DNA of 64,000 bases, taken from Methylocella sp. GTDB lineage: Bacteria > Pseudomonadota > Alphaproteobacteria > Rhizobiales > Beijerinckiaceae. A program made the translations under genes and the position numbers. Below the pieces are notes generated by a model, which was not told where the DNA came from, ran no database searches, and worked only from the letters and a program-made list of their open reading frames with translations. Of this stretch, positions 1 through 64,000 are shown one piece after another (the first letter of the stretch is position 1; the number at the start of each line of letters is the position of its first letter). The stretch is from NCBI GenBank assembly GCA_037200525.1, contig JBBCGG010000001.1:4766501-4830500 (forward strand). Reading direction: 5' to 3'.

Positions 1-489
1 CCGGCCGCCCGTCCTTCCGAGGTCGCAATACTCTCGCAGTAAGTGTGCGGCGGCCATCTAAATCGCATTTGCCAGGCCTGTTGCTGCCGCGAGCTCGTCC
101 TGCACCTCGATAATCTCGCGCGCGGACGCAGGAGCAGCATTCACCTCCTCCGATTTTCGCTCGGCAATATCTCTCGGAGCCGCAGCGACTTCCCGCCACC
201 AAGGCCATTGCGGCAGTCGAGTTCATGCTGGAGTGCGGAGCGTCTGCAAATGCCAAATTGGCGCTTGCAACGGGCTGGCGTGAGGTTGAGGACGGGTACT
301 GTGACGGCCCTCCTTATGCTCGCGCAGAACCGCGTCGACGTCTTTCAAAATGATGGACCGATAGCCTTTGGTCGCCTAGGCGAACCGCTATTTCTGCGAT
401 GTGAAAGGTCGTAACCTCGCATGGGGAGTTATGGCGTCTGCGTCCTTCCGAACTAACTTATCGCCGACATAAATGCTCAATCGACCTAG
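1..489 (+). other. Gene-poor left edge with a possible coding remnant
   Basis: No complete gene is visible. One plus-strand reading that stops at 351-353 gives a protein-like tail (roughly 190-353) containing AVEFMLECGASANAKLALAT and a charged C-terminus. It has no start or upstream domain and may be the end of a gene cut by earlier rearrangement. The stretch ends at the target site of the adjacent insertion sequence. The overlapping longer reading (43-414) is rich in Cys, Arg and Ser with no recognisable domain and looks non-coding. Confidence 0.25.
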
Positions 490-1456
490 GTGTTTGGTCC
501 CGGCATTTGATGGATTGGATCGAGTTTGAATCGTTCTGGTTCGATTGTCCATCTTTTGCAGATGAACTCGTAGGGCGTGAGGCCTTTTAGGGTCTTCAGT
601 CGCCGGCCGAAATTGTAGGCGCTGACGAAGTCGTCGAGATGCCTGCTGAGCTGATCATGTGGTAGCGTTTGACAGTCGCGCCCTTGATAGTTCGGTTCAT
701 CCGTTCGACCTGACCGTTCGTCCACGGATGGTTGATCTTGGTGAAGCGGTGCTCGATGCCGTTCTCGCGGCAGCGCATGGTGAACATGTGCGTCATGTAG
801 CGAGCGGTCGGGCCGTCGGCGTATCGTGGGGCGTAACGGAACTGGATGCCGTTGTCGGTCAGGATCGTGTGGATCTTGTACGGCGCGGCTGCGATCAGGG
901 CGACCAGGAAGGCTGAAGCCGTGACCCGGTTCGCGCTCTTCACCAGTTGCACGAAGGCGAATTTGCTTGTCCGATCAATGGCGACGAACAAATAGAGTTT
1001 CCCCTCGGCGGTCTGAACCTCGGCGATGTCAATGTGGAAGAAGCCGATCGGATAGGACTTGAACCTCTTCTTTGGCTCCTTGTCGCCCTCGATATCCGGC
1101 AGCCGCCCGATCCCATGCCGCTGCAGACACCGGTGCAGCGACGAGCGAGTCAGGCGGGGGATGGTGGCCTGCAGCGCATAAAGGCAATCGTCGAGAGGAA
1201 GCAACGTATGCTTTCGGAAAGCGACGATGATCGCCTCCTCCTCAATCGAGAGGACCGTCGACTTTGGTTCTTTCGGACCGGTCCGCAGATCGGCCGCCGA
1301 GGTCCGCTTCCTCCATTTGGCGACGGTCTTCTGGTTGATCCCGTAGCGCTTGGCCAGGGCCCTCAGGCTTTCTTCACTATGCTGTATCGCTCGACGCACC
1401 GCCGCTGTCGTGGTGGCGCTCCCGTGCAAAATCTGGCCCATAGCGCATCCTTCCAT
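486..1456 (-). pseudogene. IS481-family transposase, frameshifted near the 3' end
   Basis: The reading from ATG at 1456 (or 1441) carries an N-terminal helix-turn-helix (SLRALAKRYGINQKTVAKWR) and an rve/DDE core: the first Asp in HIDIAEV, the second in ILTDNGIQF and the Glu in NGQVERMNRTIK. Near position 655 the frame breaks after VKRYH. The expected C-terminus (HLDDFVSAYNFGRRLKTLKG, then LTPYEFICK) continues in the next frame to a stop at 486-488. That stop codon lies in the CTAG target sequence, not in the element. A transposase with a single small indel is the best reading. Confidence 0.85.
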
Positions 1457-1498
1457 TTCGAGGAAAATAATGCACCATCAAAGCCCGGGATCAAACAA
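490..1498 (-). mobile_element. IS481-family insertion sequence
   Basis: Terminal inverted repeats are visible: 491-513 against the reverse complement of 1475-1497 match at 20 of 23 positions, both beginning TGTTTG. The core CTAG occurs just outside both ends (486-489 and 1499-1502). IS481-type elements are known to prefer NCTAGN targets and to duplicate them. The single long gene inside is a DDE transposase on the minus strand with a frameshift, so this copy is probably immobile unless helped in trans. Confidence 0.85.
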
Positions 1499-1752
1499 CT
1501 AGATGCGTGAACGGGGAGCCCATGAAAGCCGGTTGGAATCGTCACCGCATCGTGAGTTTGCTGGCCAACGCATTGGCTTCAGCTTCAACTACTGCCTGGA
1601 CCGCAGAGATCGTGACGCCTGAGAACTACGTGAGGGCAGATGTAAAGGGCGTTATTATACGGCGCAAATCCTCGATGAATGGGGAGAGGTGATCACCGCG
1701 AATGGCGAAGTCATCGCCGTAATTCCCGATAACGGTTGTGCCGATCCAATTG

Positions 1753-2968
1753 TTACCCCAGCAACCCTGTATTCGGCTTCATTCCGCTCAGGATCCGACC
1801 GAAGAGTTCCATGGTTGTGCTTGTTGACAGACCGCCATGCAGGCTGGCCACGCGCACGTCGCGCCACAAACGATTCATCGGGCTGCTTGAGTTAGCGAAG
1901 GAAGCTCCGGATGCGCCGGCCAACAGATCCACGGCTTCCCAGAGCAAACGACTGGCGAAGCCCGCATCGCGCCAGATCCTCGCGCGCTTTTCGAGCGTCA
2001 AACGCGTGCCGCTGCTGGCGCTCGCGTCGAGTTCGCGGACCGATCGCCGGAGCATCGATTCTGCCGCGTCGATCTTGGAAGATGCCTCTCCCAGCTGAAG
2101 ATGAGTAACTGCAGCTTCGTCCTGCCGCCCGTAAAATGTATACGGGATGCCGCGACGCGGCGCCTTCTCGACAAACAGTTCAAGCGCGGCTTGCGCCATG
2201 CCGAGAATGGGGAACACAAGATTGGTCGCGAAGGACGGGAGCAGCGCCAATTCATATAGCGGCTCGCCGCGAAGACGAGAAGCTGGGTAGTCCTCTCGTA
2301 GCGCCTTGCTGAGCAATGCGATCCGCTCGTTTGGAACGAATACATCCTTTACCGAGACGCTAGTGCTCCCGCTGCCCCCGAGGCCGATAGTATCCCAATC
2401 ACGTAGCAGCTTGACCTGCGATATTGGGGATCAATGCCGACCCACGGTCGACGACCTGCCCCGAGTCGTCGAAAATGGGAATGCCAAGGATATCCCAATC
2501 AACATGTTCCACGCCGCTGTTGAAACTCCAAAACCCCTCATCGATTATTACGCCGCCATCCACTCGCTTCGTCTTCACCTCACGGGGCAGAAGCACGCTC
2601 GCCGTACGGAACCTTCCGCCTGAGGCAAAAACCTCATCGACGACCTGCTGCGAATAAAGCGCCGCAGCCATCCACGTGCCGGACGAGAGCAGGGCCAGCG
2701 TCCAGGCGGCCGAGCCGTCGCCGCGCGCAACTTGGACCACTGCGTCCATCCGAGTCTCGAGCGAGCACTGGAGGCCTCCATACATTTTCGGCGCCGCCAT
2801 GTCGAATAGGCGCGCGTTTTCTAGGTCCGTAACCGTGCTGTCAGGGAGCCTCGCGAGCCTTTCCGTTTCCGCGCCGCGCGAGCGCAGCGATGGGATTAAG
2901 GCGATGGCGGCAGCCACGACATCATTGTCTGCGGACTGCCCGATCGCCGTATCTTTGCCGCTAGTCAT
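1753..2968 (-). pseudogene. Acyl-CoA-dehydrogenase-fold flavin monooxygenase (HsaA/HpaH-like oxygenase), one frameshift
   Basis: The N-terminal part (ATG at 2968, GGAG upstream) has the acyl-CoA dehydrogenase-type alpha domain (LARLPDSTVTDLENARLFDM) and VARGDGSAAWTLALLSSGTW, typical of FMNH2-dependent hydroxylases of the HsaA, HpaB/C2 and DszC group. It runs to about 2425. The next frame then continues smoothly with LLRDWDTIGLGGSGSTSVSV and DVFVPNERIALL to the C-terminus ending NTGLLG at 1753. A one-base indel near 2424-2430 therefore splits an otherwise full-length gene of about 400 codons. Such enzymes need a separate flavin reductase, and none is adjacent. The exact substrate cannot be told. 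Confidence 0.75.
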
Positions 2969-3426
2969 GAAGGCTCCATAAATAATTGATCGCGCCGCGA
3001 TTCGACCAAAGACATCCGCAGGCTAATGTGCGGATCCTGAGCATTGGAATGTCCCAATCGCATCGGGGCGGCAGCGTGAGTACGGCCGGTTACGCTTTTA
3101 TTGCAAACGATGATGCAAAACGGCTTTCTAATTACAAACGTAATGGCGGGGTCTCCGTGTAACTCGCCGTCAGGACATAATGCGTTCGGAACCTCCCAAT
3201 GACGATTGCCGCGAGGCGGTTGAGAGCGGCGGAGGGCTGGAGTGAGACTGAGGAAGCTTGAGATGGCTCAGCTGGTCATCGGTTTTTCGGATGATGATCA
3301 TGGGAACATCCGATTTCCAAAATGAACGACAGAATGCTATTTGGTGAGCGTTTAGGTCTCGCTTGAACGCTCGATAGATTGTGGCGCTACACTTCAGCCG
3401 CGCAGGCGACAGATGGGATTCAGGAC
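2969..3426. other. Intergenic region, no gene seen
   Basis: About 460 bases between the divergent monooxygenase pseudogene and the response-regulator gene. No credible ORF, RNA gene or repeat was recognised. It presumably holds the promoters of both flanking genes. Confidence 0.5.
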
Positions 3427-4164
3427 ATGCATGACGAGAACAGGAAGTCCGCCAGGATCCTAGTCATCGAGGACGACAGCGCCTTGCGGCACATGGTCCT
3501 GACCTATCTTGAAGAGCACGACATGCAGGTCGTTTCGGCCACCAGCCGCCAAGAGATGGCTCGCCAATTTGCTGCGGAGATCGGGCCAGACCTGGTAATC
3601 CTCGATCTGCGGCTAGGACAAGAGGATGGGCTCGAGCTATTGCGCGAGATTCGGTCGCGCTCCGATATTCCTGTGATCATCGTCACCGGCAATCGTCGCG
3701 ATGAAATCGACCGGGTGGTCGGACTTGAACTCGGCGCAGACGATTATGTCACTAAGCCGTTCGGGCTCCGGGAGCTCTTGGCGCGCATTCGCGCGGTGTT
3801 GCGCCGGCAAGAAACGAGACACAGCACGCCTCAACGGAATCGAGCGAGACTACGATCTCACTTCGGCGGCTGGGAACTCGACCGACGCGCGCGACGCCTG
3901 GCCGATCCCGATGGGGCCGATGTTGCGCTGACGAAAGCGGAATATTCGCTACTGACAGCGTTTCTCGATGCGCCCCAGCGCCCGCTCAGCCGCGAACACC
4001 TTTTGCAGGCGACTCGCAGACATGAAGATATCTGCGATCGCAGCATCGATGTGCAAATCCTGCGGTTGCGGCGCAAGCTTGAAACCGATCCGGCCGCGCC
4101 ACGCGTCATTCAGACCGAGCGGGGCGTCGGCTATCTTTTTACTCAGCCGGTCGAGCACATCTGA
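3427..4164 (+). CDS. OmpR/PhoB-type response regulator (orphan)
   Basis: A 245-residue two-domain transcription factor. The receiver domain spans about residues 10-125, with acidic pocket E15-D16-D17, phospho-acceptor D60 (LVILDLRL) and K110 (YVTKPFGL). The C-terminal winged helix (about 145-240) contains LTKAEYSLL and the recognition-helix region DRSIDVQILRLRRKL, ending RGVGYLF. The start at 3427 gives a normal receiver N-terminus; a longer reading from 3379 adds an unlikely leader. No histidine kinase is adjacent on the same strand, so the partner is unknown. The small gene that follows is on the other strand. Confidence 0.9.
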   Translation: MHDENRKSARILVIEDDSALRHMVLTYLEEHDMQVVSATSRQEMARQFAAEIGPDLVILDLRLGQEDGLELLREIRSRSDIPVIIVTGNRRDEIDRVVGLELGADDYVTKPFGLRELLARIRAVLRRQETRHSTPQRNRARLRSHFGGWELDRRARRLADPDGADVALTKAEYSLLTAFLDAPQRPLSREHLLQATRRHEDICDRSIDVQILRLRRKLETDPAAPRVIQTERGVGYLFTQPVEHI

Positions 4165-4232
4165 CCGATCAGACAATAAAAGGGCAGCCTATTCCGTTGG
4201 ATTTGTTGGATAGGCAACGCCGAACGACAGCC

Positions 4233-4778
4233 TCAATGATTGTTGAGCATGGCATTGTTGATGAGCCACTCCGCGCCTCGATTCCAGGAATAATCGGCGC
4301 CGATGCGAAGGTCGCTTTGCCGCGCGAGGGCGATGGCTCCGGTACGAGCGTCCCGGATCTCGAATCGCACCACGTATTCCGTCCGGCTGATCCGCGTCAC
4401 CACACCGACAAAGGATTGATCGGCGCCGAGCTTTAGCGCGATGGCGGCTTCGCAGCCGTTGCATTGGCGCAGCGAGCGCTGTTTCGCGGCATCGTCCTCG
4501 GCGCTCGAGACGTCGACAAGAGTATAGCGCCCGGATTGCGCGATGAGCCGGCGCGCTTCGCTCGTGGCTCGATCCAATTGCGCAAGGTCAGCTGAGTTAT
4601 CGCCCGCAAGCCCGGCGCCGGCGCTGAAATCGTCGAGTTCGAAATCGAACACCGCGATTTTAATCGGGGACGGATCGGCGCTTGCGCCGACTGGCGTGGG
4701 ACCAACGCCCCACCACAACAAGGCGGCGCCGTAAGCGGCAAGCAGCCGGAGGCGGCACGAGAAAAAACGGCGTTGCAT
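4233..4778 (-). CDS. Secreted DUF3280/DUF2380-type protein, copy 1
   Basis: A 181-residue protein with an N-terminal signal segment (RLRLLAAYGAALLWWGVGPT) followed by the family's characteristic IAVFDFELDDFSAG start, a Cys pair in LRQCNGCEAAIALKLGADQS, and a beta-rich tail with YVVRFEIRDARTG. The function of this family is unknown. Members tend to sit beside two-component systems and quinoprotein dehydrogenase loci. A second family member lies 45 bases upstream on the same strand (4824-5336), probably in one operon, and a kinase/regulator pair diverges from them. The family name is given from memory; the pairing is seen directly. Confidence 0.7.
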   Translation of the reverse strand: MQRRFFSCRLRLLAAYGAALLWWGVGPTPVGASADPSPIKIAVFDFELDDFSAGAGLAGDNSADLAQLDRATSEARRLIAQSGRYTLVDVSSAEDDAAKQRSLRQCNGCEAAIALKLGADQSFVGVVTRISRTEYVVRFEIRDARTGAIALARQSDLRIGADYSWNRGAEWLINNAMLNNH

Positions 4779-4823
4779 AGCTGGCTCCTGTTTTGCACCT
4801 TCGATGAGAAGCGCGGTCGCCCA

Positions 4824-5336
4824 TTACGAGGGGGGCAGCGCGGCAATTTCGTCCGAGATAAAAGCTTCGGCCCGCCGCCAGGCTTCATCGGTGTCGCCGC
4901 GAAAGGTGAACAGCTTGTCGAGCACGATCCGTCCCGTTCTGACGTCGATCGCCTCAACCTTCGCCCATTGCACCAGCGTGCTCATCTTGTGGATGCCGCC
5001 GATAAGCAGAATGCCGGCTCCAGCTTCGCGGGCCGCGGCCAAGATAGCGCTGACCGTTGAGCCGGCGAGCGAGCACGGATCGGGCTGGCATACCGGCGTG
5101 ACGAGCTGGAATTTGCCGCCCTCTCCGAGTCCGTCCTTGAGGGCGCGCGTAAAGACGTTGAGCCGCGTTTCATGCTCCCTTCGCTGATCGCGCTCCTCAC
5201 CCGAAGTGTCGATATAGTCGAAGTCGATCACCGCGATGGCGGCGCCTCGCGCCTTTTCACCGCCGTCCTCGGCGTTGACGCAAGAAGGCGCCAACGACAG
5301 GCACGCCGTAAGCATCGAAAGAGTGAAGCGCCGCAT
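4824..5336 (-). CDS. Secreted DUF3280/DUF2380-type protein, copy 2
   Basis: A 170-residue protein starting at ATG 5336, with signal peptide MRRFTLSMLTACLSLAPSCV and then IAVIDFDYIDTSGEE, matching the fold start of its neighbour. It has a Cys pair (VCQPDPC) and a C-terminal DVRTGRIVLDKLFTFRGDTD where the neighbour has RDARTG. A longer open reading to 5711 is only an antisense shadow of the kinase gene. The two proteins are divergent paralogues, so they may form a heteromeric periplasmic sensor or chaperone. That role is inference. The gene is transcribed divergently from the histidine kinase at 5526. Confidence 0.7.
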   Translation of the reverse strand: MRRFTLSMLTACLSLAPSCVNAEDGGEKARGAAIAVIDFDYIDTSGEERDQRREHETRLNVFTRALKDGLGEGGKFQLVTPVCQPDPCSLAGSTVSAILAAAREAGAGILLIGGIHKMSTLVQWAKVEAIDVRTGRIVLDKLFTFRGDTDEAWRRAEAFISDEIAALPPS

Positions 5337-5525
5337 GTCGCAAACCCCGTTGTTTCGCCGCCATCCTGCACGGATCGCCGGGCTTGCGGAAAGCGGACGC
5401 GCCCCGATAGTGGCCGGGCAAATTGCCCGATCTTGCGGCGGGCGCTTCCAAGAGGCCGGGTCTGCCTCTAGGCTGGGCGTCGAGCGCCCCATTGAGCGCA
5501 ACGCTCTTTTGCAAAGTGTTCGCCT

Positions 5526-6935
5526 ATGCCAGCGTCCAGGCTTGATCTGAAACTTCGGCTCGCGCTGCGCATCACGGCTTTGGCGGCGTTCTGTTTTGCC
5601 GCCGCCGCGGCTTACGTTCTTTTCGAGACGGACCGCTCCGCGCGGGCGCGGGCCGATCGGATCGCGGAGGCGGTCGCCAAAGACCTCGAGCTGCAACAGG
5701 GCCAGATTCACTGGGTTAAGGATGCTCCCTACCGATTCCCCGATTTACAAAGGGTCGCGCCGGCGCTCATGGCTCCCGGCGTCTGCATCTCCTACCGCGA
5801 GCGGAATGGCGAAATTCTTCAGCGCTTGTGCAGCGGCGCCGAGCCCGACGACGCCGACGCGCCGCAGCTCTTCGCTGACCTTTATCAACGCCTGTTCGGC
5901 ATTGGCCGCGAGTCGGCGCGTCCCGTGATCTATGGCGATGAGACGCATGGGGAGGCTGTGGCGTCGATCGATCGTCAAAGCCTCATCGGACAAAGCTGGC
6001 GCGAGACGAGCCGCCTTGTCGCCATCATGGCCGGCGCTTTGCTTGGCCTTTGCGTCTTGATATATGCAGCGCTCGCAGACGCCTTGCGGCCGACGCGGGC
6101 GATCCGCGCCGGTCTTGAGCGTCTTGCCGCCGGCGACCTCTCGGCGCGTCTGCCGCCCTTCGACCTTGCCGAGCTTTCGGCAGTGGGCAAGGTATTCAAT
6201 CATCTTGCCGCTAACCTTGAGACGACGCTCGCCGAGCGCAAGGCGCTGATGCAACGGCTGATAGCTGTCCAGGATGAGGAACGGCAACATCTCGCGCGAG
6301 AGTTGCATGACGAATTCGGGCAATGCCTCGCCGCAATCAGCGCGGTCGCAGCCTCCGCTGGCCAGACTGCGCGGCAGGAATGTCCGGCCCTCGTGTCCGA
6401 GTGCCGCAGCATCGCTCGGACGGCCGCCCGTATGATGGACGTGCTGCGCAGCGCGCTTTTGAGGCTGCGTCCGCCGGACGTCGATGAGCTTGGCCTCGCT
6501 GCAAGCCTTGAAGGGCTTGTTGCGGGATGGAACAGCCGCGGCGGCCGAACGCGCTTTTCAATCGAGCTGTCCGGCAAATTCGACAAGCTGCCGCCGGATT
6601 TCGCGGCAAGTCTTTACAGGGTCGCACAAGAGGCCATAACCAATGCGGCGAAACATGCGCAGGCGTCGCGGGTCGCTCTTCGTCTTCGCATGCAAGAAGC
6701 CGCTGCCCCGGATCAGCGCGCGTGCATAGAACTCGAGGTCGATGACGATGGCAAAGCCGGAGCCGATTTGACTGTCAAATCCGGCATGGGACTGCTCGGC
6801 ATGCGCGAGCGCATTGCTGCGCTTGGCGGCAGATTGAGCATTGAGGCCTCGCGCCCGAGCGGTCTTGTACTCCTCGCGCAAATTCCGGTTCCGCCAGCGC
6901 CGACGCATCCCTGCGAGACGAGGAATGCGGCATGA
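5526..6935 (+). CDS. NarL-type sensor histidine kinase (HAMP-HisKA_3-HATPase)
   Basis: A 469-residue membrane kinase. An N-terminal transmembrane segment (LRITALAAFCFAAAAAYVLF) is followed by a periplasmic sensor region to about residue 155, a second membrane segment (LVAIMAGALLGLCVLIYAAL), a HAMP linker (LERLAAGDLSARLPP), and the dimerisation/phospho-acceptor helix with H261 in HLARELHDEFGQ. The C-terminal ATPase contains YRVAQEAITNAAKHA and GMGLLGMRERI. It overlaps the next gene by four bases (ATGA), so kinase and regulator are translationally coupled. The order of divergent DUF3280 genes, kinase and regulator resembles MoxYX-type systems of methylotrophs, but the target genes are not visible here. 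Confidence 0.9.
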   Translation: MPASRLDLKLRLALRITALAAFCFAAAAAYVLFETDRSARARADRIAEAVAKDLELQQGQIHWVKDAPYRFPDLQRVAPALMAPGVCISYRERNGEILQRLCSGAEPDDADAPQLFADLYQRLFGIGRESARPVIYGDETHGEAVASIDRQSLIGQSWRETSRLVAIMAGALLGLCVLIYAALADALRPTRAIRAGLERLAAGDLSARLPPFDLAELSAVGKVFNHLAANLETTLAERKALMQRLIAVQDEERQHLARELHDEFGQCLAAISAVAASAGQTARQECPALVSECRSIARTAARMMDVLRSALLRLRPPDVDELGLAASLEGLVAGWNSRGGRTRFSIELSGKFDKLPPDFAASLYRVAQEAITNAAKHAQASRVALRLRMQEAAAPDQRACIELEVDDDGKAGADLTVKSGMGLLGMRERIAALGGRLSIEASRPSGLVLLAQIPVPPAPTHPCETRNAA

Positions 6936-7606
6936 CGGACGGCGCCACCATTATGCTCGTCGACGATCATGCGATTGTGCGTGAAGGATATCGCTCGCTG
7001 TTGCAGAAACAGCCGCGACTGAAGGTTGTCGCCGAGGCGAGCGATGGCGCCGAGGCCTACCGTCTGTTCAAGGAGACGAGGCCGGACCTCGTCATCATGG
7101 ATCTCACCATGCCAGGTTTTGGCGGCGTTGAAGCCATAAGGCGCATTCGCCAATGGGAGTCCACCGCTCGCATTCTCGTCTTCACCATGCATCAGAACGC
7201 TGCTTACGCCGTGCAGGCGATCCGGGCCGGGGCGAAGGGCTATGTCACGAAAAGCAGCCCGCCGGAAGCGCTCGTGCGCGCGGCGTTCGACGTGCTGCAA
7301 GGAAGGATCGCGCTCAGCGCCGACATTGATCATGAGCTTGCGTTGAGTCGCGTCGCCGACACTCCGACGGCGACGGACGTGCTCACGCCGCGCGAATTCG
7401 AGATTTTGCGCATGCTGCTTGCGGAGAGAACGACAGAGGACATCGCCGACATTCTTCACCTCAGCCCGAAGACGGTCGCGAATACGCGCTACCTTATCAA
7501 AAGTAAGCTCGGCGTCGCTTCCGACATTGAGCTCGTGCTTGTCGCGCTCCGGCAAGGAATTTTGGGCAAGGACCCTGACATGGATGCGAGCCATCCCCTG
7601 GCGTGA
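6932..7606 (+). CDS. NarL/FixJ-family response regulator
   Basis: A 224-residue regulator. Its receiver domain has D11-D12 and phospho-acceptor D57 (LVIMDLTMPGFGG) and the conserved Lys in AKGYVTKSSPPEA. The C-terminal LuxR-type HTH (about 150-210) contains LTPREFEILRMLLAERTTED and LSPKTVANTRYLIKSKL. The start codon overlaps the stop of the upstream kinase gene, so the two form a cognate pair. It most likely activates or represses genes in answer to the signal sensed by the kinase, possibly with the divergent secreted proteins as accessory sensors. Confidence 0.92.
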   Translation: MTDGATIMLVDDHAIVREGYRSLLQKQPRLKVVAEASDGAEAYRLFKETRPDLVIMDLTMPGFGGVEAIRRIRQWESTARILVFTMHQNAAYAVQAIRAGAKGYVTKSSPPEALVRAAFDVLQGRIALSADIDHELALSRVADTPTATDVLTPREFEILRMLLAERTTEDIADILHLSPKTVANTRYLIKSKLGVASDIELVLVALRQGILGKDPDMDASHPLA

Positions 7607-7707
7607 ATTTATCACGCTCATATGCGCCAAACCTAGATCGACCCTCGCGACGCTGATGGAAGACGGAAACCCGCAACTGGCCACCAGCGATAATCTTTCT
7701 GCCACCG

Positions 7708-7995
7708 CTAGTAGGCTCCGCCTCGGCCCTTACGCGCCGCCCGGTAATGGCTGGGAGAAAATCCACAGTGTTGATGGAAACTCTTCGAAAACGCAGCCGT
7801 CGTCTCATAGCTAACCCGAGTGGCGATCCGCGCTATTGCGTGATCGCTCGACTCGAGCATGAGCGCGGCCTTCTCCATCCGCCGTGCGACCAGGTACCGA
7901 TGCATAGTTTCGCCGACAAACCTCGTAAATCGAGCCGAGAAGGCCGACCGGCCTGAGAACTCGCTACCGCCGAGCCCCTTAGCCGTCGCGGTGGC
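7708..7995 (-). pseudogene. C-terminal remnant of an AraC-family regulator
   Basis: The minus-strand reading gives SGRSAFSARFTRFVGETMHR, then a second HTH with MEKAALMLESSDHAIARIA and SKSFHQHCGFSPSHYR. These are the two helix-turn-helix halves of an AraC/XylS DNA-binding domain. The effector-binding N-terminal two thirds are missing and an in-frame stop lies just upstream, near 8000. It is a dead gene end left between the two-component pair and an insertion sequence. Confidence 0.75.
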
Positions 7996-8337
7996 TCGCC
8001 TACATAATTGCGGCTAACCCGTAGCTCGGAACTCTTAGGCTGCGGGAGCGGAAATGCTGTCGCGCTCTTCGCGCGGTGCTTACCCTGCTTGCGCTGCCTA
8101 TGCTTGAGGCGCCGCCGGCCGAGGTCATGCCAAAGAGATCGCCGCTCGAATCCTCAGATCAAGCTGGCGACGGGCGAGGTGCCGTTTCCGCCCTTGAAGC
8201 TGAACAGCACCGTCTCGGTGCAGGCCGTCTTCCCCACCGCGGAGGGTATCAACTTGAACGCCACCCCCAATGAACCGGGGCGCCGCTCCAAGTTGTGCCA
8301 TATTTATACTTCTTGAGCGTCATCCTAAAAGCGTGAT
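7996..8337. other. Gene-poor stretch left of the IS5 element
   Basis: No intact gene. A plus-strand reading ending near 8316 contains IKLATGEVPFPPLKLNSTVS and reads like a real protein fragment, but it lacks a start and a recognisable domain. It may be part of a gene destroyed before or during insertion of the adjacent element. Confidence 0.3.
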
Positions 8338-9176
8338 CTAGGCTCAGGACCTATTAAATTTGCCTGAGATGTGATTCCTGGTCTCCGCATGGGGAGGCTG
8401 GGATGAGTGATTTGTTTTTGTTGGGCGAGCGGCAGATGGCGCGGCTTGCGCCGCATTTTCCTCTGTCGCATGGCGTTCCGCGGGTTGACGACCGTCGGGT
8501 GGTCAGCGGAATCGTCTATGTGATCCGCAACGGCCTGCAATGGAAAGATGCGCCCAAGGATTACGGGCCGCACAAGACGCTTTACAATCGCTTCATCCGC
8601 TGGAGCCGGCTCGGCGTCTTCGACCGCATATTCGCCGCGCTCGCTGGCGAAGGTCCAAAGCCCGAGCGCATCATGATCGACGCCACGCATCTGAAGGCGC
8701 ATCGCACAGCGGCGAGCCTGCTCAAAAAGGGGCTCTTCCCCGCCGTATCGGGCGCACGAAAGGCGGACTGAACTCGAAGCTCCACGTCGTTTGCGACGGC
8801 GCCGGCAAGCCCCTCGTCATGTTGCTCTCGGAGGGCCAGATGAGCGACCACAAGGGCGCGCGGCTGATGCTCAAGGCTTTACCGCCCGCTTCAATGTTGA
8901 TCGCCGACAGGGGCTACGACAGCAACTGGTTCCGCGCCGCGCTGAAGGCCAGGGGCGTCGAGCCCTGCATCCCGCCAACCAGAAGCCGCAAGCTTCCCAT
9001 TGCCTATGACAAGACGCTCTACCGCCAGCGTCACAAAATCGAGAACATGTTCGCCAAGCTCAAGGACTGGCGGCGCATCGCAACCCGCTATGATCGATGC
9101 GCCCACACCTTCTTCTCCGCCATCTGCATCGCAGCCGCCGTCCTCTTCTATCTCAATCAATGAGTCCTGAGCCTAG
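8338..9176 (+). mobile_element. IS5-family (IS427-group) insertion sequence, copy 1
   Basis: The perfect terminal inverted repeat CTAGGCTCAGGAC is found at 8338-8350 and, inverted, at 9164-9176. CTAG at both extremes is probably the duplicated target. Inside is a two-phase transposase gene typical of this group. A second copy with the same ends lies at 59073-59912 in this window. This copy has no visible disabling change beyond the normal frame shift, so it may be active. Confidence 0.88.
8403..9163 (+). CDS. IS5-family transposase, two overlapping frames
   Basis: Frame A (8403-8771) encodes the N-terminal DUF4096-type region and the first catalytic Asp (RIMIDATHLKAH). Frame B, shifted by -1 and ending at 9163, carries the second Asp (MLIADRGYDSNWF) and the Glu region (YRQRHKIENMFAKLKDWRR). 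The A5G4 run at 8724-8732 is a plausible slippage site for making the fusion protein, as is normal for this IS group. The two frames together give about 250 residues, the usual transposase length. The protein cuts and joins the element at the CTAGGCTCAGGAC ends. Confidence 0.85.
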
Positions 9177-9352
9177 TTGATATGGTATATAAAACTATTC
9201 AATAGAAATTTCGTTGTATATTCGCCTGTAATCATTTTTAGCGCGATCAATAGGCCGTCCTAGAGGTGGGTGCGTGAAATATTTGCTTTGAAACAATTTG
9301 GGCGCGTCTGAGGGTCGAGATAGCGCGAGGCTCTAAGCGTCCGGCGCGATTC

Positions 9353-9490
9353 TCATTCGCGCAGAGAAGGTCACCGGCGCAAAACTCGCCGGGCGAAGCG
9401 AACTGGATGCCTTGCTCGATCCCGCGGCGACGTTCTCACGGTCATGCGCGTCGATCATCTGGCGCGATCTACCTGGTGACCTCGCGACGT
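9353..9490 (+). pseudogene. Fragment of a Tn3-type serine resolvase
   Basis: A plus-strand reading shows IRAEKVTGAKLAGRSELDAL, and after a one-base shift RGDVLTVMRVDHLARST. These two pieces match the catalytic-domain core of Tn3-family resolvases/invertases, where a segment of the type DVLVVTRIDRLARS is diagnostic. The N-terminal catalytic serine region and the C-terminal HTH are absent. It is a small scar of an old transposon next to the IS5 element. Confidence 0.6.
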
Positions 9491-9653
9491 ACGGGGTCGA
9501 CTATCCCCCCCATGAAAATGTGCTGTATAGACGCCGGGAGCTCATGGCCCGGACCTGAAGCGCTCTTGCGGCAGGTATCTTCCGGCCGCCGAGGGCCATC
9601 ATTGATTTTGCGTCGAGGCGCATATCCGCCGCCAGACGCCAGGAGTATTTGCA

Positions 9654-10529
9654 GTGACTAATTCGTCTGACTACGCGCCGCCGAAGGTGTGGACCTGGGA
9701 TAAGGAAAACGGCGGGAAATTCGCTAACATCAACCGGCCGATCGCCGGGCCGACGCATGAGAAGGAGCTGCCGGTTGGTCGTCATCCGTTACAGCTCTAT
9801 TCTCTGGCGACGCCCAACGGCCAGAAAGTCACCATTCTGCTGGAGGAGTTGCTCGCCCTGGGCCATAGCGGCGCGGAGTACGACGCCTGGCTGATCAAAA
9901 TCGGCGACGGCGAGCAGTTCGGCAGCGGCTTCGTGGGCCTGAATCCGAACTCAAAGATTCCCGCGCTTCAGGATCGCAGCGGCCCAAAGCCGATCCGAGT
10001 TTTCGAGTCGGGCGCGATTCTGCTCTACCTGGCCGAGAAGTTTGGGGCTTTTTTGCCGAGCGAGGCCGGCGCGCGCGCCGAATGCCTATCATGGCTGTTT
10101 TGGCAGATGGGAAGCGCCCCTTATCTGGGCGGAGGCTTTGGCCATTTCTATGCCTACGCTCCAACAAAGATCGAATATGCGATCGATCGTTTTGCGATGG
10201 AAACGAAGCGTCTTCTCGACGTGCTCGACAAAAGGCTCGCGGACAACAAATACGTGGCGGGCGGCGAGTACACGATCGCAGACATGGCGATCTGGCCCTG
10301 GTGCGGCGGCTTGGCGAAGGGGTGGCTCTACGGCGCGGCTGAGTTTCTCTCTGTGCAGGACTACAAAAACGTCGTGCGCTGGACCGACATGATCGGCGAA
10401 CGTCCAGCGGTCAAGCGCGGGCGGATGGTCAACCGCGTGTCCGGCGAACCCTCCAGCCAATTGCTCGAGCGTCACGACGCCAGCGACTTCGAAATGAGGA
10501 CGCAAGACAAGCTGACCGCCCAGCGTTAG
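9654..10529 (+). CDS. yghU: Glutathione S-transferase / disulfide-bond oxidoreductase, YghU type
   Basis: A 291-residue protein starting at GTG 9654 with AGGAG 11 bases upstream. The N-terminal extension (YAPPKVWTWDKENGGKFANI) is typical of the YghU/nu-class GSTs. The thioredoxin-like domain (about 45-130) contains LYSLATPNGQKVTILLEELL and the glutathione-binding ESGAILLYLAEKF. An all-alpha C-terminal domain follows, with YTIADMAIWPWCGG. Nu-class enzymes reduce disulfides and organic peroxides using two glutathione molecules. It stands alone, with a TetR gene convergent downstream. Confidence 0.9.
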   Translation: MTNSSDYAPPKVWTWDKENGGKFANINRPIAGPTHEKELPVGRHPLQLYSLATPNGQKVTILLEELLALGHSGAEYDAWLIKIGDGEQFGSGFVGLNPNSKIPALQDRSGPKPIRVFESGAILLYLAEKFGAFLPSEAGARAECLSWLFWQMGSAPYLGGGFGHFYAYAPTKIEYAIDRFAMETKRLLDVLDKRLADNKYVAGGEYTIADMAIWPWCGGLAKGWLYGAAEFLSVQDYKNVVRWTDMIGERPAVKRGRMVNRVSGEPSSQLLERHDASDFEMRTQDKLTAQR

Positions 10530-10556
10530 GCTCTCTTAAGGTGGGACGGGGGAGAT

Positions 10557-11195
10557 TCAGCTGAAACGCTGAAAGAACATCTCCACCGTCCACTCCACCC
10601 GCGCCTTGATTTCCTCCGCGGTCGGTTGGGAGCGGATCCGCAGCAATAGGCCCATCAGAAAATCTCCGGCCGCGGTGAAGAACAGCATGCTGGCCGACTC
10701 GTCGGGGTCATCGATCTTCAACAATCCGAGAGCAGCCTGGGCGGCAAGCCATCGCTCCAACGCGCCTTTGCCGCGCCCGAGGCCCTGTCGGTCCAAAGCC
10801 GCGACGATTTCCTCCGAGAGCGATGTCTCGGCGATCAGCAGCCGCGTCATTAACAGCTGTCGTTCGGTCAACGCGAAACTGACCAGTCGGGATAAGACGT
10901 CGGTCAGCACATCCTGCGGCGAGCGGCCGTCCGATTCGACAGGCATGGTGTAAGGGGCGAACCAGTCGGTCAGCAGCGCGTCGAAAAGCTCTGATTTCCC
11001 CGAAAACACTTGGTAGACGGTCTTTTTCGACATGCCGGCGCAGCGCGCGACGTCGTCCATCGTCGTGGCGTGATAACCTTTGTGCAGGAACAGCTCACCC
11101 GCCGCTTCGACAAGCTTTGCTCGACGTTCGTCCTCGAGCATCTGGCGGGGTCGGCCGACGCCGGCGCATTTGGTCTGCAAATCGGTCGGTATCAA
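10557..11195 (-). CDS. TetR-family repressor of the RND operon
   Basis: A 212-residue regulator with the N-terminal HTH LFLHKGYHATTMDDVARCAG and MSKKTVYQVFSGKSELFDAL, followed by a helical ligand domain of the AcrR-like C-terminal type. The start is uncertain: TTG at 11195 leaves the usual short basic lead-in (CAGVGRPRQMLEDERRAK), whereas ATG 11132 would cut closer to the HTH. It is transcribed divergently from the RND pump genes, the usual arrangement for a local repressor released by pump substrates. Confidence 0.88.
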   Translation of the reverse strand: MIPTDLQTKCAGVGRPRQMLEDERRAKLVEAAGELFLHKGYHATTMDDVARCAGMSKKTVYQVFSGKSELFDALLTDWFAPYTMPVESDGRSPQDVLTDVLSRLVSFALTERQLLMTRLLIAETSLSEEIVAALDRQGLGRGKGALERWLAAQAALGLLKIDDPDESASMLFFTAAGDFLMGLLLRIRSQPTAEEIKARVEWTVEMFFQRFS

Positions 11196-11263
11196 GTGAG
11201 GGTCTTCCCGCAGCGCGCCGGCCAATCCGACGATGCCATAACAAAAGCATGAACGGCGAGGGA

Positions 11264-11282
11264 TTGACAAACCGTTCAGTTT
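11264..11282. promoter_or_regulatory. Candidate TetR operator over a promoter element
   Basis: In the divergent region between the TetR gene and the RND operon, TTGACA (11264-11269, a possible -35 box) overlaps an imperfect inverted repeat with AAAC at 11269-11272 and GTTT at 11279-11282. AcrR-like repressors bind such AAAC/GTTT palindromes. Assignment is by position and symmetry only. Confidence 0.45.
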
Positions 11283-11399
11283 CCAGCAATTGGGAACCGG
11301 CCGGTTTCTTAATTCTTGACGCGCCATCCAGCCATCGCGTCCATCTCAGCGAGCCTCCCGCGGCTCGTTCGCCGTGGCGAGAATAGATTGAAATATACC

Positions 11400-12611
11400 A
11401 TGAATATTCGTCGGACTTCGATGCGGCTCAGCTTCGTCGCCGCAATGGTTATGAGCCTGGGTTTGGCTGGCTGCAACGACGAGCAAAAGCAGGCCGGTCC
11501 GTCAGGGCCCTCGCCCAAGCAGTCTGTGGACGTCGTCACCTTGCATGCTCAGCCGGTGTCGTTGATCACGGATCTGCCGGGGCGCACCTCGCCTTACCGA
11601 ACGGCGGAGGTCAGGCCGCAGGTCAGCGGCGTCATTCTCAAACGGCTATTCGTCGAAGGCGACTTGGTGCAGGCCGGTCAACAGCTTTATCAGATCGACC
11701 CGGCTCCATATGAGGCCAGCCTCGCCAGCGCGCAGGCCTCGCTTTTGCACGCGCAGGCCTCGGTGAGGACGGCGCAATTGACTGTCGACCGCTACCGGCC
11801 GCTGGCCGCCGAGAAAGCGGTCAGTCGACAGGACCTCGATAATGCGATCGGGACGCTGCAGCAGTACGAAGCGGACGTCGCATCGGCTGAGGCCGCGATC
11901 AAGACCGCCGAGATCAATTTGGCCTATACGAAGGTGCTGTCGCCGATCACGGGGCGCACCAGCCGCTCCGCAGTCACGGAGGGAGCGCTCGTCACCGCCA
12001 ACCAAACCAGCACGCTGGTGACCGTGACTCAGCTCAACCCAATCTACGTGGACGCGACCCAGCCGACCACAACCATCTTGCGGCTCCGGCGGGAATTGGC
12101 CAGCGGGCAGATCAAAAGCGCGGGCGAAGGCAAGGCGCCGGTCAAACTGCTGTTGGAGGATGGCTCCAGCTATGAGCGCCCGGGTGTCTTGCAGTTCAGC
12201 GAAGTCACCGTCGATCAAGGGACCGGGGCCGTCACCGTGCGCGCGATTTTTCCGAATGACGATGACCTGCTGCTGCCCGGCATGTTTGTCCGCGCGCAAC
12301 TACAGGAAGGAATCCGGCAAAGCGGAATCCTGGCCCCGCAGCAAGGCGTGACGCACAACCAGAAAGGGGAGCCTACCGCGCTCGTCGTCGACCCTGACGG
12401 CAAGGTGCAAATCCGCGTCCTGACGACCGATCGCGCGATTGGCGATGCATGGCTGGTCACTGATGGCCTTAACGACGGCGATCGGCTGATTGTGAGGGGC
12501 GTGCAGATGGTGCGCCCAGGCACGCAGGTAAGCGCCAATGAGATAAAACTCGCAGGCGACAGCGCGGGGCTGACGCAGGTCGCCGCTGGCGCGAAGCCGC
12601 TCGCGCAGTAA
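11400..12611 (+). CDS. RND efflux periplasmic adaptor (AcrA/MexA type)
   Basis: A 403-residue lipoprotein. The signal peptide ends in a lipobox with Cys25 (MSLGLAGC). It is followed by the biotinyl-lipoyl half motif ([20 protein letters not shown]), an alpha-hairpin (residues about 100-165), a second lipoyl half ([20 protein letters not shown]) and beta-barrel and membrane-proximal domains. ATG 11400 gives a proper lipoprotein signal; a longer reading from 11316 is unlikely. The protein bridges the inner-membrane pump and the outer-membrane channel encoded directly downstream, 11 bases before the pump gene. Confidence 0.93.
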
Positions 12612-12622
12612 GGCGCTTATTC

Positions 12623-15600
12623 ATGTCCCGTTTCTTCATCGATCACCCGGTCTTCGCTTGGGTTTTGGCCATCGTCTTGATGCTGGCCGGCGCGGTCGCG
12701 GTCGGCTCGTTGCCGGTCGCGCAGTATCCAAGCATCGCGCCGCCGGCTGTTTCGATCACCGTCACCTATCCCGGCGCGTCTGCCGAGACTGTGCAAAGCA
12801 CGGTCGTACAGGTGATCGAACAACAGCTCAGCGGCCTCGACCATCTGCTGTACTTCTCGTCTGAGAGCGACAAGGACGGCAGCATGACCATCACTCTCAG
12901 CTTCGATCAGGGCACAAATCCGGACATCGCCCAGGTGCAGGTGCAGAACAAGCTGCAGCTGGCGCAGCCGCGTTTGCCGCAAGCAGTGCAACAGCAAGGC
13001 ATTCAAGTCGCGAAGGCCACCCAAAACTTCCTGGTCGTGGTCGGCTTCGTGTCCACTGACGGGTCCATGAGTTCAGCCGACCTTGGCGACTTCATCGCCT
13101 CCTCGGTGCAAGACCCGGTCAGCCGCACCTCCGGCGTCGGCGACTATCTGCTTTTCGGCTCGCAATACGCCATGCGCGTCTGGCTCGACTCCGCGAAGCT
13201 CGACAATTTTGGCCTGACGCCGGGCGACGTCAGCACCGCCATCCAAGCGCAGAACGTCCAGGTCGCGGCCGGCGAACTTGGCGGATTGCCCGCCGCCGAG
13301 AACCAACAGCTAAACGCGACCATCATAGGGCCGTCTTATCTCCAGACGCCGCAGCAATTTGGCGAGATTCTGTTGCGTGTGGAGCCGACCGGCGCGAAAG
13401 TGCTCCTGCGCGACGTCGCGCGGATCGAGCTGGCTGCCGAAAGCTATTCTCTCGACACCAAGTACAACGGCCATCCGGCCTCCGCCCTGGCGGTGAAGCT
13501 CGCCAGCGGGGCCAACGCGCTGGATACGGTGAAGGCGGTGCACGCGACGATCGACCAGTTGCGGCCGAACTTCCCGCCGGGCGTCGAGGCGATTTACCCA
13601 TACGATACGACGCCGTTCGTGCGGCTTTCGATTGAGGGCGTCGTCGAGACGCTCTTAGTCGCCATCGTGCTTGTGTTTCTGATCATGTATTTGTTCCTGC
13701 AGAATTTGCGGGCGACGTTGATCCCGACCATCGCAGTGCCCGTCGTGTTGCTGGGAACTTGCGCCATCCTCTCGCTGGCGGGGTACTCGATCAACAGCCT
13801 CACAATGTTCGGCATGGTTCTCGCCATCGGACTGCTGGTCGACGACGCGATCGTCGTGGTCGAGAATGTCGAGCGCGTGATGGTGGAGGACGACCTCGCC
13901 CCCAAAGAAGCCACCCGCAAATCGATGGACGAGATATCCGGCGCTTTGGTCGGCATCGCGCTGGTGCTGACGGCGGTGTTCCTGCCGATGTCGCTCTTCG
14001 GGGGCTCGGCCGGCGTGATTTACCGGCAGTTCTCCATTACCATCGTCTCGTCCATGGTGCTGTCGGTGCTGGTGGCGCTGATTTTCACGCCCGCGCTGTG
14101 CGCGACGATCCTGAAACGCCCGAAGAAGGGCGGCAAACGCGGCTTCTTCGGCTGGTTCAATCGCAATTTCGATCGCGGCAATCGCAGGTATATCGGCGGC
14201 GTAAAATGGGCGATCCGACACCCTGTCTTTTCGCTGCTGGCGTTCGCCGCCATCACGGCGACGCTGGTCGTCGTGTTCCTCAGAGTTCCCAGCGGATTCC
14301 TGCCGGATGAAGACCAGGGCGTGATGTTCGCGCAGGTCGCCGCGCCGCCCGGCGCCACCAGCGTGCGCACGCAGCAAGTGCTGGACGATGTCTCGGATTA
14401 TCTGCGCACGGATGAAGCAAATGACGTTCAGGGCGTCTTCGAGGTCAATGGGTTCAGCTTCGGCGGACGCGGTCAGAACGCCGGCCTCATCTTCGTTAAG
14501 CTGAAGGACTGGAAAGATCGACCAGGCGACCAGAATAAGGTGCAGGCGATCGCCCGGCGAGCGATGGCGCGGTTTAGTCAGATCAAAGACGCGATGGTGT
14601 TCGCCTTCGCCCCGCCGGCGGTGTTGGAGCTCGGCAATGCGACCGGCTTCGACTTCGAGCTGTTGGACCGCGCCAATTTCGGTCATGACAGGCTAATGGC
14701 GGCTCGGAACGAGATGCTGGCGGCCGCCGCCAAGGATAAGCGGCTGGCGGCGGTGCGGGCGAACGGCATCAACGACGAACCGCAATATACCATCGTCATC
14801 GACCGGGAGAAGGCGAACGCGCTGAGTCTCAGCATCGCCGACATCAACACTACGCTCTCGGCGGCTTGGGGATCGGCCTTCGTCAATGACTTCGTCGATC
14901 GCGGCAGGGTGAAGCGCGTCTATATGCAGGGCGATAGCGACTCGCGCATGCTGCCTAACCAGCTCGACAGCTGGTATGTGCGCAACAGCCTCGGCCAGAT
15001 GGTCAAATTCTCGTCCTTCGCCACCGGGCGTTGGACCTATGGCTCGCCGAAGTTGGAGCGCTATAATGGCACGCCGTCGGTCGAAATTCTAGGTTCGCCG
15101 GCGCCTGGACTGAGCAGCGGCGACGCGATCGCCGCAATGAAGGAAATCGCCGGCGCGCTTCCGGCCGGATTCGGCTACTCTTGGACCGGATTGTCCTATC
15201 AGGAGGAGAAATCCGGATCGCAGACCGGACTGCTTTATACCGGATCGCTGATCGTCGTGTTCCTCTGCCTCGCCGCGCTTTACGAAAGTTGGTCGATCCC
15301 GGTGGCGGTGGTGCTGGTGGCCCCGCTTGGCGTCGTGGGGGCCGTGCTCGCCACCTATTTCCGCGGATTGAATAACGACGTGTATTTCCAGGTTGGTCTG
15401 TTAACGACCATCGGGCTGGCCGCCAAGAACGCGATCCTGATCGTCGAATTCGCCAAGGCGAATTTCGAGGCGGGGAAAGGGCTGGCGGAGGCGGCGGTGA
15501 TCGCGGCGCAGGAGCGGCTGCGGCCAATCCTGATGACGTCGATGGCTTTTATCCTCGGCGTGACGCCGCTTGCGATCTCCACTGGCGCCGGCTCTGGCGG

Positions 15601-15772
15601 CCAGAACGCGATAGGCACCGGGGTGGTTGGCGGCATGCTGTCCGCCACAATTTTTGCGATCTTCCTGGTCCCTGTGTTCTTCGTCCTCATCCTGCGCCTG
15701 TTCAAGGTGAAACGCCTGAACCATGAGGAAAATGCGCAGATGCACGAACGCCAACCGGCGGTCAGGGTATGA
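12623..15772 (+). CDS. RND efflux inner-membrane pump, HAE1 family (AcrB-like)
   Basis: A 1049-residue proton-driven multidrug transporter. The N-terminus [20 protein letters not shown] is the classical first helix. The proton-relay acids fall at D407-D408 ([18 protein letters not shown]), exactly the AcrB numbering. The partner Lys is K935 ([14 protein letters not shown]), and the C-terminal [20 protein letters not shown] is also conserved. The hydrophobe/amphiphile subfamily exports antibiotics, solvents and detergents. The gene overlaps the following channel gene by four bases (ATGA), so the tripartite pump is made from one mRNA, probably under the divergent TetR repressor. Confidence 0.95.
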
Positions 15773-17292
15773 CGCGAATGAGGCGCGCCTTCACTTTCTC
15801 CGCCTGCGCCGCCGCTCTGCTCGGCGGCTGCTCGCTGGTCCCCGACTATTCGCGGCCGGATCTGCCTGTGGCGTCAAATTATCCCTCGGGCGCCGCCTAT
15901 AAGGGCGCGAAGCAGGCGGAGGACTCAGCCGACTCCATCGGCTGGCGTGAGTTCTTTGCCGATAGGAGATTGCAAACCCTGATTTATGTGGCTCTGCGCA
16001 ACAACCGCGATTTGCGGGTCGCCGTGCTGAACGTGGCGGCGGCGCAGGCGCAATTTCGGGTGCAGCGCTCCGAGTTGTTTCCGCAAATCAGCGCGAGCGC
16101 CATCGCCGAGTTGGGGTCCTTGCCGGCGAATGCGGCGATCCCGGAGAGCCCTGCTGGAATTGCATCCGGGACGCCTGGGGCGACGGCCAGCCCGGCCAGC
16201 ACCATCAATACCGGCAACCAGCACGTATCCTATCAATTTTATAATCCCGGGATTGGCTTTGCCTCTTACGAGTTGGACGTATTCGGCCGTCTACGCAGTT
16301 TGACGAGCGAGGCGTTTGAGCAATATCTCGGCTATGAGGAAACGGCGCGCAGCGCGCAGATCAGCCTGGTGGCCGAGGTCGCCAGCGGCTATCTGGCGGT
16401 GCTCGCCGACCGCGACCTGTTGAAGATCACCCAGGATACGCTAGTGAGCGAGACGGCCAGCTACGAGCTGACCAACGCGATGTTCAAACGCGGCGCGACG
16501 ACGCTGCTCAGCCTGCGGCAAGCGGAGACCGCAGTTGATACCGCCCGCACCAATCTGGCGCTTTATACGCGGCAAGAGGCGCAGGATGAGAATGCGCTGG
16601 TTCTGCTATTGGGCGAGCCGATGCCGGCGGATCTGCCGCCAGGCAAAGGCCTTAATGGGCAGGGGCTGCTGAGCGACCTGCCGGCCGGATTGCCGTCCGA
16701 CCTTTTGTTCCGCCGCCCGGACATCGTGGCTGCGGAACACGACCTCATCGCCGCCAACGCCAATATCGGCGCGGCCCGCGCCGCCTTCTTCCCCAGCATC
16801 TCGCTCACCGGAAGCGGCGGCGTCGCAGGCACTCAGCTCAGCCGATTATTCACCAAAAGCGCCCTGACCTGGAGCTTCGAACCGCAGATCACCCTACCCA
16901 TTTTCACGGGCGGCCAGAACGAGGCCAATTTGGACCTTGCCCACGTGCAGAAGAACATTCAGGTCGCTCAATACGAGAAAGCGATTCAGACGGCCTTCCG
17001 CGAAGTGTCCGACGCACTGGCCGCACGCACAACCTATGTCGACCAGGTGAAGGCGCAGCGGCAATTGGTGAATGCCGCCGCGGACAGCCTTCGTCTATCG
17101 ACGCACCGGTTCCGCGCGGGGGTGGACGACTATCTGCCGGTGCTGCAAGCGCAGGAAACGTTATATTCCGCGCAACAGACGCTGCTGGGTTTGAATCAGG
17201 CTCGGCTCGTCAATTTGGTGACATTGTACAAAGCGCTCGGCGGCTGGCATGAGCATGCCGCAGCGCCGGCGACTACGGCGCAGCCCTTGTAG
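15769..17292 (+). CDS. RND efflux outer-membrane lipoprotein channel (NodT/OprM family)
   Basis: A 507-residue TolC-like protein with lipobox Cys21 ([17 protein letters not shown]). It has two internally similar halves with long helices ([29 protein letters not shown]-type region at [20 protein letters not shown]). The [19 protein letters not shown] signature is diagnostic of the OMF/NodT family. Translationally coupled to the pump gene, it completes the tripartite efflux system. A 136-base gap follows before the convergent esterase gene. Confidence 0.94.
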
Positions 17293-17359
17293 CCAGTTAG
17301 CCGAGACCGACAAGCAATCCATCGCGCCGGGATCATCTCGTTGGATCATCTCGCTGAGC

Positions 17360-17390
17360 AAAAAAGACGGCCGCGTTAGCGGCCGTCCTT
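17360..17390 (-). terminator. Rho-independent terminator of the minus-strand esterase gene
   Basis: A perfect 9-bp stem, GACGGCCGC at 17366-17374 and its complement at 17379-17387 with a GTTA loop. Six As at 17360-17365 become a U-run on the minus strand. It lies between two convergent genes and may also stop the RND operon. Confidence 0.85.
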
Positions 17391-17428
17391 CCATCGCCCG
17401 GATGGGTTTGCGCTTCTTGCCTTAAAGA

Positions 17429-19063
17429 TTAAAGCGAGTTCCAGAAGTCGCACTTATGATTGGCTGAGAATTGCGCGTCGGTGAAAGTAGATGAGACCGG
17501 GATGTTCTCGGAGAACCATGCAGGCTTATCTGGTTTGTTGGCGACATAGACCGGCCATGGGGCATTGCCCTGCCCGTTCGGGTTTCCCGTCCGAGCAAAG
17601 TTCGTCCAAGCCGCCACTAGCTGATTCGAGAGATTCTCCTGCTTGTTGTTGAGCTCATGCGGAGTGCCGAGCGGGCCGCCATGCCAAAGCGGGAACAGAT
17701 ATTGGATATCGCTCGTGTGGTAGGCGAGGGAAACGAACCCAGGCATTTTCGGGAAATAGAACGGAGCGGTTCGCTCATCGAATTCATAAGCATAGACCGG
17801 TATTTGAGGGGCCAGAACTTGATCGATTTTCCGCTGGGCGCATAGTCCAGGGTCGGTCCCGACAGCATCCCAAGCCAATTGGGGGCTCGCAAAAGCGTCC
17901 AAGGGGTAGCGGTTGAGGACCGCCTTGGCATTGGCCCCGAAGCTTGTATTGACGAAGTTGGTGTATTGCTCCGAAGTTGGCGGCGTGCGAGGCGGCCCGG
18001 AGAAGAACTCCGTAATGGCGAGCGTGAAGTTTTCTTCATCCTCCACATTCCCATTCATCAGGGGCACATGGTTGAAAGCGCCATTTGTAAAAGCCGTCAT
18101 CGGCTGAACCGGGATGACGACGCCATCAAGGAGCGGTCCGGTTATGAAAGCGCTTTGGGCGCTAGCCGTTCCTGCGAGCTCCTCTATCTTCGCCGCCGGC
18201 AGGCTGCGCAGACATTTGGCGGTGGCGGGATCCGAGCCGCCGCCGCAACCTGCAGCGATGGCGAAGGCCGTGCCGGCCGCCTCAGCAGTCGCCAACGTCG
18301 GCACTGTGCTGGGGCAGAAACTTTCGCAGATCGCCCGCTCGAACAGGCCCGCAGCTAGCGGCGAGACCATGTTGATGCCGGTGTCCTCCGCGCCCGCCGA
18401 TTGGCCGCCGACGGTAACGTTGTTTTTGTCGCCGCCGAACTCGCCGATATTCCGCTTCACCCATTTGAGCGCCAACTGCTGGTCGAGAATGCCGTAGTTG
18501 CCGAAGTGATGGCCTTCGGCGTCCAACGCGGGATGGGCAAGGAAGCCCATAAGGTTCAGGCGGTAGTTGATGGTGACGACAACCACATGGCCTTGCGCCG
18601 CCAGTTTGGAGCCGTCGTAGTCGCTGCTCTCGCCGTCGACATTGCCGCCGCCGTGAATCCAGAAAATCACCGGAAGCTTCTCTTTCGCCGCTGGATCGAC
18701 GTCGGGCGTGAAGACGTTCAGGTATAAACAGTCTTCGTTGTTGTTAGCTGGGCCTGCAAACACGCCGAGCGTCGTGATCTGAGCGCAAGTCGGGCCGAAG
18801 GCCGTCGCATCCAGCACTTTCGTCCAGACTGCATGCTTTTGCGACGGCTTCCAGCGCAGATTGCCGACCGGCGGCTCTGCGTAAGGAATGCCGAGGAATT
18901 CGGCGACGCCATCCTTGATGAATCCTTTGACTGGACCTTCCTGCGTTTCAACCTTGGGAGCGTTGGCTGCGTGCGCCGCCATTGGCACCAATGCCGCGCC
19001 GGCCCCTAAGGAAAGCAAAGCGCTGATGCGCATATATCGCCATAGCTCTGAAAGCTTGGACAT
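17429..19063 (-). CDS. Secreted type-B carboxylesterase, paralogue 1
   Basis: A 544-residue alpha/beta-hydrolase with a signal peptide (ALLSLGAGAALVPMAAHAAN), the family start EGPVKGFIKDGVAEFLGIPY, the oxyanion-hole HGGGN, and the nucleophile S222 in the elbow GGQSAG (where most members have GESAG). Cys pairs typical of exported COesterases are present (NNNEDCLYLNVF). The C-terminal HGGPLGTPHELN supplies a candidate catalytic His. It should hydrolyse esters in the periplasm or outside the cell. It diverges from a close paralogue at 19498 and ends at its own terminator. Confidence 0.9.
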   Translation of the reverse strand: MSKLSELWRYMRISALLSLGAGAALVPMAAHAANAPKVETQEGPVKGFIKDGVAEFLGIPYAEPPVGNLRWKPSQKHAVWTKVLDATAFGPTCAQITTLGVFAGPANNNEDCLYLNVFTPDVDPAAKEKLPVIFWIHGGGNVDGESSDYDGSKLAAQGHVVVVTINYRLNLMGFLAHPALDAEGHHFGNYGILDQQLALKWVKRNIGEFGGDKNNVTVGGQSAGAEDTGINMVSPLAAGLFERAICESFCPSTVPTLATAEAAGTAFAIAAGCGGGSDPATAKCLRSLPAAKIEELAGTASAQSAFITGPLLDGVVIPVQPMTAFTNGAFNHVPLMNGNVEDEENFTLAITEFFSGPPRTPPTSEQYTNFVNTSFGANAKAVLNRYPLDAFASPQLAWDAVGTDPGLCAQRKIDQVLAPQIPVYAYEFDERTAPFYFPKMPGFVSLAYHTSDIQYLFPLWHGGPLGTPHELNNKQENLSNQLVAAWTNFARTGNPNGQGNAPWPVYVANKPDKPAWFSENIPVSSTFTDAQFSANHKCDFWNSL

Positions 19064-19497
19064 TTCTTCCCCCTATTTTTTCATCACTTTTATTGTGACG
19101 GGGGGAACGGTAATCGAGCCCTGTTCGGTCGATCTTCCATAAAATTCCTGCGCCTGTAATAATTTAGATATTTCGTGAAATCGCTTTAGAAGGGAGCGGG
19201 TTATTTCTGAGATAAAGCCCGTGACAAAATCTATTGCCGGACGATGCAGTCATCAACTTTGCGTGATATTGGCGCTGTAGTTCATATTCCCTGCGTCACT
19301 CGGTCAATCTTGTTTTGACAGAGACGGAATGCTTTCGTCGGCGCCCAACATATCCTGGCGGCTGCCTTCAGTAGTTACGATCTCGCGGCCGGCGGGCGAT
19401 CGCTCCCCAAAGAAGAGGCGCGGCGGCGCCTCTACCGGTACGGATCTTGCGGAGTGACGAGTTCGCCGTCGCGATAATCAATCTATTTGGAGCAAAT
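19064..19497. other. Divergent promoter region of the two esterase genes
   Basis: About 430 bases without a gene between two head-to-head paralogues. Ribosome-binding sites lie close to each start (GGGGG near 19070 on the minus strand; GGAG at 19489). No clear operator symmetry was picked out by eye. Shared control of the two esterases is plausible but not shown. Confidence 0.5.
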
Positions 19498-21219
19498 ATG
19501 TTCGAGGTTTCAGGGCTGCGGCTCTGCGCGCGTGTGCGCGCGCAACGAAGGACTTTCACGAAAACGAGCGTCGCGTTAGGGATGACGATCGCCGCAACAA
19601 TGCTGTTTGCCCCGCTGCAATCGCAGGCGGCAAACGATCTGAAAGTCGAAACCAAGGAAGGCCCAGTCGAAGGGTTTCTTGGCAGCCGCGGCGTCGCCAA
19701 ATTCCTCGGCATTCCTTACGCTGCGCCGCCGGTAGGCGAACTTCGCTGGCGGCCGCCTGAGAAACATGAGCCGTGGACAGATGTTCTGAAGGCGACGACT
19801 TTCGGGCCGCAGTGCGCGCAGATCACGACGTTCGGCCCATTCGCTGGACCGCCTAACAACAACGAAGACTGTCTCTATTTGAACGTCTATGCGCCTGAGG
19901 TCCATTCGTCGGCGAAGCTTCCAGTGATCGTCTGGATTCACGGCGGCGGCAACATGGACGGGGCGAGCGATAGCTACGATGGGACGAAGCTCGCCGCCCA
20001 AGGCCGCACAGTCGTCGTTACCATAAATTACCGGCTTGGGGTTCTGGGTTTTCTGGCCCATCCCGCGCTTGACGCTGAGAACCATCTTTTCGCGAACTAT
20101 GGAATTCTCGATCAGCAGGCCGCGTTGCAATGGGTGAAGCGAAACATCGCCGGTTTCGGCGGCGACCAGAATAACGTCACTCTCGGCGGCCAGTCTGCGG
20201 GTTCGCTCGATACGCAAGTCAACATGGCCTCGCCGCTCGCCGCCGGGCTGTTCCACCGAGCGATATGGGAAAGCGGCGTGCAGGAGCCAGCGCCTTTGCC
20301 ATTCGCCGAAGCGATTGGGGGCGCCTTCGCCGCCGCTGCGGGCTGCGGCTCCGGCGCGGACTCGGCGACTGCTAAATGCCTGCGCGGTCTGCCCGTCGCG
20401 CAGATCATGAAAGTACAAGGGACCGAAAGCGCCAATTTTTACCCGACCTTGAATGGCGTGGTCAGCGACGGCCAAATCTTGCCCGCCGCAGGGATGAAGG
20501 CGGCGTTCGCAAGCGGACAGTTCAATCATGTTCCCGTCATCAGCGGCTCGACGCGCGATGAAGGTAACTTCGGCCTAGCGATTACGGAATATTTTAAGAA
20601 GCCACGGGCGCGATTTACAGAAGCGGACTTCGTGAACTTCGTCAGGACCAGCTACACTGGCAACTCGGGACCCTCGGGGGCGCCGCCCGCTTTTCCGGCA
20701 GACACGGTCAATAAAGTGCTGGCCCGCTATTCGCTTCATGCCTACGCGACGCCGCAATTAGCCATGGATGCGGTGGCGACGGAGGGGAGCGTGAACTTTC
20801 CTTGCCCGACGCGACAAATCCTCAAATCAATCGCCAATCAAGTGCCGGTTTACGCCTACGAATTTGATGACCGAACGGCTCCGTTCTACTTTCCCAAAAT
20901 GCCTGGGTTCCAGGCGCTGGCTTACCATACCAGCGATATTCAATATCTGTTTCCTTTATGGCACGGTGGGGCCGACGGCACTCCACATCGGCTGAACAAG
21001 AAACAGGAAGCGCTCTCTAATCAACTTGTGGCGGCCTGGACAAATTTTGCCAGGACCGGCAATCCAAACGGAGAGGGCGATAGCCCGTGGCCTCGCTACA
21101 CGCCTGATGACAAGGCGCATTATCTGTCGGAGAATATCCCGGCCCTGTCCACGATTTCAGACGCAGAATATTCGACCGCAAACCAGTGTGATTTCTGGGA
21201 TAAAATACTGGCGCAATGA
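19498..21219 (+). CDS. Secreted type-B carboxylesterase, paralogue 2
   Basis: A 573-residue paralogue of the divergent gene. The start at ATG 19498 follows a GGAG box; a signal segment (VALGMTIAATMLFAPLQSQA) precedes EGPVEGFLGSRGVAKFLGIP. It has the same HGGGN oxyanion hole, nucleophile S233 in GGQSAG, and near-identical blocks such as YEFDDRTAPFYFPKMPGF and YHTSDIQYLFPLWHGG. It carries an insert before the ARYSLHAYATPQLAMDAVAT block relative to its partner. The two genes arose by duplication and inversion. Substrates are unknown. Confidence 0.9.
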   Translation: MFEVSGLRLCARVRAQRRTFTKTSVALGMTIAATMLFAPLQSQAANDLKVETKEGPVEGFLGSRGVAKFLGIPYAAPPVGELRWRPPEKHEPWTDVLKATTFGPQCAQITTFGPFAGPPNNNEDCLYLNVYAPEVHSSAKLPVIVWIHGGGNMDGASDSYDGTKLAAQGRTVVVTINYRLGVLGFLAHPALDAENHLFANYGILDQQAALQWVKRNIAGFGGDQNNVTLGGQSAGSLDTQVNMASPLAAGLFHRAIWESGVQEPAPLPFAEAIGGAFAAAAGCGSGADSATAKCLRGLPVAQIMKVQGTESANFYPTLNGVVSDGQILPAAGMKAAFASGQFNHVPVISGSTRDEGNFGLAITEYFKKPRARFTEADFVNFVRTSYTGNSGPSGAPPAFPADTVNKVLARYSLHAYATPQLAMDAVATEGSVNFPCPTRQILKSIANQVPVYAYEFDDRTAPFYFPKMPGFQALAYHTSDIQYLFPLWHGGADGTPHRLNKKQEALSNQLVAAWTNFARTGNPNGEGDSPWPRYTPDDKAHYLSENIPALSTISDAEYSTANQCDFWDKILAQ

Positions 21220-21260
21220 TCAGCGTGTCCAGCTTGCAAATATGAATTTTAAATTCGCTA

Positions 21261-21293
21261 GGCGCGGTCAAGAGAGTTTCTCTTTACCGCGCC
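21261..21293 (+). terminator. Long hairpin after esterase 2
   Basis: GGCGCGGT (21261-21268) pairs with ACCGCGCC (21286-21293), and an inner AAGAGA/TCTCTT stem closes a short loop. There is no strong T-run, so it is either a terminator or an mRNA-stabilising stem between two convergent genes. Confidence 0.55.
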
Positions 21294-21413
21294 GATAAGT
21301 TCAAAGCGCCGTGTATGATAGCGGCGCAGGCCATCCCGGATGGCTGCCCGCTTCCCGCAATTAATTAAGCCACGCCAAGCTCCGGGAAGCGATAATCAAA
21401 GCCCCCATTATGA

Positions 21414-22175
21414 TTACGTGATCTTCGCAGCTTCATCTCGCGAAGGCTGTGGCGCACGTCCGTTCCTCGTCGTAACCGCAATCAAGCCAATGAGGATCAA
21501 CGCCAGGATCAAGGAAGAGCCGATTGTGCCGAAGCCGAGTCCGCCCTGCTCGTGACTTTTCGTCAAAAAATCGCCCATCGTTGCGCCGAAAGGCCGGGTC
21601 AGCACAAACGCCGCCCAGAACAGCAAGGTCTTCGAAATGGGCGAATAAAATGCCGCCAGCGCGATCGACGCTAGAATGGCGGCAATCAGAAGCGCGCCGC
21701 CGGCAAATCCCAGCCCCGAACTATCGGCCAAGAAGTCGCCCAGAGCCGTTCCAAGCGTGTTGGAAAATAGAATGGCCGTCCAATAGAACATTTCAACTTT
21801 GAACGTCCGGATATTATTGACGGACAGCGAACCGACGCTGAAACGCCACGCAAGAAGAATGCACAGCAGGATCGTAACCAAAATGATGGAGCCGGTCGCG
21901 TAGCCAAGGCCCAGCGTGCGATCCATGTAATCCGACATTGTCGTGCCGGCGGTGCTGGTCGCGAGAATGACGGCCCAATACAGGAATGGGTGATAGGATT
22001 TCGACGCGAGCTGGGCGATAAGCGCAGCGACGAATATGGCCGCCAAGATGACGCTGCTGACGGCGTAACCCACATTCAACGTCATGGACAAAAGGTCGCC
22101 TGCGGTCTCGCCGAGCGTCGTCGCCGCTATCTTCATTATCCAAAAGGCCAAAGTGATTTGTGGGACTTTGTTCAC
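21414..22175 (-). CDS. COG4705-type polytopic membrane protein
   Basis: A 253-residue hydrophobic protein made of four similar units of two helices, each with a Thr/Gly/Asp motif: ATTLGETAGDLLS, TSTAGTTMSDYMDRTLGLGY, SNTLGTALGDFLA and RPFGATMGDFLTK. These repeated T-x-G-x-x-x-x-D signatures mark the COG4705 family of uncharacterised membrane-anchored proteins. The GTG at 22175 gives the family's usual N-terminus (VNKVPQITLAFWIMKIAATT). The regular repeats suggest a channel or transporter, but no function is established. Confidence 0.75.
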   Translation of the reverse strand: MNKVPQITLAFWIMKIAATTLGETAGDLLSMTLNVGYAVSSVILAAIFVAALIAQLASKSYHPFLYWAVILATSTAGTTMSDYMDRTLGLGYATGSIILVTILLCILLAWRFSVGSLSVNNIRTFKVEMFYWTAILFSNTLGTALGDFLADSSGLGFAGGALLIAAILASIALAAFYSPISKTLLFWAAFVLTRPFGATMGDFLTKSHEQGGLGFGTIGSSLILALILIGLIAVTTRNGRAPQPSRDEAAKIT

Positions 22176-22298
22176 GCGCAAAACCTTCCGCTTTTAGTGA
22201 TTTGGGATTGGTTCAGTCGCGCCGAATCCGACGCCGCTGTCCAGCTGCTCGCTATTTCCGATCGATCTCAAGCTCGCCGCGCTCCGGCCCGGCTGTGA

Positions 22299-23142
22299 CT
22301 AGGGCCCAGACCCATAAAATGGTTGGCGTGACAGGCGGATTGTGATTCACAGCTTCCGAAAGGAAGCGACTATGAATCGGGATCAATTCTGGCTGACGGA
22401 CGCGCAGTTCGCGAAGATCGCGCCGCATCTTCCCACGGACACGCGCGGCAAGGCGGGCGTCGATGATCGCCGGGTGGTCAGCGGGATCATTCATGTGCTG
22501 AAATCTGGCGGACGCTGGATTGACGCGCCGCTGGAGTACGGGCCAAAGAAGACTCTCTACAATCGCTACGTTCGCTGGGCTGCTAAGGGCGTTTGGATCG
22601 ATCTGTTCCACGCGCTTGCGCAAGCAGGCGGGCCGCCGGCGCAGGTCCTCATCGACTCCTCGGCGGTCAAGGCGCATCGCTCGGCCAGTGGCGGCAAAGG
22701 GGGGAGAAGAATCAGGCCATCGGCCGTTCGCGCGGCGGGCGCACAACCAAAATCCACGCATTGACCGATGCGGACTGCCGCCCGCTGTCTTTCATGCTCA
22801 CCGGCGGCCAAATCGCCGATTGCTCGGCGGGCGCGGAGCTTATCGCGCGACTTCCTCCTTGCGAAATCCTCCATGGCGACAAGGGCTACGACGCAAATGC
22901 GATCCGTCGGCAGGTCGAGGAGCGCGGAGCTATGCCGAATATCCCGCCCAAGGCCAATCGCAGGTGGAAGAACTGCTTCTCGCCCTTCCTCTATCGAAAC
23001 CGCAACGCCATCGAACGCATGTTCTGCCGCCTGAAAGACTTCAGGCGCGTGGCTACGCGCTACGACCGAAACGCATTAAACTTCCTCGCCACAGTCTGCA
23101 TCGCCGCTACCGTTTGCTACTGGTTGTGAGTCTGGACCCTAG
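22299..23142 (+). mobile_element. IS5-family insertion sequence, second type
   Basis: Ends CTAGGGCCCAGACCC (22299-22313) and, inverted, CTAGGGTCCAGACTC (from 23142 leftward) match at 13 of 15 positions, with CTAG at both extremes. The element is distinct in sequence from the IS5 copies at 8.3 and 59.1 kb but has the same length and layout. It sits 124 bases upstream of the COG4705-type gene. Confidence 0.87.
22372..23129 (+). CDS. IS5-family transposase, two overlapping frames
   Basis: Frame A from ATG 22372 to 22764 has FWLTDAQFAKIAPHLP and the first Asp (QVLIDSSAVKAHRSA). Frame B (-1), ending at 23129, begins in register with KNQAIGRSRGGRTTKIHALT and carries the second Asp (ILHGDKGYDANAIRRQ) and Glu (RNRNAIERMFCRLKDFRRV). 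The A/G-rich run in GGCAAAGGGGGGAG (about 22693-22706) is a likely frameshift point. No premature stop is seen in either part, so the enzyme may be functional through programmed frameshifting. Confidence 0.85.
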
Positions 23143-23653
23143 GGTCGTGATAACATGTATCATATTCGCGACCGAGCGTTCGCCAAGCTTTTGAGGCGCG
23201 CAGTTATTATCTCTATATTGTAGCGTCTAAGCTCCGAGTAGCAATGTCTGGGGCATTAACGCCCGCCGCCAGCCCCTCGTTCCTTTTTTAAGCCCCGTTC
23301 ATCTGTCGAACAGTAGCTTTCCCGCCTCCTCTCAACCTCGAGAAAGGCCGGCAGCCATCGATCGCGTGCCCGAGCCGGATGACGAGCAAATCCAGAGGGA
23401 CGCAAAAGACGGCAGCCGCCGCTGCCGCGCATGCAGTCGAATTGGATCGACGGGTGGCTGCGGTGGCGCGATGCGCGAAGGAAAGAGCCGCCAGGCAAAT
23501 GGCCAGATCATGCCAACCGACGCGCTGGCCGGCTGCGATCGCGCTTAAGTCCGGCCTGCGAGCTTCGGATCCGGCCGCCATCGACAGAAAAGACCCGACC
23601 AATCGGCCGAGCCTTCTCTGCTTCCCCTGAAGAGAAAGAGACCGAGTTAGATC
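23143..23653. other. About 510 bases with no supported gene
   Basis: Several short overlapping readings exist on both strands, but none has a recognisable domain, a good ribosome-binding site or a natural composition. No repeat or RNA gene was identified. Confidence 0.5.
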
Positions 23654-24415
23654 TCAGTACTTGGCGACAATCGGCGCGGGCGGCGCAAACGTGTCGAACT
23701 TGTAGCTGAAGCCAACCTGCACCTGGTTTTCGACGATGTGGCGATTGGAGAAACCGCCGCCGCCGCCAATGGCCGGATCGTTGAACGAATTGGCCGCGAA
23801 GATCGACGAGTGACCGAAGTCGGTATAGCGATATTCCGCTCGGACCGACCAGTTGTTGGTGATCGCGTATTCGAGACCGCCGCCGACCGTCCAGCCGACG
23901 CGGGTGTTGGAAACGCTGTCAAAACCAAACGGGGTCGAAATGCTGCTGTCGACTCCGCCGAAGGCGACGCCGCCGGTGGCGTATAGCAAGACGCGATCCA
24001 AAGCGTAACCAACGCGGCCGCGGACGGAGCCCTGAACGCCGAGGTTGGAGCTATAGGTGACCGGTACGAAGCCTTCGCCGCGGGTAAAGCTCTTGTTCAG
24101 GCTCGAGCCATCGACGCTGCCTTCGAGGCCAATGACGAATTGGCTCAACTGCAGATTATAGCCGACATGCGCGCCGCCGATGACGCCATCATTGTTCGAG
24201 CTGAAGCTGTCGAAGCCAAAGGGGCTGCTGGAGCTAACATTCTGGTTGCCCCAGGCGTAACCAATCTGACCGCCGACATAGATGCCGGTCCATGTGAAGA
24301 TTGGCGCCGGCGGCAAATAGACCGGCGGCGGAGCGCGCGAGGGAAGATCGGCTGCAAGAGCGGAGCCAGCGAGAGCGACAGCGCCAACTGAAGCCAGTAA
24401 GAAACGACGGATCAT
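23654..24415 (-). CDS. Omp25/RopB-like outer-membrane beta-barrel protein
   Basis: A 253-residue protein with signal peptide MIRRFLLASVGAVALAGSAL followed by ADLPSRAPPPVYLPPAPIFT and WTGIYVGGQIGYAWGNQNVS, the signature opening of Hyphomicrobiales Omp25/Omp31-type porins. Eight or so amphipathic strands follow (VGLNLQ-type, GRVGYALDRVLLYATGGVAF, VRAEYRYTDFG), and the C-terminus ends in an alternating strand VQVGFSYKFD close to the end. It is probably a major surface protein that stabilises the envelope. It stands alone with a long upstream region. Confidence 0.9.
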   Translation of the reverse strand: MIRRFLLASVGAVALAGSALAADLPSRAPPPVYLPPAPIFTWTGIYVGGQIGYAWGNQNVSSSSPFGFDSFSSNNDGVIGGAHVGYNLQLSQFVIGLEGSVDGSSLNKSFTRGEGFVPVTYSSNLGVQGSVRGRVGYALDRVLLYATGGVAFGGVDSSISTPFGFDSVSNTRVGWTVGGGLEYAITNNWSVRAEYRYTDFGHSSIFAANSFNDPAIGGGGGFSNRHIVENQVQVGFSYKFDTFAPPAPIVAKY

Positions 24416-24983
24416 AACTTCTCCTTAGTAGAACCACTCCTCCATTGAACCTGTTTGAGTTAAAAAACAATGACGCAGAGTTCAACTTCACGTAAGCGAG
24501 AATCTCGTCTCTCGTGGCCAAACGGTTACACACTTATAAGTTGCGACGCGTTCTCATGGATCCCGCGAACGGTCGAAGCGAATCCCTTGCCCTATTCATT
24601 TCGCCCATGAAGTTATTCGAGTTCGGAGCCATCGAGGCGTCCAAATTGAGGGATCGAGAATGCAACCATCGAAACGGCTTTCGCCATAGTGAGCGGGTGC
24701 GCGGCCTGATATCCGTCGCCTTCTAAAGAGGAACGGCTACCGTCCATGAGTGCAATTAGGGATCGCGGACGACTGGGGCGCTATGTCGTCTCTTTTTGCT
24801 TCGCAACATCAGCTCGAGACGAGCAGCCGGGATACGATCGCCCCGAGAAGCGACCCGCATGACGAGCCGGCCTTCTTCGCCAGCACGCATATTGAATCAG
24901 AGCCGTGCTGCTTCACGAATCCGGGACGATTCCTTCTGATCGGAAAATGCTTTAGACTTATGAATCGCAGAGGAGGAATGGAC
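24416..24983. other. Intergenic region between porin and cytochrome genes
   Basis: About 570 bases. It contains the divergent promoters of the porin and the cytochrome P460 gene. A plus-strand reading beginning near 24750 is an upstream extension of the cytochrome frame without family features. No RNA gene was recognised. Confidence 0.5.
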
Positions 24984-25511
24984 ATGACCAGAATTCCATC
25001 CGGCCTGATCATTGCGATAGCGCTTGCCAGCGTGAGCGGCAACGCCATTTCCGCGCAGGATAAATATGCTCTTCAAGTGCCGAATGGGCTCGCGTTTTCT
25101 GAGTTCAAGGGATACGAAGACTGGCAGTCCATCTCCGTCAGCCAGACTGGAGACCTCATCGAAGCGATCCTGGGCAATCCCGCGATGATCAAGGCCTATC
25201 GGTCCGGCGCGCCCGACAACGGCGAACATTTCCCCGACGGCGCTAAGATGGCGAAGATCCATTGGAATGCGAAAAAGAGCGCGGAGGCCCCCGAACCGAC
25301 GACAGTGCCGGGCGCCCTGCACGACATTGATTTCATGGAGAAGGACAGCAAGAGATTCCCGGACACCGGCGGATGGGGATACGCCCAGTTTAACTACGAC
25401 GCCGCGTCCGACGCGTTCGCGCCCCTTGGCGGCGGCGTCGATTGTGGGTACGCGTGTCATACGATAGTGGCGGCAAAGGATTATGTCTTCACGGCGTACG
25501 GGAAGAGGTGA
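24984..25511 (+). CDS. Cytochrome P460 family protein
   Basis: A 175-residue exported c-type haem protein. The AGGAGG at 24971-24976 is too close to ATG 24978 and well placed for ATG 24984, giving the signal peptide MTRIPSGLIIAIALASVSGN. The mature part has the P460 landmarks FKGYEDWQSISVSQTGD, ILGNPAMIKAYRSG and the C-terminal CGYACHTIVAAKDYVFTAYG, where CxxCH binds haem. Cytochromes P460 oxidise hydroxylamine (to N2O or NO-level products), and related proteins detoxify nitrogen oxides in methanotrophs and ammonia oxidisers. Whether the Lys cross-link to haem is present cannot be judged. Confidence 0.88.
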   Translation: MTRIPSGLIIAIALASVSGNAISAQDKYALQVPNGLAFSEFKGYEDWQSISVSQTGDLIEAILGNPAMIKAYRSGAPDNGEHFPDGAKMAKIHWNAKKSAEAPEPTTVPGALHDIDFMEKDSKRFPDTGGWGYAQFNYDAASDAFAPLGGGVDCGYACHTIVAAKDYVFTAYGKR

Positions 25512-25582
25512 GCGGCCGCGATGATGCCTGTATGGCTGTCGATTGATGGCGCTGCCCGACCTCAGGCGGCGCGGATCAGCGC

Positions 25583-25611
25583 GGGCGCCTGCCCGAAAGA
25601 AGGCGCCCTTT
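25583..25611 (+). terminator. Probable terminator after cytochrome P460
   Basis: GGGCGCC (25583-25589) and GGCGCCC (25602-25608) form a 7-bp GC stem with a 12-base loop followed by TTTA, 72 bases after the cytochrome stop codon. Confidence 0.6.
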
Positions 25612-25674
25612 ACTCAGCGTAGGCTTGCCGGCGTAGCCCAACAATAATCGTCAAGCCGGGGACGTCGATTAGAG

Positions 25675-25965
25675 TTAGCGACATACATTAAATGTATGAT
25701 AGCCAACAACATTGCCGCGAACATCAAGGAACGGCCCTGTCACCAACGCGCAACGGCCTTCCTGCGGGTCTGGATATCCCTCATTCTCTCGCGTGACGGT
25801 GGCGGTGAGGCCCTCCTCGTCGTCAGCGGAAGCGAAGCCCACCAACGTGGCGGCGTCGCCGTTCGGAAGGGCGACATTCGCAGCTCCGACCGGGTTAGCT
25901 GCGGCAGCGGCATGGCCGAGGATAACGGCGCCTGCTGCGACAATAATCTTACGAATATTAATCAT
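25675..25965 (-). CDS. Small secreted hypothetical protein
   Basis: A 96-residue protein starting at ATG 25965, with AAGGAG eight bases upstream. Signal peptide MINIRKIIVAAGAVILGHAA is cleaved near AANPVGA. The mature part of about 70 residues is acidic with two Cys (EGRCALVTG and FNVC) that may form a disulfide. No family is recognised. It stands alone between the cytochrome and the hybrid kinase genes. Confidence 0.65.
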   Translation of the reverse strand: MINIRKIIVAAGAVILGHAAAAANPVGAANVALPNGDAATLVGFASADDEEGLTATVTRENEGYPDPQEGRCALVTGPFLDVRGNVVGYHTFNVCR

Positions 25966-26312
25966 GCGAAATCTCCTTCTTGTTGCCGAACGCGAACGCG
26001 CACGGCGAGGGGAGATGATCTGCGCTATTGCCTAGACGATGATTGACCGCGCAGGCCCAACAACCGCCGCGCTCGCTTATTGTAACCGGGGTTAACGGAT
26101 ATGTCGGAAAAAGGTTCGGGCTAAAGGTGAGGCGCACTGGCGCAATCAGAAAGGGGGCCGCTGACGGCGGACCCATATCCCATCTTAAGCGGTAAAGGGC
26201 CAATGGCGAAGGCTCGCGAAATAGTGAACCAAAGGAACATTCCGCCCAGTTTCCTGTTTTGACGACTAGTCTGGACAAATGTCCTTAGCGTTGCCCAGCA
26301 GATGGAGCTTTG

Positions 26313-28271
26313 ATGGAACACCCTGAACGGTTCGAGTCATCTGCGAGCATTGAAGGGCGATACCGTCTCCTTGTCGACGCGGTGAAGGACTATGCCATTT
26401 ATATGCTGGACCCCACGGGGATCGTGACGAGCTGGAACTCGGGCGCGCGACGCTTCAAAGGCTATGAGGAATCGGAAATCCTCGGCGAACACTTCTCGCG
26501 CTTTTACACTAAAGAGGATCGGGAGGCTGGCTTGCCGCGCCGTGCGCTTGAGATCTCGGAGCGCGAAGGCAAATTCGAAAACGAAGGCTGGCGCGTTCGG
26601 AAAGACGGCGCTCGCTTCTGGGCCCATGTGATCATCGATCCGATCCACGATCGATCGGGAAAGCTTATCGGATTTGCGAAGGTCACCCGCGACCTAACCG
26701 AGCGGAAGATCGCCGAAGAGACTCTGCGGCGAAGCGAGCAGCAGTTCCGGCTTCTCGTGCAGGGCGTGACCGATTACGCGATTTTTATGCTCGATCCGGA
26801 TGGCATGGTCAGCAGCTGGAACCCGGGCGCGCAACGAATCAAAGGCTACCTTCCCGAGGAAATCATAGGCCAGCATTTCTCCCGCTTCTATACGCAAGAG
26901 GATGTGGCAAGAGGTGAGCCTAGCCGCACGATCGAAACCGCAACGCGGGAGAGCAGGTTCGAGAAAGAAGGTTGGCGGATCCGCAAGGATGGCAGCCGGT
27001 TCTGGGCGAATGTAGTTGTCGATGCGATTCGAGACTCTAACGGCGCGCTCCTCGGCTTCGCCAAACTCACCCGCGACATTACCGAGCGGCGGGAAGCTCA
27101 GCGAGCCCTCGATCAAGCGCGCGAGGCCCTGTTCCAGTCGCAAAAGATGGACGCTATCGGGCAACTCACTGGCGGCGTCGCGCATGATTTTAACAACCTG
27201 CTAACGGTGGTTCTGGGCAGTTTGGAGCTCGTGCGCAAGCGTCTGCCCGACGATCCCAAAATTGCAAGCCTTATCGATAACGCCATTCAGGGCGCAGAGC
27301 GGGGCGCCGCCCTCACGCAACGCATGCTCGCTTTTGCGCGCCGCCAGAAACTCGAACTCGAACCCATCCATGTGCCGGCTCTCGTACAAGGAATGACCGA
27401 TCTTTTAGGCCGATCGCTCGGCCCTTCGGTAACAATCGAGACACGCTTTCCGCTTATATTGGATCCGGTCTGCGCCGACATTAACCAGCTGGAATTGGCT
27501 CTCCTCAACCTTACTGTGAACGCCCGCGATGCAATGCCGGATGGCGGTTTCATAATCATTGCAGCGCGAGCCGTGAATGTCACTGCGGGCCATAGAAGCA
27601 ATCTGTTGCCGGCGCGCTATATCTGCCTCTCTGTTACGGATACGGGCGAAGGTATGGATGCGGCTACTTTGGCTCGCGCCGGGGAGCCATTTTTCACCAC
27701 CAAAGGCGTGGGGAAAGGCACGGGCCTTGGATTGGCCATGGTCCATGGCCTCGCCGAACAATCTGGCGGTCGGCTCCTGCTGAAAAGCCAAAAAGGCGAA
27801 GGCACGACCGCCGAGCTATGGTTGCCGGCGGCGAAAATAGATGCGGAAGCTGGAGACGCCGAAAAGCCTGCGGCGTCGGAGCCCGCCATAAACTTTCGTC
27901 GACTTATCGTGGTGGCCGTCGACGATGATCCGCTTGTTCTCACAAACACCGCGGCGATGTTGGAAGATCTCGGCCACACTGTATTCAGCGCCACAGGCGG
28001 GAGACAGGCGCTTGATATTCTTCGGCTAGAAAACGCCATCGATTTAGTCATCACTGATCAAGCCATGCCGCGCATGACGGGCGCAGAACTGGCCGAAGAA
28101 ATCAGAACAGGATGGCCACAACTACCGATTATCTTAGCTACGGGTTACGCGGAGCTGCCGCCAGGGCAAGACGCGGGACTGCCGCGCCTTGCCAAGCCCT
28201 TTGGACAAGTAGACCTTGCGCGGGCCATCGCCGCCACGATTGGGACGCAAGGCGCAAAAAGCCCGCGCTGA
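26313..28271 (+). CDS. Hybrid sensor histidine kinase, PAS-PAS-HisKA-HATPase-REC
   Basis: A 652-residue soluble kinase starting at ATG 26313 after GGAG at 26302. Two tandem PAS domains of about 125 residues are clear duplicates: DYAIYMLDPTGIVTSWNSGA against DYAIFMLDPDGMVSSWNPGA, both followed by GEH/GQHFSRFYT. Phospho-acceptor H291 lies in GGVAHDFNNLLTVVLG. The ATPase has NLTVNARDAMPDGG and GKGTGLGLAMVHGLAEQSGG. The C-terminal receiver has acceptor D582 (LVITDQAMPRMTG). This architecture is common for light or redox sensing, but no cofactor-binding Cys was identified. No output regulator is adjacent. Confidence 0.92.
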   Translation: MEHPERFESSASIEGRYRLLVDAVKDYAIYMLDPTGIVTSWNSGARRFKGYEESEILGEHFSRFYTKEDREAGLPRRALEISEREGKFENEGWRVRKDGARFWAHVIIDPIHDRSGKLIGFAKVTRDLTERKIAEETLRRSEQQFRLLVQGVTDYAIFMLDPDGMVSSWNPGAQRIKGYLPEEIIGQHFSRFYTQEDVARGEPSRTIETATRESRFEKEGWRIRKDGSRFWANVVVDAIRDSNGALLGFAKLTRDITERREAQRALDQAREALFQSQKMDAIGQLTGGVAHDFNNLLTVVLGSLELVRKRLPDDPKIASLIDNAIQGAERGAALTQRMLAFARRQKLELEPIHVPALVQGMTDLLGRSLGPSVTIETRFPLILDPVCADINQLELALLNLTVNARDAMPDGGFIIIAARAVNVTAGHRSNLLPARYICLSVTDTGEGMDAATLARAGEPFFTTKGVGKGTGLGLAMVHGLAEQSGGRLLLKSQKGEGTTAELWLPAAKIDAEAGDAEKPAASEPAINFRRLIVVAVDDDPLVLTNTAAMLEDLGHTVFSATGGRQALDILRLENAIDLVITDQAMPRMTGAELAEEIRTGWPQLPIILATGYAELPPGQDAGLPRLAKPFGQVDLARAIAATIGTQGAKSPR

Positions 28272-28351
28272 AACGCCTGCTCGCGGAACCGCTCAACTGC
28301 TGTGATGCGAAGATCCGCCACGCCGAACGGATATCCCCTCAAGGACGCTGT

Positions 28352-29593
28352 CTAGCGGGCGAGCCGGCTCGCATCCGCTAGCCAGGCGGCGGTCTTTTCC
28401 GGCTCGAAGAAATACGCTTCGAAGTCCGAAGGGTCGTCGAAGCCGTCGACGAAACGGCGAGCCACAGCGGGAATCTGGCCGGCGGACCCAACGAGGTTCA
28501 GGACGTGCTCGGGCGGCGGACCAAGCAGGGCATTGGTCCATTTTGTTACATGCCGAGCATCATCCCAATAGCGCTCGAAGGTTGTTTGCATCCATTTTCG
28601 GTCGAAAGGAAGACTCCCGCGCTCAGCAATTGCAGCGAGATATGAGGCCGCGCACTTCGATGCGGCGTTGGAGCCTTGGCCTGTGATCGGGTCGTTGGCG
28701 ACGACGACATCCGCGACGCCCAGGACGAGACCGCCGGACGGCAGCTCGCCAACCGGCCGGCGCACGGTGGGAGCGAAACGGCCAACCAGGGTGGCGTTCG
28801 CGTCGGTGAGCTCAACCTTACGGGCGCGGTCATACTCCCAGGGGACGCATTGCTTCATCAGTTCGAGCGTGACGCGCAGATGATCCTCTGGCCGCTTGAT
28901 CCCGTCGAAGACGTCGAGCCATCCACCTGGCAGAACCTCCCAGAATAGGATATCGGCCCGACCTGATGCGGTGAGCGTCGGCATGATGAACAGCTCACCT
29001 GCCCCCGGTACGATGTTGAAGCGAACCGCGTCGAAGTCGGGATGTTCTGGACGCGGCTCAAGACCATGGACGTAGGCGACGGCCAAGGCGCGTTGCGGCG
29101 AGTCGTATGTAGAGCGGACAGGATCCCGCTCGAACATCGAGGCGAGGTCGCCCTTGCCGGTCGCGACCAAAATCAAGTCGTATGCGCGCGCGAATCCGTC
29201 AAGGGAGGATGCGGTTGCGTCATGGACGATGAAGTCGCCGCGGCGTTCGATAAATGTCTCAATCCAGCTGGCCATCTTGATCCTTTGATCGACGGATTGG
29301 GCGTAGGCGCTGAGGCGTCCCACCCAATCGATAGCTCGGCCGCCATCCTGCGCGGCGACCGAGACGCCCAAGCCCTCGATGCGTGGAGCCCTACTCTCCC
29401 AGAGATTGATGCCGAGGTTGCGCTCATGCTGGAGCGCTGAATGGAACATGCACTGAGTGGACATCACACGGCCGGCGCGGATCTCATCAGGCGTGCGATT
29501 GGAGATGAGGGAGACGTCGTAGCCGAGAGTCTGCAGGCCAAGGGCAAGCTGGAGCCCGGACTGGCCAGCTCCAACGATCAAAATCTTTCGCAT
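28352..29593 (-). CDS. FAD-dependent monooxygenase of the styrene monooxygenase StyA family
   Basis: A 413-residue flavoprotein, the usual StyA length (about 415). The N-terminal Rossmann motif MRKILIVGAGQSGLQLALGL binds FAD. The central region with AGELFIMPTLTASGRADILF fits the substrate-binding domain of StyA-like oxygenases, and GVADVVVANDPITGQGSNAA is the second FAD motif. StyA-type enzymes epoxidise aryl alkenes or indole with FADH2 supplied by a separate StyB reductase. None is adjacent, so the reductant must come from elsewhere. The real substrate is unknown. Confidence 0.85.
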   Translation of the reverse strand: MRKILIVGAGQSGLQLALGLQTLGYDVSLISNRTPDEIRAGRVMSTQCMFHSALQHERNLGINLWESRAPRIEGLGVSVAAQDGGRAIDWVGRLSAYAQSVDQRIKMASWIETFIERRGDFIVHDATASSLDGFARAYDLILVATGKGDLASMFERDPVRSTYDSPQRALAVAYVHGLEPRPEHPDFDAVRFNIVPGAGELFIMPTLTASGRADILFWEVLPGGWLDVFDGIKRPEDHLRVTLELMKQCVPWEYDRARKVELTDANATLVGRFAPTVRRPVGELPSGGLVLGVADVVVANDPITGQGSNAASKCAASYLAAIAERGSLPFDRKWMQTTFERYWDDARHVTKWTNALLGPPPEHVLNLVGSAGQIPAVARRFVDGFDDPSDFEAYFFEPEKTAAWLADASRLAR

Positions 29594-29829
29594 GGTGGAA
29601 GCGCTCTTGAAGAAAAGTCGAAGCAGACGAGGCTGCGTGTGGGTTAAGTCGGCCCCAGGCGTTCGATGCGGCTGTCGACATCAGCCGTCGACCCCGTTTA
29701 CCAACATGCCCGCCATGCGGCAACAGCGTTAGCGTCGCCATGATGACGTCGCCGAGGTATGATCAATGAAATAACTCGCGTGGACGGCGACGTTGTGGGT
29801 AGATTGTTAAACTGCATCAGGAGAAGTCG

Positions 29830-30756
29830 ATGACAGACACGAACCTTGACGCCGCCGCCGCGCAGACGCGTGCGGTCCGCGCCGGAGGCGCTCCGGCTCC
29901 TGTCGTGAAAGCCTTCTTTGACGAGCCAACGAATACGGTTAGCTATGTGGTCAGCGATCCGGTTACGAAGTCGGCCGCGATCATCGATAGCGTGCTCGAC
30001 TACGACGCCGCTGCAGGCCGCACCGCGACGACGGCGGCGGATGCAATCATCGCTTATGTCGAGGCCGAACGACTTTCCATCGAATGGTTGCTCGAAACGC
30101 ACGCTCATGCGGATCATCTGTCAGCGGCGCCCTATCTGCAAGAAAAGCTTGGCGGCAAGCTCGCCATCGGCCGACAGATCATCCACATACAGAAGATATT
30201 CGGGAAGATCTTCAACTTCGGCGCGGAGTTCGCACGGGACGGTATGGAATTCGACCGACTGTTCGACGATGGCGAGCGCTTCTCAGTAGGCGACCTCCCG
30301 GCGATCGCCTTGCACGTGCCGGGGCACACTCCGGCGGATATGGCCTATGTCATCGGCGACGCGGTGTTCACCGGCGATACTCTATCCATGCCGGACTACG
30401 GTACGGCGCGCGCCGACTTTCCCGGCGGCGACGCGCGTCAACTCTATCGTTCGATCCGCCGTTTGTTGTCGCTTCCCGACGAGACGAGACTGTTTCTCTG
30501 TCACGACTACAAGACAGCCGGCCGGGATGTCTATGTCTGGGAGACCACCGTCGGCGCTGAGAAAAGCGGCAATGTCCATGTGCACGAGGGCGTAACCGAG
30601 GACGCATTCGTGGCGATGCGCACGCAGCGCGACGCCACTCTGTCGATGCCGAAATTACTCATTCCCTCGGTCCAGGTGAACATGCGAGGCGGTCGGCTGC
30701 CAGAGCCGGACGCGAACGGCGCGCGTTACCTCAAGGTCCCGCTGAATGTGCTGTAA
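29830..30756 (+). CDS. MBL-fold persulfide dioxygenase-like protein (ETHE1/Blh group)
   Basis: A 308-residue metallo-beta-lactamase-fold protein with AGGAG before ATG 29830. Metal-binding motif H91-x-H93-x-D95-H96 (ETHAHADHLSAAPYLQ), then HVPGHTPADMAYV, the bridging FTGDTLSMPDYGTARADF and LFLCHDYK. The DYGTARADFPGGDARQLYRS block matches ETHE1/Blh persulfide dioxygenases, which oxidise glutathione persulfide to sulfite with a mononuclear iron. In other Hyphomicrobiales such genes follow a BigR repressor; no such regulator is seen here. It is flanked by a convergent SDR gene. Confidence 0.88.
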   Translation: MTDTNLDAAAAQTRAVRAGGAPAPVVKAFFDEPTNTVSYVVSDPVTKSAAIIDSVLDYDAAAGRTATTAADAIIAYVEAERLSIEWLLETHAHADHLSAAPYLQEKLGGKLAIGRQIIHIQKIFGKIFNFGAEFARDGMEFDRLFDDGERFSVGDLPAIALHVPGHTPADMAYVIGDAVFTGDTLSMPDYGTARADFPGGDARQLYRSIRRLLSLPDETRLFLCHDYKTAGRDVYVWETTVGAEKSGNVHVHEGVTEDAFVAMRTQRDATLSMPKLLIPSVQVNMRGGRLPEPDANGARYLKVPLNVL

Positions 30757-30780
30757 GGTCGGCTTGCGCTCCAAGGGTCG

Positions 30781-31602
30781 TTAAGGTCCAACCTCATCTC
30801 GAAGCGCCGCCAGTCGCGCGCCTTCCGCCGCCATTAGGGCGAAAAGCGACTCGGGTTCACGCAGCCGGGCCTGCAGCCCCGCGAGTTCTCTGCCCTCGGC
30901 GACAATAATCTCTCTCTGCCCTTCGGAAAGGCCGGACAAAATACGCTCCGCAGCCGCCCCCACAGCCATGCCATTGTCGATGTTTTCAGAAGATCGCCCA
31001 TGCCGAGAACCATCGCCGTTAAGAGCATTTAGCGAGATGGCGGTCTTGACCGAGCCCAGCACGATCACGCTGACCTTGATATCGTAGGCCGTCTCAACCT
31101 CAGCCCGCAAGGCGTCGAAATAGCCCATCACAGCGTGCTTTGCCGCGGGATAGCCGGTGCGCAGAGGAAGCCCGAGCTTACCCGCTACTGAACTCACCGC
31201 GGCTATATGCCCTTTGCCTTGCTCGACCATGCGCGGCAGAACGAGCTGAGTGAGTTGCAACGGCGCTAGATAATCGACCTCGATCAGCCGGCGATATGTT
31301 TCGAAATGGGTGTCGAGGGCGAGGCTTCGCTGCGAGATTCCCGCATTGTTGATCAGGAGGTCTATTGCCCCGCGCCACTTCCATGCGCGCTCCACAACCC
31401 CAGGCAGAGCGTCGTAATCAGTGACTTCGAAAGGAAGGATAAAGGTCTTGCCGCCGACTTCGGCGGCGACGCGCTCCAGCTCCTGCACTCGGCGACCCGA
31501 TAAGATGACCGCAGCCCCAACGCGCACCATGGCTTTGGTGAGCGCTTCGCCAATTCCTGAGGACGCGCCGGTGACCCAAACAACTTTGCCTTCGAATGAC
31601 AT
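30781..31602 (-). CDS. Short-chain dehydrogenase/reductase (SDR)
   Basis: A 273-residue classical SDR: cofactor motif VTGASSGIGEALTKA, structural NNAGIS, catalytic Ser in AAVSSVAGKLGL and the YxxxK pair in YPAAKHAVMGYFDALRAE. GGGAGAGG-like ribosome-binding sequence precedes ATG 31602. The overall pattern resembles the DHRS7/DltE-like group. The enzyme should oxidise or reduce an alcohol/ketone with NAD(P)(H); the substrate cannot be inferred. It converges on the persulfide dioxygenase gene with a 24-base gap. Confidence 0.9.
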   Translation of the reverse strand: MSFEGKVVWVTGASSGIGEALTKAMVRVGAAVILSGRRVQELERVAAEVGGKTFILPFEVTDYDALPGVVERAWKWRGAIDLLINNAGISQRSLALDTHFETYRRLIEVDYLAPLQLTQLVLPRMVEQGKGHIAAVSSVAGKLGLPLRTGYPAAKHAVMGYFDALRAEVETAYDIKVSVIVLGSVKTAISLNALNGDGSRHGRSSENIDNGMAVGAAAERILSGLSEGQREIIVAEGRELAGLQARLREPESLFALMAAEGARLAALRDEVGP

Positions 31603-32025
31603 GCGCCTCTCCCAAAAATGCGGACGGAGCTAGCGCCTGGCCCAAGCCGACGCGCCAGTCCGACCATATATTGAGCCACCTTTTGATTTCAACGCACGCA
31701 ATTACCGTCGTAACGCGAATGGCGAGGCCTCCAGACTCGATATGGCGGACGCGCCGCCGGCGATCGTCAACGCGTTGCAGGGCTGCTCAAACATTCAATC
31801 CGTCGATCAATATCCTTTACGACCAATCGTCGTATTGGTCGGAGACGACGTCCGCCCGGTCGCAGGGTCCATAAGTGTGAGCGGCTCGTACCAGACCGGA
31901 AGGCCGCCAGGCTTCTCTGGAAGCGGACGATTTGGCGCTGGGGATGTAGACTCTATAACAGTTGTATCTTATGAGTGCATTCGTATCCGCGACATTGATT
32001 GACCCTTCCCTAGCGAAACCCAAAC
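31603..32025. other. Intergenic region, no gene seen
   Basis: About 420 bases between the divergent SDR and multihaem cytochrome genes. Short readings are present but lack domains or good start signals. Confidence 0.5.
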
Positions 32026-33666
32026 ATGCGTTACCTCCGGCGCCGCTCGATCCTTTTGGCCATCGCCCTCAGCCTTATCGTCATCGCCGCCGTCACTTAT
32101 CAGTCCGTCGTGCCCGGGCTGTCGAAGGCGAGAGGCGCGGATTCGGCGCTAGAGGCCGAAGTCGCCACATTTTTGTTGCATGCGAGCGTGCCGGCGGAGG
32201 CGAAGGCGAGAACTAATCCGCTGAGCGCCGATGCGGCGATAATCGCCGCAGGCCAAGAGCTGTTCCGGCAGAAGTGCGAGATCTGCCACGCGTATGATGG
32301 CGGTGGAAAAACCGAGGTCGGCGCCGGCGAATATCCGCGCGCCCCCGCCCTTGGCTCCATGAACGTCATGGAGATGTCGGACGGGGAAATTTTCTACCAC
32401 ATCCGCAATGGCATCCGTAACACCGGCATGCCGGCATGGTCGGAGCCTGACGAGCAGCTCTGGCAACTCGTCGCTTACCTCCGCCACCTGCCGATCGTCG
32501 CGCCGCTCGAGCGGGTTGTCGGCCAAACAGCGGACGCTCATTACGTCGGCTCGGCCACCTGCGGAACCTGCCACACCGAGATTTTCCAGCGCTGGAAGCA
32601 GACGCTGATGGCCAATGTCGTTCGCGATCCGAAGGAACGCCCGGACGCCATCATCCCCGATCTTTCAAAGCCGGACCCGTTGGTGGCGTTCACAAAGGAC
32701 GACATCGCCTTCGTCTACGGCAGCAAATGGAAGCAGCGTTATTTCAAGAAAATCGGCGACGACTATTTCCCCCTTCCCGCGCAATGGGACGTCATCAACA
32801 AGGTTTGGCGAAAATACTTCGTCGCGCCCAATACCGATTGGTGGGCCGGACTCTTTCCGCCCGACAATATGCAGCGGCCGACCGGCGCTCTCTGCGACGG
32901 GTGCCACTCCGTCAACTATGACATCAAGACCAAGACGGTAGCGGAGTGGAATGTCGGATGCGAGCGCTGCCACGGACCGGGCAGCGCGCATGCGGCGAAG
33001 CCGATCGCAGAGAACATCGTCAATCCCGCGCGCCTCAATTACGTCGACGCCAATGACGCCTGCATTCAGTGCCACTCGCAGGGTCGGCCGCTCGCCGATC
33101 CGATCGATGGCCAACATTACGACTGGCCTGTCGGCTTCCAGGTCGGCCATCAACTTTCAGACTTCTGGAAACTCGAGGATCACACCCTCGGCGAAACGAC
33201 GTTCACGCATTTCGCGGACGGAACGGCGCATAAGAACCGGATGCAGGGCAATGATTTTGTGACCAGCCTCATGTACGCGCGGGGCGTCACGTGCTTCAGC
33301 TGCCACGACCCGCACGGCAGCCCCAATGATGCGATGTTGCGCGCGCCGGGCAACGGCGTCTGCCTTGCCTGCCACGGTCCCAATTCACAGAACGGTCCTC
33401 ACGCGGCGACGATCGAGGCCCATACGCATCACGCGCCGGACAGCCCCGGCAGCCAGTGCGCGGCGTGTCACATGCCGAAGATCGCCCAGACGATCGCCAA
33501 TGTGAACGTCAGCAGCCACACGTTTCACTTCGTGACGCCAAGCGAGACGGAGCGGCTGAAAATCCCCAACGCCTGCAACGTCTGCCATACCGACAAGACA
33601 ACGGAATGGGCCAAGGCCGCTCTTGCCAAATGGACGGACCGCTCACCCTGGCGGATGGATCAGTAA
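32026..33666 (+). CDS. Nine-haem c-type cytochrome (monohaem domain fused to an octahaem-type module)
   Basis: A 546-residue exported or membrane-anchored protein with a leading hydrophobic segment (SILLAIALSLIVIAAVTYQS). Nine CxxCH sites are visible in order: CEICH, CGTCH, CDGCH, CERCH, CIQCH, CFSCH, CLACH, CAACH and CNVCH. The first lies in a cytochrome-c domain (about 65-145, with a Met-containing ELSDGE-like region MEMSDGEIFYHIRNGIRNTG). The other eight lie in a multihaem module whose CHGPGSAH and CAACHMPKI motifs are typical of c554/octahaem families. It probably moves electrons in the periplasm; the donor and acceptor are unknown. Confidence 0.88.
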   Translation: MRYLRRRSILLAIALSLIVIAAVTYQSVVPGLSKARGADSALEAEVATFLLHASVPAEAKARTNPLSADAAIIAAGQELFRQKCEICHAYDGGGKTEVGAGEYPRAPALGSMNVMEMSDGEIFYHIRNGIRNTGMPAWSEPDEQLWQLVAYLRHLPIVAPLERVVGQTADAHYVGSATCGTCHTEIFQRWKQTLMANVVRDPKERPDAIIPDLSKPDPLVAFTKDDIAFVYGSKWKQRYFKKIGDDYFPLPAQWDVINKVWRKYFVAPNTDWWAGLFPPDNMQRPTGALCDGCHSVNYDIKTKTVAEWNVGCERCHGPGSAHAAKPIAENIVNPARLNYVDANDACIQCHSQGRPLADPIDGQHYDWPVGFQVGHQLSDFWKLEDHTLGETTFTHFADGTAHKNRMQGNDFVTSLMYARGVTCFSCHDPHGSPNDAMLRAPGNGVCLACHGPNSQNGPHAATIEAHTHHAPDSPGSQCAACHMPKIAQTIANVNVSSHTFHFVTPSETERLKIPNACNVCHTDKTTEWAKAALAKWTDRSPWRMDQ

Positions 33667-33676
33667 GCCGCTCTCG

Positions 33677-34786
33677 TTAGACGTCGCGATGATCTCTGGC
33701 GCCTTCGAATTCTCCGTCGAATCGGAATGGCTTGGGCGCGTCGCGATGGCCGTGCGTAAATCCGGCTGACGCGAGGTCCGCACTGCAGCCATCGGAAGGT
33801 TCGAAGGTGATGTTGGCGGTTTGCAGCGCCGGCAAATGCTTGTGCAGCTCACGCCTGAGCGCGCTGGCGATGCCATTGGCTGCGGCGAGCGTCAGTTGGT
33901 CGTTAACGTCAATCTCCACGTCGGCGTGGAGTTGGTGGCCCATCCACCGGGCTTTGGCGTCGACGACGCGTTCGATGCCGGGCACATGCTCAGCTGCATG
34001 GCGGATCTCCGCCGTAACGTTTGGCTCTACCCCATCGAGGGCGCGCGTGATCACCGCCCGGGCCGACTGCCAAACAATCCCGAAGATCGCAAGGGTGATG
34101 AGAAGGCCGATAATCGGATCGGCAAGAGGGTAGCCGAGCCACACGCCTGCCGCGCCAAGCACGACGGCGAGCGAAGTCAGCCCGTCCGTGCGGGCGTGGT
34201 AGCCGTCGGCGATGAGCGCGGCGCTGTTTATTTGCCGACCGACCCTGATGCGGAATGCCGCCACCACTTCATTGCCTATGAAGCCGACGATGCCGGCGGC
34301 CGCGAGCCACCCGAGTGCTGTCACTGGGCGGGGATGAATCAGGCGATCGATCGCCTCGTAGCCGGCGACAAGCGCGCTGAACAAGATGATGAGCACGATC
34401 ATTATGCCGGCGAGATCCTCAACTCGGCCGAGGCCATAAGTGAAAACCTTCGAGGGCTTGCGACGCGCGAGGACGAAGGCGACCCAGAGCGGGATGGCGG
34501 TGGCGGCGTCGCCGATGTTGTGGATCGCATCGGCGAGCAGCGCAACCGAGCCTGAAACGAAAGCCACGGCCAGTTGCAGAGCCGCCGTGATCGCCAAGAT
34601 GACGAATGACCACTTGATCGCCCAAATGCCGCGACGGGTCGTAGTCAAGGAAGGATCAATCACGCCGTGGGTGTGACCGCGCCCGCCCGAATCGCCGTGG
34701 AGATGGCCGTCGCCGCCATGATGGTCGTGCACATGATCGCGGGCGGCGAAGCCGAACCAGTCAAGAAGCCTCGACAATGGCGACAT
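33677..34786 (-). CDS. dmeF: Cation diffusion facilitator, DmeF-type Co/Ni exporter
   Basis: A 369-residue inner-membrane cation/proton antiporter. His-rich N-terminus (RDHVHDHHGGDGHLHGDS), six transmembrane helices with the metal site residues in helix 2 (ALLADAIHNIGDA) and helix 5 (ALIADGYHARTDGLTSLAVV), and a cytoplasmic ferredoxin-like domain (GHQLHADVEIDV). DmeF members export Co2+ and Ni2+. The gene lies 8 bases downstream of a CsoR/RcnR-type regulator, the dmeRF arrangement known from Rhizobium. Confidence 0.9.
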   Translation of the reverse strand: MSPLSRLLDWFGFAARDHVHDHHGGDGHLHGDSGGRGHTHGVIDPSLTTTRRGIWAIKWSFVILAITAALQLAVAFVSGSVALLADAIHNIGDAATAIPLWVAFVLARRKPSKVFTYGLGRVEDLAGIMIVLIILFSALVAGYEAIDRLIHPRPVTALGWLAAAGIVGFIGNEVVAAFRIRVGRQINSAALIADGYHARTDGLTSLAVVLGAAGVWLGYPLADPIIGLLITLAIFGIVWQSARAVITRALDGVEPNVTAEIRHAAEHVPGIERVVDAKARWMGHQLHADVEIDVNDQLTLAAANGIASALRRELHKHLPALQTANITFEPSDGCSADLASAGFTHGHRDAPKPFRFDGEFEGARDHRDV

Positions 34787-34794
34787 CGTCCCTC

Positions 34795-35073
34795 TCAGAG
34801 ATATTTGGTGATTTCCTTGAACTCATCGATCGAGCGGCGCTGCTCGCGCGGCAGCGGTCCGACGACGTCTTCAAGGCAATGGTCGAGGTGATCCTGAATC
34901 AGCGTTTTCTTGGCCTGGCAGATAGCTTTTTCGACCGCATGAAGCTGCTGGGCGATATCGAGACACGAGCGCCCGGCCTCGATCATCTCGATAATGCCCT
35001 TAAGATGGCCGTCGGCGCGCTTTAATCGTTTGACGATCTCGGGATGGGTTTGGTGCAGCAGTTCATCGGACAT
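34795..35073 (-). CDS. dmeR: CsoR/RcnR-family metal-sensing repressor
   Basis: A 92-residue all-helical repressor (family usual 85-100). It has the family core IVKRLKRADGHLKGIIEMIE, a Cys in SCLDIAQQLHAVEKAI and HLDHCLED. His residues near the N-terminus (LLHQTHPEI) fit the nickel/cobalt-sensing RcnR/DmeR branch rather than copper CsoR. It is first in an operon with dmeF, and a G/C-tract inverted repeat lies just upstream of its start, the kind of site this family binds. Apo-protein should repress and Co2+/Ni2+ release it. Confidence 0.88.
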   Translation of the reverse strand: MSDELLHQTHPEIVKRLKRADGHLKGIIEMIEAGRSCLDIAQQLHAVEKAICQAKKTLIQDHLDHCLEDVVGPLPREQRRSIDEFKEITKYL

Positions 35074-35083
35074 GGGCCATACC

Positions 35084-35102
35084 TATCCCCCAGGAGGGGA
35101 TA
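35084..35102. promoter_or_regulatory. DmeR/RcnR-type operator upstream of dmeRF
   Basis: TATCCCC (35084-35090) and GGGGATA (35096-35102) form a perfect 7-bp inverted repeat with a 5-base spacer, starting 11 bases upstream of the dmeR start codon. RcnR/CsoR proteins are known to bind AT-flanked G/C tracts of this kind. Confidence 0.75.
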
Positions 35103-35266
35103 AAGTCAAATTACGACGGAACGTGGAATGAATAGGCTCCTGGGAGGTTCGATCCATGCGCGTCCCTCCTTGTTGGCCAGCTTTCCTTTCTGACCAGCGG
35201 ACGATAAAACTGAATAATTATTGATACAAGTGTTGCATCACATTTTAGCGATGATACGATGTTCCG

Positions 35267-36253
35267 ATGAACAGGAATGAGACACAAACAGAGCAGCGCT
35301 GGCTGCTCCTGATCCACCAGCTGCCGACCAAGCCGGCCTATTTCCGGGTGAAAATTTGGCGGCGACTGCAAGGCATTGGCGCGGTCGCCGTGAAGAGCAC
35401 GGTCTATGCGCTGCCCTCGAACGCCGAGACGCAGGAGGATTTCGAGTGGCTTTTGAAGGAGATCGTCGATGGCGGAGGCGAAGCGATGGTCTGCGACGCG
35501 CGGCTGATCGACGGTCTCTCCGACGCCCAGGTGCAAGCGCTGTTCGATGCCGCGCGGGACGAAGATTACGAGGCTATCGCCAAGGAGTGCCAGGCGCTGG
35601 CCATAGCCTTGGACGCCGATGACGCGGCGGAAAAACATGCCGACAGATCCGCCAGCCTCGGCCGCTTGCGCAAACGGTTGGCGGAAGTCGTGGCCATCGA
35701 CTTCTTTGGGGCCAACAGCCGCGAAACAGTCGAAGGGCTGCTCGCCGGGCTGGAAACGCGGATCGCGGAGGACAAGGGCATGAGCGAGGGACCGTTGCAG
35801 GCGGCGCCGCAAACCGCCGCGGAGCTCAAGGGAAGGACTTGGGTTACACGCAAGGGCGTGCATGTCGACCGGATCGCCTGTAGTTGGCTAATCCGCCGTT
35901 TCATTGATCCGGGCGCCGTCATCCGCTTTGTGCCGGGGAAGGGCTACGAGCCGAACGCTGGGGAATTGCGTTTCGATATGTTCGAGGGCGAGTTCACGCA
36001 TGAAGGCGATCGCTGCAGCTTCGAGGTTCTGCTGGCGCGCGCTGGCATCGCGGACCCGGCCTTGCAGGAGATTGCCGAGATCGTCCACGACATCGACCTC
36101 AAGGATGGCAAGTTCGGGCGCGAAGAGGCGACCGGCATCGCTCACCTCATTGCTGGCATTGCAATGGCCAACCAGGATGACGAGCAGCGGCTCGCTCAGG
36201 GCGCTCCCGTCTTCGACAATCTCTACCAGTATTTTCGTAAAAAGCGCGGGTGA
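35267..36253 (+). CDS. chrB: Chromate resistance regulator/exporter-associated protein ChrB
   Basis: A 328-residue protein. The N-terminal ChrB_N domain (QRWLLLIHQLPTKPAYFRVK and IWRRLQGIGAVAVKSTVYAL) is followed by the ChrB C-terminal domain (about 180-320) with TWVTRKGVHVDRIACSWLIR and RFIDPGAVIRFV. ChrB acts as a chromate-sensitive regulator of chrA in Ochrobactrum-type loci. It is immediately followed by chrA, with overlap or a short gap depending on the chrA start, so the two form an operon. Confidence 0.93.
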   Translation: MNRNETQTEQRWLLLIHQLPTKPAYFRVKIWRRLQGIGAVAVKSTVYALPSNAETQEDFEWLLKEIVDGGGEAMVCDARLIDGLSDAQVQALFDAARDEDYEAIAKECQALAIALDADDAAEKHADRSASLGRLRKRLAEVVAIDFFGANSRETVEGLLAGLETRIAEDKGMSEGPLQAAPQTAAELKGRTWVTRKGVHVDRIACSWLIRRFIDPGAVIRFVPGKGYEPNAGELRFDMFEGEFTHEGDRCSFEVLLARAGIADPALQEIAEIVHDIDLKDGKFGREEATGIAHLIAGIAMANQDDEQRLAQGAPVFDNLYQYFRKKRG

Positions 36254-36270
36254 CAGGCGGGAACGGGTCG

Positions 36271-37683
36271 ATGACAGAGGCTGTGAGCGTTGAGGCGGCG
36301 CCCGTCCAGAACGGCGCCCTCTCGCATGGCGTCTCGTTCGGCGAAGCTATTCGCGTCTGGGCCCGTGTAGCGGCTTTGAGCTTTGGCGGGCCGGCCGGGC
36401 AGATCGCCGTGATGCACCGGATCATCGTCGAGGAAAAGCGCTGGATCGGCGAGACGCGGTTCTTGCATGCGTTGAACTACTGCATGCTGCTGCCCGGCCC
36501 TGAAGCCCAACAGCTCGCCATCTACATCGGATGGCTCCTGCATAAGACCAAGGGCGGCCTCGTCGCCGGCGCGCTGTTCGTGTTGCCTGGCGCCGTCGCT
36601 ATCATGGCGCTGAGCTGGGTCTACGCGATCTTCGGCAATGTCGGCGCGATTCAGGCGCTTTTCTTTGGTCTGAAGGCTGCGGTTCTCGCCATTGTTCTCG
36701 AGGCCGTCAATCGCGTCGGCAAGCGGGCGCTCAGGAACAACATCATGGCGGCGCTCGCCGCCGTCGCCTTCGTGGCGATCTTCTTCTTCCATGCGCCCTT
36801 TCCCCTGATCATTCTATGCGCCGCGGCGATCGGCTATGTCGGCGGCCGCGCGGGCCTCTCTCCGTTCCTTGCTGGAAATGCGCACGGGAAGCTTGGCGGC
36901 ACGCAGGTAGTTGACGCTGACACGGCGCTCGGCGAGGGCATTCCGGCCCACGCTCGCCCTGCTGTCGGCTGGTCGCTTAAAATCGCCGCGGCGTTCCTGG
37001 CGCTATGGCTGGCGCCTGTCCTCGGGCTGCTCGCATTGGCGGAGCCTGGAAATATCTTCACCGACATCGCTGTCTTCTTCTCGAAAATGGCGGTGGTGAC
37101 GTTTGGCGGCGCTTATGCCGTTCTTGCCTATGTTGCGCAGCAGGCTGTCGAGACCTACGGCTGGCTCAAACCCGGCGAGATGCTGGACGGCCTCGGCATG
37201 GCCGAGACGACGCCAGGCCCACTCACCATGGTCACGCAATTCGTCGGCTTCATGGGCGCATTCCGGGCGCCGGGCGCCCTCCCTCCGCTGCTTGCCGGCA
37301 CTCTAGGCGGTCTGCTCACAACCTGGGTCACCTTTACGCCGTGCTTCCTTTGGATCTTTTTAGGCGCTCCTTTTATCGAGACGCTTCGCAGCAACAAAGC
37401 CTTATCGGCCGCGCTGGCGACGATCACGGCGGCCATCGTCGGGGTAATCCTGAATTTGGCGGTGTGGTTCGCGCTCCACACTTTGTTCGGCGAGCTGCGC
37501 GTCGTGAGCAAACACGGGATGGCCGTGGAAATTCCCGTGCTGAGTTCAGTCAACATTCCTTCGCTTGTCCTGACGCTGGGCGCTCTGGCGGCGGTGTTCC
37601 GCTTCAAGATCGGCATGCTGCCCGTGCTCGCCGCCTGCTCGATTTCGGGCCTGCTGTATGGACTCGTTACGGGGACGGTCTAG
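36271..37683 (+). CDS. chrA: Chromate transporter ChrA (long, two-domain form)
   Basis: A 470-residue membrane protein of the LCHR family. Two homologous halves each carry the Chromate_transp signature: ALSFGGPAGQIAVMHRIIVE with LNYCMLLPGPEAQQLAIYIG, then VTFGGAYAVLAYVAQQAVET and AETTPGPLTMVTQFVGFMGA. It exports chromate across the inner membrane. ATG 36271 is chosen; GTG 36250, overlapping the chrB stop by four bases, is the alternative. It sits in one operon with chrB and probably the outer-membrane gene that follows. Confidence 0.93.
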   Translation: MTEAVSVEAAPVQNGALSHGVSFGEAIRVWARVAALSFGGPAGQIAVMHRIIVEEKRWIGETRFLHALNYCMLLPGPEAQQLAIYIGWLLHKTKGGLVAGALFVLPGAVAIMALSWVYAIFGNVGAIQALFFGLKAAVLAIVLEAVNRVGKRALRNNIMAALAAVAFVAIFFFHAPFPLIILCAAAIGYVGGRAGLSPFLAGNAHGKLGGTQVVDADTALGEGIPAHARPAVGWSLKIAAAFLALWLAPVLGLLALAEPGNIFTDIAVFFSKMAVVTFGGAYAVLAYVAQQAVETYGWLKPGEMLDGLGMAETTPGPLTMVTQFVGFMGAFRAPGALPPLLAGTLGGLLTTWVTFTPCFLWIFLGAPFIETLRSNKALSAALATITAAIVGVILNLAVWFALHTLFGELRVVSKHGMAVEIPVLSSVNIPSLVLTLGALAAVFRFKIGMLPVLAACSISGLLYGLVTGTV

Positions 37684-37708
37684 ACCGCTAGCCAATAGAC
37701 ACACCGCC

Positions 37709-38557
37709 ATGCCGCGCAAAAGGAACGTCGTGCGCAAAAATCGATGCAGACCGCAGGAGGACGCGCGCGTCCGATCGTCCACGGGCGAAAAGCGGCTCAG
37801 GCGCGCCGGGACACGCGAGGCGGTGTTGGCCGCCTTCCTCGTTTCATCGCCCGTATTGGCGGCGCCCCCGTATCGCACGGATGACCCGGAACCGACCGAT
37901 TACCAACACTTCGAGCTGTACGCTCACTCGACGGGCGTAGACGTCTCGGGCGACGCGAACGGCTTCGCTCCGGGCGTCGAAATCGACTATGGCGTCATGC
38001 CCAACACGCAGCTGAGCATCATCGCGCCTCTGGCGTTCGACCGCGCTGCGGGGGAGCCCTCCCATTGGGGTTATGGCGACACGGAGATAGGGCTGAAATA
38101 TCGTTTGATTGAGCAGGATGCGAACGGCTGGAGACCCACGATCGCGATATTTCCGACGGTCGACATTCCAACGGGCAACGTTCGTCGCGGTCTCGGGACC
38201 GGCGGCGCGCGCATATTTCAGCCTGTCTGGTTTCAAAAAGACATCGGCGATTGGACGATCAACGCAGGCGGCGGTTATTCGATCAAGTTCGGGCTGGGAA
38301 ATAAGAACGATTGGTTCGTCGGCTGGCTCGTTCAGCGCAAGATCAGCGATCAGCTGAAAATTGGCGCCGAAATATTCCATCAGACGGCTGTGGCGGTGGG
38401 CCGAAAGGAATCAACCGGCTTCAACATCGGCGCAATCTATGACTTCACCGACGCTTACCATCTGGTCGCATCGGTCGGGCGCGGACTCCAGAACGCCAAG
38501 GAAACGAACCAATTTTCTTGGTATCTTGGCTTTGAAGTGACGGGGGCCTGGCCATGA
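37709..38557 (+). CDS. Outer-membrane beta-barrel protein downstream of chrBA
   Basis: A 282-residue protein with a basic N-terminus and hydrophobic export signal (AVLAAFLVSSPVLAAPPYRT), then a barrel of alternating strands: FELYAHSTGVDVSGDANGFA, LSIIAPLAFDR, YGDTEIGLKYRLIEQDANGW and SWYLGFEVTGAWP at the end. It resembles the MetA-pathway-of-phenol-degradation/transporter-type barrel family. Its position 25 bases after chrA suggests co-transcription and a role at the outer membrane during chromate stress, which is inference. The start could also lie further downstream, nearer the signal peptide. Confidence 0.75.
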   Translation: MPRKRNVVRKNRCRPQEDARVRSSTGEKRLRRAGTREAVLAAFLVSSPVLAAPPYRTDDPEPTDYQHFELYAHSTGVDVSGDANGFAPGVEIDYGVMPNTQLSIIAPLAFDRAAGEPSHWGYGDTEIGLKYRLIEQDANGWRPTIAIFPTVDIPTGNVRRGLGTGGARIFQPVWFQKDIGDWTINAGGGYSIKFGLGNKNDWFVGWLVQRKISDQLKIGAEIFHQTAVAVGRKESTGFNIGAIYDFTDAYHLVASVGRGLQNAKETNQFSWYLGFEVTGAWP

Positions 38558-38666
38558 GCCCCTTCTATTGAAACTCGTCTCGGGCGGCGGCAAGATTCGA
38601 CGCGCGCCCCAGGGCCTTCCGCCCGCCCTCCGATCGCGCAAAGACGCGACTGAGATCGCTTGGCTT

Positions 38667-39011
38667 TTACTTGGCCTTTTCCGCCTCAGAACTATTGGCC
38701 GGCGGGCTGTCTAACGACTGGCCCTTACGATAGGCAGTCTTTTTATATTGATTGCCGTCTTTTGTGATCTTCGTCGTCCATCCGGTATCCCACGTAATCA
38801 AATTGCCGTCTTCTTTCCACGTGCCTGTCATTCCCTCGCCTAGGGTCGCCTTCGCTGCCCCGTTGCTTGATAAGGTTATCTCGAAGGGCTTTCCTGCGGT
38901 GTCCTTGACGTTCCATACGCCTTCGAGAGCGCCCGCAGCGAAGGAGGCCGAACTCATTATTCCGATAAAAAAGGCGGCGCTTGCCGCCGACGCAATTTGA
39001 TTTCTGGTCAT
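38667..39011 (-). CDS. Small secreted hypothetical protein
   Basis: A 114-residue protein from ATG 39011 with GGGAGG upstream. Signal peptide (IASAASAAFFIGIMSSASFA) precedes a lipocalin-like small beta domain: LEGVWNVKDTAGKPFEITLS, GMTGTWKEDGNLITWDTGWT and TKITKDGNQYKKTAY. The repeated W-x-x-x-D/G pattern fits a ligand-binding or copper-resistance-like small barrel seen in many alphaproteobacteria; no name can be given. It heads a group of small stress-type genes. Confidence 0.7.
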   Translation of the reverse strand: MTRNQIASAASAAFFIGIMSSASFAAGALEGVWNVKDTAGKPFEITLSSNGAAKATLGEGMTGTWKEDGNLITWDTGWTTKITKDGNQYKKTAYRKGQSLDSPPANSSEAEKAK

Positions 39012-39141
39012 TGTATATCCTCCCAATTTCTTGCTTGCCCCGACAACTAAGCGCAGAGGGGACGGGTTCCATTTGGCGACCGGAACCCCGCCGGCGAGGA
39101 CAACGCCATCCCGAGCGGCGGAATCAAATTCCAATCTTGGT

Positions 39142-39306
39142 TTAGAGCCGTCCAGTGAGAAGTAGAACAACAACAATGATCAAAATGATTCCAATGACGC
39201 CGACTCCGCCGTGGCCATAGCCGTAGCCATAGCCGCCGAAGCGACCGCTAAACCCGCCTAGCAAGAAGACAATTAGTATGATGGCGAGGATGAGTCCGAG
39301 CGACAT
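39142..39306 (-). CDS. DUF3309-like small membrane peptide
   Basis: A 54-residue peptide: hydrophobic helix MSLGLILAIILIVFLLGGFS, a Gly/Tyr-rich centre (RFGGYGYGYGHGGVGVIG) and a second helix (IILIIVVVLLLTGRL). AAGGA precedes the ATG at 39306. DUF3309 proteins are very small, widespread in alphaproteobacteria and often stress-induced; their role is unknown. It lies between a secreted protein and CsbD genes on the same strand. Confidence 0.8.
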   Translation of the reverse strand: MSLGLILAIILIVFLLGGFSGRFGGYGYGYGHGGVGVIGIILIIVVVLLLTGRL

Positions 39307-39346
39307 GATGCGTCCTTTAGGAAAACACGTGAGGGTCCATTACGGC

Positions 39347-39379
39347 TCAAAAAACCCGCTGGCGCACGCCAACGGGTTT
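39347..39379 (-). terminator. Rho-independent terminator of csbD
   Basis: AAACCCG-C-TGGCG (39352-39364) pairs with 39367-39379 at 12 of 13 positions around a 2-base loop. The run of As at 39349-39354 gives a U-tract on the minus strand, 20-odd bases after the CsbD stop. Confidence 0.85.
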
Positions 39380-39397
39380 ACTAGGTAATCTCAGGAC

Positions 39398-39589
39398 TTA
39401 GCGCTTCACGCTATCCGCGACATTGCGCGCAGCATCCTTCACATCTCCGACGGACTTACGCACCGCCCCTTCGACCTTATCCGCTTTGCCTTCGGCTTCC
39501 AGCTTATCGTTTCCGGTAAGCTTGCCCGCGGCTTCCTTGACAGCGCCTTTGATTTCATCGACAGCGCCCTTGATGTGCTCTTTGTCCAT
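39398..39589 (-). CDS. CsbD-family stress protein
   Basis: A 63-residue hydrophilic protein with the CsbD core IKGAVDEIKGAVKEAAGKLT, GNDKLEAEGKADKVEGAV and the amphipathic tail VGDVKDAARNVADS. CsbD/YjbJ-like proteins are abundant in general stress response, where the family is controlled by sigma-B or EcfG-type factors. Its biochemical role is unknown. The gene ends at a strong terminator and is monocistronic or heads a short unit. Confidence 0.93.
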   Translation of the reverse strand: MDKEHIKGAVDEIKGAVKEAAGKLTGNDKLEAEGKADKVEGAVRKSVGDVKDAARNVADSVKR

Positions 39590-39862
39590 AATAAGCTCCT
39601 TTGCCGCATTGAAGATCGACGGCGGAACTGGCGGCTGGAGCTTTGGTTCCTCAACCCGGCTGTCTTCGGATCCGACGCCGAGCGCCCGGTTGACGTTACG
39701 GACGTCTTCAGATTTTTCTAATTAGAAATAAATATGCATTTTGATCAGTTTATTTTGGCAAGATATTAATATGGCGGATGAATGCCTGCAAAAGCTGCCG
39801 TTGAGACATGAGTCGCTGATCAATCGCGGAGAGAAGCGTTCATAGATCTAATGGAGATCGCA

Positions 39863-40579
39863 ATGGTTGCTGCAGGACGTTCAAGTTCGCCCACACCCGA
39901 TCCGCCCGAAACCGCGACATCCTTTGGAGCTCAGCGGGTTTGTGCGGGAATGCTCGCCTTGGCGGCGTGGATTGGACTTGGCGCTCAAATCATTTTCAGC
40001 ATTCAGGACGCAGTGTCGGAACACGCATCCATTGCGACGCAGCTTATCGATCAGTTCAGTCGTTTCTCGATCCAAACCACTACGCTCGTGGCGCTGGTCG
40101 CGACCATCGCGTTTATACGGCCTCGGACCAAGTCTTTATTGTTGAGGCCAAGCGTGCAAGCGGCGCTGGTCGTTTATGTTTTCGTCGTCGGCGTAGTTTT
40201 TGAGGTGCTGCTCCGGTCAGACGCACCAGGCCTGCAACTGGTCGACCGGGTTTTCCACGGGCTAATTCCGATTCTCTACCTGCTATATTGGTTGATGTTC
40301 GCGCCCAAAGGGAATCTGTCGATGCTCGATCCGGCGCTCTGGCTTATTTATCCGCTTCTCTTTTTTGCCTATACATTGGTGCGCGGCGAAGTTTTTGGTA
40401 TTTATCTTCGGCGCATCCACGAAATCATCAAACACGGGTATGGGGAATTTTTTACCGATGCGCTCGCTTTCTTTGCGGCGTTTCTCGCAATCGGTTTTAT
40501 CCTTGTTTCGATTGACCAAGCGCTAGGGGAATGGCAAAGCCGCCGTCGGAGCGAGGCAGGCAGAACAGCCGAATTCTGA
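39863..40579 (+). CDS. Pr6Pr-family membrane protein
   Basis: A 238-residue protein with six predicted membrane helices, e.g. VCAGMLALAAWIGLGAQIIF, IQTTTLVALVATIAFI, AALVVYVFVVGVVFEVLLRS and LIPILYLLYWLMFAPKG. The FSRFSIQTT and VDRVFHGLIPILYLLYWL patterns match the Pr6Pr family of six-helix proteins. ATG 39863 is preferred because GGAG at 39853 is correctly spaced; ATG 39851 is the alternative. No function is established. Confidence 0.8.
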   Translation: MVAAGRSSSPTPDPPETATSFGAQRVCAGMLALAAWIGLGAQIIFSIQDAVSEHASIATQLIDQFSRFSIQTTTLVALVATIAFIRPRTKSLLLRPSVQAALVVYVFVVGVVFEVLLRSDAPGLQLVDRVFHGLIPILYLLYWLMFAPKGNLSMLDPALWLIYPLLFFAYTLVRGEVFGIYLRRIHEIIKHGYGEFFTDALAFFAAFLAIGFILVSIDQALGEWQSRRRSEAGRTAEF

Positions 40580-40934
40580 GAAAAGCCCGATCATCGATTT
40601 CGGACTCACGATATGACGGCCACATCGAATGGCCTGATTGCTATACGAACGACATAGCTTGCGCCATAAGACCAGACTACGATTGTCCACGCGTGCGTCG
40701 CCAACATGTGATAAGCCCCACACTCAGCTGAAACTCCACCAGACATGGTTGGACTCGGAAGTGCCCCGAGCTCGAGCGTCGGAAGTGTTCAGTCATGATT
40801 CATGCGTCTCTCTCATCGAACTTCATCGACTTAGCTGAAGAAGGCGCCCGCTGCCGCGCGGCTAACGGCGCCGCCCTTTTCGAATCGCGGATCGCGCGCC
40901 GGGAACGCGAGACAGGCGTTTTGGGACCCCGGAG
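40580..40934. other. Intergenic region, no gene seen
   Basis: About 355 bases after the Pr6Pr gene. Short plus-strand readings have no domain or plausible start site. Confidence 0.45.
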
Positions 40935-41135
40935 ATGAAGCGCCTGGCATTGATCCTCAGGATTGCGACGGCGATTCTGTTGGCGTTTAGCATCGCAGCG
41001 GCGCTGTTCGACCTCAAGCTAACTCTCCGAAATGACAGCCGAGAAGCTTTTTTCGATAAAATTTGGATCGGAACCGGTCTCTTTTCCCTGCTCTTGGCAT
41101 TTTGCGCCGAAAGAATCGGCGGGGGTAAGCAATGA
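40935..41135 (+). CDS. Small two-helix membrane protein, paralogue A
   Basis: A 66-residue protein with two hydrophobic segments (ILRIATAILLAFSIAAALFD and IGTGLFSLLLAFCAERI) and a short soluble loop. It is clearly paralogous to the N-terminal part of the protein at 45360-45884: both share LR/RIT...SIAAAL/SIGAAL, the D-x-x-WIG(T/S)G motif and LLAFCAE. No family is known. Confidence 0.65.
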   Translation: MKRLALILRIATAILLAFSIAAALFDLKLTLRNDSREAFFDKIWIGTGLFSLLLAFCAERIGGGKQ

Positions 41136-41262
41136 GGATTATTTGGTGATTCGATCGGGGATGGCGGCGGGCTCAGCGCTGAAGCGGGGAGTGGGCCAAA
41201 GGACGATCCGGCGATAGGCTGGGCTTTAGTTGGGAAAGCAAGGGCGGCCCTCCGCGCCTAAA

Positions 41263-41298
41263 CTGCCCCCGCCGCGCGCCATTGAACGGCGGGGGCAG
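41263..41298 (-). terminator. GC-rich hairpin, repeat copy 1
   Basis: CTGCCCCCGCCG (41263-41274) and its exact complement (41287-41298) form a 12-bp stem. The same hairpin core and the CCGGATCACAATC-like sequence that follows recur at 45000-45060. It probably ends transcription of the minus-strand peptide gene at 41332. Confidence 0.6.
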
Positions 41299-41331
41299 CA
41301 TGAACCTACCGGATCACAATCTTGGCGGACC

Positions 41332-41559
41332 TTACCAACGCCGCCAGCGACACACTCGACGGCCCCGATGCCACCAACACACCCTGCGGCGACGCCACCA
41401 GACGTCCTGGATCAGATTGTCTGTCTGAGAATTGATGTCCTTGTTGATGGTTAGCGGCGCGGCCTCGGCTGCGCCTGACGTCAACGCTGATCCAACTGCG
41501 GCAACTACCGCGTAGCTCAACAAGGTCCCTAATATTTCGCGGCGATGAACTGCGGTCAT
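41332..41559 (-). CDS. Small exported peptide with Trp/Arg-rich tail
   Basis: A 75-residue protein from ATG 41559 with GGGAGG upstream. The leader contains HRREILGTLLSYAVVAAVGS, a Tat-like or Sec signal, cleaved near GAAEAAP. The tail is strikingly rich in Trp, Arg and Cys (WWRRRRVCWWHRGRRVCRWR). Similar short proteins with WRRRxxCWxRRGRRxC tails are common in Hyphomicrobiales and have no assigned function. The cationic aromatic tail could bind nucleic acid, haem or membranes; that is speculation. Confidence 0.65.
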   Translation of the reverse strand: MTAVHRREILGTLLSYAVVAAVGSALTSGAAEAAPLTINKDINSQTDNLIQDVWWRRRRVCWWHRGRRVCRWRRW

Positions 41560-41760
41560 TAATGTCCTCCCACCGATAAAAGGAGCCGGACTTCATGCGG
41601 CTCCTAAAATGAAGTTGACCCCAAACTCTGGACAAACGCCAGAGCTTAGTCGCGAGGCCCTCAAGATGACTTTTACGATGGGAAATTCAACCGCCGCTCG
41701 CATCCCCGCTCGGCAAGCCGCGTGTGAGACGTCATGGCGGCAAGGAGCTCGGGCCGTCCC

Positions 41761-41925
41761 TCAACCGTGGCAGGTGCAGCCCGCGTGATGGCAGCCGACG
41801 CCCTTCTTGTGATGGTCCGCGCATTCCGTGCTGCAGTAGAAGCGTCCTTCCTTCTCGACAGCGCTCTTCGTCGGGACGACGCAGACGCAATCAGCGCAGG
41901 CGCACTTTACCGTTGTCACTTCCAT
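41761..41925 (-). CDS. Bacterial metallothionein (SmtA/BmtA type)
   Basis: A 54-residue protein on the minus strand, ATG 41925, preceded by CGGGAGAGAAACG. It has nine Cys and five His: KCACADCVCVV, then FYCSTECADHH and GCHHAGCTCHG. The order C-x-C-x-x-C-x-C at the start and the EGRFYCSTECAdHH centre match the cyanobacterial SmtA/pseudomonad BmtA zinc-cluster metallothioneins. It should bind about four Zn2+/Cd2+ ions in the cytoplasm. It lies 3 kb from the chromate and cobalt/nickel export genes, in keeping with a metal-stress region. Confidence 0.88.
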   Translation of the reverse strand: MEVTTVKCACADCVCVVPTKSAVEKEGRFYCSTECADHHKKGVGCHHAGCTCHG

Positions 41926-42374
41926 CGTTTCTCTCCCGTTAAGGCTGAAATTGATGCTCGTGCGGTTCCGTGACGTGATCGATCGGGGCAGCGCTCCAAT
42001 CTTGAGTACAACAACCCATAGCTGTCAAACGGAATGTTACACCCTGACATCACAGCCGCCATCAACGCGGAAAAAGGCCCGGCGCTGAACCGGGCCATTA
42101 GTTGAGAAGGGAACCCGAAAAAGCCCCGCGACAACCGAAGCACAAATCCGGACAGGTCATCGAAAGGAAATGCATCGAAAGCGTTCGTCGGATCCGCACG
42201 TTGCCAGGGCGTTGGCGGACTGCGGTTGCGGAGCCGCATTGTTAGTACGCATTCCGTACTCTGATGACCTCGAAAGGACGAGACAAAAACCCTGAGCCGT
42301 TCCTTTTCTCCATTTTGGTGTCGGCAATTAGCAAAGGCCACCGAAGTTCAGTCGCCTCTATGCTGGCCGTCCAT
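41926..42374. other. Intergenic region upstream of the metallothionein gene
   Basis: About 450 bases holding the metallothionein promoter. Short readings on both strands have no domain. A GATGACCTCGAAAGGACG string near 42263 recurs at 44942 inside the small-gene operon. Confidence 0.45.
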
Positions 42375-42693
42375 CTATTTCTCGCGAAGCGCCCCAGCGT
42401 CCGGATCGCCAGATGAGCCACCGCGGCCGGGTCTGTTAGGCGAAGGCAGCCCGTCTTGACCCGCGGCGTTTCCGGCGCCTCCGATCTCTTTGGAGCCGGT
42501 AGATGGGTTGGAGTCGCCCTTTTGCCCACTTTGATCCATGGTTTGCCCAGTCCGATTTGTGTCATAGCCTTGCGCCAGCGCGATCGGTGAGAAAGCAAGC
42601 ATGGCTGCAGATAGCGTCGCGATGAAATTCATGTCTTCCTCCCAGGTCGCTTGCCCTAGCCACCAACCGCCGGAAGTGTTCGATGATTTGATT
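42360..42693. repeat. About 330-bp duplicated block, copy A
   Basis: This block, containing the secreted-protein gene at 42375 with its upstream region, recurs with high identity at 45786-46118. Shared edges are TGCTGGCCGTCCATCTATT on one side and GGAAGTGTTCGATGATTTGA on the other. Both copies lie in the same orientation about 3.4 kb apart. Confidence 0.85.
42375..42632 (-). CDS. Small secreted hydrophilic protein, paralogue A
   Basis: An 85-residue protein: signal peptide MNFIATLSAAMLAFSPIALA, then a disordered Gly/Ser/Asn-rich mature part (TNRTGQTMDQSGQKGDSNPS, AGNAAGQDGLPSPNRPGRGG). The paralogue at 45800-46057 is identical through the first 32 residues. The low-complexity mature part suggests a secreted or cell-surface stress peptide. 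No known family. Confidence 0.7.
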   Translation of the reverse strand: MNFIATLSAAMLAFSPIALAQGYDTNRTGQTMDQSGQKGDSNPSTGSKEIGGAGNAAGQDGLPSPNRPGRGGSSGDPDAGALREK

Positions 42694-42807
42694 TGCGATA
42701 CGCTAAATCATGAGCATGCCCGAATGGATCGCCCTTTGGCTCACTCCCTCGTAGACGCGGAAACGGGAGCCATTCGAACGGACGAGACGAGTTTCAATCA
42801 GGTGCGC

Positions 42808-42894
42808 TCAGTACCAGCGTCCGCGGCCATACCATCCACCGCCACCAACCAGCAAAATGATCAACACGATGATAAGAAGCGTGGTCGTATCCAT
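42808..42894 (-). CDS. 28-residue membrane peptide
   Basis: The sequence GGAGGAGCAA directly precedes ATG 42894. The product is MDTTTLLIIVLIILLVGGGG followed by WYGRGRWY: one hydrophobic helix and a basic aromatic tail. It resembles the N-terminal half of DUF3309-type peptides, which are widespread in alphaproteobacteria. The excellent ribosome-binding site and natural composition support it despite its size. Confidence 0.65.
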   Translation of the reverse strand: MDTTTLLIIVLIILLVGGGGWYGRGRWY

Positions 42895-42964
42895 TTGCTC
42901 CTCCATTTGAAGACGCGAGTTGAAGACGCAATCTCGCAAACGTTATCTAGTCGCAGTACCAACA

Positions 42965-43141
42965 CTAGGCTTTCAGGTTCCTGTGAACAAAACGTCTTTG
43001 GCCGCCGCAAACTTCCGCCTCCAGCAGCACCGTTCCGCAGTCGGTGCTAATTGGATCATCAGGCGGCATCTGCGCTTTCCACGCCTGATACCCTTCGTCC
43101 ACCCGATCAGTCAGATCGGCATCAAATCTGACCCATTGCAT
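42965..43141 (-). CDS. Small hypothetical protein
   Basis: A 58-residue protein from ATG 43141 with GGAG nine bases upstream: MQWVRFDADLTDRVDEGYQA, then WKAQMPPDDPISTDCGTVLL and a basic tail. It lies 37 bases downstream of the gene at 43179 on the same strand and may be co-transcribed. No family recognised. Confidence 0.5.
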   Translation of the reverse strand: MQWVRFDADLTDRVDEGYQAWKAQMPPDDPISTDCGTVLLEAEVCGGQRRFVHRNLKA

Positions 43142-43178
43142 CTGTTATCTCCTGACGACCTTCAACAGGGGGACTCGA

Positions 43179-43502
43179 TCATCGTCGCGTCCAGCCTCCA
43201 GGGACGCCTCCTTGGCTTCTTCGGATAGGGCGGCGGCCTTTGGGACGCCCTGACCAATCCTTGACTATCTCTTGCGATCTTCGGGCGATTTCCCTATGGG
43301 AGCCGTCCGCTGGCAAGTCCAGAGTAAGTTCGACTCGTGCGATTATGTCATAGAGCGCCAAATAGGTATCGCCGCCTTCAATCCGTCGAAACAGTTCATA
43401 TGCCCATTCATCCAGGACCGCTTGATGCTGTGGGGCCGTTAGATTCCAAACGTCCCTCATCACCACGACAATTCTGTCAGTGAGCTCGGCGCTCTTTTTC
43501 AT
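43179..43502 (-). CDS. Hypothetical protein
   Basis: A 107-residue helical protein (LTDRIVVVMRDVWNLTAPQH, AVLDEWAYELFRRIEGGDTY, ARVELTLDLPADGSHREIAR) with a basic C-terminus (GRPKGRRPIRRSQGG). The composition is that of a soluble protein; a nucleic-acid-binding tail is possible. The ribosome-binding site is weak. It precedes the small gene at 42965 and follows the XRE repressor gene on the same strand, about 100 bases away. Confidence 0.55.
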   Translation of the reverse strand: MKKSAELTDRIVVVMRDVWNLTAPQHQAVLDEWAYELFRRIEGGDTYLALYDIIARVELTLDLPADGSHREIARRSQEIVKDWSGRPKGRRPIRRSQGGVPGGWTRR

Positions 43503-43604
43503 CGTCGTGACCGCCAGCAGAGAGATTAGCGGTTCTTATGGCGTGGATTACTTCTCGTCCAGCAGATCCCTGAACTTTAGAATCTTTCGCAACTACAATA
43601 GCTT

Positions 43605-43829
43605 TCACTTCCGCAGCCTCACGCCAGGCCCTCCGCCGTTCTCGGCGATGAATTCGACGCCGGCAGCCTCAAGGGCCGCTCGAATGGCAGCAAGATTGTT
43701 GTCGATTGGCGTTGAACGTCCCGCCTCGAAGTTTCGAACGGTGCTCAACCCCACCCCCGCAGCAGCGGCCAGGTCAGCTTGGGACAGTTCAACAAGACCG
43801 CGGCCAGCGCGCGATTGGGCAGGAGTCAT
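43605..43829 (-). CDS. XRE-family HTH repressor
   Basis: A 74-residue single-domain regulator from ATG 43829 (ATG 43841 possible). The HTH is [20 protein letters not shown] followed by [20 protein letters not shown] and a C-terminal [20 protein letters not shown], the common form in alphaproteobacterial phage and element regulators. It is divergent from a four-gene operon, and three copies of AACG-N5-CGTT fill the space between, so it very probably represses both directions. Confidence 0.88.
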
Positions 43830-43841
43830 ATGACCTCTCAT

Positions 43842-43921
43842 AACGAATATCGTTCTCTATAACGTTTTTCGTTTGACAGGTCCACAAATAACGAATTAGC
43901 ATCACCATAACGCAAATCGTT
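43842..43921. promoter_or_regulatory. Three AACG-N5-CGTT operators
   Basis: Identical palindromic half sites occur at 43842-43854 (AACGAATATCGTT), 43861-43873 (AACGTTTTTCGTT) and 43909-43921 (AACGCAAATCGTT), with an extra half site AACGAA at 43890-43895. They lie between the XRE gene and the divergent operon and must overlap both promoters. Confidence 0.8.
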
Positions 43922-43942
43922 ATAGCGCTAGGAGCAACCACG

Positions 43943-44260
43943 ATGCCAAACAGCACAGTTCCGGCAGCCGATAGCGGCTTGCCAAATCTCAATCACGGAA
44001 CGAAAGACCAGAAGCCATCGATGGCCGAACCCGCCCAGCTCGCGCGTCAATGGCCGGATTACATCGACGCTGAGCTTGCCATCGACCGCACCCAATCGCT
44101 CATGCTCATCGGAGGGCTTGCGGCGCGGAGCCTCGAAACCGCTTTCGGCGGCGAGCGGGAGGCGATGGAAGAGCTGTTTACGATGGCGCTGGACCAAATC
44201 ACGACAGTTAAGACGTGGTTCCACGAGTTCATCACCGAAGCCAAGCGGGAGGGGCTATGA
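43943..44260 (+). CDS. Operon gene 1, hypothetical
   Basis: A 105-residue protein starting at 43943, 22 bases after the last XRE operator. The N-terminus is polar; the remainder is helical (LAIDRTQSLMLIGGLAARSL, GEREAMEELFTMALDQITTV). No domain is recognised. It is the first gene of a tightly packed set with a 1-base gap to the next. The style fits phage- or element-borne accessory genes. Confidence 0.6.
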   Translation: MPNSTVPAADSGLPNLNHGTKDQKPSMAEPAQLARQWPDYIDAELAIDRTQSLMLIGGLAARSLETAFGGEREAMEELFTMALDQITTVKTWFHEFITEAKREGL

Positions 44261-44261
44261 C

Positions 44262-44633
44262 ATGACGAGGAACCTCGAGGCGTCATTCAAACTCATCGGC
44301 TTTATTGAAGAGCACAGAAAGGCCCGCCTCTCGATCAATGAGGCAGAGGAGCGCCAGAAGGCCATCGAAAATACCCGCGGATATATGTCGGACTCCCAAA
44401 GCCGCGCCCTCTATGACGAGGCAACCAAAGCCTTCAATGATGGGGTCAGCGGCTATGACAGTGCCCTCAAGTCTATTTGCGAGCATCGGTGCGCGGAGCC
44501 CGAGGACGAGCTCATGAGGCTCAGATACCTGGCCGAAGCCGCTGCCGCCTACGGCTGGCCGGATTCAGGAGTCGACACCGACCTTTTTAAACCTTTGCTC
44601 GACGGCGTCCGCGAAGGGGAGGGCCTAAAATGA
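44262..44633 (+). CDS. Operon gene 2, hypothetical helical protein
   Basis: A 123-residue protein with GGGAGGGG just before ATG 44262. Mostly helical: LIGFIEEHRKARLSINEAEE, YMSDSQSRALYDEATKAFND and DELMRLRYLAEAAAAYGWPD, probably with a coiled coil near the N-terminus. It overlaps gene 3 by four bases. No family recognised. Confidence 0.6.
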   Translation: MTRNLEASFKLIGFIEEHRKARLSINEAEERQKAIENTRGYMSDSQSRALYDEATKAFNDGVSGYDSALKSICEHRCAEPEDELMRLRYLAEAAAAYGWPDSGVDTDLFKPLLDGVREGEGLK

Positions 44634-44860
44634 CGAAAAATACCGTGCCGTCAAAAACCGAGTTGCACGAGTATGACTTATCTGACGCCACCGTTGACGT
44701 GACCAACCTTCGCAATCTGTTGGGAACAATCAATGATTTGGTGGCGGAGATGGATCTCGGCAGCGGTGCTAACCGAAATCACGCACTTGCGCGTGTTAAT
44801 TCGCTTCTGAGAGTGGCGGAGGATTTCGCCGATCATATCCGCGAGAGGGCCGAAGCATGA
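44630..44860 (+). CDS. Operon gene 3, hypothetical
   Basis: A 76-residue acidic protein (ELHEYDLSDATVDVTNLRNL, INDLVAEMDLGSGANRNHAL, LLRVAEDFADHIRERAEA). ATGA overlaps with both neighbours make translation coupled. The helical pattern and size suit a small adaptor, antitoxin-like or DNA-mimic protein, but nothing allows a choice. Confidence 0.6.
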   Translation: MTKNTVPSKTELHEYDLSDATVDVTNLRNLLGTINDLVAEMDLGSGANRNHALARVNSLLRVAEDFADHIRERAEA

Positions 44861-44976
44861 CCCAGCCGCTTCACCGGACGCTATGGGCGCGCATTCGGAT
44901 TTGGGTCGTCATGGGCTTGTTGGGTCTGGCCGCTCGGATCACCGATGACCTCGAAAGGACGTGCAGCTGGCGCTGA
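44857..44976 (+). CDS. Operon gene 4, 39-residue membrane-type peptide
   Basis: A four-base overlap (ATGA) with gene 3 places ATG 44857 in perfect coupling. The product is a basic N-terminus (TQPLHRTLWARIRI), one hydrophobic segment (WVVMGLLGLAARIT) and a charged end (DDLERTCSWR). Small single-helix proteins at the end of repressor-controlled element operons are often holin-like, toxic or regulatory; here that is only a suggestion. Confidence 0.5.
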   Translation: MTQPLHRTLWARIRIWVVMGLLGLAARITDDLERTCSWR

Positions 44977-44999
44977 TGTTCGGCAGATACAAACGAGAA

Positions 45000-45027
45000 C
45001 CCCCGCCGGCACGGAGAGCGGCGGGGG
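45000..45027 (-). terminator. GC-rich hairpin, repeat copy 2
   Basis: CCCCCGCCG (45000-45008) and CGGCGGGGG (45019-45027) form a 9-bp stem, the same core as at 41263-41298, followed in both places by a CCGGATCAC(A/G)ATC sequence. It is part of the duplicated material of this region. The surrounding 45028-45359 contains no supported gene. Confidence 0.5.
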
Positions 45028-45359
45028 CAGTTAAACTTAACATACCGGATCACGATCGTTGGGCCTCGAAGAGAGTCTCATGCAAAGACATCAAGGGGGT
45101 GGCGAAACGGTCTGGCTCCCCGCGGGTGTGTGAGTCCCGCGATTTTTGGCCGGGCGAGACCTGCTGTGAGCTCCCCCAGCCAAACTTGCTATGCGGCCAG
45201 CATCCATGGCGTGCGTAGCGGCAAGATTTCACCGCGAAGGAAATGTGTTGCAGATGTCGCGTTTCAAATGCTAACCATAAGTTATGATATAACGTTACGT
45301 AGGCCATTACCGACAGTGAGGCCAGGGCGGCGGACGCGCCCTATAGGCGGGAGAATGCA

Positions 45360-45884
45360 ATGAAACCGGCGGTTACAGGCCTCAGAATAACATCAACGGT
45401 CCTGTATGTGCTTTCCATCGGGGCCGCACTACGCGACCTTGAATTATCTGCGGTGCGCGGCGGTCCAAAGCCGTGGTTGGATTACTTTTGGATCGGAAGC
45501 GGCATACTGTCCCTGTTCTTGGCATTCTGCGCTGAAAAGATGGAACAGAGAATCGCTGTCAACGGCCAGGACGAACAGGCTGTTGAATCGAAAACTGCTT
45601 TATTCGCTAGATTCATAGCCCTCCCCGGCAAAAGTAGTTCGGATGCAGCCTCTCCCAATGCCACCCCCTGCGGAATAAATGCGAAGAGTCGCACGCGGCG
45701 CGACTCTAAATCAGACCCGCGCCAAGGTTGGATTCGTTCACTGCGCCGGCCGCCCAAAATGGGCACTTCAAGTTCAATCTTGAACTGCTGGCCGTCCATC
45801 TATTCGTCGCGAAGCGCCCCGGATTCCGGATCGCGAGATGAGCTACCGTGGCCGAGTCTGTTTGGCGAAGGCAGCCCGTCTTGA
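45360..45884 (+). CDS. Small membrane protein, paralogue B, with an unusual long tail
   Basis: Residues 1-60 form two hydrophobic segments (LRITSTVLYVLSIGAALRDL; FWIGSGILSLFLAFCAEKME) that match the 66-residue protein at 40935. GGGAG precedes ATG 45360. The reading then continues for another 110 residues rich in Ser, Pro and Arg and runs antisense into the secreted-protein gene at 45800. The tail is probably the result of a lost stop codon after duplication. The true functional unit is likely the first 65-95 residues. Confidence 0.5.
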   Translation: MKPAVTGLRITSTVLYVLSIGAALRDLELSAVRGGPKPWLDYFWIGSGILSLFLAFCAEKMEQRIAVNGQDEQAVESKTALFARFIALPGKSSSDAASPNATPCGINAKSRTRRDSKSDPRQGWIRSLRRPPKMGTSSSILNCWPSIYSSRSAPDSGSRDELPWPSLFGEGSPS

Positions 45885-46118
45885 CCCGCGGCGTTTCCGG
45901 CGCCTCCGGGCTCTTTGGAGCCAGTAGATGGGTGGGATTCGCCCTTTTGCCCACTTTGACCCATGGTTTGCCCAGTCCGATTTGTGTCATAGCCTTGCGC
46001 CAGCGCGATCGGTGAGAACGCAAGCATGGCTGCAGATAGCGTTGCGATGAAGTTCATGTTTTCCTCCCAGGTCGCTTGCCCTTAACCGCCAGCTGCCGGA
46101 AGTGTTCGATGATTTGAT
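45786..46118. repeat. About 330-bp duplicated block, copy B
   Basis: Second copy of the block at 42360-42693, with point differences but the same order: 3' flank, secreted-protein gene, its ribosome-binding site (GGGAGGA) and about 60 bases of upstream sequence. Confidence 0.85.
45800..46057 (-). CDS. Small secreted hydrophilic protein, paralogue B
   Basis: An 85-residue protein with the same signal peptide as paralogue A and a mature part differing at about a dozen positions (QTMGQSGQKGESHPSTGSKE, PNRLGHGSSSRDPESGAL). Conservation of the frame across many substitutions argues that both copies are translated and under selection. Function unknown. Confidence 0.7.
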   Translation of the reverse strand: MNFIATLSAAMLAFSPIALAQGYDTNRTGQTMGQSGQKGESHPSTGSKEPGGAGNAAGQDGLPSPNRLGHGSSSRDPESGALRDE

Positions 46119-46293
46119 CGAGCCGATGAGTCGCTACGGCGATTCCCAGCCGAAGCGTATCCTATCTGCCTGGAGCATTCACGATATCCATAGAGCCCAA
46201 TATCGCAGGCAATTCACGGGTCCGCACGGGGTCCGCACAAGGTCCGCAGGCTTGGATTGGGAAGAGATTAGTCGCCTAACGCATTGAAATTAT

Positions 46294-46342
46294 TGGTGCC
46301 GCAAGAGAGATTCGAACTCCAGACCCCCTCATTACGAATGAG
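46294..46342 (-). other. 3' half of a tRNA-Thr(CGU) gene: probable attachment site
   Basis: On the minus strand, 49 bases read anticodon arm (CTCATTCGTAATGAG, anticodon CGT from 46336 to 46334), variable loop, T arm with GTTCGAATC, and the acceptor strand ending in GCGGCACCA at 46294. The 5' half (acceptor 5' strand and D arm) is absent: the sequence beyond 46342 is AT-rich and unrelated. It is the typical direct-repeat scar of an element integrated into the 3' end of a tRNA gene, and an integrase gene begins 136 bases further on. Confidence 0.75.
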
Positions 46343-46477
46343 ACTGTCGCGCTTTCTTTTGGTTTCTTTTTATTTGATAGGATATCACTTCTCCCTGTAG
46401 TTACTGCGATTTGTATGCGATATTGTTTCAGATAGCCACCCACGGTTTCTTTTTTGGTGGCGACACGGTGGCGACAA

Positions 46478-47761
46478 ATGTCCAAGGACCTCACCAAGCG
46501 CACAATCGACGCGCTCCCTCCTCGCGAGAAGCCCTACATCGTCTTCGACGCAAAGCTGCCCGGCTTTGGATTACGCATCGCGCCCAGCGGCAGTAAAACT
46601 TTCGTCGTCTAGTACCGACCACACGGAGGCGGCCGAGCGATCGCCAAGAAGCGGCTCACGCTTGGAGCCTATGGCCCGCTCACGCCCGATCAGGCGCGCA
46701 AGGCTGCCGCCGACGCACTCTCCGCGGTGCGCCACGGGCGTGACCCACAGGCTGAGAAAAACGAACGCCGCACGGCGCTAACTGTCTCGGACCTGGTTGA
46801 CGCGTTCGCGACCGAACACGTCGCAACCAAATGCAAAGCGCGGACCGCGGAAGCGCACACAGCCGCCCTCGAGCGGCTGCGCAGCGCGCATGGCGGCGCT
46901 AAGGCAGAGAGCGTGACTCGGGGGCACATCGCCAAGATGCACGCGAGCTTGGCCGACAAGCCCTTCGCCGCTAACCGCTTTTTAGCCGTCGTTTCCAGGT
47001 GTTTCTCGTGGGGCGTTGACCGGCAACTATTGCCGGAAGGCCACCTCAACCCAGCGTCCCGCATCCAGCATTATGAAGGCGCGGCTCGCGAGCGGTACCT
47101 GTCCACTGCCGAGCTCGCGCGGCTTGGCGACGTCTTGCGGGAAGGCGAAACCGTCGGCCTCGAATGGTCGCCCGACGAGACAAAGGCCAGTGCGAGGCAC
47201 GCGCCGAAGCCTGAAAACCGGCGCACGCTGCTTGACCCGTTCGCTGTGGCCGCAATCCGATTGTTGATTTTGACCGGCGCTCGGATGCGCGAGATTTTGC
47301 ACGCCCGATGGAATTATGTCGACTTCGAGCGCGGTGTCCTTCGACTGCCCGACTCGAAGACCGGGGCGAAGCCGGTCTACCTCTCAGCGGCCGCGCTGGC
47401 CGTGCTCGCCGCCCTACCCCGCATCAACGGCAACCCCTTCATAATCGCGGGCGGCAAAGACGGACAAGCCCGCGTTGATCTCAAGCGGCCATGGGCCGCG
47501 GTCACTAAGGCCGCGGGGCTTGAGGGCCTGCGCATCCACGATCTTCGGCATTCGTTCGCCTCGGTCGGGGCCGGCGCTTCGCTTGGTCTGCCGATCATTG
47601 GGAAGCTGCTTGGGCACAGCCAGCCGGCCACGACCGCCCGTTATGCGCACCTCGACGCCGATCCGATGCGCCGCGCCGTCGAGTCCATCGGGGCGACGAT
47701 CAGCGCCGCGATGGGCGAGAACGCCGCCGAGAGCGCCGTCGTCAGCCTCCGCGGCAAATAA
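46478..47761 (+). pseudogene. Tyrosine integrase with internal amber codon
   Basis: A 427-codon reading from ATG 46478. The N-terminal DUF4102-type arm-binding domain (TKRTIDALPPREKPYIVFDA and LPGFGLRIAPSGSKTFVV) is cut by TAG at 46610-46612, where a Gln (CAG) would normally give VVQYRPHGGG. The frame then continues without a break through the core-binding domain to the catalytic domain: Arg in LTGARMREILHARW, HDLRHSF and LGHSQPATTARYAHLD with the nucleophile Tyr. A restart at 46727 would lack the arm-binding domain. The enzyme of a tRNA-Thr-targeting element is thus probably inactive or depends on readthrough. Confidence 0.85.
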
Positions 47762-48041
47762 AATCCCTCGATCTTTGAGCCATATCGCCTACGTAGGGCG
47801 ATTGAAACTGACATTTATCAGTAAGATAGCAGACCGCGTCAAGGACAACTGTCGCGTTATATTACTCTGCGCATGCGTATGCATCTCTGTCTATGTGTGC
47901 GTAAAGCCAGTGTATCAATCTGGTGTATAAAACTACATACACATACTATGAGCACTGTCCATTCAGTCAAATTTCTACTTGCCTGCATTCAGTATCCGTG
48001 CAATATCAAACATCGCAGCGGTTTGCACAAAGGAGATTTGG

Positions 48042-48281
48042 ATGCCCCAATATTCAGACAGGAGTCAGGCTCCGCCAGGCGGCTTGATGACAACGCCCGA
48101 AGCGGCCAGTTATCTGCGGCTGAGCAAGTCCCTAATAGACAAATACCGAGTATTCGGCGGAGGGCCGCTGTTCGCCAAGCTGGGAGGCCGGATCGTTTAC
48201 TCGAAAGAGGATCTCGACGCGTGGATCAGCGCGAGGAAATTCTCCTCCACGTCTGAGTACAGTGCCGGCGAGGCCGCATAG
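48042..48281 (+). CDS. AlpA/excisionase-type HTH protein
   Basis: A 79-residue protein from ATG 48042 with AGGAG upstream. The winged-helix motif MTTPEAASYLRLSKSLIDKY, GPLFAKLGGRIVYSKEDLDA and WISARK is the standard MerR-like AlpA/Xis domain. In integrative elements such proteins direct excision or activate the integrase. It lies between the integrase and the replication gene. Confidence 0.9.
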   Translation: MPQYSDRSQAPPGGLMTTPEAASYLRLSKSLIDKYRVFGGGPLFAKLGGRIVYSKEDLDAWISARKFSSTSEYSAGEAA

Positions 48282-48523
48282 CCCCGCGGAATCGAAACCT
48301 GAACGCGCCTAAGACCCACCAGACCTATCAGACCCACCAGACAGCAAGATTGAAAAAAGGCGCTTTCACCTCATAGAAGGTTGAAGCGAATGTTGTTTCT
48401 GAGAGCCGAGTATCCATCATCTTCCGACTGGACGCGGCATACCGAATTTATCTCCGGAATTAATCTAAGCGGCCCGCGCCATTGCCTTGGCGGCGTGAAC
48501 TTATGGTTCTCCAGGGAGTGCGC

Positions 48524-49036
48524 ATGATGGCCCCGAAGTTTAACGCGACATATGCGCGTCTGCTACTTTCACCTCAGATTGTCGAAATCGACCGGGCTTG
48601 GTTCGAGGCTCACCCGTTACGTTCCTTCCGAGTAAGGCAACTCGGCAAGGGCGAAGCCCGCGTGCACATGGTCCCTGAGTGGGCAAGACGCAACTGCTCC
48701 AAGGTAGTCATCCGCTTCGGAGAACAGGCCTTTCGTCAGACCGTGGCCATTGCGCAACCGCATAACGGCGTACCGGACAGCGATGAAACCGTATTGGCTA
48801 TTGTGTACGATGCTCTCCGGCTGGCCATGGCTAGCGATGACGAAATGAGAGCAGTGCGCGACGCTCTCGATGGCGCCCGTGCCTGTGACTGCAGCGAAGA
48901 CTCACTCGCAAAGGTCCGCTCGGCGGTGCGCGCAGTTGCGGCGGATCCAGAAAGCGACCCGATACTCCGCGAGGCACGCTCGTTCGCTATCATCCGAGCC
49001 GCGCGTGCCCAAAGCGAGAGAAGGGCGGGACGATGA
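48524..49036 (+). CDS. Hypothetical protein upstream of the primase gene
   Basis: A 170-residue protein. GGGAG at 48512 supports ATG 48524 over ATG 48503. The first half has a beta-rich region (LLLSPQIVEIDRAWFEAHPL and RQLGKGEARVHMVPEWARRN), the rest is helical with DALRLAMASDDEMRAVRDAL. A four-base overlap with the primase/helicase gene implies a joint role in element maintenance. No family recognised with confidence. Confidence 0.6.
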   Translation: MMAPKFNATYARLLLSPQIVEIDRAWFEAHPLRSFRVRQLGKGEARVHMVPEWARRNCSKVVIRFGEQAFRQTVAIAQPHNGVPDSDETVLAIVYDALRLAMASDDEMRAVRDALDGARACDCSEDSLAKVRSAVRAVAADPESDPILREARSFAIIRAARAQSERRAGR

Positions 49037-51030
49037 GTGCTCGGCTCGCCGCGAATGCGCCCTCAGCCCCAGTTTGCTCGTTCGACGACATTCGCGACGC
49101 CGCGGAAGATCTGACGCGTCGCGGGCTCAGCGTGTTCAAACTGTCCGCCGATTCGTGCCGCCCGCTCGTTCCGTCGCCGTGGGAGCGGGCTACGTCCGAT
49201 CCCTCGCGCGCTCGAGCGATGTTCACGAACGCCGCTGGCGGCCAAGAGGCGGCCAATATAGCCGTCGTGACCGGCGATCGCTTCATCGTGGTCGACGTCG
49301 ACGTGAAGGGCGACAAGCAAGGTTTGGCGTCGCTTGAGATTATGAAGGCGCGCGGCTTAGACACGGAGACGCTTACGGCGCGCTCGAAATCTGGCGGCTT
49401 TCACCTCTTTTTCGAAGTGCCGCCGGGCTATCACTACAAGAGCATTCAGGGCAATTCGGCCTATCTGCCCGGCATAGATATCAAGGGGACGCACGGTTAC
49501 GTGGTCGGCGTCGGAAGCTCGACGCCGCAAGGATCTTACACATGGGAGAAAGAGCTCCCGATCTTGCCGTGTCCCGATTTCCTGCTCAAGGAATGCCAGA
49601 AAGAGCTTTTGATCGAGCGCAAGGCTGCAACCCCCTACGTGCTTGGCGAGGCCGACACGCCCGAAATCATCGCGAAGGTGACGAACTACCTTCTCTATGT
49701 GGCCCCGGCCGGCGTCGCTGACGTCAACCATCATGATTCGCTCATAGCCGCCGCCCAAGGCGCGATGGACCGCGGCGCGACGCCGGAGCTTGCCGCTGAA
49801 CTCATAATCGAGCATTGGTCGACCCGGCCAGACTGTTCGAACGTCGACCCGGAATTGATTCGCTATCAAATCGCCGAGCACGCGCCGCGCCGCAATGACC
49901 CGATCGGGATCATATCGGCGATATCGGCCGACGATGCTTTTGAGGCGGTCACGCTGCCAAAGCCGGTTGCCAAGGCTGCGCGTGTGTTCAAGGCGTCGGA
50001 ATTCATGGCGCAACGCGTACCGACTATACCGGTTATAGAGGGGCTCATATCGGCTGGAGGCGTCTACACGCTTACAGGAAGCACGGGAGCAGGCAAGACT
50101 GGCCTCTTGCTCAATATCGCGCTGGCCGTGGCTTTCAACCATCCTGACATTATCGGGCGCGACGTTGAGGCTGGCCCCGTGCTCTACATGACCGCGGAGA
50201 ACCCGAACAAATTCCGGGAGCGGCTGATTCTCGCGGCAATCGTCTTTGGGATCTCTGAGGCGGACCTTGATAGCGGCAAGCTGCAAATCTTACCGGGTTT
50301 TGCGACCGAAACGGAAATGCTCGCTGAAGTAAAAAATATCAAAGGCGGCTTCAGCCTGGTCGTGCTCGACACGCTGGCGTCGTATTTCGCCGGCAGCGAT
50401 TTCAACGACAACGCGCAAACGCTGAACTTCCTCCGAGGCGTGCGGCCTATCACAGCCACAGCCGGGGCTCCTGCCGTGCTTATCGCGGCGCATCCGGTCA
50501 AGAACGCCGCAGCAGACAATCTTGTGCCCTATGGCGGCGGCGCCATCCTAAACGAAGTTGACGGAAACCTGACGCTCTCGGCCACAGCCGACAAGAAAGG
50601 CTCAATCCTTCATTGGCAGGGCAAGTTGCGCGAGCCGGACTTCGAGCCGATTCACTACGTTGTCGACCAGGAATCAAGAGACCAGCTCTTAGACGGAAAA
50701 GGTAGGGCGCTCGTCCTGCCAATCATGCGCTTTGCCACAGACAAAGAAGTGAAGGCCGAAGCTGCGAACGCACTCAATGCCAAGCAGCGCATTCTTGTTG
50801 CTCTGGCCGCCGGACCGCAGTTGACCGCCGCTGCCATCGCTCGTGTGGCCGGCCTACCAGGCAGGAGTACGAGCAGGTACGTCAACGAACTCCTCACTAT
50901 GAAACTCCTGGGGAATGGTCTTGCGGGAATCGAGTTAACCCCAAAGGGGGCCAAGCAACTGGCCGCGGTCCTCGCCGACCATGACGGGAATGTCTTCCAA
51001 CGAGTTGAAGGAGAGATTTTTGCGGGCTGA
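49033..51030 (+). CDS. Primase-polymerase/RepA-type helicase fusion of an integrative element
   Basis: A 665-residue replication protein. The N-terminal prim-pol domain (about 15-200) has the DxD metal site at D88-D90 (RFIVVDVDVKGD), the His motif SKSGGFHLFFEVP and DIKGTHGYVVGVGS. The central AAA_25/RepA helicase has Walker A around K355 (LTGSTGAGKTGLLLNIALAV), Walker B LVVLDTLASYFAGSDFND and the sensor AAHPVKN. A C-terminal winged helix (LTAAAIARVAGLPGRSTSRY) may bind the origin. It is followed at once by a dense palindromic repeat region that could be that origin. Confidence 0.9.
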   Translation: MSARLAANAPSAPVCSFDDIRDAAEDLTRRGLSVFKLSADSCRPLVPSPWERATSDPSRARAMFTNAAGGQEAANIAVVTGDRFIVVDVDVKGDKQGLASLEIMKARGLDTETLTARSKSGGFHLFFEVPPGYHYKSIQGNSAYLPGIDIKGTHGYVVGVGSSTPQGSYTWEKELPILPCPDFLLKECQKELLIERKAATPYVLGEADTPEIIAKVTNYLLYVAPAGVADVNHHDSLIAAAQGAMDRGATPELAAELIIEHWSTRPDCSNVDPELIRYQIAEHAPRRNDPIGIISAISADDAFEAVTLPKPVAKAARVFKASEFMAQRVPTIPVIEGLISAGGVYTLTGSTGAGKTGLLLNIALAVAFNHPDIIGRDVEAGPVLYMTAENPNKFRERLILAAIVFGISEADLDSGKLQILPGFATETEMLAEVKNIKGGFSLVVLDTLASYFAGSDFNDNAQTLNFLRGVRPITATAGAPAVLIAAHPVKNAAADNLVPYGGGAILNEVDGNLTLSATADKKGSILHWQGKLREPDFEPIHYVVDQESRDQLLDGKGRALVLPIMRFATDKEVKAEAANALNAKQRILVALAAGPQLTAAAIARVAGLPGRSTSRYVNELLTMKLLGNGLAGIELTPKGAKQLAAVLADHDGNVFQRVEGEIFAG

Positions 51031-51044
51031 AAACGGCGAAAAAC

Positions 51045-51256
51045 GCGTGGCCGAAGCTGGCCGAATTGATGGCCAATCGGCCACGTTTTTTGCAAGGAAA
51101 TGGTGGCCAGTTTTGGCCGAAGTTGGCCGACGAAAGGGGCTAACTAGTTGAAAATATTTCGTCGGCCAACTTCGGCCAATTTTTACCTAATGGCCATTCG
51201 GCCAATCGGCCACACGCCCCCCTTCTTAGAAGGGGGGCGTGGCCGAGGCTGGCCGA
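51045..51256. repeat. GGCCGA iteron array with large inverted repeats: putative replication origin
   Basis: Eleven GGCCGA or TCGGCC units occur in 212 bases. They build three hairpins: CGTGGCCGA with TCGGCCACG at about 51046-51084; a perfect 23-bp inverted repeat at 51113-51135 and 51157-51179 (TTGGCCGAAGTTGGCCGACG plus AAA); and a 13-bp palindrome at 51214-51226 and 51228-51240. The array starts 15 bases after the primase/helicase stop codon. No gene is visible in 51031-51347. Confidence 0.8.
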
Positions 51257-51347
51257 TTTTGATGGGCAGCTGGCAGAAGTGAATCCGTCGGATGCCATCG
51301 TAACTAAGGCCGCGGAATCTGGCGGCGACACAAGCAGGAATTGAAAC

Positions 51348-51692
51348 ATGATTTCACCTCGCCGGCGCCGAGCCCCCAAGCAGAAGGCAAAGAAGGCTCC
51401 AGAAAAGCACGACCTAGATCCGGACAACATTGAGGAGTTTGACGAAATCGACGCCTACGAGCAATTGGTCTCAGTGTGGTGCAAAACGCACTCTAAATAC
51501 GAGTCGCATTTCCTCCCGCTTTACCTCGTCAATCCGGGCGAACTCGATCGGCGCGCGGAGGCCTCTGCACAGCACCGCCGCCGCATGCGCATAGTGGCAG
51601 CTGTAACCGAAGCCGTTGCCGAAGCAGTAGCCCGCCGTAGCGGTCGGACACCCCCACCGCGTCGCGGCCAGCCCCCGACGCGGACACGCTGA
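51348..51692 (+). CDS. Hypothetical basic/acidic protein of the element
   Basis: A 114-residue protein after the repeat array. Basic N-terminus (SPRRRRAPKQKAKKAPEKHD), acidic middle (LDPDNIEEFDEIDAYEQLVS) and a helical Ala/Glu/Arg-rich end (VAAVTEAVAEAVARRSGRTP). A small terminase-subunit-like or DNA-binding role is possible but not supported by a motif. Confidence 0.5.
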   Translation: MISPRRRRAPKQKAKKAPEKHDLDPDNIEEFDEIDAYEQLVSVWCKTHSKYESHFLPLYLVNPGELDRRAEASAQHRRRMRIVAAVTEAVAEAVARRSGRTPPPRRGQPPTRTR

Positions 51693-51769
51693 TGAGCCAA
51701 GGGAAGCCCAATTCCCCATCGCACCTTGCTGGCAACGTTCCATCTAAGCGCGCGGCCACGGCTCGCTAA
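51692..51769 (+). CDS. Possible 25-residue peptide gene
   Basis: ATG 51692 overlaps the stop of the previous gene (TGATG). The product MSQGKPNSPSHLAGNVPSKR plus AATAR is polar and basic. Coupling is the only support, so it may be chance. Confidence 0.25.
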   Translation: MSQGKPNSPSHLAGNVPSKRAATAR

Positions 51770-51942
51770 AAGAAGGAGGGCTCCCTCATCGAACGAGTTT
51801 TCGTTAACTCGTTTAATTTCAACGACTTAATTATAGTTCAAACGCTCTGGATGCTATCCGACGCTTGGTGAGAATTGAGGGCAGCCGACGGCGCCGCCTT
51901 TGATCGACTCAATGCCCTGCGGAGCAGGACAAGCCCTTACGA

Positions 51943-52909
51943 TCAATGCGCCTCAATTTGTGTCCAGGAACCGTTTGAACCCTTCATATCCCGGTGGGTT
52001 GTGCCTTTGTCCCAATCAACGCAAGTTCGGATGTCGCCGTATGGATTGAACTCACACACATCGCGAGAAAGAAGATTTCCATCCGCGTCGTCGGCCCTTC
52101 GCACCATCATGTCCTTGCCATCATTGCTGGTGAACCAAATAGCCGTCGTGCAAATTTTCAGCTCGGGTTGACATGAGCGAACGAAGCTCGGTTTTCCGTT
52201 GTGCTGTGCGATCGACAGATCGGTCGCCCATTTCACAATGTTTTTCCCATTTTTGTTGCTCGGTTTGTGCTGGCGGTTGGACAGGAACCTGCGCCGGCGC
52301 CGCGACCTGCGCCGCATTGGCCGACGGCGTTTGAACAGGCTTTCCTGTCATCGTCGTTCCCATCGCGCGAAGGTTGTTCGGCGACAGCCAGACGATCTGA
52401 TCCGGTGGCGTAACTACCATTCGCCCGATAATTTCGGCCGGCACCCCGAGCTCTTTGACAACTTTTGCCATTGCCACGGTCGCCGCGTTCCCCTGTTCGG
52501 TCTCCCGTCCATTCTTGTCTGAGGCGCCATGCACGCCAACCGACGCGCTGTAGCTGGCAAACTTATCGGCACCGGCTGCGAACGCCACAAAGCACGCCGA
52601 CGCGCACGTTGACCCGTTCGGAACGACAGTGGCTATCTTCGCGAAGCGTATCAGCTCGGACAGCTTTACTCCCTCAAGCAAATTACCGCCGGGGGAATTG
52701 AGGCGAATGCCCGACACGATCTTCCCAGAGTCGTTGGCGCTCTTCGTCAGCTGCGTGAGTTGGTCGGCGTCCCCTGACGCGATCTCTCCGTTGAGGATAA
52801 CGATAACCTTGCCCTCTTTGGAGACGTAGCTTGTTAGCGTCGCGGCGGCGGCTGGCACCGAAACAGCGGCGAAAACGCCTGCTGCAAAACAGATTTTCAA
52901 AGGGCTCAT
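51943..52909 (-). pseudogene. Periplasmic COG3904-like (Clp-fold) protein, frameshifted
   Basis: From ATG 52909, a signal peptide (KICFAAGVFAAVSVPAAAAT) precedes a crotonase/ClpP-like domain: ILNGEIASGDADQLTQLTKS, IRLNSPGGNLLEGVKLSELI and NGSTCASACFVAFAAGADKF, with HGASDKNG. After QQKWEK near 52242 the frame shifts. The next frame supplies the expected C-terminal domain (KWATDLSIAQHNGKPSFVRS, then ELKICTTAIWF and GDIRTCVDWDKGTTHRDM) to a stop at 51943. A single indel has therefore broken a 320-residue protein. The family function is unknown; the SPGG and SACF motifs suggest a serine peptidase-like site. Confidence 0.75.
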
Positions 52910-53011
52910 GAAACAGCTCAGCGCAAATCAAGAAAATATGGCTCAATTTTGCGCTATACGAGGCGGAACCGCAAGTTCCGCGCGGCGTCGACCGCGCGGC
53001 TCAACCTTCGT

Positions 53012-53158
53012 CTATTTCTTGGCTTGTTGCTTCAGTCTTTCGATCAAAATGCGCTCGATGAACTGAGCTAGTGACCGACCGTCATTTGCTGCCAGCTTTT
53101 CGAGCGCCGTTTTGACGTCGGGCTCAACTCGTAATGAAATTGCAGCTGTGCGGGCCAT
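53012..53158 (-). CDS. Ribbon-helix-helix DNA-binding protein
   Basis: A 48-residue protein from ATG 53158 with GGAGGAC directly upstream: MARTAAISLRVEPDVKTALE, KLAANDGRSLAQFIERILIE and RLKQQAKK. The beta strand (AISLRVEP) and two helices are those of Arc/MetJ/CopG regulators. Such proteins act as antitoxins or plasmid-copy regulators. It diverges from the gene at 53272, with an inverted repeat between them. Confidence 0.8.
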   Translation of the reverse strand: MARTAAISLRVEPDVKTALEKLAANDGRSLAQFIERILIERLKQQAKK

Positions 53159-53231
53159 GTGTCCTCCTTAAAAATGTATGCAAATATGTGCAAATGAATC
53201 ACATTTTCATTGACAGGTTTGCGACTGACTG

Positions 53232-53247
53232 TAGTGTGCATACACTA
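53232..53247. promoter_or_regulatory. Candidate RHH operator
   Basis: TAGTGT (53232-53237) and ACACTA (53242-53247) form a perfect 6-bp inverted repeat with spacer GCAT, between the RHH gene and the divergent 168-residue gene. The repeated ATGTGCAAAT/ATGCAAAT words at 53173-53196 lie beside it. Confidence 0.55.
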
Positions 53248-53271
53248 TCACACAATTGCAGGAGAATAAAA

Positions 53272-53778
53272 ATGGCTCAAGATATCGCAATGTCGCTCGC
53301 CGTCGAGTGTCGCCTTATCGACAAGTACATGTTCATGTGCAGCCACCGGATCTCGGAGAGCGAATACGATAAGATCGATCGGCGGCGGATGGATGTCGAA
53401 GCGCAGCTTGCCGCCACAACGCCGTGGACAAACGCAGGCGCATCGGCGCTGCTTCGCACTGCGGCACGATGGTTACTCGCCGCTGAGCCTCAGGAATGGG
53501 CAATAGCCCATCTGCGCACGCACGCCCGGCGCCTCGGGCGCGGCGAACGCGGAGTGATTGTTAAGCTTCGGAGTCTATTCGTCACGCTCGGTGAAGAGCC
53601 GACGTGCGATGAATGCGCCCACGGGGGTGGATGGTCGCCGGAAAATAAAGCAGCTATCCTTGCGATACTAGCCAACGTGATCGAGTATGCCGAGTCATAT
53701 AAAGCCGCGCCAGAGGCTTGGGCACAGCGGAAGCTACTCTGGCAGGATATCCTCGCCACGGCGTCGCCGAGAAACTAG
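53272..53778 (+). CDS. Hypothetical protein divergent from the RHH gene
   Basis: A 168-residue helical protein. GGAG at 53261 supports ATG 53272 over longer readings. Segments include VECRLIDKYMFMCSHRISES, ASALLRTAARWLLAAEPQEW and KAAILAILANVIEYAESYKA, with Cys pair CDEC in EEPTCDECAHGGGWSPE. It is probably controlled by the RHH protein. No family recognised; a toxin function is not indicated by any motif. Confidence 0.6.
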   Translation: MAQDIAMSLAVECRLIDKYMFMCSHRISESEYDKIDRRRMDVEAQLAATTPWTNAGASALLRTAARWLLAAEPQEWAIAHLRTHARRLGRGERGVIVKLRSLFVTLGEEPTCDECAHGGGWSPENKAAILAILANVIEYAESYKAAPEAWAQRKLLWQDILATASPRN

Positions 53779-53868
53779 CGCGGCTTTCCTCTTGTGTTGT
53801 CGCCCTTGCGCCACGGCGACAACACGGTCCTTCGCTCGAGGCGCCAGCGCGAATGAGGGCATAATCCG

Positions 53869-54452
53869 ATGAGCGAGAACACGGTCGATGACGACAGCGA
53901 TCCGGCGTATTGGCTGGCCGACGCGATAGTCAAGGAGCGGGCCCTCAATCGGCTCATGGCGGCGCGCAGAGCGGATGATGTCAAATTCGCCAAAACCGCG
54001 CACCGATGGGCCCTGCGCGTTGTGGGTGGCTGTGCCGCTCTTGATCCTGTGGCTGCTTTGGGATTACCGGCACGACTGGCGAACCATTGTCGTCTATTTT
54101 TTGATCTATGGCATGGCCGGCGCGGGCTATGAATTTGAAAATGATCATGGGAAGCGCCGCAGACTAATCACAGCAGAGGAAAACGCGCGGCTCTCGGAAG
54201 ACGAACAGCGAGTTATCGCCAGTCTTAAGGCCGACATCCCGAAAGTCATCGCGGCATCGTCCCCCGAATCTGTCGCCCATTTGCGAGCGATTGCCGCGGA
54301 AATCTGTCGCCCATTTGCGAGCGATTGCCGCGGACCCCAAAGTGGACCTCACATCGGGTTTCGCGTCCAAGGAAGCCAAGGCCCGAAGCGATGCAATCAT
54401 CGCAGCGAGAGCGCGGCAAGCAGCATCCGGCGGGCGCGGTGGGCCGTCGTAA
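53869..54452 (+). pseudogene. Membrane protein gene broken by an indel and a 34-bp tandem duplication
   Basis: The gene begins at 53869 (SENTVDDDSDPAYWLADAIV). Near 54015 the frame shifts into ALWVAVPLLILWLLWDYRHD and VVYFLIYGMAGAGYEF (two hydrophobic segments), then a helical tail. At 54301 an exact 34-bp duplication shifts the frame again. Removing it restores SVAHLRAIAADPKVDLTSGF, continuing to a stop at 54450-54452. The original protein was about 180 residues with one or two membrane helices. Its role is unknown. Confidence 0.7.
54267..54334 (+). repeat. Perfect 34-bp tandem duplication
   Basis: Copy 1 at 54267-54300 and copy 2 at 54301-54334 are identical (AATCTGTCGCCCATTTGCGA and 14 further bases). 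Identity indicates a very recent event or an assembly artefact. It lies inside the broken membrane-protein gene. Confidence 0.92.
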
Positions 54453-54624
54453 GCGCGCTCAACGCTTGCCCGCCGATGTATTCAGCGGCATGTGTCCCTT
54501 GCAGAGGCTGTTTGATTATGGGGACGGTGACTACGGCCGTCTCAATGCCACAGGGTTCGAGGGTTGTCTTCGACACGATCCTTTGAAGCGGGCTGAGCTG
54601 AACGCGGAAAGGATCGACATCTAG
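54391..54624 (+). CDS. Small hypothetical protein overlapping the pseudogene end
   Basis: A 77-residue reading from ATG 54391: basic start (QSSQRERGKQHPAGAVGRRK) then LPADVFSGMCPLQRLFDYGD and GRLNATGFEGCLRHDPLKRA. It overlaps the tail of the previous gene by 62 bases in another frame. The composition is natural; no family recognised. Confidence 0.45.
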   Translation: MQSSQRERGKQHPAGAVGRRKRAQRLPADVFSGMCPLQRLFDYGDGDYGRLNATGFEGCLRHDPLKRAELNAERIDI

Positions 54625-54861
54625 CGTGCGGCCTGCGCCGGACCTATTGGGGGGAAAGTTGGGCTATCCTGGCGCGTGCAATTTCAACAGCCTTGTCTTT
54701 GCGCAGTGCTCGCTGCAGCAAGAAACTGCCCGACATCACGATGTGCGGCGCGTAGCGGCGAAAGCTACAGTCGTAACGACTTTGATTGGCGCTGAAACCC
54801 TCATGTCATGAAGACGCGGTCATGTAGGCCAGAACCTTCAATATCAGGAATGGTAGACCGT

Positions 54862-56181
54862 ATGAAAATTCTCATCGTATCCACTCCCGCAATCGGCCAC
54901 ATAAATCCGCTTCTTGGCATCGGGCGTGTCTTGATAGCGGAAGGCCACGACGTAGCGGTGTTATCCGGAAGCGTTATGCGCACCCGGATCGAGGCCATCG
55001 GCGCTACGTTCCGCGCGCTACCCGAAAAAGCGGATATTGATTTGCGGAATATTGCTGAGGCGTTTCCTGAGATCAAAACTCTATCTCCGGGACCGGAACT
55101 GTCGCGCTTTTACTTCGAGCGCGTCTTCATAGATCCGAGTATCCCGCAGCGTGAGGGCATTCGGCAGGTGCTGCGTGATTTCCCAGCCGATGTCATCATT
55201 GCAGGCAGTCTCTTTCTTGGCGCTCTTTTGATGCTGCTTGGCCCGCGATCTGATCGTCCAGCCATCGTCATTTGTGGGACAACCCCGCTGTTGTGGCATC
55301 GAGATGATGGAGCGCCACTAGTCTCCACCTTACCGCCTGCAGCCAGCGACGCCCAGCGGCGGGAGTACGCTGCACTCTCCGAAGGATACTCTAAGGACTT
55401 CACGATGCCTGTTGGTGAATACTTGAACAGATGTCTAGCCGCGATTGGCATCGCGCCGCTGTCGATGGACATTTTGGACGCCATCGTCTCTCGTCCCGAT
55501 GGCTATCTGCAGTTGACGGTTCCAAGCTTTGAGTTCCCGCGAAAGGATATCCCCGCTTCTGTGCATTTCATCGGCGCTCTTCCCATCGTTCCAAATCAAG
55601 CGCCGCTTCCGTCATGGGCGAACGAGTTGGATGGTTCGCGCAAAGTCGTGCTGGTTACGCAAGGAACACAAGCCAATCACGATTTTGGCCAATTAATCAT
55701 TCCAACGCTGGCCGCGCTCGCAAATGAGCCTGATCTCCTCGTTGTGGCCACCGCCGGCGGTCGTCCCGTCGACGCCATACCCGGCCCAATTCCGAGCAAT
55801 GCGCGGCTGGCTAGCTATTTGCCGTTCGAATGGGCGCTGGCAAAGGCCGACTTATTCGTCACCAATGGCGGTTACGGCAGCGTCAATCAAGCGTTAAGCT
55901 TTGGCGTGCCCCTTGTCACGGCGGGAGTGACTGAAGACAAAGGGATTGTTGGCGCCCGCGTCGCATGGTCCGGGGTCGGTATAAATCTCGCGACCAACGA
56001 ACCGACGCCGGACGCGTTGCTTGAGGCGGTCCGGGCTGTCTTGGACGAGCCGAACTATAAGGCGCACGCGTTGGCCATGGCCAAGGAATTCGCCAGCATC
56101 GACACGCGATCCGAGATCCTCAGGATTCTCGAACAGGTCTCCGGTATTCCAGGCGTAGATAAAGGCCGTCGCATAGCCTAG
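54862..56181 (+). CDS. GT1-family glycosyltransferase (MGT/UGT type)
   Basis: A 439-residue GT-B enzyme. N-terminal fold start MKILIVSTPAIGHINPLLGI, then a variable acceptor-binding half. The C-terminal nucleotide-sugar half has VVLVTQGTQANHDFGQLIIP, LASYLPFEWALAKADLFVTN and GGYGSVNQALSFGVPLVTAG, the MGT-like signature. ATG 54862 is chosen because the fold begins there; 54850 and 54808 are alternatives. Such enzymes add a sugar to small lipophilic acceptors (macrolides, flavonoids, sterols). The gene is intact among decayed neighbours and may have arrived by transfer. Confidence 0.88.
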   Translation: MKILIVSTPAIGHINPLLGIGRVLIAEGHDVAVLSGSVMRTRIEAIGATFRALPEKADIDLRNIAEAFPEIKTLSPGPELSRFYFERVFIDPSIPQREGIRQVLRDFPADVIIAGSLFLGALLMLLGPRSDRPAIVICGTTPLLWHRDDGAPLVSTLPPAASDAQRREYAALSEGYSKDFTMPVGEYLNRCLAAIGIAPLSMDILDAIVSRPDGYLQLTVPSFEFPRKDIPASVHFIGALPIVPNQAPLPSWANELDGSRKVVLVTQGTQANHDFGQLIIPTLAALANEPDLLVVATAGGRPVDAIPGPIPSNARLASYLPFEWALAKADLFVTNGGYGSVNQALSFGVPLVTAGVTEDKGIVGARVAWSGVGINLATNEPTPDALLEAVRAVLDEPNYKAHALAMAKEFASIDTRSEILRILEQVSGIPGVDKGRRIA

Positions 56182-56605
56182 CCAATCGGGGCTATGATCA
56201 CGCTAACCCGTAGTCGGCCTGCGTCGTTAAAAAGCTCTGCTCGATGGCGGGCCCTATCGTACCGGCTATGCCGGGCGCGTCGGTGGCCGGCGTGTATATG
56301 TTGACCTGTCCGACGTTGACCTCGTTGGAGTGATTATTGGTCACTGCATGGCTCGCATGGACACATGAGCCCCGCACGCTCGGTTCGAGAGATCCACTTG
56401 GGATTATGCTGATCTAACCAAGTCAGACATCGCGCGACAGGCCCAGCCTCCACGAATCGCAATACCGCTCGCTGAAATTGGCCAGCTTAACGATCATGCC
56501 AGTGTTTAATCGGTTAGACATGAAGGCCTGACGTTGGCTGCGGCGCAAATTCGCGTTTCGCGAAAGCCGCCTTCGCTGCCCTAGAACGACAGTTCGCGAA
56601 GCCGC
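56182..56605. other. Intergenic region, no gene seen
   Basis: About 420 bases between the glycosyltransferase and the GcrA-like gene. Fragmentary readings on both strands lack domains. No repeat or RNA gene recognised. Confidence 0.45.
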
Positions 56606-56911
56606 TCAAGCGCTATGGTGCGAAGATCCTCGACACCGAGCGCCGGCGTCTTTTGCGGGGAAGCGCGCCGCCGCGTCTGTGACGGTCGCGAAAGAGCGGC
56701 ATGAAACGGCGCAATAACTCTGTGCGGCGCAGCCATGCCTAGCGCTCTGCCGGGTCACGGGCTCCGCGCAAAACAGATGCCTTCCCCGATCGCCTTCATC
56801 GACAGGCCATTTGCACTGCCCTTCGCCAAGCGCCGTCAACACTTTGAGGGGCCCGACCGCGCTCGGATCGAAAAGCCGCGTTGATGGCGGGCTGGATCGC
56901 TCTCGTTCCAT
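56606..56911 (-). CDS. GcrA-like small protein
   Basis: A 101-residue protein from ATG 56911. The centre (LKVLTALGEGQCKWPVDEGD then RGRHLFCAEPV) matches the zinc-knuckle-like C-terminal half of GcrA cell-cycle regulators, where CKWP is followed by FC and YCA (here QSYCAVSCRS). The N-terminal HTH of full GcrA is missing. Short GcrA-like proteins are common beside phage structural genes in alphaproteobacteria. It follows the phage-type gene at 56927 by 15 bases on the same strand. The C-terminus may be altered by a frameshift. Confidence 0.5.
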   Translation of the reverse strand: MERERSSPPSTRLFDPSAVGPLKVLTALGEGQCKWPVDEGDRGRHLFCAEPVTRQSARHGCAAQSYCAVSCRSFATVTDAAARFPAKDAGARCRGSSHHSA

Positions 56912-56926
56912 TTGATCGATCAACAA

Positions 56927-58916
56927 TTACCTCCCCGCCAATAAAACCCCCACCGAGCTGCCCGGCGCCGATGCGCGGAACTGCTGGGCCGGCTGCGCTG
57001 GCGCTTCTCGCTTCGTGCCGAGCAGCGCCGCAATGGCGCTCCCGGCCGTCGGAGGGTTGAACCCGTGCTGCAGCCATTGGTTGCCGAGATATGCCTGAAT
57101 CGGACGGGACATGATAAGGCGTCCGATCCCCGCCGGCACTGCTGCCCCGAGCGCGGAGCCAACCGCCGCGCCAACCGGTCCAGCACCTAAAAACCCCGCC
57201 GTTCCGCCGCCGGCGCCCAAACCGCCGGAAAGAAGATGCATTGCATAAGCGCGGCCAGCCGTACCCGAATCGGGCAGCGGCTTTAGCGCGGCTTCTCCAG
57301 AGCGAGCGAGATCAGCAAAATCGCCGATGCCTTGAGCGTAATCTAGCCGGTTATTCCCCCTCGCAACGACGCTCTTGATCTGCGTCGGGGAGACGTAGCC
57401 TTGCGCGCCGCGCGCCCCGCCGCCGACGGCTGCATTCGCAATGTCTTTCAAGTTCCCCCATTGGCGTCGCGCATCCTGCCACGCCTGCGCGTCGTCGGGC
57501 GAGATCGAGCGCGTAGCAGCATCGTCAAGCGCATCGCGAATGCCGCGATAAGCGGTCGAAAGGTTGCGGGTCGGACATGCGAACGCTATCCGCCATATTG
57601 CCGGCGCGCGAGCGCGTGGCTTGGTACACGTCGCCAGGCAGCGCGCCGTTGCGGTCCGGTTCAGCAAATCGTCAATGATATTGCCGACGTCCGGTGCGCG
57701 TTGGCTCGGCGCAGTCGTGCGCTCATAATTGCCAAGCGTCGTCTGAAAATCGTTCGCGAGCTGCGGATCGGCGGCCACAGTGTTCCGCGCCGAAAGGTCG
57801 TCGAACACGCTACCGAGATCCCTGAACCCGCGGTTAAGAACGTCGTCGGTCGCCAGCGGCGCGTTGATGCCAGCGCGCCGCAGAAGCGCTCCGGTAAATG
57901 CGCGCCCCGTCCTGTCATTGGTTGGGCCCGAGCCGCCTCCGCCAGGAACTTGGGTTGCGGCTGACTCGATCCGCTGCAAATTCTCACTTCCGGTGCGCTG
58001 TCCTGCCGTCATCGGGATATTCTCGGCGTCGAGTACGGCGATCGCCGGATCAAGCGCGGCGGGGCGCGCAAATGGCGTTACAACCTTGCTGACCGCGCTA
58101 GCGGCCAGCGGCAATGCGCCGCCGAAAATCTCGCCCATGCCGGCGCCACGGCTGGCGTCGGACAGCACTTGCGGCAAGTTCGTGTAATCCGGCGAGCTTA
58201 CGGCGCCCCTGAACACCGCCAAGCGTTCCGCCGACGCCCGCCCCAATTGCCGCTTTGCCGAGAGCGCCGGCGCCTTGCGCGGCGGCCTCGATCGGGCCAA
58301 GCGGGAGCGCCAGGCCGGTTGCAGTCGCTCCAGCGGCGTTTGCGGCCGAAGCAACAAGCGGATGCTCTTTCTCGAAAGCCGCGCTCTTCGCGCGCTCGGC
58401 CTCAAGGTTGCCAGAATAATCGCCAAAGTTGCCGCCAACGCCGGTTAGCGCGCTAAAGCCAGCGGCGATGCGCGGCGATAGCCCGAGCGACGCGCCTTGA
58501 TTGGCTTCGCGCAGCACATTCGCCGCGCCGCCGAGATCCGCGCCGAGATCGCGCACGGGGCCGTCCGACGCCTCTTCCGGCGAGCGCAATTGCGTGTCGT
58601 CGACAAGCGGGGCCTGCTGCGGAACGATCGAAGAGAAAGATGCATAGGGATCGGCGGCAGCTGGCTTCCCAACGATCGAGGAAAATGATGCGTAAGGGTC
58701 CACGGCCGGAGCCGCAGGCTGCGAAGGAGAGCCTTGAGGTGCCGAAGGCTGCGGGGCTGGCGCACCAAGCGTTGATGGCGTCGCCGAGGAAGGCGCAAAC
58801 GCAGATGGCGTGACGCCGCTCGGATCCGAAGCCGCCAGCAGCGCGAGGGGCGACATTCCAGGCGCATAATATCGCCGCGCAATAGAGCCGTCGGGGGTTT
58901 GGGCATCGATCGGCAT
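56927..58916 (-). pseudogene. Phage virion/DNA-ejection-like protein, multiply frameshifted
   Basis: From ATG 58916 the protein has an Ala/Pro/Ser-rich start with an internal repeat (DPYASFSSIV occurs twice). It continues with NVLREANQGASLGLSPRIAA and Gly/Ala-rich helical stretches. At about 58200 the frame shifts into LPQVLSDASRGAGMGEIFGG. A compensating pair of shifts between about 57580 and 57660 garbles some 25 residues before LSTAYRGIRDALDDAATRSI. The end is a Gly-rich membrane-like segment (AGFLGAGPVGAAVGSALGAA) before YLGNQWLQHGF. The architecture suits a podovirus-type internal virion protein. Function is inferred from composition only. Confidence 0.6.
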
Positions 58917-59072
58917 TGGCGTTGACCTCTGGAGAGGAGCGCCGACGCGGACGGCGATTGATCGTTTGTGAGACGCTAAACGCGCCATCTTTAGCACAGT
59001 GTGATCGAAATGTCAAGTTCTCAAGGCTGATGAGGTTTCAGGGTGGGACAAGTAGTGAAGAGATTTTGGCTC

Positions 59073-59912
59073 CTAGGCTCAGGACCTATTAAATTTGCCT
59101 GAGATGTGATTCCTGGTCTCCGCATGGGGAGGCTGGGATGAGTGATTTGTTTTTGTTGGGCGAGCGGCAGATGGCGCGGCTTGCGCCGCATTTTCCTCTG
59201 TCGCATGGCGTTCCGCGGGTTGACGACCGTCGGGTGGTCAGCGGAATCGTCTATGTGATCCGCAACGGCCTGCAATGGAAAGATACGCCCAAGGATTACG
59301 GGCCGCACAAGACGCTTTACAATCGCTTCATCCGCTGGAGCCGGCTCGGCGTCTTCGACCGCATATTCGCCGCGCTCGCTGGCGAAGGTCCAAAGCCCGA
59401 GCGCATCATGATCGACGCCACGCATCTGAAGGCGCATCGCACAGCGGCGAGCCTGCTCAAAAAGGGGCTCTTCCCCGCCGTATCGGGCGCACGAAAGGCG
59501 GGCTGAACTCGAAGCTCCACGCCGTCTGCGACGAAGCCGGAAAACCGATCATCCTGCTGCTTAACGAAGGCCAGATGAGCGACCATAGGGGCGCGCGGCT
59601 TCTGGCCGATACGCTGCGCCTGCCTCGGCGCTGATCGCCGACAGGGGCTACGACAGCAACTGGTTCCGCGCCGCGCTGAAGGCCAGGGGCGTCGAGCCCT
59701 GCATCCCGCCAACCAGAGGCCGCAAAGCGCCGCTCCACTATGACAGGACGCTTTATCGAACGCGCCACAGAATCGAGAACCTCTTCGTCAAGCTCAAGGA
59801 CTGGCGGCGCATCGCAACCCGCTATGATCGATGCGCCCATACCTTCTTCTCCGCCATCTGCATCGCCGCCGCCGTCCTCTCTTCTATCTCAATCAATGAG
59901 TCCTGAGCCTAG
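59073..59912 (+). mobile_element. IS5-family insertion sequence, copy 2 (mosaic)
   Basis: The same ends as the copy at 8338-9176: CTAGGCTCAGGAC at 59073-59085 and, inverted, at 59900-59912, with CTAG at both extremes. The first 440 bases and the region 59640-59715 are almost identical to copy 1. Short middle blocks (about 59521-59635 and 59718-59790) are clearly divergent, so the copy looks recombinant. Confidence 0.88.
59138..59900 (+). pseudogene. IS5-family transposase, copy 2, disrupted second frame
   Basis: Frame A (59138-59506) is intact with first Asp IMIDATHLKAH. Frame B reads LNSKLHAVCDEAGKPIILLL but stops at 59634 after a one-base deletion (LADTLRLPRR). The remaining catalytic part (LIADRGYDSNWF, RTLYRTRHRIENLFVKLKDW) continues in another frame, and two extra bases near 59880 change the end (copy 1: CCTCTTCTATC; copy 2: CCTCTCTTCTATC). 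It should be inactive but could be moved by the enzyme from copy 1, as the ends match. Confidence 0.8.
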
Positions 59913-60290
59913 GCTCGCAATTCGACCAAGGCCGCACGGGAGGCCAAGCCGTTACGCGAATTCCTAATAAACCGGTTGCCGCAGCAGATAGCGTGGGAGC
60001 CCTCACGAGCTCTGCAAGAATAAATCTAACGTGCCCTTCAGGAAGTATCGGCCATTTTGCGGCGAGCCCCCGACGTTACGGCCGTAGCTTCTTTTTCCCG
60101 GCGTTGACATGCTGCCGTAGTCCGAAACTGCGCATCCTTTTTTGGAGATCTGAAAGCAATCGCGGACTGCTTTGCGCAGTCTCGCATAAGAGACCAAGGA
60201 GATTGCTGTGGTTTCCAACGCCATTGGAAAGTATGCCGTTTCGATCGTCGAAATTGGCGGGTGGGTAGGCGTTAACGCAGAGACTTCCGC
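59913..60290. other. Gene-poor stretch right of IS5 copy 2
   Basis: About 380 bases with only short, domain-free readings on both strands. Confidence 0.45.
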
Positions 60291-61609
60291 GTGACGATAC
60301 GCGTTAAAACCACTGTGTCCCGTTCTACTTTTTCTGGGCTGATCGACCTGCTGTGCAGCCGGCGTTTCGCGCCTTTGTTCTGGTGCCAGTTCTTTTCCGC
60401 GTTCAACGATAATTTCGTACGCAACATGCTGGCCATGCTGATCCTGTTCCGGCTCGGCGAAAGGGCTGGCGTGTTCATCACGCTCGCCATCGGAATTTTC
60501 ATGCTGCCGTCTCTCATACTCTCCGGCCTAGGCGGCGAAATGGCGGATGCACAGGACAAGGGGCGCCTGGCGCGGGCGCTGAAATTCTCGGAAATCCTCG
60601 TCCAGGCTGTAGCGGGCGATTGGGCTGTGGCAGGCCTCCCTGCCTCTGCTCTATACTGCCCTTTTTGGGCTCGGCGTGATCGGCGCCCTTTTTGGCCCGC
60701 TGAAATATGGCATCCTTCCCGATTGCTTGAAAGCCAAGAACTCATCGCTGGCAATGCGCTTATCGAGGCCGCGACCTTCGTCGCCATTCTTCTCGGGTTG
60801 ATCGCGGGAGGCCTGTCGGCGGCAGGCCGCACGCCGGAAGGAACCATGCTCCAGCTCATGCTCATCCGCCCTCGCCTGCTGGGGTTGCTAGCCTGTTCAT
60901 ACCGTCGACAGAACGCGCCGCCCCTCACTTGCCCCTCAATCCCAATATATTCGCCTCAACAGCCGCATTATTACGCGAGATCAGGCGCGACCCGCAGCTG
61001 TGGAGCCGGAGCCTGGCAGTCTCCTGGTTCTGGATGGTCGGAGCGGTGGCCCTTTCACTCACCCCGGTCGTCATTCGCAACAAGACCGGCGGCGGAATTG
61101 GCGTCGAGACCGCGATCAGCGCGCTCTTCGCGCTCGGCATCGGGATCGGCTCGATCGCGGCGGCGCTGATCGCCCAGGGCCGCATTTTGCTACGCCAGGT
61201 GCCGCTCGCCGCGGTCGGCATGGCGGCGTTCTGGTCGACCTCGGTCTGTCGACCTGGAGCCTCCCTACGGCGAGCGCGGAAGTCGGTGTCGGTGTCTTTT
61301 TCAGTTCGGGCCATCGGCGTCCGCATCGCCGTCGATGTTGTTGGCCTGTCCGGCGCCGGAGGGTTATTCGTCGTGCCGCTGTTTACCGCAATTCAGGTGG
61401 ACGTCGCTTCAGAGCGGCGAGCAAGAGTTGTCGGCGGAGTTAACATCTTGAACTCCGCGCTAATTGTCGGCGGGGTGTTGGCGACCGCCGCGCTGCAAAG
61501 CAAAGTCATCGGCCTCACCGAGCCCGTCCTTCTAGCGAGCCTCGGGGCCTTGACCCTTGGAGCGGCCTTTTATGTCAGCAAATATGTGTCGCGGCGAGTA
61601 TATTACTGA
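60291..61609 (+). pseudogene. MFS transporter domain of an LplT/Aas-type lysophospholipid recycling protein, frameshifted
   Basis: The start (LLCSRRFAPLFWCQFFSAFN then DNFVRNMLAMLILFRLGE) is diagnostic of the LplT-like MFS domain found alone or fused to PlsC and acyl-ACP synthetase (Aas). Frames break near 60640 (LPASALYCPFWARR, expected LYTALFGLGVIGALFGPLKY), near 60890 and near 61240. Intact blocks include LWSRSLAVSWFWMVGAVALS and GLFVVPLFTAIQ plus VASERRARVVGGVNILNSAL. No PlsC or synthetase domain follows. The gene is a decayed lysophospholipid flippase. Confidence 0.75.
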
Positions 61610-62265
61610 CGTAAATCTCTCGCAGGCGGACGACGCCTTTCGGAGGTCCGTTTCGTGGCCGAAACCCGACCCCTAATCCCCGGCAACCGCTACCAGCCGC
61701 GGGCGCGTTCGTTCGACAGACTTAGTCGCCAAGCTTATCCATTTCATGCGAGGAGCGACGCACCCATATCCGGCACATCGGCGAAACGCTTGATCACGAT
61801 GGCGTCTTCAAACTCACCGGATGCCGGGACGCCTGTCCGGGAGAACGCAACGGTGCCGGCCATTCGCTGGGCGTCGCGAACAGCCGCGCCGGCTGTCTGC
61901 CGCTCTTGCGCCTCGCCAGCTACAAGGTTCCCCGCCCTCGCTTCTGATGAACGGGTAGGGCATGGGACCCTGCGAAGTTAGCATCACACAACTCTTGGTC
62001 GACAGCCAGCGAAGTGGTCAGCGCTTCGCTTGTCGGACTGAAAAAAAGGAAAGCATCTCGTGGTGCCGGGATGGCGCAATAGGGCGCTGATAAGGATGTT
62101 TGCCTTGCTGCCCTGGGGGTTGTCGGCTGAGCCTGTTGGCAAAAAGAGCAAGAGAAATTCATGACGACGGCTAGCCGCGAAGCTCGGTTGGACCAACGAG
62201 TTTGCGGTGACTTCGCGACGACGCAATGGAAAAATCATCAAGGATGAGCTTTGCCTGCGGTGGAA
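61610..62265. other. About 650 bases of non-coding or decayed sequence
   Basis: No intact gene. A plus-strand stretch near 61795-61947 reads DGVFKLTGCRDACPGERNGA and stays open for about 50 codons to a stop, which looks like the tail of a lost gene, but it cannot be named. Confidence 0.35.
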
Positions 62266-62713
62266 TCACACCCTACTCGTCGGCCTTTTGTCCTGTTCCA
62301 GGATCCTCAGTCTGTGGTTCGTCAATGGTCCTTTGAAGCGCAGTAGCTTCATCGACAGATCTTGCGGCCAAATATCCCATTCTACGGGCGTCGTGAGCAA
62401 CAGCGGCATGGCTTTGGCGTGGATCGGGCGCACCAGCTCGTTCGAATCCGTCGTCAGAAACGAGAAACAGGCGATGCTCGCGCGTCTCTCCCTTCCGCTC
62501 GCCGGTCCATAGCCGCCAGATCCCGGCAAAGGCGAACAGCGGCCGGCTTTCATCGAGCGCGAACCAGTTCGTGACCTTCGGCCGACTGTCAGTCCATTCG
62601 CAAAACGACGTCGCTGGGCACAAGACAGACTCTTGACCCAGCCTCTTCGATGGTACAACGCAGGGCAAGGCGCCTCGAGGACCTGCTGCAGCGGTCGAAA
62701 AATTCAGCATCAA
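62266..62713 (-). pseudogene. SRAP (HMCES/YedK-type) protein, truncated and frameshifted
   Basis: The minus-strand reading has VLCPATSFCEWTDSRPKVTN and LFAFAGIWRLWTGERKGETR, matching the central SRAP motifs (CLVPADGFYEW and FAFAGLWE). After FLVSDDGF near 62460 the frame shifts to LTTDSNELVRPIHAKAMPLL, the expected C-terminal motif with the active His. The N-terminus carrying the catalytic Cys2 (MCGR) is missing. Intact SRAP proteins crosslink to abasic sites in single-stranded DNA. This copy is dead. Confidence 0.8.
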
Positions 62714-64000
62714 GGCGCTAGTTCAAAAATCCGGGTGCGCCAGTTGACGTCGTTCGACGGCGGATTGACCAAGCCAGAGAATTGGTTCGTGGCCCAAACC
62801 ACGCCGCGGCTTCCATCCGGAGAACTCGGATCAGGCGATGCTCCCGAATAGTCCCCCCCAGCGACATGGGCTGCCGGCGTCCTCACAACTAAAATCCCTA
62901 TACGGCCCGACCCCGCTTTTGACCACAAGGGGAGATGAAAGCGCGCCGCCGTTGACGCTCGAGACTGCCAGGATACTCGGATTGACGTTGCTTACTTTGC
63001 CCGACTCGTTGTATTCAATCACAAAATTATTGCCGAACGCACTCGTTATTCCGCTTTGGACTCGACGATCGGGCGAGATCGCTGCGTTGAAGACGAAGGA
63101 GCCTAGGCTCGTAATGTCGCCGCTCCTGAGTACAACTGGTGTTGTCGGGACGGGGTTGATCTCGTACCAACGCACGGCCGAGACCGTCCCGCTGGCGATG
63201 GGTTTGCTCGGTCCAAAACGAGAAGGTGTTGGTCCGAGGATCTATGGCCTGCACTGCCTGATTTGGCCGGGCGTCGATGGTGGTCAGCACCTGCGTGAAC
63301 GTCGGCTGGCTGGCGTCCGCCGGCACGTCGTAGGAGGCGACGGTGACGCCTCTGGCCGCCCCGAAGACCGGGTCGCCGTTGGCGGCTTCCGTCACGTTAA
63401 AAAACCAGAGCTCGGTCGACGGCAAAGGTCCGCTGCGCGCCACGACGTAACCAGTAGCGGAGGCGTCGGTCTGAATTGCTGGCGTCGGGGAGACGACCTG
63501 GTTATTGTCCGAGTCGACTAGAAAGGAAGTGCCGCCGGCCTTGAATGTATTAGCATCTGGGCAGGCCGTTCCTGGCGGAGGTTTGCTGATGGCGAAGAGA
63601 AACCGATCCAATGAATGGACCCGTAGCCGCGTCGGAAAATTCGTTTGCCCCGATGATAATGAAGGACGCGCTGTCGCCGAGCTTCTGGGAATCTGCAAAA
63701 GGCGCTCCTACCTCCAGCTCGTAATGGCACCAATCGCTTGTTATGTTGCCTGGGGACGATGTCTTGCTGAACCCGTACGATATCTTGTTGTCGGTGGCCG
63801 AAATACCGTTAAACATTGAGTAAAAGAAACGGTTGGTCATCGGATCCCACATGACCTGAACGTCGCCTGTAGCCTGCATGCTGGAGACGGCCGCCAACTG
63901 GGTCCCCGAGCCCGAAGCCATCAGCGCTCCGGTGGTGCGGTTGTAGATGCCAGCGCGCCCGTCGATGATTTGAATAAAGCTCGACGGCCCGATCGCGCCC
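62710..64000 (-). pseudogene. Large secreted beta-rich surface protein, frameshifted, running off the window
   Basis: Four overlapping minus-strand frames form one protein that enters from the right edge: GAIGPSSFIQIIDGRAGIYN, VQVMWDPMTNRFFYSMFNGI, ISYGFSKTSSPGNITSDWCH, then LWFFNVTEAANGDPVFG, TIDARPNQAVQAIDPRTNTF and finally VVWATNQFSGLVNPPSNDVN near the stop at 62710. Frame changes fall at about 63600, 63120 and 62880. The blocks read as repeats of a beta-propeller-like exported protein seen in soil bacteria. The N-terminus lies beyond the window. Confidence 0.65.

What the first reader, a model, noticed from the sequence alone, without database searches (positions are those of the whole stretch)
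51031..51347. Palindromic GGCCGA array after the prim-pol/helicase gene: a possible new type of element replication origin
Eleven GGCCGA/TCGGCC units in 212 bases are arranged as three nested inverted repeats, including a perfect 23-bp arm pair with a 21-base spacer and a 13-bp palindrome with a 1-base loop. It begins 15 bases after a gene encoding an archaeo-eukaryotic primase/polymerase fused to a RepA-like helicase with a C-terminal winged helix. Dense iterons plus hairpins next to a cis-acting initiator suggest a hairpin-primed origin used by the excised element.
Basis: partly seen in the sequence, partly recalled or inferred. Interest (0 to 1): 0.85.

Follow-up and report, generated by a model that had tools for sequence, protein, structure and literature searches.

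The report
Iteron origin behind a primase-helicase gene
The repeat cluster is very probably the replication start site of a mobile DNA element; many relatives in bacteria and phages have a similar cluster with a different repeat word, and the word tracks the DNA-reading helix of the neighbouring replication protein.

Summary
The array is real: 11 exact TGGCCGA/TCGGCCA at 51048-51256, starting 17 bases after the stop of a Prim-Pol + RSF1010-RepA-like helicase + winged-helix gene. All 4 perfect paired motifs of the genome lie here. It sits in a ~19.1 kb element at tRNA-Thr(CGT), order int - AlpA-like - unknown - rep - array. Relatives carry dense arrays just 3' of their own gene, with differing words: 76 of 96 testable loci against 9 of 200 control stretches; 35 word groups in 74 arrays. 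Word similarity follows the recognition helix of the C-terminal winged helix, the best of 340 nine-residue windows, and of 339 among pairs under 50% identical. A separate hairpin lies in 54 of 74 arrays, 8.6 expected. Rhizobium phage 16-3 shows array plus hairpin. Best reading: a PICI/SaPI-like iteron origin opened by a cis-encoded primase-helicase. Everything here is comparative; no experiment was possible.

The parts
49033..51030 (+). Initiator: Prim-Pol primase/polymerase + RepA-like (AAA_25) helicase + C-terminal winged helix, 665 aa
   Evidence: Pfam Prim-Pol 1.6e-26, AAA_25 9.3e-21, winged-helix matches below cut-off; RSF1010 RepA 1g8y first by profile, 1.3e-10, and sixth by fold, 1.3e-10, TMt 0.74; AlphaFold2 model with a winged helix at about residues 583-649
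50854..50880 (+). Codons of the recognition-helix stretch (residues 608-616) that tracks the iteron word across the family
   Evidence: best of 340 nine-residue windows, best of 339 in distant pairs; overlaps predicted helix 610-622
51048..51064 (+). Iteron pair 1, TGGCCGA-N3-TGGCCGA, 10-bp period
51077..51083 (-). Single iteron, inverted
51114..51130 (+). Iteron pair 2, 10-bp period
   Evidence: inside the left arm of the perfect 23-bp inverted repeat
51140..51160 (.). AT-rich stretch (16 of 21 bases A/T) with TTGAAAATATTT between opposed iteron pairs 2 and 3; candidate melting site
   Evidence: sequence; TTGAAA 18 against 6.0 and ATTGAAA 10 against 1.5 expected in the 74 arrays
51162..51178 (-). 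Iteron pair 3, 10-bp period, inverted relative to pair 2
51198..51212 (-). Iteron pair 4, 8-bp period, inverted
51213..51241 (+). C-rich hairpin, 13-bp stem with TTA loop, between inverted iterons
   Evidence: such hairpins exceed chance in the family
51240..51256 (+). Iteron pair 5, 10-bp period
46293..46342 (-). Left attachment site: 3' part of tRNA-Thr(CGT), 50 bases with one mismatch to the intact gene 1.4 kb beyond the window end
46478..47761 (+). Tyrosine integrase reading frame, broken by an in-frame TAG at 46610-46612
   Evidence: Phage_integrase 1e-16 for the 46727-47758 part; translation
47979..48281 (+). AlpA-like regulator (HTH_17)
   Evidence: HTH_17 3.3e-09

Best explanation
The array is the replication origin of the ~19.1 kb integrative element, used after excision. 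The initiator encoded just upstream (49033-51030) binds the 11 iterons through the recognition helix of its C-terminal winged helix. Protomers on opposed iteron sets assemble RepA-like helicase rings at the AT-rich stretch 51140-51160, the DNA opens, and the fused Prim-Pol domain makes the primers; host polymerase extends them. The C-rich hairpin 51213-51241, between inverted iterons, is probably a signal for the initiator, most likely a priming or loading site like the ssi hairpins of RSF1010. Shown by comparison: place, density, differing words, helix-word link, conserved hairpin. Inferred: binding, opening, priming, use by the excised form. My odds: origin 0.88; helix reads iterons 0.88; hairpin as priming or loading site 0.45.
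For: Arrays lie downstream and not upstream of relatives. First set of 30 loci: 18 of 28 testable downstream stretches with 0 of 100 shuffles reaching, upstream 0 of 29. Second set of 99 loci: 64 of 96 testable downstream and 1 of 93 upstream with 0 of 50; a 7-mer reaches 6 copies after 61 of 96 relatives and after 15 of 969 other ORFs of the same loci. With word lengths 5-9: 76 of 96 against 9 of 200 controls. Helix identity against word similarity: r 0.40; partial 0.33 after the rest of the winged helix and the helicase, 0 of 1000 permutations; rest of the winged helix 0.03 (269 of 1000) and helicase 0.10 (77 of 1000) after the others (61 of 74 loci). Best of 340 windows; best of 339 for the 1594 of 1953 pairs under 50% identical. 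CGTTCAG occurs in two clades 41-43% identical, both with A or G where the CGTTCCA loci have R. Hairpin: 54 of 74 against 8.6 expected; with YTYA loop 31 against 0.4. RSF1010 RepA is the best solved relative by sequence. Phages 16-3 and RHph_X2_25 have 14 and 16 copies and a C-rich hairpin with TTTAG. A PICI pri-ori segment maintains a plasmid in E. coli (passage); the C-terminal domain of SCCmec Cch2 binds its downstream putative origin (passage).
Against: 20 of 96 relatives show no significant array, and 5 of 8 more distant annotated records do not pass. The most AT-rich 25-mer of the arrays is on average no richer than in shuffles (0.71 against 0.70), so a melting region rests on position and motif only. 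20 of 74 arrays had no detected hairpin, and the C-rich arm comes first in 28, second in 26. Similarity in the rest of the winged helix and in the helicase also correlates with the word before correction (0.25 each), and permutation tests do not fully remove shared ancestry. The integrase frame is broken, so this copy may no longer excise by itself. I have no binding or replication data.
Confidence: 0.85

Rival explanations
1. Transcription control: the iterons are operators by which the protein represses itself or the gene at 51348, and the hairpin is a terminator.
For: Winged-helix proteins often repress (general knowledge); three terminator-like sites on the plus strand.
Against: The array is 3' of the gene; arrays upstream are almost absent (0 of 29; 1 of 93). 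Three terminator-like sites against 1.3 expected, all built from iterons; the strong hairpin is not among them and is not followed by a T run. No sigma-70-like promoter found in 50900-51600. Eleven sites are more than an operator needs (general knowledge).
Confidence: 0.06
2. Partition or copy-number control site bound by the initiator, with the origin elsewhere.
For: Iterons of plasmids also control copy number (general knowledge).
Against: A fused helicase and primase next to the sites points to initiation; the PICI arrays at this place are origins (passages).
Confidence: 0.05
3. Rolling-circle origin: the hairpin is a nick site.
For: Strong hairpins at the site; one group read the pRN1 stem-loop in this way (passage).
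Against: No rolling-circle nuclease domain found in the initiator by Pfam or PHROGs.
Confidence: 0.03
4. Dispersed palindromic genomic repeat with no link to the gene.
For: GC-rich palindromes are common in bacterial genomes (general knowledge).
Against: All 4 perfect paired motifs of the genome lie here; many relatives have another word at the same place.
Confidence: 0.01

Closest known systems
PICI / SaPI origins (PMC6092414, passages; also PMC10111431, passages)
   Same: Two iteron sets and an AT-rich region immediately 3' of a primase-replication gene; order int - alpA - pri - ori in Gram-negative PICIs.
   Different: Here the initiator is Prim-Pol + RSF1010-RepA-like helicase + winged helix; a hairpin lies inside the array; 17 of the 19 named genome loci are alphaproteobacterial and 2 are Piscinibacter, and phages have it too; no helper phage is known.
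SCCmec Cch2/CCPol-MP putative origin (PMC7581432, passages)
   Same: Initiator helicase whose C-terminal domain binds DNA just downstream of its operon at iterons; primase prefers starts there.
   Different: Helicase and primase are separate proteins; three short iterons; [quoted passage not shown]
pRN1 plasmid origin (PMC4234260, abstract and passages)
   Same: Prim-Pol + helicase + winged-helix protein with an essential stem-loop 3' of its gene.
   Different: SF3 helicase; a 100-nt stem-loop and no iterons.
RSF1010 oriV (passage in PMC4234260; RepA structures)
   Same: RepA-type helicase, iterons, and hairpins ssiA/ssiB used as priming sites.
   Different: Helicase, primase and iteron binder are three proteins there, one here.
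PrimPol-PV1 supergroup, PrimQH family (PMC5862659, passages)
   Same: Primase + RepA- or DnaB-type ATPase + winged helix, the last proposed to find the origin.
   Different: The word 'iteron' does not occur in its main text; membership of the primase domain was not tested here.
Phage P4 alpha protein / ori (passage in PMC4234260)
   Same: One protein for unwinding and priming, with a winged helix that binds repeats at the origin.
   Different: Toprim-type primase.

Membership tests
PICI-type replicon | Iteron array immediately 3' of the initiator gene | tested here: met
   window; relatives 76 of 96:
PICI-type replicon | Two iteron sets flanking an AT-rich region | tested here: inconclusive
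   Opposed pairs flank 51140-51160 in the window; over 69 arrays the AT maximum falls mid-array most often (21 of 69 in one tenth) but is no richer than in shuffles
PICI | Gene order int - alpA - pri/rep - ori in an element with att repeats | tested here: met
   Window: (integrase frame broken). Not general in relatives at the sensitivity used: int in 7 and AlpA in 3 of 99 loci
PICI | Induction and packaging by a helper phage | not testable with these tools
   no helper known; of 10 window proteins scanned against PHROGs, apart from the initiator only a DNA-ejection-like, a transposase-like and unknown-function matches
pRN1-type replicon | SF3 helicase in the initiator | tested here: not met
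   AAA_25/RepA-like instead
pRN1-type replicon | Stem-loop 3' of the gene | tested here: met
RSF1010-type oriV | RepA homologue | tested here: met
RSF1010-type oriV | Separate iteron binder RepC and primase RepB' | tested here: not met
   single fused protein
PrimPol-PV1 / PrimQH primases | Primase domain of that AEP clade | not tested
   only Pfam Prim-Pol PF09250 was matched

The most novel reading that the evidence does not exclude
A widespread, so far unnamed class of replicons in phages and islands in which one primase-helicase initiator carries a fast-changing DNA-reading helix and lineages own private iteron words, so that even helicases about 80% identical may serve mutually foreign origins; a hairpin with a YTYA loop (often TTAG), kept as structure while its sequence changes, gives the primase a defined start.
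Probability: 0.45. Interest if true: 0.8.

Novelty: new variant of a known kind. Interest (0 to 1): 0.66.

Why it matters
It turns a single repeat array into a family-wide prediction: where the origin of many phages and islands with this initiator lies, and which protein residues read it. It gives a natural series of matched helix-word pairs for studying how replication specificity evolves, a hairpin whose role in priming by an archaeo-eukaryotic-type primase can be tested directly, and a model, Rhizobium phage 16-3. [quoted passage not shown]

Tried and rejected
Scan of genome contigs with the single window protein: no relative. Plasmids: 17 records, all matched only within residues 8-261, the primase part; none for the L053 helicase part. 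Phages with the window protein: 74 records, none covering 80% of it. First hairpin test, pairing inwards from iteron pairs, was too strict: stem score 5 or more in 9 of 73, background 0.5%; replaced by the test, whose shuffles keep the iterons. In one search the 11 loci matched on the minus strand were read in the wrong direction; redone, and those 11 rows are not used. int and AlpA homologues by tblastn: int in 7, AlpA in 3 of 99 loci. Rfam: no match in 46000-54000. Search for att repeats inside the window found only two 13-mers; the tRNA search found the site. Overlap of sets: by contig and coordinates 11 of the 19 genome loci L041-L059 are places of the first set, 9 of them among the 96 testable; for the 74-array set, loci with the same first 120 downstream bases were merged.

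Full report
WHAT IS THERE. Between the stop of a 665-residue gene (51030) and the next likely gene (51348) lie 11 exact TGGCCGA/TCGGCCA at 51048-51256: four pairs with a 10-bp period, one pair with an 8-bp period and one single copy. Opposed pairs flank an AT-rich stretch (51140-51160) and a 13-bp C-rich hairpin with a TTA loop (51213-51241). The 400 bp after the gene hold 11 copies, the best of 100 shuffles 4; the single strand folds with z -10.8. In the 5.24 Mb genome the paired motif matches perfectly 4 times, all here, and twice elsewhere with one mismatch.

THE GENE. Pfam gives Prim-Pol and AAA_25, with winged-helix matches below cut-off at the C end. A profile of 14 family members finds RSF1010 RepA first among solved structures (1.3e-10). 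An AlphaFold2 model (32 sequences, mean pLDDT 78.8) matches RepA over the helicase (rank 6, TMt 0.74; Rad51-type folds rank first with like E-values). It shows a winged helix at about 583-649 (block pLDDT 85-92) with a recognition helix at 610-622.

THE ELEMENT. A 50-base stretch at 46293-46342 repeats, with one mismatch, the 3' part of an intact tRNA-Thr(CGT) at G000:C1:4831896-4831971, 1.4 kb beyond the window end; three other matches in the genome are weaker. The element is therefore about 19.1 kb and runs past the window. Its left end has a tyrosine integrase whose frame is broken by a TAG at 46610-46612, an AlpA-like gene (HTH_17), an unknown gene, the initiator and the array. The host is probably a relative of Methylocapsa (Beijerinckiaceae): a genome listed as same genus, G837, has a hit on a contig of the same length (3,916,740) as NZ_KE386496.1, Methylocapsa acidiphila; this is inference.

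RELATIVES: ARRAYS AT THE SAME PLACE, DIFFERING WORDS. Protein searches in genomes (hits in 5 of 297, 1 of 385 and 21 of 397 genomes at E 1e-20, 1e-25 and 1e-25, own genome included each time) and in viral contigs (one locus) gave 30 loci including the window's. 28 had downstream sequence: in 18 of 28 a 7-mer was repeated more than in any of 100 shuffles; upstream, 0 of 29. Among the seven hits that matched from the primase part on (L009, L011, L029, L032, L034, L035, L036), three passed (L032, L035, L036) and four did not. A second set came from a profile search: 19 genome loci and the best 80 of 148 viral loci. Of 96 testable, 64 passed with 0 of 50 shuffles, against 1 of 93 upstream; 7-mer counts of 6 or more in 61 of 96 against 15 of 969 other ORFs of the same loci. 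Allowing words of 5 to 9 bases, 76 of 96 pass against 9 of 200 controls. 11 of the 19 genome loci repeat places of the first set (9 of them among the 96), and some viral loci are near-duplicates. After merging loci with the same first 120 downstream bases 108 remained, 74 of them with arrays (0 of 50 shuffles and at least 5 copies). The 74 arrays use 44 words in 35 groups. Measured within 300 bases, the first iteron starts a median 16.5 bases after the stop and arrays span a median 188 bases.

THE WORD FOLLOWS THE RECOGNITION HELIX. With near-duplicates and rows gapped in the helix dropped (61 of 74 kept), identity in the nine-residue helix stretch correlates with word similarity (r 0.40; the rest of the winged helix and the helicase 0.25 each). 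After the other two, the helix keeps 0.33 (0 of 1000 permutations), the rest of the winged helix 0.03 (269 of 1000) and the helicase 0.10 (77 of 1000). Because I had seen the list before choosing the stretch, I scanned all windows: in 63 loci, with overall identity removed, windows over the helix take the top nine places of 340. With only the 1594 of 1953 pairs under 50% identical in the helicase they are again on top (0.36; sd of all 339 windows 0.10); for the chosen stretch r is 0.34, 0 of 1000 permutations, and words matching in 6 of 7 rise from 5 of 562 pairs at the lowest helix identity to 9 of 17 at the highest. Examples: the CGTTCCA loci have K-S/G-x-x-x-R; the four CGTTCAG loci have A or G at the last place, in two clades 41-43% identical; L072 (CGTTCAG) is 81-83% identical in the helicase to L080, L087 and L096, which have another helix and whose arrays carry GATACGA or CGATACA; HKDRARR goes with CGCACGA in four loci.

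THE HAIRPIN. Within the arrays, hairpins not made of iterons (stem 6 or more, loop 3-6) occur in 54 of 74 against 8.6 expected when non-iteron bases are shuffled; with a YTYA loop in 31 against 0.4. In a second count, of 49 with iterons on both sides, 38 sit between inverted copies. Enriched words outside the iterons include TCTTAGA (6 loci against 0.2), CATTGAA (8 against 0.9) and AAAACAG (18 against 1.8). The C-rich arm comes first in 28 and second in 26. The window hairpin is not followed by a T run, and terminator-like sites are 3 against 1.3 expected.

ANNOTATED PHAGES. Eight records, seven phages and one plasmid, were fetched. Rhizobium phage 16-3 gene p101 is followed by 14 CGTGACA/TGTCACG and the primase gene of RHph_X2_25 by 16 (0 of 200 shuffles each). 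In both, as I read the printed sequence, a C-rich hairpin with TTTAG stands before the last iteron. Roseobacter phage CRP-406 has 5 GGCTGGA (2 of 200). Caulobacter phage RW, MW202475, Gordonia phage Sour, Corynebacterium phage phi674 (9 of 200) and the Roseomonas plasmid do not pass. Terminase, portal and head genes near L065 and a terminase near L076 and L054 show that phages or phage-like elements also use the module; an integrase lies upstream in 3 of 4 loci scanned (L042, L054, L060; not found in L053).

WHAT IT WORKS LIKE. [quoted passage not shown] coli (PMC6092414, passages). SCCmec Cch2 binds its downstream putative origin by its C-terminal domain (PMC7581432, passages). pRN1 needs a stem-loop 3' of a Prim-Pol/helicase/winged-helix gene (PMC4234260, abstract and passages); RSF1010 uses RepA, iterons and ssi hairpins (same paper). 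PMC5862659 (passages) proposes origin recognition by the winged helix of related primases; 'iteron' does not occur in its main text. PMC11288001 (passages) describes phages with Prim-Pol + AAA_25; 'origin of replication' and 'repeat' do not occur in it. PMC3218068 (passages) describes actinomycete elements with Prim-Pol; 'iteron' does not occur in it. In ten text searches none of the listings or passages that I saw describes this array family; most subscription journals are not in the library.

LIMITS. All function is inferred. The AT-rich stretch is not richer than in shuffled arrays on average. 20 of 96 relatives do not pass. Permutation tests do not fully remove shared ancestry.

Noticed in passing
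window 46610-46612: In-frame TAG breaks the integrase frame that starts at 46478; this copy of the element may be unable to excise on its own.
   Followed up: partly
window 46293-46342 and G000:C1:4831896-4831971: Partial and intact tRNA-Thr(CGT) delimit a ~19.1 kb element whose right end lies 1.4 kb beyond the window.
   Followed up: yes
L147 (NC_011103.1), downstream of p101: Rhizobium phage 16-3 has 14 CGTGACA iterons and a C-rich TTTAG hairpin after its primase gene; the record lists no feature there.
   Followed up: partly
L109, 400 bases upstream of the rep frame: The one upstream array that passed: 11 copies of CCGTGCC (0 of 50 shuffles).
   Followed up: no
L007, L010, L030, L039: All four share a G-first hairpin with a TTTA loop; L007 and L010 also have a C-first one with a CTAG loop.
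   Followed up: no
window 56927-58435 (-): Protein resembling a phage DNA ejection protein (phrog_26400, 1.1e-27) inside the element.
   Followed up: no
window 59138-59503: Transposase-like fragment (phrog_33747) inside the element.
   Followed up: no
window ~42240-43050 and ~45700-46080: Similar reading frames on both stretches suggest a duplicated segment just left of the element.
   Followed up: no
L060:11728-13065: A D5_N/DUF5906 gene lies downstream of the array, so this element may have a second replication module.
   Followed up: no
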